A DNA stretch of 34,818 nucleotides. It comes from Chitinophagaceae bacterium (GTDB lineage Bacteria; Bacteroidota; Bacteroidia; Chitinophagales; Chitinophagaceae). The notes under the pieces were generated by a model. It did no database searches. It saw nothing but the letters and a program-made list of their open reading frames with translations, and was not told the origin of the DNA. How positions within the stretch are numbered: position 1 is the first letter of the stretch; every line of letters starts with the position of its first letter. The stretch is taken from assembly GCA_020854215.1 (NCBI GenBank), contig JADZFY010000449.1:1-34818 (forward strand). Direction: 5' to 3'. Position numbers and translations under genes: made by a program. Positions 1 to 34,818 of the stretch are shown here, one piece after another.

Positions 1-1
1 G

Positions 2-1258
2 GTTGTTGCGGGAAGTGAAACCAACGATGATCCCTATCGTCCGTTGTCGCAATACAGCCGGGAACTGATTGCCGAACATGGAGATGCCACATCCATTCAG
101 TGGCTTCACCGCAGTGAACGCTATGGAGAAAAGCTGGCAACGCCCGATGTAAGTGTAGCCGATTTGATTGGTGACGTGGATCCCATAAAAGCTGCCAATC
201 TCAAACTCAGTTTTGCCGATGAAAGAGTAATCCATTATGGAATTATTCCCCGAAGCAACCGGGGCATCTTTGTCATTAATGAGTTGCCAGATCTGCAGGC
301 GAGGATACAGGTAGCGTTGTTTAACATCTTACAGGAAGGAGATATCCAGATTCGCGGATTTAAACTCAGACTTCCGCTGGATATATTATTTGTGTTTACC
401 GCTAACCCCGAGGACTACACGAACCGTGGCTCCATCGTAACTCCATTAAAAGATCGTATCGAGAGTCAGATATTGACGCATTATCCCAAAAACATTGAGG
501 ACGCACTCAGCATTACCGAACAGGAAGCAGGTATCGCCGACGAACAGTTACAAAAAGTGAAAATCAGCGACCTGGTTAAACGCCTTATAGAGCAGGTAGC
601 TTTTGAAGCAAGGGCGAGCGAGATGGTAGATCAGAAAAGTGGCGTATCGGCACGTTTGCCCATCGCAGCATACGAAAATGCTGTAAGCGCGGCAGAAAGG
701 AGAGCTATCATCAATAAAGAAACCGCTACGCAGGTATGGATTTCTGATTTAACCGGCATCATTCCTGCAGTTACCGGGAAGGTGGAACTGGTATACGAGG
801 GAGAACAGGAAGGTCCTTACCAGGTAGCATTTAACCTACTGAACAAAGCCATCCGGACACAGTTCGCGCTGTATTTCCCCAATCCTGATATGCTCAAAAA
901 AAGAAAGGCGCAGCAAAAGGAAACAGACAATTCGTATCGCACGGTAATCAACTGGTTCGATAAGGGAAACACGCTCGACATTTTGTTCAACCTAAAGGAT
1001 AAGGAAAAAATATTGCTGTTGTACAAAGTGGATGGGCTGTATGGACTTGTAAAAAAATCTTACCCTCATGCTAACGAAAAGGAATCTGCATTATTGATGG
1101 AACTCATATTGCATGGTCTCGCTTCCTATTCGCTGATTAGCAAAAAGGTATTGGATGGCAAAATTGAATTTAAAGACCTCATGGGTTCTATGCTCAATAT
1201 GAATAAAGAGGCTTCCTCCCTGGAAGACGAGGACGGATTTGAGCAGGAAGGGTATTAG
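2..1258 (+). CDS. AAA ATPase, magnesium chelatase subunit I-like (5' truncated by window edge)
   Basis: The frame is open from base 2 (VVAGSETNDDPYRPLSQYS...). The track start at 44 is an internal TTG. Motifs include GIFVINELPDLQARIQVALFNILQEGDIQIRG and ILFVFTANPEDYTNRGSIVTPLKDR, typical of MoxR/ChlI-like AAA proteins. Confidence 0.85.
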   Translation, partial: VVAGSETNDDPYRPLSQYSRELIAEHGDATSIQWLHRSERYGEKLATPDVSVADLIGDVDPIKAANLKLSFADERVIHYGIIPRSNRGIFVINELPDLQARIQVALFNILQEGDIQIRGFKLRLPLDILFVFTANPEDYTNRGSIVTPLKDRIESQILTHYPKNIEDALSITEQEAGIADEQLQKVKISDLVKRLIEQVAFEARASEMVDQKSGVSARLPIAAYENAVSAAERRAIINKETATQVWISDLTGIIPAVTGKVELVYEGEQEGPYQVAFNLLNKAIRTQFALYFPNPDMLKKRKAQQKETDNSYRTVINWFDKGNTLDILFNLKDKEKILLLYKVDGLYGLVKKSYPHANEKESALLMELILHGLASYSLISKKVLDGKIEFKDLMGSMLNMNKEASSLEDEDGFEQEGY

Positions 1259-1477
1259 ACGGAATCGTACCCTGGCATTTGGGTATTGAGAAAAATATGC
1301 GGAGGAAATAAGGCGCCGGATTGATTTTCCTTTGCTGTACACATGGTGTATGAGCGCTTTAATCTAAAGGTGGCAAACTGGAAAAAGACAAAATACATTC
1401 ATGTATTTGCAGCTGTGCCTGATGATAATATTAGCGTACATGCAACACTACACACGCAATACTACACTAATCTTACA

Positions 1478-2293
1478 TTACTTCAGTCGTTCCAGGGCTT
1501 CCTTTGCCGCTGAAAAGTTTTTATCCAGCCCTGCTGCTTTCTGATAATTTAATATAGCGTCGGCTTTATTCCCCAGTGCTTCCTGGCATCTGCCCGATTG
1601 ATAATACGCTTCGGCAAAGGTATTACTTACCTGAATGGCACGTTCAAATACACGCAACGCCCCGGAATAATCTTTCTGGTCGTACAACAGCAATCCTTTC
1701 TCGATGTAAGCCTCTAAAAACGTGTAGTCATTAACGAGGCATGAGTCAAACTCCGCCAACGCCTTCGCCTTATCGTTGACATTAGAATAGTACAGCCCTT
1801 TAATAAATCTTGCCTGCGAAATCGGCCGGGGTTCTTCCGCCACACCAATAACTTTATCGGCAATGCTCAACGCCTGTGAATCTAACTGATTAGCATATAC
1901 GGCAGCCAATTGAAGCAAAGGTTCCATAAACATCGGTGCCCGTTGTACCGATTTCAGTAACGCAGAAATACCACGGGTGGTATCGCCCGACTCCAGGAGT
2001 ATCACTCCCCTCTTGTACCAAAGTCCGGCATTGATACTGTCCATGTTCAGCAGCGAATCGTTTTGCACCAACGCATCACTAAACCTTCCGTTATTCAACA
2101 ACTCATCCATCAAAAGATAGCGAAGCCCCGCGGAGTCGGGTCTTGCACTAACTGCTTGTTGTAACCTGGCTATATTTACATTGGAAGCATCTCCTTTGGC
2201 AGCTGTATCTCCCTTATTTTCGGGAGATGGATTGCAGGCGTTGAAAAAAATCAAAAGGACTAAGAATACAATATCAAATCGTCTGGTCTTCAT
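1478..2293 (-). CDS. TPR-repeat lipoprotein
   Basis: The likely start is the internal ATG ([29 protein letters not shown]) with a lipobox-like signal. Repeated TPR-like helices follow ([52 protein letters not shown]). Confidence 0.82.
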
Positions 2294-4496
2294 ATTGCAT
2301 ATGTTTTTCAATAGCCGTGTCGTATTGTTCTTTCCATACTGTAATATCTCCCCAGTAGTCACCGTCAATTAATAGTTCGCCTTCCGTCACCATGCCTATT
2401 TTCTCAAAGGGTACGGTTGTTGATTGAAGAAATTTCTCGAACACAGGTTGCTGTTCTCCGCTAACGGAAACCACTACCCTACTCTGCGATTCACCAAACC
2501 AAAATGCATCCGGCCTCACCACTTTACCCGTATCGGCTTTAAATCCGAGGTTGCGGTTAAAGCCACTTTCACAAAGGGTAACAAACAATCCGCCTTCACT
2601 GATATCATGGGCAGATTCAATTAGGCCGCGTTTTATCAGTTCGCTAATGGCCTGCTGCAGGTTAAATTCCTTTTCCAGGTCGAAATGCGGCGCGGGTGAA
2701 TATTCCACCTTGTGCAGCTTATGCAAATATTCCGAAGAGTTAATATCGTCGTTCACTTCGCCCAGCAAATACAACAAATCTCCAGCCTGTTTAAAGTCGA
2801 GCGTCATCTTGCCATTGATATCATCCAGCAATCCCACCATACCAATGGTTGGCGTGGGGTAAACCGCGCCGTCCGGACTTTGATTGTAAAAGCTCACATT
2901 TCCGCCGGTAACGGGTGTATCAAATTTCTTACAGGCTTCACCCATTCCTTTAATGGCATATACAAACTGGTAATACACTTCCGGATCGTAAGGATTGCCA
3001 AAATTTAAACAGTTGGTTACGCCCAGCGGAACACCGCCACTGCATACGATATTTCGCGCTGCCTCACTCACGGCCATCATGCACCCTTTAAACGGATCGG
3101 CAAAAACATAACGGCTATTACAGTCTGTGGTAACCGCCAATCCTTTTTTTGTGCCTTTCACTTTTACCACCGGTGCGGCACTGGGCGCATTGGTAGATGT
3201 ATTGCCGGTACCCACCATGCTGTCGTATTGAGTATATATCCAGCGTTTGGAAGCAATATTGGGAATGGTAATGATTTTTTCCGCTATAGCTTTCAAATCA
3301 GAGGGTACGGGTATTGATGCCTGATCAAAAGCTTTGATCTTACTGAAATAAGCAGGTTCACGGTATTCTCTTTCATATACCGGTGCGCCGCCACCCAACA
3401 CCAGACTTTCTGCCGGCATCTCTGCTTCAAGCGTATCGTGCATATAAAAACGAAGCATACCGTCGGTAGTAACCTCGCCAATCTGAGAGCACGGCAAATC
3501 CCATTTATCAAAAATTTTCAGCACATCGGCTTCTCTTCCTTTTTTTACGATCAGCAGCATGCGCTCCTGGCTTTCGCTCAACAAAAGTTCCCAGGCCTTC
3601 ATGCCGGGCTGGCGAGTAGGTACATGGTTCAGATTAATACGCATACCCACACCACCTTTGGCGCTGGTTTCAGCGGTAGAACAAATGATACCTGCCGCAC
3701 CCATGTCCTGCATTCCCACTAAAGCCCCGGTAGGAATAAGCTCCAGACAGGCTTCCAACAGTTTCTTTTCCTGGAAGGGATCGCCTACCTGTACCGCAGG
3801 AAGATCTTCCACACTACTCTCTGTAATATCTGCCGATGCAAAAGCAGCTCCGCCCATACCGTCTTTACCTGTTGCAGAACCCACGATAAATACCGGATTG
3901 CCTTCTCCCTCTGCGGTGGCGCTCACGGTTTGTCCCACCTTTACCACCCCCACACTCATGGCATTCACTAACGGATTGGTATGATAACATTCTTCAAAAT
4001 AAATTTCACCCCCTACTGTGGGCACACCAAAGCAATTGCCATAATGGCCGATGCCATGTACCACACCGTTCACCAGGTGCTGGGTTTTTTCTTCTTCAAT
4101 ATTTCCGAAGCGAAGCGAATTGAGTGCCGCTATCGGCCTTGCGCCCATAGTAAATATGTCGCGATGAATGCCACCCACACCTGTAGCCGCACCCTGAAAA
4201 GGCTCTATAGCAGAGGGGTGATTATGACTTTCAATTTTAAATACAACACCCCAGCCGTCGCCGATATCGGCAAGCCCGGCGTTTTCCTCGCCAGCTTTTA
4301 CCAGGAGTTTGCCACCCTCGCGGGGAAGTGTTTTCAACCACCTTATAGAATTTTTATAGCTGCAATGCTCGCTCCACATCACGGAGTAGGCGCTCAGCTC
4401 GGTAAAGTTGGGTGTGCGTCCGAGAATGGTTTTAATCATCTCAAACTCTTCGGGTCTCAGTCCAAGTTTTTCGGCAGTTTCAACAGTTATTTCCAT
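2274..4496 (-). CDS. purL: Phosphoribosylformylglycinamidine synthase subunit PurL
   Basis: [85 protein letters not shown]. The start was moved to the ATG at 4496, since the upstream extension in the track is not family-like. Confidence 0.96.
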
Positions 4497-4525
4497 GTGT
4501 TGTAAATTCAAAGTATAGGAAGCGG

Positions 4526-4533
4526 CAAAACTA
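4526..4533 (-). promoter_or_regulatory. Bacteroidota -7-type box (TAGTTTTG) upstream of purL
   Basis: Matches TAnnTTTG on the minus strand, 30 nt upstream of the purL ATG. No clear -33 element was identified. Confidence 0.45.
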
Positions 4534-5057
4534 CGAAAAGCGACTGGCATTTAGACTGAGATAGTGGGATATTGGGATGTTTTGGGATAAGCTGTGGAGA
4601 AGAAGGGAACTTTTACGAGGTGTACACTGATGGTACTATCATTGTATGTAGCGCTTATTCCGATGAGTGAAACGAACCGGGATCGCGCCCTGTACCGTTG
4701 AGATGAAAATTGAGCGGCGGGAGAAAACCAGTAGGTCCCGCGCCTGTAGTACGGCCGTCCCCATACTCCTATGGAAAGACAAATTCCCCAACCGCCATAA
4801 TTTGCTTTTAGTTTTCTGCACTTTCCAGGCGGGTTCCCAATGGCAGGTAGAAGTAACCAAATTGAACACCAGTTCTTTCACCCAACTTTCTGTCGCTACT
4901 AAATCACGTCAACGCAGGATGAATCAGTGAATCGGATCGCTGTTTAAAGCAAAGCATGGAGACATACCACATTTGGCGCGGAGAAGACGAATTGCGCAAC
5001 TTAGCACAAACCACGGTAATATTTTTTAAGTCTATTCTTTTCGAAATAAAATCACTG

Positions 5058-5065
5058 TATTTTTG
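5058..5065 (+). promoter_or_regulatory. Bacteroidota -7-type box (TATTTTTG)
   Basis: TAnnTTTG match about 45 nt upstream of the ATG at 5110. Confidence 0.4.
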
Positions 5066-5109
5066 ATTGGCAATGATTTCGTTTTGCCGAAACATTAAAA
5101 TAACGTTAT

Positions 5110-5697
5110 ATGAAATCGCTCAAAAAATTACTACTTCTTTCTGCAATCGCTCTGACTTCACTGCAGCTCAATGCCCAACGCATTCGCGTTACAGAGGGAA
5201 AGGTTCCCGACTTCAGTAATGAAAAATCGGTTAATACCGAATTTACTTATGAAAATATTGGGGTGGGTAAATTTGACAAAGAAGCTGACTACATTAAAAC
5301 AAAAACGGATGAGTATAATGCGAAAGAACCTGGCAGAGGAGATGCCTGGGCAAAAAAATGGATAGACGACCGGGAATACAGATTTCAGCCAAAGTTTGAC
5401 GAATTATTTTCCAAATACAGTGATCTTACCATTGATAAAAACGCAAAATTCACCATCATTTTCCACACCACTTTTATAGAGCCTGGTTTTAATATCGGCA
5501 TTACCCGAAAGAATGCTTTTATCAACGGCGAAGCCCTTATTGTTGAAACTGCCAATAAGAGCAAGGTAATCGCCAGATTATCGGTGGATAAGGCTCCCGG
5601 CAATGCGTATTGGGGTAATGATTTTGACACGGGTGAAAGATTGTCTGAAACCTATGCAACTGCCGGAAAGGCGCTGGGTAAATTCATTAAGAAATAA
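5110..5697 (+). CDS. Secreted protein of unknown function
   Basis: 195 aa with a clear Sec signal (MKSLKKLLLLSAIALTSLQLNAQ), followed by a strong intrinsic terminator. No family recognised. Confidence 0.8.
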   Translation: MKSLKKLLLLSAIALTSLQLNAQRIRVTEGKVPDFSNEKSVNTEFTYENIGVGKFDKEADYIKTKTDEYNAKEPGRGDAWAKKWIDDREYRFQPKFDELFSKYSDLTIDKNAKFTIIFHTTFIEPGFNIGITRKNAFINGEALIVETANKSKVIARLSVDKAPGNAYWGNDFDTGERLSETYATAGKALGKFIKK

Positions 5698-5724
5698 AAT
5701 TCCGATACACTGTCAACCAATCAT

Positions 5725-5763
5725 ATAAAGGGGTTGCAATGGATTGCAACCCCTTTATTTTTA
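5725..5763 (+). terminator. Rho-independent terminator
   Basis: ATAAAGGGGTTGCAA-tgga-TTGCAACCCCTTTAT, a perfect 15-bp stem followed by TTTTTAT. Confidence 0.9.
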
Positions 5764-5804
5764 TATGCATCGAAAACGTTCAACATCCCCCTTCACCTCT
5801 TTCC

Positions 5805-7367
5805 TCAAAACTTAAACCCAACCGTAAGTAAAATATTACCCACTGTATTGGTAAGCTTCGCCGCATTAAATACGCCTTCATCCAAACGATATGGATAATA
5901 GGCATCCTTCACAATCTGGTGAATATAGGCGAGATCAACAAACATACCTTTATTCCTCCAGCCCAACCCGCCGCTAATGTTCATTCGGCTTGCATTTGTA
6001 ATGTCTTCAGTTTGATTATCAAAATAATTGTTGCTGTAAGGATTGCCATAATAGCCAAAGCCCGCTCTAACCATTACGGTTTCAAATTTCAGCTCGCCAC
6101 CTACTCTAAAGTTAATAGCAGAGGTAAACACATTGTCCAGTGTGCGGTTTAAATCATTGAAATAATCCTTATCGGCCTGGTTGGTGTTATCCTGAGAATT
6201 AAATGTGTTGCCCTTGTAACTGAGGTATTCGATATCGGCAGAAATAAAGCCTTTTTGTGAACTTACGTCGGCCTGAGTTCCAAAAATATAAGCCAATCCT
6301 GCGCCTATCCGTAAAGGTGTTTTATACCGGTAGCTGTACTCACCGGAGTATCCATCATTTAAATCGAGAGAACTCTGCGTTTTTACTCCGGCATAACCTT
6401 CGGTATCGGCAGTGACACTGGAGTAATAAGTGTCTTTTAGAGTATACCAGGAGGGACTATGAAAGTTTAAGCCCACCCGTAATGCCTCAACCGGTTTAAA
6501 AATTATACCCAGGTTAATATTAACGCCTGTTCCATCCGTTCTTAAATAATCATCCGCAACAAAATAATTGAAATTGTTTGTGGTATTCCCAGTGGCATCC
6601 GATTCTCGGAAGCTACTGTTACGAACGTATTTTAACGTATTAATGTTAATGGAACCTCCCATATAAAATACATCGTTATAATTTCCTCCCAATCCAATAC
6701 TGAATTCAGATATTCCTCCTTTTGAATTGATAATTTGTTGTTGCTTTAGCCCGGTGGAAACACTGGCATTGCTGGCATACCCGGTGAGGTTGTTATTGTT
6801 GTCGTAAGTGGGGTCTATTAAGTAGGTGTTCAATCCAAGACTGGCGCCATAGGGGTAATTCAATGCAGCATCATCCGGATTGGTAGCATTACCGCTTATT
6901 AACTGATCGAGGTATTTCTCCGAATAGGAACTTTGATTATTGTCACCATCCACATAGGTCCTGCCATTAAAATTAGCAGTTTTGCTGATCGCTAAACCCA
7001 CGCTCATATTCTTCCATTTGCTATTGGCTTTATATGATGGTATTCCCCACACTACACCCGTTGGCCCATAATTGAATCCGCTTTTACTGTCGGTTGCCGA
7101 ACTGCCCCGGTAGTTTGCTTTACTGTTATTAAAAGAAAATCCGGGCGAAAGTACAATCTCACTTGTTTTATACAAACCAATTCCGGCGGGGTTGGTATAT
7201 AAGGCAGATATATCGCCACCCAATGCACTAACGGCGCCACCTATCGCTTGCGCCCTGGCAGTTCCCTGAGTTGTAAGCCAGGAGTACCGCACTGCATCCA
7301 AAGGCTCCTGAGCAAACGCAAAATGCAGTGAAAAAACTAAACCCAACGTAACGATGGTTTTCCTCAT
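5805..7367 (-). CDS. OmpP1/FadL/TodX-like outer membrane beta-barrel protein
   Basis: Signal peptide, then YSWLTTQGTARAQAIGGAVSALGGDISALYTNPAGIGLYKTSEIVLSPGFSF, the FadL-like hatch region. The C-terminus is aromatic (TVGFKF). Confidence 0.85.
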   Translation of the reverse strand: MRKTIVTLGLVFSLHFAFAQEPLDAVRYSWLTTQGTARAQAIGGAVSALGGDISALYTNPAGIGLYKTSEIVLSPGFSFNNSKANYRGSSATDSKSGFNYGPTGVVWGIPSYKANSKWKNMSVGLAISKTANFNGRTYVDGDNNQSSYSEKYLDQLISGNATNPDDAALNYPYGASLGLNTYLIDPTYDNNNNLTGYASNASVSTGLKQQQIINSKGGISEFSIGLGGNYNDVFYMGGSININTLKYVRNSSFRESDATGNTTNNFNYFVADDYLRTDGTGVNINLGIIFKPVEALRVGLNFHSPSWYTLKDTYYSSVTADTEGYAGVKTQSSLDLNDGYSGEYSYRYKTPLRIGAGLAYIFGTQADVSSQKGFISADIEYLSYKGNTFNSQDNTNQADKDYFNDLNRTLDNVFTSAINFRVGGELKFETVMVRAGFGYYGNPYSNNYFDNQTEDITNASRMNISGGLGWRNKGMFVDLAYIHQIVKDAYYPYRLDEGVFNAAKLTNTVGNILLTVGFKF

Positions 7368-7413
7368 ATTATGAATTCATTTAAAACCAATACGATCTAT
7401 AGCTTACTATAAT

Positions 7414-7439
7414 AAAAAGAGCGGATTGCCGCTCTTTTT
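7414..7439 (-). terminator. Rho-independent terminator for the 7489-8379 gene
   Basis: AAAAAGAGCGG-attg-CCGCTCTTTTT, 11-bp stem with a T-run on the minus strand. Confidence 0.85.
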
Positions 7440-7488
7440 GGTTTAACTATTATCTTTCTGTTGAAAACAATTCTCAAAAAAGATTTAA

Positions 7489-8379
7489 TTATCTTCCTCC
7501 TCTGCCTGGTCCGCGCGATGGTGTACTACCACCTCCACTGCTGCCTCCACTGCTTCTACTGCCTGAATTTGAACTGGGCATTATCCTCGGAGACGATGAA
7601 TTATTGCTACCGTTGTCAAATGTTCTTGAGGGTCTGCTATTGTTTCCGCTGTCAAACGAACGGCGCGGACTGGAATTTCCTGACGATGAACTGCGCGGTG
7701 TTACATAGTTATTGTTGCCATTTCTAAACACCCGCACGGGAGCATTACCATTATTCCGCACTTCAGCGTTTCCACTGCGATTACCATAACTGTTCAAATT
7801 AGCCCTCCTGGGAGTATAAGTTCCGGCAGGTCTTACCGTACCCGGTTTACCATAAATATTACCGGGATAATAATGTCCGCCGTATCCATAGTCGTAGTAG
7901 GGATTATAAAAAGAATAAGGATTATAAAATCCGCTGTACAGACCACCCCAGCCAAAACCCATTCCCATCCCAAAGCGCGAGTACGGAGAATACAGAGAAT
8001 AGGGATTGTAACCAAATCCTCCCATTCCAAAACCGCTGCCATAATAAGAGTATGGAGAATACATGCTTCCTAAATAACCATAATATCCATAATCATCTAA
8101 GGAAGACCACAACGAGCGATTTCTCACTTTCATCCGCAGGTAATTATCTTCACTGTTGTACGCCGAACGATCCTGATCTGTTTGTACGTTTACATACTCA
8201 TCCTGCCCTCCGCTGTTATCGTAATAGTCATCGTTATTTTCGGAATTGGAGTAAGCTATCCGTGGTTGTGGTGCAGGAGAATAATACAAATCATCAGGTG
8301 TTTGCCCGGATTTATACAGGGTGGAACAACTGCTGAAACCAATAGCCGCTGCTACCACGAGTAAAATTCTCTTATTCAT
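7489..8379 (-). CDS. Low-complexity Tyr/Gly/Ser/Asn-rich lipoprotein
   Basis: MNKRILLVVAAAIGFSSCSTLYKSG lipoprotein signal, a YGYYGYLGSMYSPYSYYGSGFGMGGFGYNPYS core, and a tail ending SGGSSGGGSTPSRGPGRGGR. Confidence 0.8.
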   Translation of the reverse strand: MNKRILLVVAAAIGFSSCSTLYKSGQTPDDLYYSPAPQPRIAYSNSENNDDYYDNSGGQDEYVNVQTDQDRSAYNSEDNYLRMKVRNRSLWSSLDDYGYYGYLGSMYSPYSYYGSGFGMGGFGYNPYSLYSPYSRFGMGMGFGWGGLYSGFYNPYSFYNPYYDYGYGGHYYPGNIYGKPGTVRPAGTYTPRRANLNSYGNRSGNAEVRNNGNAPVRVFRNGNNNYVTPRSSSSGNSSPRRSFDSGNNSRPSRTFDNGSNNSSSPRIMPSSNSGSRSSGGSSGGGSTPSRGPGRGGR

Positions 8380-8414
8380 ATACAGAGGGTTTTAAAATTA
8401 CAACATGAAGTTAC

Positions 8415-8422
8415 TACATTTG
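8415..8422 (+). promoter_or_regulatory. Bacteroidota -7-type box (TACATTTG) upstream of proS
   Basis: TAnnTTTG match in the divergent intergenic region, 107 nt upstream of the proS ATG. Confidence 0.35.
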
Positions 8423-8529
8423 CCACAATTGGCACTGTTAATCTATTCAAAATAGTTGGGTATATATTAGAAGATATCCTATGTGAATTAAAAATTTAAA
8501 AACGGACACCCAGGAATATATAAAGAATC

Positions 8530-10008
8530 ATGAGTAAAGAAATTACTTCCCGCGATCAGGATTATGCGCAATGGTATAATGATTTGATTATTAAAGGTGG
8601 TTTGGCAGATTATTCGGCCGTGCGGGGCTGCATGGTGATTAAGCCGTACGGATTTACATTATGGGAAAATATGCGCGACCAGTTAGACCGGATGTTTAAA
8701 GATACCGGGCACGTGAATGCCTACTTTCCTCTTTTTGTTCCCAAAAGCCTTTTTGAAGCAGAAGAAAAAAATGCCGAAGGTTTTGCCAAGGAATGTGCCA
8801 TTGTAACGCATTACCGGCTAAAAACCGATCCTGATAATAAGGGCAAACTTATTGTTGATCCTGAAGCAAAGCTCGAAGAGGAACTGGTGGTTCGTCCAAC
8901 AAGTGAAGCCATCATCTGGAACACTTATAAATCCTGGATTCAATCCTATCGTGATCTTCCGATATTGGTGAATCAATGGGCGAATGTGGTTCGCTGGGAA
9001 ATGCGGACACGCCTGTTTTTACGTACTACAGAATTTTTATGGCAGGAAGGGCATACCGCCCACGCTACTGCGCAGGAAGCGGTAGAAGAAACCATCCGCA
9101 TGCTGGATGTTTATGCCGACTTTGTAGAGAACTGGATGGCCCTGCCGGTGATAAAAGGTGTGAAATCCGAAAACGAAAGATTTGCCGGCGCAGTAGATAC
9201 TTATTGTATTGAAGCGTTGATGCAGGATGGCAAGGCGCTGCAGGCCGGCACGTCGCATTTTCTCGGACAAAATTTTGCCAAGGCATTTGAAGTGCAGTTT
9301 TTGAATAAAGAAAATAAACAGGAGTACGTATGGGCCACATCGTGGGGTGTGTCTACCCGGCTAATCGGAGCTTTGGTGATGGCTCATAGCGATGACGATG
9401 GATTAATAATCCCTCCGAAAATTGCGCCGCTGCAGGTAGTGATTGTGCCTATTCACAAAGGAGAAGAACAAAAAGCCACAATAGACGCCAGGGTACAGGC
9501 TATTGTGCAGGAACTGAAATTGTCTGGCATACGCGTGAAGTACGATGATAACGACAATAACCGGCCAGGATGGAAATTCGCCGAATATGAGAAAAAGGGC
9601 GTACCTGTTCGTATTGCTATTGGTGCAAGAGATATTGAAAATAATACGGTAGAAATTGCCCGCAGAGATACTAAAGTTAAGCAAACAGTGAGCATGGATG
9701 ATCTTCCGGTGCGCATCATTAACCTGCTGCAACAAATTCAGCAGGATATGTTTGAAAAGGCAAAGACCTACCGCGATGCACATATTACGAAAGCGGATAC
9801 CTGGGACGAATTTGTACGCCTCCTAAACGAAAAAGGAGGATTTATTGCGGCACATTGGGACGGCACGCCCGAAACAGAGGAAAGCATTAAAGAGCAAACC
9901 AAAGCAACTATCCGATGCATTCCTTTAGATGGAGTGACGGAATCAGGTGCCTGCATCCTGACAGGAAAACCCAGTAAACAGCGCGTGTTGTTTGCTCAGG
10001 CGTATTAG
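8530..10008 (+). CDS. proS: Prolyl-tRNA synthetase (archaeal/eukaryotic-type, class II)
   Basis: [101 protein letters not shown]. Confidence 0.97.
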
Positions 10009-10011
10009 GTT

Positions 10012-10464
10012 ATGACTTTGTATAATTTTTTATTGCTGGTTCATGTGTTATCTGCCATTTTGGGAATGGGGCCCGGCTTTATTATGATTTACATTGTTAC
10101 GAAAGCTTCTACAATGACAGAGTTGAAGCATGCCTATCTCATCCGAAACCGGGTACACTATTTTGTTATGGTTGGTGGAACGTTGTTGCTGCTTACGGGA
10201 TTAGCAATGGGTACTTTACGTCCATATTTATTCCACATGGGTTGGTATGTCTCCAGCCTGGTTTTATTTGTAATTGCATTAGGCTTCGGACCGGTTGTAT
10301 TGTCTCCGAAATCAAAACCAATTAAAACGTTGCTGAAAAATCATACGGATGACAATATTCCGAAAGCGTATTACGCGTTGGCACGCAAATTGTTTTTTTA
10401 CGAGCGGATTGAAAATGTCATCTTCCTGATCATCATTGTGCTGATGATTTTGAAGCCCTTTTAA
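10012..10464 (+). CDS. Small integral membrane protein, DUF2269-like
   Basis: Four predicted hydrophobic segments; N-terminus FLLLVHVLSAILGMGPGF. The ATG lies 4 nt after the proS stop. Confidence 0.75.
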   Translation: MTLYNFLLLVHVLSAILGMGPGFIMIYIVTKASTMTELKHAYLIRNRVHYFVMVGGTLLLLTGLAMGTLRPYLFHMGWYVSSLVLFVIALGFGPVVLSPKSKPIKTLLKNHTDDNIPKAYYALARKLFFYERIENVIFLIIIVLMILKPF

Positions 10465-10567
10465 TTTCAACCTGATTTGTTTACGTTGTGCAGCTAACCG
10501 AAATTTCGAGTACTCTGTGCACTAAGCCTCTTAGGCTCATAAAATCATCTCACTCTATTTCTTTTAT

Positions 10568-11047
10568 CCGTGCATCTGTGGTATATTCTATTTTATCTGC
10601 CACGAAGGCACTAAGGCACGAGAACTCATAAAATCTCCTTTCATATCTTATCCATCCGTGCTTATGTGTACATTCTATTTTATCTGCCACGAAGGCACCA
10701 AGACACGAGAACTCATAAAGCCTCCTTTCATTTCTTTATCCGTCCGTGCATCTGCGGTACATTCTATTTTATCTGCCACGAAGGCACTAAGACACGAGAA
10801 CTCATAAAGCCTCCTTTCATATCTTATCCATCCGTGCATCTGTGGTATATTCTATTTCATTCGCCACGAAGGCACTAAGGCACGAGAACTCATAAAATCT
10901 CCTTTCATATCTTATCCATCCGTGCTTATGTGTATATTCTATTTTATCTGCCACGAAGGCACCAAGGCACGAGAACTCATAAAGCCACCTTTCATATCTT
11001 TATCCATTCGTGGATATGTGGTATATTCTATATCATTCGCCACGAAG
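10568..11047. repeat. 88-bp tandem repeat array (5 full copies plus a partial sixth)
   Basis: The CCGTG[C]-type unit start recurs at 10568, 10656, 10744, 10832, 10920 and 11008, exactly 88 bp apart. The unit contains CCACGAAGGCACYAAGRCACGAGAACTCATAAA. The 3' part of a degenerate copy lies just upstream (about 10519-10567). Confidence 0.95.
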
Positions 11048-11261
11048 ATTCAAGCAACTTAAGATTCACTTCGTACCACTTGGAGCCTTTGTGACCTGGC
11101 GACACTTTACGTTTTATACGTCAGAAACGCACAAATACCCTCAGATTTAGCTTGTACCGATGAATGGGAAATATGAGCATTGCATGGTGAAATTTTTATA
11201 ACTTTTGCCGTTGCACCACCCACTTTGTATTGGCACCCTTCCGAAGCCTGATTGCGGCTCC

Positions 11262-12536
11262 TCAGATCACAAAACCATCAGGCAAAATCGCTCCCTTTTT
11301 CACCACCACAATTCCATCTTTTACGGTATATAGCGGGTGGTCGGAATCAGGAATGTGAGTACCGCCATTAATGCGTACATCATTTCCAATTCTGCAATTC
11401 TTGTCTATAATAGCATTGCGGATATAGCATCGTTCTCCGATACCCATTTTCGGCAAGCCACGCTGCGCCGCGTTTCTCATCTCTTCCAGTGTTTCATAAT
11501 AATCACTACCCATTATGTAGGTGCTCACGATAGTAGAGCCCGAACCAATACGGGTACGGATACCCGTAACACTGTATTCAACCCGGGAAGCATTGATAAT
11601 ACAACCTTCCGCAATCAGGGTCTTTTCCAGCGTGGTTCCACTGATTTTTGCCGGAGGTAACATTCTCGGCCGTGTATAAACAGCTTTGGAATTATCAAAC
11701 AAATTGAAAAGCGGCATATCTTCCGTAAGCGCCAGATTCGCTTCAAAAAAGGAATAGATATTTCCTATATCCGTCCAATAACCTTCATACTGATAACTCA
11801 CTACTTTATGCGTGCTGATTGAGTTAGGAATGATTTCTTTTCCAAAATCAGTTGCATCTTTATGCACATCTAAGAGCATATCAAACAATAGCCGCCGGTT
11901 AAAGATGTAGATACCCATGGATGCGAGGTAAATCCTTCCTGAGCGTTGCATATCGTCGCCTGTATCACTCGTCCAATCAGGCAGCAGCTCCTTTTTGGGT
12001 TTTTCAATAAACGAAGTAATATATTGCTCTTCATTTGCCTTCAAAATCCCGAACTCCGGTGCCTCTCTTGCCGCTACAGGAATGGTAGCAATAGAAATAT
12101 CTGCTCCCTTACTGATGTGATTGTCGAGCATTTCGCTAAAATCCATTTGGTATAACTGATCCCCCGATAAAATCAGCACATGTTCAAAATCCTGCTGCTG
12201 TAAGTGTCGCAGCGACTGCCTTACCGCATCCGCTGTTCCCTGAAACCAGCCGTGATTGTCGGGCGTTTGTTCTGCCGCCAGAATGTCCACAAATGCCTTA
12301 CTAAAAATACTAAAGTGGTAAGTATTTTTAATATGCTTATTGAGCGATGCCGAATTAAACTGTGTAAGCACGTACATCCTGCCGATATCGGAGTTTAAGC
12401 AGTTGGATATGGGAATATCTACGAGGCGGTATTTACCGGCAATAGGCACAGCGGGTTTACTGCGGGTAGCTGTAAGCGGAGAAAGACGGGTACCGGCACC
12501 ACCACCCAGAATAATTGCGATCACACTCTTTTTCAT
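11262..12536 (-). CDS. glgC: Glucose-1-phosphate adenylyltransferase
   Basis: MKKSVIAIILGGGAGTRLSPLTATRSKPAVPIAGKYRLVDIPISNCLNSDIGRMYVLTQFNSASLNKHI; GTADAVRQSL. Confidence 0.95.
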   Translation of the reverse strand: MKKSVIAIILGGGAGTRLSPLTATRSKPAVPIAGKYRLVDIPISNCLNSDIGRMYVLTQFNSASLNKHIKNTYHFSIFSKAFVDILAAEQTPDNHGWFQGTADAVRQSLRHLQQQDFEHVLILSGDQLYQMDFSEMLDNHISKGADISIATIPVAAREAPEFGILKANEEQYITSFIEKPKKELLPDWTSDTGDDMQRSGRIYLASMGIYIFNRRLLFDMLLDVHKDATDFGKEIIPNSISTHKVVSYQYEGYWTDIGNIYSFFEANLALTEDMPLFNLFDNSKAVYTRPRMLPPAKISGTTLEKTLIAEGCIINASRVEYSVTGIRTRIGSGSTIVSTYIMGSDYYETLEEMRNAAQRGLPKMGIGERCYIRNAIIDKNCRIGNDVRINGGTHIPDSDHPLYTVKDGIVVVKKGAILPDGFVI

Positions 12537-12575
12537 AGCCAAAACAATTAATTATGAACAATATTAAATTTAGGA

Positions 12576-14036
12576 TTATTTTTTTGTTTGCGTTTCAACT
12601 TCAGGTATTGCTTTCTTTTGGGGCAACAGGCCCTCATATAAATGGAGATACTGTTGAACACTATGTTGCCAGCTAAAATCAAGTCCCATCATCTTCTTCC
12701 TGATCTGCTGAATTTTTTCCTGGTCTTTAAATACATCCACCGCACGCCAAATACCATGTGTAATATCACCCACAGCTGCCCAATTATACAAAATTCCATA
12801 ACCATCCTGTTCGCCTAAGTCAACCACAGTATCTTTCAATCCGCCTGTGCGTCGTACCATCGGAATGGTTCCATAGCGCATCGCATACATCTGGTTCAGT
12901 CCGCAGGGTTCCACTCTTGAAGGCATCAGCAAAAAATCTGCTCCCGCATACATCTGGTGGCTTAATGCTTCGTTATACCCGATATATACGCTGTAGTCGT
13001 TCTGGGTCAGACTCTGTAAAGCGTTCAGATCTGCCTCCACTTCTGGAAATCCGCTTCCAAGAATCAGGTAACTCATTTTTCTGCCCACGTAATAAAAACT
13101 ATCGCTTATAGCAGAAGGCAGAATGTCTGCGCCTTTTTCGCCTACCAGTCGTCCAATAAAAACGATCAGTGGCTTATCAAAGTCCAGGTTAAATCGTTCA
13201 CACAGGGCGCGTTTATTTTTTGCCTTTCCTTCCGCAACAGTATCGGGCGAAAAGTGCTCCTGCAAATAACTATCAGTTGAAGGATCCCATACATCCGTAT
13301 CAATGCCATTCAGAATTCCACTGCATTTTCCTTTTTCATATTCAAACAGCGCTTCCAGTCCGTTTGACGATTGCCTGAGCTCATCCAAATAACTCCTGCT
13401 CACCGTTGTTACCTTCCAGGCACATTTGATACCGGAGGCAAGCGGGTTGATATTATTCTGCCAATCCAGCATACCCCATTTCCAGCTATCCCAGGGTGGA
13501 AGGAAATAACTTTTATCCCAACCCATAGTACCCTGGTACTGCGCATTATGAATAGTAAGCACCGTTGGAATTGCATGCAGATGCTGATACTTGTAACAAT
13601 GCTTAATGATAAACGGAATTAAGCCGGTATGATGATCATGTACGTGAATAATATCGGGGTGATGGGCCCATACGGAAATCCAATCCACAACCGCTACCTG
13701 AAACGCAGTGAATCGTTGAATGTCATCATCATATCCGTACACTTTTTCCCTGTCCAGCAATCCGTTGATATCCACCAGGTATAAATCAAACCCCAGCTTA
13801 TTGGTTTGTTCTTTAATTACGGTATAGTCAAACCAGTAATCCCCAATATTGGTTCTGCCCTTATGTACCACATCCCACGCGTTATCCATCAAAAATCTGG
13901 TTTTATACATGGGCATTACCACTTTTGCAATGTGCCCCAGTTCATTCTGGTATTTGGGAAGTGCGCCTACAACATCCCCCAATCCACCGGCTTTGGCAAC
14001 CGGATAACATTCAGCGCTAACGTGTATTATTTCCAT
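12576..14036 (-). CDS. glgA: Glycogen synthase (GT5)
   Basis: MEIIHVSAECYPVAKAGGLGDVVGALPKYQ; VHDHHTGLIPFIIKH; LLMPSRVEPCGLNQMYAMRYGTIPMVRRTGGLKDTV. Confidence 0.94.
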   Translation of the reverse strand: MEIIHVSAECYPVAKAGGLGDVVGALPKYQNELGHIAKVVMPMYKTRFLMDNAWDVVHKGRTNIGDYWFDYTVIKEQTNKLGFDLYLVDINGLLDREKVYGYDDDIQRFTAFQVAVVDWISVWAHHPDIIHVHDHHTGLIPFIIKHCYKYQHLHAIPTVLTIHNAQYQGTMGWDKSYFLPPWDSWKWGMLDWQNNINPLASGIKCAWKVTTVSRSYLDELRQSSNGLEALFEYEKGKCSGILNGIDTDVWDPSTDSYLQEHFSPDTVAEGKAKNKRALCERFNLDFDKPLIVFIGRLVGEKGADILPSAISDSFYYVGRKMSYLILGSGFPEVEADLNALQSLTQNDYSVYIGYNEALSHQMYAGADFLLMPSRVEPCGLNQMYAMRYGTIPMVRRTGGLKDTVVDLGEQDGYGILYNWAAVGDITHGIWRAVDVFKDQEKIQQIRKKMMGLDFSWQHSVQQYLHLYEGLLPQKKAIPEVETQTKK

Positions 14037-14132
14037 CCTGATAATATTGAGTAAGCAGGTTCTTTGATTGAATATAGGAAGGTTTTTTATTTATCCAAGC
14101 ACGAAATGAAAATAATTTATTTTACACACAAA

Positions 14133-14162
14133 AACGTCCGTGCTACTGATAGCACGGACGTT
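14133..14162 (-). terminator. Rho-independent terminator downstream of the FHS transporter at 14190
   Basis: AACGTCCGTGCT-actgat-AGCACGGACGTT, a perfect 12-bp stem followed by TTT on the minus strand. Confidence 0.85.
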
Positions 14163-14189
14163 GATTATAGCTTTTTTTTGTTAATCTCA

Positions 14190-15488
14190 TCAACCCTTCG
14201 GCTTTACAGCTTTGCCGATTTTGTGTCCGGAAGTAGCAAAAAAGTAAATAAACAGATAGCAGGGAACCATGATCCAAAATGCCTGCTGCAAACCGATATC
14301 CTCACCCAAAGTTGCCCATATTTTAGGAAGCACCGCACCACCCGCAATACCAACTATTAACAGCGCCGAACCCGTTTTGGTAAATTTGCCCAGCCCGTCA
14401 ATTGCTAATGGCCAAATAGCCGGCCAAATGAGTGCATTGGCTAAACCCAACAGGGCAATAAACATTACGGACGTGTAGCCGGTAGTAAAAATGGCACCCA
14501 AACTAAAAAGCAAACCAAGAGTGGCGGATAACTTCAGAACAGTATTCTGCGAAATGTATTTGGGAATGGTGATGATACCTATAATATAACCCGCCAGCAT
14601 GCCAATCATGGTATAGGTGGTAAAATGTTTGGCCACATCGAGGCTGATTCCAATTGAACTGCCATAGATCTGAATGATATCGCCCGCCATTACCTCTACA
14701 CCCACGTATAAAAACAGTGATACAAACCCCAGCCACAGATAGGGATAATTAAAAATGCTTTTACGTTGTACAAATGTGCCACCATCTGCATCTCCACTTT
14801 CTTCACCTTCCGCCTTTACTTCCGGCAGGTGTGCCAGATAAATAAATACAGCTAACAATACAAGCACTACCGCAATGACCACGTAGGGCATTATCACCCT
14901 CGATGCCAGAACATCCAATTCGGCCGCCTTTTGCGCAGCATCCATGTTAAGCAATTTTGCTTCGAGGGCGCTGGAATCTTTCAGTACTATTGCCCCAAGA
15001 ATTAAAGGGGCAAGGGCACCTGCTGTTTTATTACAGATACCCATAATACTGATGCGCTTTGCCGCACTGTCCAGCGGTCCCAGTATGGTTATATATGGAT
15101 TGGATGCCGTTTGTAACAACGCCAACCCGGTCCCAATAATAAATAGTGCTACCAGAAAAACACTGAAGTTTCGGCTGTTGGCAGCCGGGATAAACATCAA
15201 TGCACCAAGCGCCATTACCAGCAAACCCACCATCATACCGTTTTTAAAACCCGTTTTCTTTAGCACCCATGACGAAGGAAAGGCCATTACAGCATAGGAA
15301 ATATAAAAGGCAAAAGTAACCAGCACCGCTTCCGATGTGGTGAGTTCACACGCGATACCCAGATAAGGAATCAGCGTGCTGTTGGCCCAGGTAACAAAGC
15401 CGAAAATAAAAAATAACGCACCAATAATTACAATAGGAGAAAAAAATTTGTTTTGGGAAACAGGGGGGGAAGCAATTGCTGTTGACAT
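14190..15488 (-). CDS. FHS-family (FucP/GluP-like) sugar MFS transporter
   Basis: IIGALFFIFGFVTWANSTLIPYLGIACELTTSEAVLVTFAFYISYAVMAFPSSWVLKKTGFK; LLQTASNPYITILGP. Confidence 0.88.
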   Translation of the reverse strand: MSTAIASPPVSQNKFFSPIVIIGALFFIFGFVTWANSTLIPYLGIACELTTSEAVLVTFAFYISYAVMAFPSSWVLKKTGFKNGMMVGLLVMALGALMFIPAANSRNFSVFLVALFIIGTGLALLQTASNPYITILGPLDSAAKRISIMGICNKTAGALAPLILGAIVLKDSSALEAKLLNMDAAQKAAELDVLASRVIMPYVVIAVVLVLLAVFIYLAHLPEVKAEGEESGDADGGTFVQRKSIFNYPYLWLGFVSLFLYVGVEVMAGDIIQIYGSSIGISLDVAKHFTTYTMIGMLAGYIIGIITIPKYISQNTVLKLSATLGLLFSLGAIFTTGYTSVMFIALLGLANALIWPAIWPLAIDGLGKFTKTGSALLIVGIAGGAVLPKIWATLGEDIGLQQAFWIMVPCYLFIYFFATSGHKIGKAVKPKG

Positions 15489-15559
15489 ATTTGAATTTTA
15501 AAATTTCCCGAACTTAATAAACATATTGGGAATAGCAACCCCATTTGGGATTTTTTTTG

Positions 15560-15575
15560 TTGCAAACGATTGTTA
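15560..15575. promoter_or_regulatory. Candidate LacI/GalR-family-like operator between divergent transporters
   Basis: TTGCAAACGATTGTTA resembles imperfect palindromic LacI-family sites with a central CG (GCAAACGnTTGC type). Recognition by eye only. Confidence 0.35.
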
Positions 15576-15625
15576 TGACTTAATTTCACCACCTGTTATT
15601 ATTTTTACTTCCTCAACATGAAGAA

Positions 15626-17281
15626 ATGACGCCATCCAAGCAACCTACTAATACCAGTGCCCTGAGTATATTGGTAATTGTATTCTTTTTTTGGGGATTT
15701 ATTGCGGCAGGAAATGGAATATTTATTCCCTTTTGCAAGCACTACTTTCATCTCGACCAGTTTCAGAGTCAGCTTATTGATTTTGCATTTTACGGTGCCT
15801 ATTACATTGGGGCATTAGCATTATTTGTGGCATCTGCAATAAGAAATAAAGATATCATGAATCACTGGGGCATGAAAACCGGTATCATTTATGGATTGTT
15901 GATTAGTGTGGTGGGTGCTGTACTGATGCTTCTTTCTTTCAATTTTGGAGGGTTTAGCGGCGTGCTGGTTTCGTTGTTCATCATAGGACTTGGCTTTTCG
16001 CTTCAGCAAACTTCTGCCAACCCATTTGCTATAGCACTAGGCGACCCGGCTACAGGTTCGCACCGCCTGAATTTGGCTGGAGGCGTTAATTCATTTGGCA
16101 CCACTATCGGCCCCATAGCCGTTGCGCTTGCATTGTTTGGTCATGCGTCGGCAAGTGAAACCGATATAGAAAATGCATCCATCAGCTCCATGAACTGGTT
16201 GTACATTGCGGTTGGAGCCCTTTTCCTGTTTTCAGCGTTGTTATTCGCTTCCAGCAAAAAACTTCCCAACGTAAAAGAGGAAGACAGTTTTGAACATGCA
16301 CCCAAAGCCATGTGGTTGTTGATTACGATCACTATTGTGATGGTGGTAATTTTCGGAATTATTTTCGCGAGCTACCACGGGCTGGCAGACAATGAAAAAT
16401 TGAGCCCGGAGGTAAGTGTACGTAACATGTGGTTACTCGTAGCAGGATTAGTTTTTATGGTCATTAGTTTTTTTGCGGCCAATGCCAGTGCCCAAAAACA
16501 AGCCGCAGGTTGGGGAGCGATGAAGTACCCTCAATTGGTACTGGGCATGTTGGCCATATTCTTGTATGTAGGCGTTGAAGTAACCATTCAAAGCAATCTG
16601 GGGGAATTATTAAAACATGCTGAATTTGGAGGATACCACGAAGAACAACTTGCTCCGTTTATTTCATTATACTGGGGCAGTTTGATGATAGGAAGATGGA
16701 CTGGCGCTGTTACCGTATTTAATCCCACCCGTTCCATGCGCACCATTTTATGGATTATTGTACCCTATATTGCGTTTGGCGTTGTAGTTGGTGCGAACTG
16801 GATTGCCGGAAATGATTTTACTCCGTTGTATGCATATGCCGGTGTTATTGTATTTCAAATTGGCGGTTTCTTTTTCGGAAAAGAGAAACCAACAGAAACA
16901 CTCATGATATTTGGTGGAATGGGGGTAGTAGCGATGCTCATCGGACTTTTTGGTACAGGAAAAGTAGCTACCTACGCTTTTTTAAGCGGCGGATTGTTTT
17001 GTTCCATCATGTGGCCGAGTATATTCGCCCTGGCTATTGCCGGATTAGGAAAATATACAGCACAGGGATCGGCATTCTTAGTTATGATGATATTAGGCGG
17101 GGCCATTATTCCTCCTTTGCAGGGGAAACTCGCCGATATACCGGCAGTGGGCATTCATCAATCATACTGGATACCCGTTTTATGTTTTGTTTATCTTACA
17201 TTTTACGCGTTTCGCGTAAAAACAGTATTAAAAACCCAGGGCATTGACTTCAGCTCCTTAGGAGGAGGTGGTGGACATTAG
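15626..17281 (+). CDS. FHS-family (FucP/GluP-like) sugar MFS transporter, long form
   Basis: [112 protein letters not shown]. Confidence 0.86.
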
Positions 17282-17316
17282 CCACGTTGAATATAAATTT
17301 TAAAACACAATTTCAA

Positions 17317-18279
17317 ATGAAACAGGAGTACGCAATTGGCATTGATATTGGTGGCACAAATACCGTTTTTGGTATAGTGGACCACAGGGGTAATACCTTG
17401 TATCGGGGCGCCATCTCCAGCAGAAAGCAACCCAAAGTGGAAGACTATATTCACGACCTCTACGAGGCGCTTCAACCGGCTATTGAAGAAACCGGCGGGA
17501 TGGACAATATCAAGGGTATTGGTATTGGCGCCCCTAATGGAAACTATTATAGTGGCACCATTGAGTATGCACCAAACCTGGTTTGGAAAGGCATCATACC
17601 ACTTGCCAGTATGATGACGGAAAAATTTGGCGTATCGGCCGCTTTAACCAATGATGCCAACGCCGCAGCAGTAGGGGAAATGATGTATGGGGCAGCCAAG
17701 GGAATGAAAGATTTTATAATGATAACGCTGGGTACCGGCGTGGGTAGCGGTATTGTTGCAAACGGACACCTGATATACGGACATGACGGATTTGCAGGAG
17801 AACTTGGACACACGATGATTATCCCCAATGGCAGGCTACACCCCGGAACCGGAATGCATGGATCTCTGGAAAGTTACGCGTCGGCCACCGGCGTTGCCCT
17901 TACCGCGAGAGAATTCCTGGAACAACGACATGGACAGGACAGTCTCCTCCGAAATTATCCTGCCAACGAAATTGACTCCCGAATTGTTTATGATTGTGCT
18001 ATCCAGGGTGATGCCATTGCCCAGGAGGTGTATGAATATACCGGCATGATTCTCGGTATGGCGCTGGCAAATTTTGTGATGTTTTCTTCCCCCGAAGCCA
18101 TAATATTATTTGGTGGAATGACTAAAGCCGGCGACCTGATCCTGAAACCTACACGGGAACACATGGAGAAGAACCTGCTCCCGATCTTTCAAAATAAGGT
18201 GAAACTTATATTCAGTGAACTCAAGGAATCAGATGCTGCCATTTTAGGCGCCAGTGCACTGGTTTGGGACATTAAATAA
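17317..18279 (+). CDS. ROK-family sugar kinase (glucokinase-like)
   Basis: MKQEYAIGIDIGGTNTVFGIVDHRGNTLYRG; TNDANAAAVGEMMYGAAKGMKDFIMITLGTGVGSGIVANGHLIYGHDGFAGELGH. The start was moved to the ATG after an in-frame alternative upstream. Confidence 0.9.
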   Translation: MKQEYAIGIDIGGTNTVFGIVDHRGNTLYRGAISSRKQPKVEDYIHDLYEALQPAIEETGGMDNIKGIGIGAPNGNYYSGTIEYAPNLVWKGIIPLASMMTEKFGVSAALTNDANAAAVGEMMYGAAKGMKDFIMITLGTGVGSGIVANGHLIYGHDGFAGELGHTMIIPNGRLHPGTGMHGSLESYASATGVALTAREFLEQRHGQDSLLRNYPANEIDSRIVYDCAIQGDAIAQEVYEYTGMILGMALANFVMFSSPEAIILFGGMTKAGDLILKPTREHMEKNLLPIFQNKVKLIFSELKESDAAILGASALVWDIK

Positions 18280-18297
18280 CGGTAATATTTAAACGAT

Positions 18298-18345
18298 AAA
18301 AGCCAAACGACTACTCCACCGGGGTCCGACGTTTGGCTTTTGATT
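18298..18345 (+). terminator. Rho-independent terminator after the ROK kinase
   Basis: AAAAGCCAAACG ... CGTTTGGCTTTT, 12-bp stem; likely bidirectional. Confidence 0.8.
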
Positions 18346-18378
18346 TTACTCTTTCACAAATCGTATGACAAACTGTTG

Positions 18379-19314
18379 TTATTTCTCCAACAATGTCTGA
18401 TCGAAATAGGCCACTTCTGCAACTATTTTCCCGTCCGCATCAAAATCATCGTTTAGATGAACGGCGAGCTTAATTTCTTTTTTATCGGATTTTCGGATGA
18501 AATAGAAATTCCACCAGGACATTACCGAACGTCCGTTTCGCAATTCATACTCGAGGTAATCGGGATAGCCCACTATTTCTATATTCTTAATTTCAAAATT
18601 GCTCAACAAATCTTTCAATCCTGCCTTTTCTTCCTCCCAGTTTCTTGAGTGATCAAAATCGCTGTTATGATAAAATTTGGCATCTCTGCTGAAGTAATCC
18701 ATTGATTTATCAACATCGCCATTTTCAAAAGCGTATATCATTTTTCTTATGGTGTTGATATTGGGATGATGATTGTAGATAGTACCATTGGTCCTGTTTG
18801 AAAAACTATTGCCCAGTTCTACAAAAAGTGCATCATTCTGATAATTGATGGCTGTTTTAATTTTATTTTCTTTGGTCACCACATATAAACGATGGGCGGG
18901 CGAAGAAAGCTTTACGCCCGTAACCTTGTGTACGCCTTTCAATGATTCCCAGGTTTGAACCCAAACTACATTTTTATCATTATCCTTTTTATACTCAATA
19001 GCGTCCGGGTAAGCACCGGGGAAGTCTGTTACTGAAAAGTAATCCAATTCCCGCGACCATCTTAATGCATTGTTCAGAAAGTCTTTTTTGTTTGTTCCCT
19101 TATCCTCTGCTTTTGTAGAAACTCCATTGTAAGATTTGAAATCATCTGCAAGTAAATCTGCCATCCCGCTGCTGTCACCTTTTACAAAGGCTTCGGTAAA
19201 TGCCTTTATTATCAAAATAGCCGGGTGTTCGATGTAAACCTTTCCATTGTCTTTTTTTTGAGCCGATAAAACAGCAGGGATCATCACCAGGAATAAGAAC
19301 ATTGTCTTTTTCAT
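18379..19314 (-). CDS. Secreted protein with two NTF2/SnoaL-like domains
   Basis: Signal peptide (MKKTMFLFLVMIPAVLSAQ). Two similar halves: HPAILIIKAFTEAFVKGDSSGMADLLADDFKSYNG... and HPNINTIRKMIYAFENGDVDKSMDYFSRDAKFYHN... Confidence 0.72.
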   Translation of the reverse strand: MKKTMFLFLVMIPAVLSAQKKDNGKVYIEHPAILIIKAFTEAFVKGDSSGMADLLADDFKSYNGVSTKAEDKGTNKKDFLNNALRWSRELDYFSVTDFPGAYPDAIEYKKDNDKNVVWVQTWESLKGVHKVTGVKLSSPAHRLYVVTKENKIKTAINYQNDALFVELGNSFSNRTNGTIYNHHPNINTIRKMIYAFENGDVDKSMDYFSRDAKFYHNSDFDHSRNWEEEKAGLKDLLSNFEIKNIEIVGYPDYLEYELRNGRSVMSWWNFYFIRKSDKKEIKLAVHLNDDFDADGKIVAEVAYFDQTLLEK

Positions 19315-19587
19315 TTTTTGGAGTTTTGCGCCAGCCTTCCGGCCGACAGATGAGTTTTGATAATTTCCTGATGTTTTTGAAGTATAGCTTTCCAGGTATT
19401 AGGCGCCAACCCGATTAGCACATAGGGCTTAGAAGATGTGGCTAACCATCGTGCATGTTAATCCTGCACTATTTGAAATTTCAGGAGGTGAGTTACATCG
19501 TAATGAAGGATATCAAAAATTAAATTCGGCGAATAGGAGGTACAAAATTTGGTTGAAAGAAATGTATGTCAACTTCGCAGATTCAAA

Positions 19588-20538
19588 TTAAATCTTTTTA
19601 ACAGGATTTGCAACAGCTTGTTCAAATTCTTCAAAAATTTCTCTCACAATGGTAGCAGCAGGCAGAATACTTGAAATGAGCGCACTCCCTTGTCCAATCT
19701 CCAGTTCTCCCTCTTCCAGATTACCTTCAAACATGCCCTTTTTTGCTCTTCCCCGTCCTAATAGTTCTTTCAGCTTTTCATCCGTCGCACCTTCATTCTC
19801 TGCATGCTGAACCTGGTCAAAAAAATAGTTCTTCAATAGCCTTACCGGCATTAATTTTTTCAACATCAGCCTTGTATCACCTTCCGCTGCCTGCAAAACA
19901 GCATTTTTAAAGTTTATGTGAGATGAGGCTTCATCACTTGCCACAAAACGACTACCTATTTGTACGCCTTCCGCACCCAATACCATAGCGGCCAGCATCT
20001 GCCTGCCGGTTACAAAACCGCCTGCCGCAATAACCGGTATGGTTACTGCGTCACAAACCGCCGGTATTAACACCATACTGGTAGTTTCCTCTCTCCCATT
20101 ATGTCCTCCGGCCTCAAAGCCTTCCGCTACTACGGCATCACAACCCGCAGCCTCAGCTTTTTGAGCAAACCGGCTACTGCTCACCACGTGAACCACGGTA
20201 ATGCCATGCTCTTTTAACACACCCGTCCATCGGGCAGGATTTCCCGCAGACGTAAACACCACCGGAACTTTTTCCTCAATTACCACCTGAATATGTTGTT
20301 CAATATCGGGGTAAATTAAAGGGATGTTTACGCCGTAAGTATGTGCTGTTGCGGCGCTGCACTTTTGAATGTGCATTCGCAACACATCGGGATACATGCT
20401 GCCGCTGCCTATCAGGCCCAGCCCCCCCGCGTTACTCACTGCAGAGGCCAACCGCCATCCGCTCGCCCATATCATACCCGCTTGTATGATAGGATACTGA
20501 ATGTTGAAAAGCTTTGTGACGCGGTTAGAAAAAGACAT
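19588..20538 (-). CDS. Nitronate monooxygenase / 2-nitropropane dioxygenase family (FMN)
   Basis: FNIQYPIIQAGMIWASGWRLASAVSNAGGLGLIGSGSM; GFEAGGHNGREETTSMVLIPAVCDAVTIPVIAAGGFVTGRQMLAAMVLGAEGVQIGSRF. Confidence 0.9.
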   Translation of the reverse strand: MSFSNRVTKLFNIQYPIIQAGMIWASGWRLASAVSNAGGLGLIGSGSMYPDVLRMHIQKCSAATAHTYGVNIPLIYPDIEQHIQVVIEEKVPVVFTSAGNPARWTGVLKEHGITVVHVVSSSRFAQKAEAAGCDAVVAEGFEAGGHNGREETTSMVLIPAVCDAVTIPVIAAGGFVTGRQMLAAMVLGAEGVQIGSRFVASDEASSHINFKNAVLQAAEGDTRLMLKKLMPVRLLKNYFFDQVQHAENEGATDEKLKELLGRGRAKKGMFEGNLEEGELEIGQGSALISSILPAATIVREIFEEFEQAVANPVKKI

Positions 20539-20576
20539 ATGAGGGATAATAGTTGTAAAATCTGATGGGATAGTTT

Positions 20577-22598
20577 TTAGCGGTGGTTAAAGAACCGAAG
20601 CGTTAAAAAAAAGTTTCTTCCTTCTTCCGGAAATCCTTCCACGAGACTGTAATTTTTGTCAAAAAGATTATTTACCCCGGCTTCTATACTCATATTCTTT
20701 ATGATGCGCTGCGAAGCAAGGATATTAAACAAAGTAAAACCTCCAACACGGGTTCCATAACTTGTGCTGAATCTCGATGCATTGTATTCTGCGTTTGTAG
20801 TAATCGCCATTCCATTAACAGGACGAACCTGAACAAATCCAAACACTTTGGTGTTGGGAACATCGGTGAAATGAATGTCGGGATTAGTAAGGTTTTTCCT
20901 GGCAATGTATGTATAATTAACTCCCAGGTTAATGCTTTTCGCTATGCGATAATCCAGTGTTGCTTCCAGCCCCATGTACTCTGCCTTACCCGCATTTTGC
21001 ATCTGCATTTTTCCGGGCTCCACATTATGGATATTCATTATTACGTTATTGATTTTGCTAAAAAATAATGCTGCCTCCAGGGATATTTTCCCGGCAAAAG
21101 CACCCGAGTAATTCAACTCATAGTTGTCTGCCGTTTCCGGTTTCAAATTTGGATTGGGAATGGCAGTACCCATCCTATAGGAGTACCTGTCTTTGATTGT
21201 TGCAAACCGGGTTTTATGCGAGAATGAAGTTCCGATTTTATGCCCGCTGCTAATCGTGTAAAATAATCCAACTTGCCCGTTGTAGGCGTTACTTGCACCT
21301 GCGTAGGGAAAGTTTGCTATAGTTGGCGGCGAACCCTGGAGTTCCTGGGCGGTTAAATTCTTCCGGGTGCTGAAACTTATACCGGAAATGACCACCAGTT
21401 TATCCGTGATTGAATAGGTGTCTTCCGCGCCCAGGGTTACCGTATTGTCAACAAAACGAACTTCAGGATCGCCTAAATCATTTTCCCGATGCACGTCTTT
21501 TTTAAAATGAACGGCGAATTTGACATGATGATTTTGCAATGCCGTTGTTCCGTACTCTAAGGTTCCTCCATAAGTAAAATCGTTATACCAGGTTTTAAAA
21601 GCGGAAGGTTTTGCCATTGTGGAGTACGTATTGTCATCGTAACTAAACAAGGCATTTTTAAAAATATCGTAGTAAATACGCGATTTGAGATAGTGTTTAC
21701 TACCCAGTCCTGTTTTCGAAATAAAATAATACGTTTCTTTATTCCATAAAGGCCATTGCCAAAAGCGCGGCTTTTTAAGCAGCGAATTCAACGTATCGTT
21801 TCCGGTGTAAACCGGAGTTCCCTTTTTACCTTGTTGCCGGATGAAGCCCAGCACATATTCCTGTTGTTGATTGGGCGTCCAACCTACTTTAAGATGGTAT
21901 TTTTGATCGGTGCGATAGGCATTATCCCTGTCTTTCCCGTCTTCATACCTGGTGGATTCAAAATCCCTGCTCAAACGAAAAGCATCCCGGTGCAGATACG
22001 AGTAACCCGCCTGGATGTAAAATTTCCCGAGGTTGGATCCCACATTGATATTCCCCCGGTACCCGTTAGTATTGATCATTCCCAGGGATCCGTCCAATTC
22101 AAATTTTCCCAACGGCTTTCTTGAAACCAGATTTATGGCGCCGCCCAATGAATTGGGTCCGTATAAAACAGATGAAAACCCTTTGGACACATCAATAGCC
22201 GAAAGATCGAAGGTTGTGAAGCGGGCTAAATCCACATAACCGTCATACGGAACATAAACCGGTATCCCGTCCATATATACCGGAACCTGCCTCAGGTCAA
22301 AACCCCTAACCGTCAACATGGATTCATTTCTGGGGCCCGACGCCGTTAGATTGATTCCCGATAGCATATTTAATGCGCGGGAAACCTCTGTTCGGTTATT
22401 GGATTCCATTTCAGACTGGGTAATTCTGTCGTTCATTCGATTGCTCCCCGGAGCCGTAATAACGATTTCTCCGAGTTCAAATACCTGTGTTTTTCTAACG
22501 GAGTCAGGTACAGGAGGTTGTTTAACTGTTTGTAGTTGGGCAAATCCCATTGCGGGTATCAAAAAGGGAGAAATAAAAAGAAAAAAAAGAATCTTCAT
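20577..22598 (-). CDS. TonB-dependent outer membrane receptor
   Basis: Signal peptide from the ATG at 22598. Plug motifs: GEIVITAPGSNRMNDRI, LNMLSGINLTASGPRNESMLTVRGFDLRQVPVYMDGIPVYVPYDGYVDLARF, SSVLYGPNSLGGAINLVSRKP. C-terminal FFLTLRFFNHR. Confidence 0.92.
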   Translation of the reverse strand: MKILFFLFISPFLIPAMGFAQLQTVKQPPVPDSVRKTQVFELGEIVITAPGSNRMNDRITQSEMESNNRTEVSRALNMLSGINLTASGPRNESMLTVRGFDLRQVPVYMDGIPVYVPYDGYVDLARFTTFDLSAIDVSKGFSSVLYGPNSLGGAINLVSRKPLGKFELDGSLGMINTNGYRGNINVGSNLGKFYIQAGYSYLHRDAFRLSRDFESTRYEDGKDRDNAYRTDQKYHLKVGWTPNQQQEYVLGFIRQQGKKGTPVYTGNDTLNSLLKKPRFWQWPLWNKETYYFISKTGLGSKHYLKSRIYYDIFKNALFSYDDNTYSTMAKPSAFKTWYNDFTYGGTLEYGTTALQNHHVKFAVHFKKDVHRENDLGDPEVRFVDNTVTLGAEDTYSITDKLVVISGISFSTRKNLTAQELQGSPPTIANFPYAGASNAYNGQVGLFYTISSGHKIGTSFSHKTRFATIKDRYSYRMGTAIPNPNLKPETADNYELNYSGAFAGKISLEAALFFSKINNVIMNIHNVEPGKMQMQNAGKAEYMGLEATLDYRIAKSINLGVNYTYIARKNLTNPDIHFTDVPNTKVFGFVQVRPVNGMAITTNAEYNASRFSTSYGTRVGGFTLFNILASQRIIKNMSIEAGVNNLFDKNYSLVEGFPEEGRNFFLTLRFFNHR

Positions 22599-22737
22599 TA
22601 TAAGTGATTGAATATTCCTGATTGCGCAATCCAATTGTTGGCTAAACCTAAATAACCAAAATTAATGATTATACACTCCATTTGTTCACTTGCTTCTACC
22701 GGAGACTAAAGAAATAAGCAATATCTTTACGGCAAAT

Positions 22738-22745
22738 TACTTTTG
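22738..22745 (+). promoter_or_regulatory. Bacteroidota -7-type box (TACTTTTG) upstream of the sulfite dehydrogenase-like pair
   Basis: TAnnTTTG match 25 nt upstream of the ATG at 22770. Confidence 0.45.
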
Positions 22746-22769
22746 TTATTCAGTTTGAAAAAGCAAAGA

Positions 22770-23957
22770 ATGAAACAGCTTGTATTATGTTTGGCGATTG
22801 CAGCAGGTTATTTTTCCTGTAGCGCTCCCTCATCTACCCCCATCGTGAACAAGGCAGATAGTGCTGCTGATATTTGGGTAAAAGCAGACGGGAAAGACAG
22901 TATGCTGCTGCTTACCGACCGGCCACCTAACCTGGAAACACCCCTTAAATATTTTCTCGAGGATTATACTCCTAATAATGTGTTTTTTGTACGCTGGCAT
23001 CTTTCCGGCTTACCCTCTGCGGTAAGCGAGGACACTTTTCGGCTTCGCGTGGTGGGAAACATTACAACAGATGTTGCATTATCCATGAACGATCTCAAAA
23101 CAAAATTCACTCCCTATACCATCACCGCACTATGCCAGTGTTCCGGCAATTCCAGGAGTTTTTTTGATCCCCGTGTGCCAGGTGGACAATGGAAGAACGG
23201 AGCAATGGGAAACGCAAAGTGGACGGGCGTTAAACTAAAAGACATCTTAGCCTTTGCCGGAGCTAAACCCAACTCTGTTGAAGTGAGTTTTGACGGGCTG
23301 GATGTGCCTCCATTACCATCCACACCCGACTTTGTAAAATCATTAAAGTATGATCACGCCAACGACGGAGAAGTGATGATTGCCTATGAAATGAACGGTG
23401 AGCCACTCCCATTATTAAACGGCTATCCGTTGAAGTTGGTGGTTCCCGGTTGGTATGCTACCTACTGGGTAGGTATGCTGAGCAAAATTGAAGTTCATGC
23501 GGAACCTTTTGAAGGCTTCTGGATGAAGAAAGCCTATATGATTCCGAAAGGAGTGGAAAACGGAAATGAACGTCCGGATTCCCTTGCTACAATTATGGAA
23601 CCCATCAATGTAATGGACGTACGTTCGATATTTGTTTCACCGGAACCTAATCAAACGATAAAAACAGGTGAATCATCGAAAATACAGGGTTTGGCTTTTG
23701 ACGGGGGTTTCGGCATCACCAAGGTGGAATTGTCGGAAGACAATGGCAAAACATGGACGTTAGCTACCCTTGGCCCCGATTTGGGAAAATATTCCTGGCG
23801 GAGATGGCATTACAATTTTACACCCAAACAAAACGGAGATTACAGTTTGCAGGTGAGGGCTACTAACGCTAAGGGACAAACACAACCCGCTCACCACTGG
23901 AACCGCAGCGGCTACATGCGCAACGAAATTGAACAATTACCTTTAACGGCAAAATAA
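22770..23957 (+). CDS. Sulfite oxidase/dehydrogenase-like molybdopterin enzyme (lipoprotein)
   Basis: NNVFFVRWHLSGLP, ITALCQCSGNSRSFFDPRVPGGQWKNGAMGNAKWTGVKLKDIL, PLPLLNGYPLKLVVPGWYATYWVGMLSKIEV, and a C-terminal Mo-co dimerisation-like region. Signal MKQLVLCLAIAAGYFSC. Confidence 0.87.
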   Translation: MKQLVLCLAIAAGYFSCSAPSSTPIVNKADSAADIWVKADGKDSMLLLTDRPPNLETPLKYFLEDYTPNNVFFVRWHLSGLPSAVSEDTFRLRVVGNITTDVALSMNDLKTKFTPYTITALCQCSGNSRSFFDPRVPGGQWKNGAMGNAKWTGVKLKDILAFAGAKPNSVEVSFDGLDVPPLPSTPDFVKSLKYDHANDGEVMIAYEMNGEPLPLLNGYPLKLVVPGWYATYWVGMLSKIEVHAEPFEGFWMKKAYMIPKGVENGNERPDSLATIMEPINVMDVRSIFVSPEPNQTIKTGESSKIQGLAFDGGFGITKVELSEDNGKTWTLATLGPDLGKYSWRRWHYNFTPKQNGDYSLQVRATNAKGQTQPAHHWNRSGYMRNEIEQLPLTAK

Positions 23958-24304
23958 TGAAGAAACGCTACAACCCAATAATCAGCTTAATTATTATTCT
24001 TTCGGCATTTATTGTCGGTTCCTGTACCGAATCACCTGCAGTTGCCGAGCAGCCGGTTGCCACAGTATTACCGGATATTAGCGAGGTAACTACCAGGCTA
24101 CCCGAGGCTCCGGGCTATCAAACTTTTAATGTCAATTGCATCACCTGCCATTCCTCCGCCTATGTGCAGAACCAACCCGACCTTCCGGAAAAGACCTGGA
24201 CAGCCATCGTAACCAAAATGCAAAAAACCTTTGGAGCACCGGTTAGCGATTCTTCCGCTAAGGAAATTGTTCAATACCTGGTAGCCATAAAAGGGAAAAG
24301 CTGA
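23957..24304 (+). CDS. Small c-type cytochrome lipoprotein (SorB-like partner)
   Basis: Lipobox-like IVGSC, a single CITCH heme-c motif, and a TAATG overlap with the upstream stop. Confidence 0.82.
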   Translation: MKKRYNPIISLIIILSAFIVGSCTESPAVAEQPVATVLPDISEVTTRLPEAPGYQTFNVNCITCHSSAYVQNQPDLPEKTWTAIVTKMQKTFGAPVSDSSAKEIVQYLVAIKGKS

Positions 24305-24379
24305 AAGCCTGCACTTTACGCGTAGGCGCATATGACACCTTAACAGACAGACGGTGTGGCTTGCTCTTAAGCACCGCGC

Positions 24380-25372
24380 CTACCCCAATGCAATTTGCGT
24401 GTTATCCCCGATATTCAGCGTACGTGCTTCACCTTTGATTTCCGTATCACTTCCTATCAGTGAATTCTGCAATACCACGTTACTCAAATTGGCAAAATCA
24501 CCAATGATGGAATCTTTCACTACGGTATAGGAAATTTTTGCCTGCTCACCAATCGTCACATTTGGACCAATGATGGAGTTACTGATGGCACAACCGATTC
24601 CAATACTGACAGGTGGTACTAATATTACATTTTCAAAACTATGATCAGGAGAAATTTTGCCACCCAGCTTTTTCATTAAGGTAGCGTTGCTTTCCAGCAG
24701 TGTGTCAACTTTCCCGCAATCAAACCAGTTTTGAACTTTAAAGGACTGAAACACCACTCCTTTTTTAATCATGCATTCGAGCGCATCGGTAAGACTGTAT
24801 TCTGCATCCTGCTGTAATTCTTGCCGGAGATTCGATTCCAGGCACGAAAACAGCCATCCTGTTTCCTTTATCTTGTAAATGCCTACCAACGCCATATTCG
24901 ATTTGGGTATTTGTGGTTTCTCCACCACCCCGGTAATGATGCCCGTTTCGTCAATTCCGGCAACACCAAAATCTCTGGGGTCATCCACTTTTTTAACTCC
25001 AAGCATAGACTGATGCCCGTTCAAAATTTCGTTGATATTGTATTCGCATATCGTATCCCCGAGTACTATAAAAATTTCATCCTGTCCTACCACTTCCCGG
25101 GTAAGGAAAATGGCATGCCCTAATCCGAGTCGTTCGTTTTGTAGAATGAAGTGACATACCAGGTGCGGGTAATGCTTTTTTATGTAATCCTGGATTTTAT
25201 CGCCCAGATAACCGACTACAAAAACAAATTCTTTAATGCCTGCTTCCGCAAGTTGATCAACAATAATACTAAGAATTGTTTTTCCTGCCAGAGGAATAAG
25301 CGCTTTGGGCTGGGTATAAGTATGCGGGCGCAGTCTTGTTCCAGCCCCCGCTACGGGTATAATAGCTTTCAT
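24380..25372 (-). CDS. Sugar-1-phosphate nucleotidyltransferase with left-handed beta-helix domain
   Basis: MKAIIPVAGAGTRLRPHTYTQPKALIPLAGKTILSIIVDQL; hexapeptide-like C-terminus ISNSIIGPNVTIGEQAKISYTVVKDSIIG. Confidence 0.9.
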   Translation of the reverse strand: MKAIIPVAGAGTRLRPHTYTQPKALIPLAGKTILSIIVDQLAEAGIKEFVFVVGYLGDKIQDYIKKHYPHLVCHFILQNERLGLGHAIFLTREVVGQDEIFIVLGDTICEYNINEILNGHQSMLGVKKVDDPRDFGVAGIDETGIITGVVEKPQIPKSNMALVGIYKIKETGWLFSCLESNLRQELQQDAEYSLTDALECMIKKGVVFQSFKVQNWFDCGKVDTLLESNATLMKKLGGKISPDHSFENVILVPPVSIGIGCAISNSIIGPNVTIGEQAKISYTVVKDSIIGDFANLSNVVLQNSLIGSDTEIKGEARTLNIGDNTQIALG

Positions 25373-25432
25373 TGTTTACTCCGCATTGATGCTTTGAAAT
25401 GGTGAAAATAGTGAAATTCAAGATTGTTACGT

Positions 25433-25440
25433 TATTTTTG
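25433..25440 (+). promoter_or_regulatory. Bacteroidota -7-type box (TATTTTTG) immediately before the glyA ATG
   Basis: TAnnTTTG ends 4 nt before the likely glyA ATG at 25445. Confidence 0.45.
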
Positions 25441-25444
25441 CGCC

Positions 25445-26725
25445 ATGCAAAAAGATACTGTAATATTTAACCTCATCAATAAGGAGCTGGACCGCCAGCG
25501 GAACGGTATAGAATTAATCGCATCCGAAAATTTTACATCGCTGCAGGTAATGCAGGCAATGGGAACAGTGCCCACTAATAAATACGCTGAAGGTTATCCG
25601 GGTAAGCGCTTTTATGGTGGCTGTGAAGTGATAGACGAAATTGAAAACATTGCGATCAACCGCTTAAAACAGATTTTTAACGCCAGTTGGGCAAATGTGC
25701 AACCCCATAGCGGAGCGCAGGCGAACACGGCAGTATTTTTGGCCTGCCTCAAACCGGGTGATAAAATATTAGGCTTGAACCTGAGTATGGGCGGACATCT
25801 TACGCACGGCAGTCCGGCAAATTTCAGTGGTAAAAACTACGAGGCCCTATTTTATGGAGTGAAGAAGGAAACGGGTACCGTAGATTACGACCAACTCGAA
25901 GCAACGGCCCTTGCCGAAAACCCGAAGATGATTATATGCGGTGCGTCTGCGTATAGCCGCGACTGGGATTACAAACGAATTCGTGAAGTGGCTGATAAGG
26001 TTGGCGCTATTGTACTTGCCGACATTGCACATCCCGCCGGCTTAATTGCAAAAGGATTACTCAACGACCCTTTTGAACATTGTCATATAGTAAGTTCTAC
26101 CACTCACAAAACGCTGCGCGGACCAAGGGGAGGTATAATTATGATGCGACACGATTTTGATAATCCGTTTGGCATTAAAGACCCCAAAGGCAATACGCGG
26201 CCAATGAGTGCTGTGCTGGATTTGGCAGTTTTCCCCGGAACACAGGGCGGCCCCTTAGAACATATTATTGCAGCTAAAGCTGTATCCTTCGGAGAAATTC
26301 TCACGGATAATTATACCGTATACGCAAAACAAATCATTAGCAATGCCCAGGCAATGTCCAGTGCATTTGTGAAACGCGGATACAACCTCATTAGCAACGG
26401 AACCGACAACCATTTGATGCTGATTGACCTGAGAAACAAAAATCTTACAGGCAAAAAGGCCCAGGAAACACTGGATAAGGCTCATATCACACTCAATAAA
26501 AATGCCGTACCATTTGACGATAAGAGTCCGTTTGTTACTTCAGGTATACGGGTAGGCGTACCCGCAGTTACCACCCGGGGACTTAAAGAAGAGCACATGG
26601 AGCCGATTGTTGAGTTGATTGATCGCGTACTGAGCGACACAGAAAACGAAAAGCAGATAGGAGATGTACAAAATCAGGTACACACATTTATGCAACAGTT
26701 TCCTTTGTATCCGGAACTGGGTTAA
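25445..26725 (+). CDS. glyA: Serine hydroxymethyltransferase
   Basis: [75 protein letters not shown]. Confidence 0.97.
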
Positions 26726-26759
26726 AAAATTGGGTAATTTATACTAAATATTCACTCAC

Positions 26760-27176
26760 ATGCTTCAGCGTATGCAAACCCTCTGGCTGTTATTAGCCGC
26801 ATTGTTTTCCTTCTTCACGCTTCGTTTTCCGGTATACACGGGCAACAAACTGGTTGACGGAATTAGTCAATACAATATACTCAGCGCAACCAGCAGCCTG
26901 TTTTTAATTGTTCTGGCAGTAGCCACCGGACTAATCGCCCTGATTACGGTTTTCTTATATAAGAACAGAGGATTGCAGCAGAAACTTTCGTTAATCAGTC
27001 TGGTACTCTTTCTGATTTCAGGTGCGCTCTACTACGCGCAGATTAAATCCTTTTCTGAAGGCGACTTTACTTTATGGTCTGTATTTTATTTCTTAATTCC
27101 TGTATGTCTTATTTTGGCCATGAGGGGTATTTACCGGGATCAGAAACTGATAAAAAGTATTGACCGGCTGCGGTAA
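26760..27176 (+). CDS. DUF4293-like integral membrane protein
   Basis: MLQRMQTLWLLLAALFSFFTLRFPVYTG with four predicted transmembrane segments. The family name is from recall. Confidence 0.75.
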   Translation: MLQRMQTLWLLLAALFSFFTLRFPVYTGNKLVDGISQYNILSATSSLFLIVLAVATGLIALITVFLYKNRGLQQKLSLISLVLFLISGALYYAQIKSFSEGDFTLWSVFYFLIPVCLILAMRGIYRDQKLIKSIDRLR

Positions 27177-27251
27177 TCCCACCACCGCATATTTCGGATG
27201 GCTCAATCGCCGACCAACAAGATTGATAGCAGAAAGCCTTGCAATCAATTG

Positions 27252-27914
27252 CTAATTGCTATCCCTAAGCCTGGTACTTTCCTGATATGACATTTCGCGA
27301 TAGCCGCTGACAGGTATTCTGAATTTCTGCATGGGTACGGGATCAAAGGTGATTTTGGACGCGGTGTATTTCACTTTCAGATTACCCACAGAAGACTCAT
27401 ATTCAAGCGGTAGCCCCGGAAGATTTTTAAACTGGTAATCATAATCTTTATTTTCAGTAACCAGCTCCCTGGTATAGAATACAGTGAAACTCGATCCGTC
27501 TTTCAACTTTGCAATTGCCTTTTGGCAGGTATATCCTGCAATCCTTTTCGTTTCATTTTGTGGTGTAAAAATGATGCCGGTATATTTCTGATTTAAATCC
27601 GCCCAGTCGTCTCTATTCATATGAATGAGCAGTTTTTGATTACCGTATTCTTTAAGCACTGCACCCGTATTGTTCTTCGCATCCTGCAACGTAATGGTAG
27701 ATCCTAACGGGCTAATCATTTCTATCCGGCTCTGGCTACCTTTCAAATAAAGTGTGGCAGTAACACCGTCAAACATATCTGCCAACTGCGGCTCCTTGCT
27801 ACCGGTTTGAACGGTGATATCATATACAATGGTTCCTTCCGAAAGAATTTTCTGAGATTGCAAAGAAGGATTGATGGCAAAAATTGTAGCGAACAGCATC
27901 ACGCATCTGAACAT
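27252..27914 (-). CDS. Secreted GLPGLI/DUF4412-like protein
   Basis: Signal peptide; LSEGTIVYDITVQTGSKEP; RIAGYTCQKAIAKLKDGSSFTVFYTRELV; FKNLPGLPLEYE. Confidence 0.72.
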   Translation of the reverse strand: MFRCVMLFATIFAINPSLQSQKILSEGTIVYDITVQTGSKEPQLADMFDGVTATLYLKGSQSRIEMISPLGSTITLQDAKNNTGAVLKEYGNQKLLIHMNRDDWADLNQKYTGIIFTPQNETKRIAGYTCQKAIAKLKDGSSFTVFYTRELVTENKDYDYQFKNLPGLPLEYESSVGNLKVKYTASKITFDPVPMQKFRIPVSGYREMSYQESTRLRDSN

Positions 27915-28044
27915 AACCTGTCTTTTTTTAAGCGTTTATCAATAAAGATAGGAAAATGCAGGGCAAAGTTGTATAGCCCCGCAAAAAAACAGATATGTTA
28001 AAAGATAGAGTTCTGTGACAATAAATCGTAGATATTAACAATCA

Positions 28045-29895
28045 TCAGCGCCCCTTACCACCACTCCGGGCTTTATTTTTTTCCTCTTGCATTTTCTTTT
28101 GCGTTTCCTGCATCTGCTCGAGGCGCTCCTGCCATTTGCTTTTTACTTTGGGTTTCTTTTTATTGAGCTCCAGTTGGGCCAATATTTTATCGTGATCAAT
28201 GATGAAGGTCTGAATTACATATTGGAGTGCAAGTGTAATCAAATTGGATACCGTATAATACCAGGTAAGCGCAGAAGGCAGACTGTTAAAAATGCCCAAC
28301 AACATGATTGGAAAAATGTAGGGCATATACTTCATCATCGGGTTATCCATGTTCGGCGTTTGTGCCATACTGTACAGTGAAATCAACAAACTGGTAACGG
28401 TAGCCAGAATAGTAAACAAACTCATGTGGCTGCCATAGAAGGGAATGTTGAACCCGAAGGATAAAATCGAATCATAGGAAGAAAGATCGTTCGCCCACAA
28501 AAAACTCTGCCCCCTTAGTTCGATGGTTGCATTAAAATAGCTATACAGCGAAAAGAAAATAGGAATTTGCAACAATGCAGGAATACAACCTCCGAGCGGA
28601 TTAACTCCTGCGCTCCTGTACACCTTCATCTGTTCCATTGCATAAGCCTGCTGATCATCCTTGAGTTTAGCTTTTAATACATCCAGCTCGGGTCGCAGCG
28701 CTTTCATCTTAGCTCCGCTCAGGTAACTGGTGTACACCAAAGGAGAGGTAAGCAAGCGTATAAAAATGGTAAGTAACGCGATCACCAAACCATAACTTCC
28801 CACAAATCCTTTGAAAAAATTAAACACCGGCATTACCAACCACCGGTTGATGTATTTCACAAAAGCGTATATCCCTTGTCCGAGATTGATAACGTTTTGC
28901 AGCCCAAGGTCATAACTTTTCAGAATGTTGTAATCATTAGGACCATAAAAAATTTGCAGCGGAACAACCGCTTTATCTCCGGCAGGAAGCACAAGTTTAA
29001 GGTTCGCCGATGCCGCGGTGATAACCCCGGTTGAATCGTGACTTTCTGTACAGCGAATACTTCCTGAATTAAAACTGTTTTTTGCAATCAGTGTAGTATT
29101 AAAGAATTTCTGCTTTACACTTAGCCATCGCAGTGAATTTTCAAACTGTTTTTCCGACGAACGTCCCAATGTAAAATAATCATACTCATCGTTGATCCAA
29201 AATCCAACCTGTGTTTCTCTTTTTTCGGTGGCAATATCCTTCTCATGCTGCCTTACTTCATCCTGCCATATTAGATTGATACTGTTTTGGGTGAGCAAAT
29301 TATTCGCTCCGTCAACCTCAATACTCCAATCAACCATATACTGGTTGGAGGGTAAAGTAAAACGATGAACGAGCCCCTCTCCCAGTGAATCTTTCAATTG
29401 ATACGTAATAGTCTGACTGCCGTCCGCGTTTCGTACAACCTCGCCTCCGTCAAAAAACAAATCACTGGTTTGTATGGAACGATTGGATGCTGTATTTACG
29501 GGGTAACTCAATTTATCAAACCCGGACTGTACTAATTTAACCTCCTGGCTGTCTATTGAAAGATACTTCTTTAGCTGCACCAGTTTAGGTTGTGCCCCTT
29601 TATTGGTGAAGACGATTTTAAGCAGTTCATTCTCTATTACTGTTTCCTTTTCTACAGCATTTACGGCCGCCACAAACTGTCCTGCAGATGCTGCTTTTTT
29701 CTCCGTTGCTACCTGAACAGAATCGGCACGGGCAATACTGCTGTCAACTTTGGGTTGAAGCATAGCGATTGAATCCTGTATATGTTTTTTTTCCTTTTCA
29801 ACTTCAAGTTGTCCTTTCCGTGTAAAATAAAAAAAACCAAGAAACATCACTGCCAGCAACACAAAGCCCAGAATTGCATTTTTGTCAAACTGCAT
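28045..29895 (-). CDS. yidC: Membrane protein insertase YidC
   Basis: MQFDKNAILGFVLLAVMFLGFFYF; GSYGLVIALLTIFIRLLTSPLVYTSYLSGAKMKALRPELDVLKAKLKDDQQAYAMEQMKVYRSAGVNPLGGCIPALLQIPIFFSLYSYF. Confidence 0.96.
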   Translation of the reverse strand: MQFDKNAILGFVLLAVMFLGFFYFTRKGQLEVEKEKKHIQDSIAMLQPKVDSSIARADSVQVATEKKAASAGQFVAAVNAVEKETVIENELLKIVFTNKGAQPKLVQLKKYLSIDSQEVKLVQSGFDKLSYPVNTASNRSIQTSDLFFDGGEVVRNADGSQTITYQLKDSLGEGLVHRFTLPSNQYMVDWSIEVDGANNLLTQNSINLIWQDEVRQHEKDIATEKRETQVGFWINDEYDYFTLGRSSEKQFENSLRWLSVKQKFFNTTLIAKNSFNSGSIRCTESHDSTGVITAASANLKLVLPAGDKAVVPLQIFYGPNDYNILKSYDLGLQNVINLGQGIYAFVKYINRWLVMPVFNFFKGFVGSYGLVIALLTIFIRLLTSPLVYTSYLSGAKMKALRPELDVLKAKLKDDQQAYAMEQMKVYRSAGVNPLGGCIPALLQIPIFFSLYSYFNATIELRGQSFLWANDLSSYDSILSFGFNIPFYGSHMSLFTILATVTSLLISLYSMAQTPNMDNPMMKYMPYIFPIMLLGIFNSLPSALTWYYTVSNLITLALQYVIQTFIIDHDKILAQLELNKKKPKVKSKWQERLEQMQETQKKMQEEKNKARSGGKGR

Positions 29896-29917
29896 ATTAC
29901 CTTAAAATTTGAGTGGG

Positions 29918-29925
29918 CAAAGGTA
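29918..29925 (-). promoter_or_regulatory. Bacteroidota -7-type box (TACCTTTG) upstream of yidC
   Basis: TAnnTTTG match 23 nt upstream of the yidC ATG on the minus strand. Confidence 0.45.
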
Positions 29926-29990
29926 ACATCTTTGCATAAACTTTAGGGATGTAAATCAAATTGTTTCGGTGAGCGGCAGATTGTTGTCGG

Positions 29991-31664
<1,674 letters not shown>

Positions 31665-31751
31665 CTATTTTGAATATGAATGTGCCTAATGTAATACAAT
31701 ACCAGTCTAAAGCGACCTGCAAAATGAGAAGAAATACATTCGAAGGTCACG

Positions 31752-31759
31752 CAAAGGTA
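31752..31759 (-). promoter_or_regulatory. Bacteroidota -7-type box (TACCTTTG) upstream of pyrG
   Basis: TAnnTTTG match about 115 nt upstream of the pyrG ATG on the minus strand. Confidence 0.4.
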
Positions 31760-31834
31760 TATCTTTTTATCCCTACATAAAATGCCTATGGGGTGGAAAT
31801 GTGGAAAAAACCGTTTTATCGTGTATAAATAAAG

Positions 31835-31857
31835 GAACCTGCCGGGCGGGCAGGTTC
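31835..31857 (-). terminator. Putative terminator/hairpin after nusG
   Basis: GAACCTGCC-gggcg-GGCAGGTTC, perfect 9-bp stem. The minus-strand tail CTTTATTTA is only moderately U-rich. Confidence 0.6.
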
Positions 31858-31889
31858 AAAAACAAAATCTTTAAAACGTAACTATATCG

Positions 31890-32453
31890 TCAGGCTAGTT
31901 TTTCCACCTGCATATAATTCAATTCAACAGGTGTAGCACGTCCAAATATCTTCACATTCACCTTAAGTTTCTTCTTTTCATCGTTTACCTCTTCAATCAC
32001 CCCATTGAAATCGTTGAATGGTCCGTCAATGATTTTGATGGTTTCACCCACGATAAACGGTTCACTCATCGTTACTCCGCCATCGCTCATCTCATCCACC
32101 TTACCCAGCATTTTATTTACCTCAGCCTTACGCAAGGCAATGGGGTTTTCTTTTCCAAGAAAATGGATAACGCTATTGGTATTTTTAATGGTTGAAATAA
32201 TCTCATCATTCAATTTACCGGGCTCCACTTCAATCATCACATAGCCGGGATAGAAATTCCGTTCCCGCATTACTTTTTTCCCGTTCTGCACCTTGTAAAC
32301 CTTTTCCACCGGAAGAAAAATCTGTTTCACTACTTTTCCCCAATCGCTGCGTGCAATTTCCTTATCCAGGTATTCCTTAACTTTTCGTTCCTTCCCGCTT
32401 ACTACGCGCAACACATACCATTTGGTTTCCTGTTCGTTAATTACTTCTTCCAT
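31890..32453 (-). CDS. nusG: Transcription termination/antitermination factor NusG
   Basis: KWYVLRVVSGKERKVKEYLDKEI; FYPGYVMIEVEPG; FIVGETIKIIDGPFNDFNGVIEEVN (KOW). Confidence 0.96.
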   Translation of the reverse strand: MEEVINEQETKWYVLRVVSGKERKVKEYLDKEIARSDWGKVVKQIFLPVEKVYKVQNGKKVMRERNFYPGYVMIEVEPGKLNDEIISTIKNTNSVIHFLGKENPIALRKAEVNKMLGKVDEMSDGGVTMSEPFIVGETIKIIDGPFNDFNGVIEEVNDEKKKLKVNVKIFGRATPVELNYMQVEKLA

Positions 32454-32459
32454 TATTTA

Positions 32460-32660
32460 TTATTTAAATAAGGAGTAAACAAATTTTAACACTGAATTAC
32501 TGAAAAAGTCCATCACCCAAACCAATGCAGTTATAATCACGGTGGCTACCAACACAATTGTAGTGGATTGTTGTAACTGCATCCAGGTTGGCCAGGTAAC
32601 CTTTTCCATCAATTCGTGGTACGAATCCTTAAAATAGGTACTTATTTTATTCATTATCAA
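32460..32660 (-). CDS. secE: Preprotein translocase subunit SecE
   Basis: 66 aa, KISTYFKDSYHELMEKVTWPTWMQLQQSTTIVLVATVIITALVWVMDFF, adjacent to nusG and tRNA-Trp. Confidence 0.93.
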   Translation of the reverse strand: MIMNKISTYFKDSYHELMEKVTWPTWMQLQQSTTIVLVATVIITALVWVMDFFSNSVLKFVYSLFK

Positions 32661-32668
32661 AATTTCAG

Positions 32669-32739
32669 CACGGGCACAAGGATTCGAACCCTGATCAAAG
32701 GTTTTGGAGACCTCTATTCTACCATTGAACTATGCCCGT
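32669..32739 (-). tRNA. tRNA-Trp (CCA anticodon)
   Basis: Minus-strand ACGGGCATAGTTCAATGGTAGAATAGAGGTCTCCAAAACCTTTGATCAGGGTTCGAATCCTTGTGCCCGT+G; the cloverleaf arms are visible. Confidence 0.95.
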
Positions 32740-32866
32740 AAATTATCCGGTACAACCACCGAAAAAGAACTTCTTATTTAGAAACAAAGTACCCGGACAG
32801 CATCCGGATACTTTGCAAAATTATACAATCCTTCCCACTTTATTGGGATATCCCGGGATGAGCGGG

Positions 32867-34054
32867 TTATTTTACGATCTCAGTTACCTGTCCGGCGCCT
32901 ACGGTACGTCCACCTTCGCGAATTGCGAACTTAAGACCTTTCTCCATAGCAATAGGCTGGATCAGTTTAACAGAAAGGGAGGTGTTATCACCGGGCATCA
33001 CCATTTCAGTTCCTGCAGGTAATTCCACTTCTCCGGTTACATCCGTTGTACGGAAGTAAAACTGAGGACGGTATTTATTAAAGAACGGAGTATGACGTCC
33101 ACCCTCGTCTTTGCTCAGTACGTATACTTCACCTTTAAATTCAGTATGTGGCGTAATAGAGCCGGGCTTGCAAATCACCATCCCCCTGCGGATTTGGTTC
33201 TTTTCAATACCGCGAAGCAATAAACCCGCATTGTCACCAGCTTCTCCTTCATCGAGCAGTTTGCGGAACATTTCCACACCTGTTACGGTTGAAGTTAATG
33301 GCTTTTCCATTAAACCAACGATTTCAACAGATTCCTGAATCTTAATACGTCCTCTTTCAATACGTCCTGTAGCCACAGTTCCGCGGCCCGTAATGGAAAA
33401 CACGTCTTCAACACTCATCAGGAAGGGCAGATCAACGGGACGGGGAGGTAATGGGATATAAGAATCTACGGCATCCATCAACTCTTCAATAGCACCTACC
33501 CATTTAGCATCGCCTGCCAAAGCACCGGTTGCGGAACCTTTGATAATAGGTGTATTGTCACCATCGAAACCATTTTTGGTTAAGAGTTCGCGAATTTCCA
33601 TCTCTACCAGTTCCAGAAGTTCCGGATCATCCACCAGATCAACTTTATTCATAAATACCACCATACGGGGTACACCTACCTGGCGGGCAAGCAGAATATG
33701 CTCTCTGGTTTGGGGCATCGGTCCATCTGTTGAAGCTACAACAAGAATAGCTCCGTCCATCTGGGCGGCACCGGTAATCATATTTTTTACATAGTCAGCG
33801 TGACCAGGGCAATCTACGTGCGCATAGTGCCTGTTCGCTGTTTGATACTCCACATGCGCTGTATTAATGGTGATACCCCTTTCTTTTTCTTCAGGAGCAC
33901 CATCAATTTCATCGTATTTTCTCGCTTGCGCCATACCTTTTTTAGAAAGTACTTCTGTAATGGCAGCAGTAAGCGTTGTTTTACCATGGTCAACGTGACC
34001 GATAGTACCAACGTTAACGTGAGGTTTGTCCCTCTTGAAGGTCTCTTTTGACAT
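32867..34054 (-). CDS. tuf: Elongation factor Tu
   Basis: [75 protein letters not shown]. Confidence 0.99.
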
Positions 34055-34279
34055 CTGTTATCTGTTTTTAAGTTGCGTTTTAAAATTGTAGCCGCAACCC
34101 GCAAAAATGATTACAGGCTGCAAACTGATTGCTAAATCCAAAATTTATTAAAACCTCATCTTTCAGAGGCTGTAACACAAAAAACAAGCCGTTGATGACG
34201 ATTGATTGGAGGCAACCTTTCCGCTTATCCACAAAACCACCACCGTTCCAAACCAAATCGGCGTTTCAAAAAACTTTTG

Positions 34280-34351
<72 letters not shown>

Positions 34352-34428
34352 AATCTCAGTTTAAGAGTTTTCTGTTTGTAGTTTTCAGTTGACCAACTTC
34401 ACCACTGCAAACTGAATACACCAAACCT

Positions 34429-34513
34429 AAATGAGCGGTAGTTCGATCTAAAATCGGCCACCTATAGCTTGGATCCGCCGCGGCGGACTACCAAATGAGC
34501 TACTTACTCATTT
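34429..34513 (-). pseudogene. tRNA-Gly-derived relic / tRNA-like element carrying a 14-bp palindrome
   Basis: 19 nt (34455-34473) and 17 nt (34488-34504) are identical to the neighbouring tRNA-Gly (34586-34604 and 34616-34632). The intervening 11 nt are replaced by TCCGCCGCGGCGGA; the T-arm and acceptor are diverged. Confidence 0.8.
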
Positions 34514-34564
34514 CTCTTAAAGAACTTGGCATTGGCTATAACCAACACAATATCGTTTGAACTG

Positions 34565-34637
34565 AGCGGGAGACCGGGCTCGAACCGGCCACCTATAGCT
34601 TGGAAGGCTATCGCTCTACCAAATGAGCTACTCCCGC
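34565..34637 (-). tRNA. tRNA-Gly (TCC anticodon)
   Basis: Minus-strand GCGGGAGTAGCTCATTTGGTAGAGCGATAGCCTTCCAAGCTATAGGTGGCCGGTTCGAGCCCGGTCTCCCGC. Confidence 0.95.
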
Positions 34638-34776
34638 TTGTTAATGTGAAAATATGAAAGTGTGATAAATGTGAAAATTTACCCGAACCCACATATTACA
34701 ACATTCAAAAAGAACTTCAACCATTGTGTTTTCATTTCCACACTTTCACATTTATCGCATTTCCACATTGGCGATG

Positions 34777-34818
34777 TGGGCAAGGATGGATGCGACCCAC
34801 CGAACTCCGAAGAGGACA
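34777..34818 (-). tRNA. Partial class II tRNA, probably tRNA-Tyr (5' part outside window)
   Basis: Minus-strand ...TGTCCTCTTCGGAGTTCGGTGGGTCGCATCCATCCTTGCCCA: long variable-arm hairpin, T-stem GGTGG/CCATC, acceptor 3' strand CTTGCCC+A. Position matches the usual tRNA-Tyr-Gly-Thr-tuf order. The anticodon is not in the window. Confidence 0.65.

Follow-up and report, generated by a model that had tools for sequence, protein, structure and literature searches.

Across the Bacteroidota, tRNA genes of many isotypes are accompanied by a small GIY-YIG nuclease gene and by a damaged copy of the tRNA itself. The arrangement combines an intact tRNA gene, a small GIY-YIG gene of the same orientation and a partial copy of that tRNA with a GC-rich hairpin in place of its D, anticodon or T arm; the mirror order is found too. 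One of the places where it occurs is the slot between tRNA-Gly(TCC) and tRNA-Thr(GGT), and this slot is present in the window, by which we mean the whole 34,818-nucleotide stretch of Chitinophagaceae DNA that was analysed. The window carries a hairpin-scarred copy of tRNA-Gly(TCC) in this slot, and this relic is probably an ORF-less derivative or copy of a tRNA-linked GIY-YIG element, present at copy number one. The link to GIY-YIG genes is not visible from the window alone.

The relic belongs to a cluster on the minus strand, which runs from the end of a tRNA-Tyr at the contig edge through tRNA-Gly(TCC), the relic, tRNA-Thr(GGT), tuf and tRNA-Trp to nusG. The features are as follows.

34564..34637, minus strand: intact tRNA-Gly(TCC), the parent of the copy (ARAGORN, Rfam)
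34514..34563, minus strand: spacer between the intact gene and the relic, with no ORF; the GIY-YIG gene lies here in other families
34518..34526, minus strand: AGTTCTTTA, a boxA-like motif immediately 5' of the relic, its sole occurrence in the window
34429..34513, minus strand: scarred partial copy of tRNA-Gly(TCC), the relic (aligned to the intact gene; no tRNA call; a partner at the equivalent place in genome G006)
34474..34487, no strand assigned: palindrome TCCGCCGCGGCGGA, in place of 11 nt from the end of the D arm and the 5' side of the anticodon arm (sequence, alignment)
34444..34456, minus strand: second hairpin, CGATTTTAGATCG, in the place of the T arm (sequence; the G006 ortholog has CCGATTTGATCGG there)
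34279..34351, minus strand: tRNA-Thr(GGT), the other side of the slot (ARAGORN, Rfam)
32668-32739, minus strand: tRNA-Trp (ARAGORN)
within the cluster, minus strand: tuf and nusG, named from their translations

The relic has the layout AAATGAGTAAGTAGCTCATTTGGTAG-TCCGCCGCGGCGGA-TCCAAGCTATAGGTGGCCGATTTTAGATCGAACTACCGCTCATTT, and the intact gene has AGCGATAGCCT at the position of the palindrome. Two blocks are common to both, CGGCCACCTATAGCTTGGA (34455 in the relic, 34586 in the intact gene) and CTACCAAATGAGCTACT (34488 and 34616), while AGGCTATCGCT is present in the intact gene only (34605) and TCCGCCGCGGCGGA in the relic only (34474-34487). A first-pass annotation had quoted these strings and positions and the replacement of 11 nt by TCCGCCGCGGCGGA, all of which proved correct to the letter; it overlooked that the T arm is also substituted, by CGAT-TTTAG-ATCG on the minus strand. 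The pairing blocks lie where it placed them, AAATGAG at 34429-34435 and 34493-34499, CTCATTT at 34507-34513, and GTAG/CTAC at 34438-34441 and 34500-34503. Allowing up to two mismatches, TCCGCCGCGGCGGA occurs once in the window, against an expectation of 0.04. ARAGORN calls no tRNA at the relic and Rfam finds none there even at E<=1, and neither ARAGORN nor Rfam RF00005 thus recognises the cloverleaf of a functional tRNA. Like the scarred copies in the arrangement, the relic is a same-strand partial copy of the neighbouring tRNA with an arm converted to a GC-rich inverted repeat (TCCGCCGCGGCGGA, plus the T-arm hairpin). It differs from them in that no GIY-YIG gene separates it from the intact tRNA, the 50-bp spacer being free of ORFs.

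The query finds matches in 12 of 13 genomes of the genus, mainly through their intact tRNA-Gly genes, and the part that is the relic's own is matched in three other genomes, G004, G006 and G008. In G006 one scarred Gly copy occupies the window's place and another lies between Tyr and Gly; in G004 and G008 the scarred copy is between Tyr and Gly. The partner at the equivalent position in a second species has 77% identity over 285 bp, flanking gene included, and the junction GGTAG^TCCGCCnnGGCGGA^TCC is identical in G004, G006, G008 and others. The element therefore does not have the absence from all relatives by which the first-pass annotation would have known a private decaying duplicate. Scarred copies of Thr(GGT) are found in G001, G002, G010 and G011, often in tandem, with TCCCGC..GCGGGA-type hairpins for the anticodon arm, and further genomes of the genus hold scarred copies of Gly(GCC). 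As a description, the first-pass annotation's phrase of a duplicated tRNA struck by a small palindromic element is apt.

The window's slot is occupied by a nuclease gene in other families. In a genome from another class of the phylum (locus L212) the order is Tyr, Gly(TCC), GIY-YIG gene, a Gly copy with TCCCGACTTGTCGGGA for the anticodon arm, and Thr(GGT). It was predicted beforehand from this locus that relatives of its protein would sit at Gly(TCC). A search with the L212 protein gave some match in 239 of 396 genomes of the phylum, and the four best matches in other genomes (63, 53, 54 and 49% identity; families f30, f63, f33 and f62) all lie directly behind Gly(TCC), with a hairpin-scarred copy of that tRNA directly after them; the matches that rank after these four sit at other tRNAs. 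The scarred copy is followed by Thr(GGT) in three of the four best-match loci and by rpmG and Trp in one. The arrangement Gly(TCC), GIY-YIG gene, hairpin-scarred Gly, with TCCCG..CGGGA for the anticodon arm, is thus present in five genomes from four families other than the window's, the four further loci having been picked by protein similarity. The five hairpins (TCCCGACTTGTCGGGA, TCCCGTACAACGGGA, TCCCGCGAAGCGGGA, TCCCGCCGCAGGCGGGA and TCCCGCAATTCAGCGGGA) differ in sequence and share their place and form; at the sixth pair each of the five is complementary, and three types of pair occur there. In L212 and L245 at least, the cluster goes on to rpmG and not to tuf.

The association with tRNAs extends well beyond glycine. 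Elsewhere in the window's family, scarred Pro and Lys copies are adjoined by a small GIY-YIG ORF. Loci were gathered by Pfam PF01541 or by a protein alignment (A1), with neither tRNA nor palindrome as bait, although A1 was itself built from tRNA-adjacent proteins. This gave 99 GIY-YIG ORFs of the subfamily, about 85-100 aa long, 72 of which have an intact tRNA within 500 bp, on the same strand in every case (72/72) and upstream of the ORF in 55, downstream in 17. The other 27 have no intact tRNA within this distance, some of them being at contig ends or beside relics only. In a sister subfamily (YIxTNK..TVLYTGVTSDL) none of 18 ORFs is near an intact tRNA. On the far side of the ORF a partial copy of the same tRNA is present in 54 of 58 testable loci, and one of a tRNA of another isotype in six of the 58. 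An inverted repeat of at least 6 bp that the intact tRNA does not have, most commonly TCC...GGA, was found in 44 of the 54 far-side copies compared with 23% of shuffles, 44 being an upper figure as some of these repeats are terminators; a stricter count of GC-rich hairpins gave 39 of 54 copies versus 16 of 80 intact tRNAs. Several ORFs run into the 5' part of the adjacent tRNA and take their stop codon from a TAG there (GGATAGAGC, GGTAGCGC).

The subfamily proteins score above the cut-off for Pfam PF01541 (GIY-YIG), the only Pfam family found in them, and no NCBIfam family reaches its cut-off. Six catalytic residues that a GIY-YIG enzyme should have (Y6, Y17, R27, H31, E63 and K67) are invariant in 20 of the proteins. 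Spread on plasmids or phages was considered and rejected, as one protein of the family, used as a single query, had no relatives in plasmid and phage collections.

The nuclease tree follows tRNA identity, and its lineages are faithful to their target site across hosts. On a tree of 56 proteins the amino acid of the tRNA needs 21 changes, compared with a mean of 40 after shuffling, and none of 200 shuffles was as low. All seven Met-linked proteins form one clade (99/97), which spans the window's genus, its family, two other families of the order and another class; Val, Pro and Asn lineages likewise cross families or classes. The proteins of the window's genus are scattered over the tree (at least 11 changes). 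The tree is built on 84 columns only, and its deep forks are tentative.

The window's own genome contains other scarred tRNA copies, of Met, Val, Asn, Pro, Asp, Phe and Gly-GCC. Among its palindromes of the types TCCGCC..GGCGGA and TCCCGC..GCGGGA, 15 of 27 fall within sequence that resembles a tRNA (Gly, Pro, Asn, Val or Met, plus one weak match), and the TCCCGA palindromes add Asp and more sites in Gly(GCC) copies. These 15 sites and the relic's partner in the second species mark the relic as more than a product of chance. Insertion of a generic palindrome was rejected as the whole story on the strength of these 15 sites, though the others lie elsewhere. The pattern TCCCGA..TCGGGA has 18 sites in this genome, many of them away from tRNAs, compared with none for a control pattern. 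Hairpins of the same types are also present at sites remote from tRNAs, and they need not therefore be made by the nuclease. A scan with TTGGTAGTCCGCCnnGGCGGATCC over genome contigs of 84,980 species found the Bacteroidota metagenome-assembled genomes CRAIB_MAG26, ACE_BAC11, ACE_BAC12 and SZAS-19, as well as Algoriphagus litoralis; one more match, in the Deltaproteobacteria (L223), has no tRNA context and was taken as chance. The looser pattern GGTAG..TCCSSC..GSSGGA has many non-palindromic chance matches and served only to pick loci.

Scarred copies without an ORF are found singly or in tandem arrays. At one locus (L244) the scarred copy is followed by a repeat of the first 33 nt of the ORF, and no ORF comes after this repeat. 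At a tRNA-Pro locus (L179) a GIY-YIG copy is accompanied by repeated 3' units that keep the terminator and an ATG and have no ORF. The window's own genome has seven 112-bp ORF-less Pro units on two contigs, one with tRNA-Pro. The relic in the window retains no vestige of an ORF, and no genome of the window's genus was found to have a GIY-YIG gene at Gly(TCC), so that loss of the ORF is deduced from other families: the gene is absent here and present at the same slot in the five genomes described above. The absence of an ORF, the common occurrence of ORF-less tandem arrays and the dispersal of TCCCGA..TCGGGA palindromes to places other than tRNAs would all suit a neutral tandem duplicate of tRNA-Gly, partly replaced by a generic dispersed palindrome with no involvement of a nuclease. 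Such an origin is unlikely, since five genomes from other families have the same slot, order and form of scar together with the ORF, and the same scars flank most of the GIY-YIG genes of the subfamily.

A selected function as a tRNA-like RNA within the tRNA-tuf transcript (a processing signal, a regulator or a decoy for tRNA-binding or tRNA-cleaving proteins) is still less probable, and we regard it as very unlikely. The relic has a strong predicted fold (-31.8 kcal/mol, z -3.9), which includes the outer AAATGAG/CTCATTT stem that the first-pass annotation had proposed. The replacement of one hairpin by another keeps an arm-like shape, and the sixth pair, which varies and stays complementary in the five Gly loci, could also be read in favour of a selected RNA. 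Against this, the terminal stem is not conserved. The G006 ortholog has different ends, lacks the AAATGAG/CTCATTT stem and folds with z -2.2, and the scarred copies of other genomes fold no better than chance, with z about -1, which argues against the earlier suggestion of a tRNA mimic with a processing or regulatory role. Many scarred copies are without the whole 5' or 3' half, and from genome to genome within the genus the copies vary erratically in presence and number. A regulatory or processing RNA was accordingly rejected. So was a known structured RNA family: in the window and 20 related loci the only Rfam family found at curated thresholds is RF00005, which matches intact or near-intact tRNAs, and two sub-threshold matches in the window were taken as chance. 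The relic looks like a nuclease-less remnant without evidence of function.

An assembly artefact joining tRNA-Gly copies, which the first-pass annotation had raised, has next to no probability: the contig does end 181 bp past the intact Gly gene, within a tRNA-Tyr whose T-loop bases are unusual, and identical tRNA-Gly sequence forms the end of another contig from this genome, but the relic is internal to its contig and the same kind of element stands in the same place in the independently assembled G006 (ACE_BAC11).

Integrative elements that target tRNA genes leave the tRNA intact, and a partial copy marks their far end. The Bacteroidota elements resemble them in having an intact tRNA and a partial copy at the far end, but there is no integrase, the insert is one nuclease gene of about 85 aa, often less than 400 bp in total, and the partial copy is broken by a new hairpin. 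REP/RAYT systems and the Rickettsia palindromic elements place short palindromes in many locations, possibly spread by a nuclease, and in both respects the present palindromes are similar. Unlike those, they have few copies per sequence, keep their form while varying in sequence, and replace an arm of a spare tRNA copy rather than lying between genes or inside ORFs. A REP family has one palindrome at high copy, often over 100; the three related, variable palindrome types of the window's own genome have 11, 16 and 18 sites. The rtT repeats of the Escherichia coli tyrT operon are likewise partial tRNA repeats in the spacer of a tRNA operon; we know of no hairpin replacement and no nuclease gene among them, and to our knowledge both features separate the Bacteroidota copies from rtT.

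Free-standing GIY-YIG genes linked to tRNAs are an already known kind. SegB of phage T6 is a free-standing GIY-YIG homing endonuclease from the tRNA region of T-even phages (PMC13096335; Brok-Volchanskaya et al. 2008, cited there). Its gene lies beside tRNA-Tyr and is reported to be required for the tRNA segment to be amplified in tandem, likely through recombination between the 5' region of the tRNA and the 3' region of segB (PMC13096335). In phages such genes are widely associated with tRNAs of many isotypes, and SegB is reported to act in tRNA-containing sequence (PMC13096335). The Bacteroidota genes are likewise small, free-standing and adjacent to a tRNA gene, and as in a SegB-like enzyme the relatives' proteins have a GIY-YIG domain with the conserved residues and lineages faithful to a target site. 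They differ from phage SegB, as it is portrayed in the parts of PMC13096335 that concern it, in being chromosomal and phylum-wide, with each lineage faithful to one tRNA. A hairpin-scarred partial tRNA copy is present on their far side; the description of SegB in those parts of PMC13096335 includes none. In the open-access papers searched, no description of the arrangement in bacteria was found; it is wide in the Bacteroidota and apparently undescribed.

By analogy with phage SegB we infer homing by the cutting of tRNA genes. The nuclease would cut its own tRNA gene, and repair of the break would copy the element in or duplicate the tRNA segment in tandem. The hairpin-substituted copy would neither work as a tRNA nor be open to cleavage, which would leave the host with one good tRNA, and loss of the ORF would leave scars like the relic in the window. 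The hairpins may originate by copying or cutting at extruded stems, a speculation hinted at by the hairpin-for-hairpin replacement at the arms. The wider proposal, that these genes form a phylum-wide selfish family with one tRNA gene per lineage, which spreads by cutting tRNA genes, renders the occupied site immune through the hairpin-scarred partial copy left beside the tRNA gene and has its ORF-less copies amplified or mobilised in trans as non-autonomous elements, is a tentative one, to which we give slightly less than an even chance. Few targets in a cell are as conserved as tRNA genes. A nuclease family stationed next to nearly every kind of tRNA gene, with a hairpin-scarred partial copy beyond it, would, if the proposal is true, be a novel means by which a selfish gene exploits an essential one and spares its host. 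It would account for pseudo-tRNAs and spurious 'tRNA-Stop' calls in Bacteroidota genomes, and it predicts directly that the intact tRNA gene is cut and the scarred copy is not. It may also bear on changes in bacterial tRNA gene number, because phage SegB amplifies tRNA segments (PMC13096335).

The contig terminates within the tRNA-Tyr (34776-34818), whose T loop is GTCGCAT and not TTCGAAT, with T54 and A58 both changed. Another contig of the same genome (C21) has a normal Tyr followed by the identical Gly, and the Tyr at the end of the window is therefore likely to be a second, relic Tyr or the product of a repeat-collapsed assembly. Between Tyr and Gly (34650-34770) there is a long imperfect AT-rich inverted repeat (TGTGAAA..TTTCACA); in relatives this spacer has AAATTTGAAATTTCAAATTT-type repeats. 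Five further contigs of this genome (C105, C239, C261, C357 and C49 of G000) end within scarred tRNA arrays, so the array lengths in it are underestimated.

The motif AGTTCTTTA next to the relic suggests a boxA by its sequence. A 16S gene was available in one of the four genomes used to check this; there AGTTCTTTT is in the 16S-23S spacer and only AGATCTTTGAAA in the leader. The 16S-23S spacer of G008 contains AGTTCTTTTAAAT, and behind it (L242, about 3080-3280) a tRNA-Ile copy scarred by TCCGCCGCGGCGGA precedes the real tRNA-Ile.

In the tandem scarred Thr copies at L003 (1721-1998) a 7-nt loop survives; ARAGORN labels these copies 'tRNA-Stop(tta)' and Rfam labels them tRNA, which creates a risk that false suppressor tRNAs are annotated. 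In A. litoralis (L220, 6823-6902) a lone tRNA-Gly(CCC)-like sequence carries TCCGCCATGGCGGA and a terminator, with no intact tRNA-Gly within 8 kb. The window's own genome also has a member of a second GIY-YIG subfamily (YIxTNK..GVTSDL; L113, C466:8879), which here and at similar loci in relatives is never near tRNAs; the flanks of L113 have GCGAGGC..GAAGC-type repeats that are REP-like in look. One genome, G371, has 22 matches to the alignment, and eight GIY-YIG ORFs lie there in tandem at a spacing of about 365 bp (C34:6982-9775).
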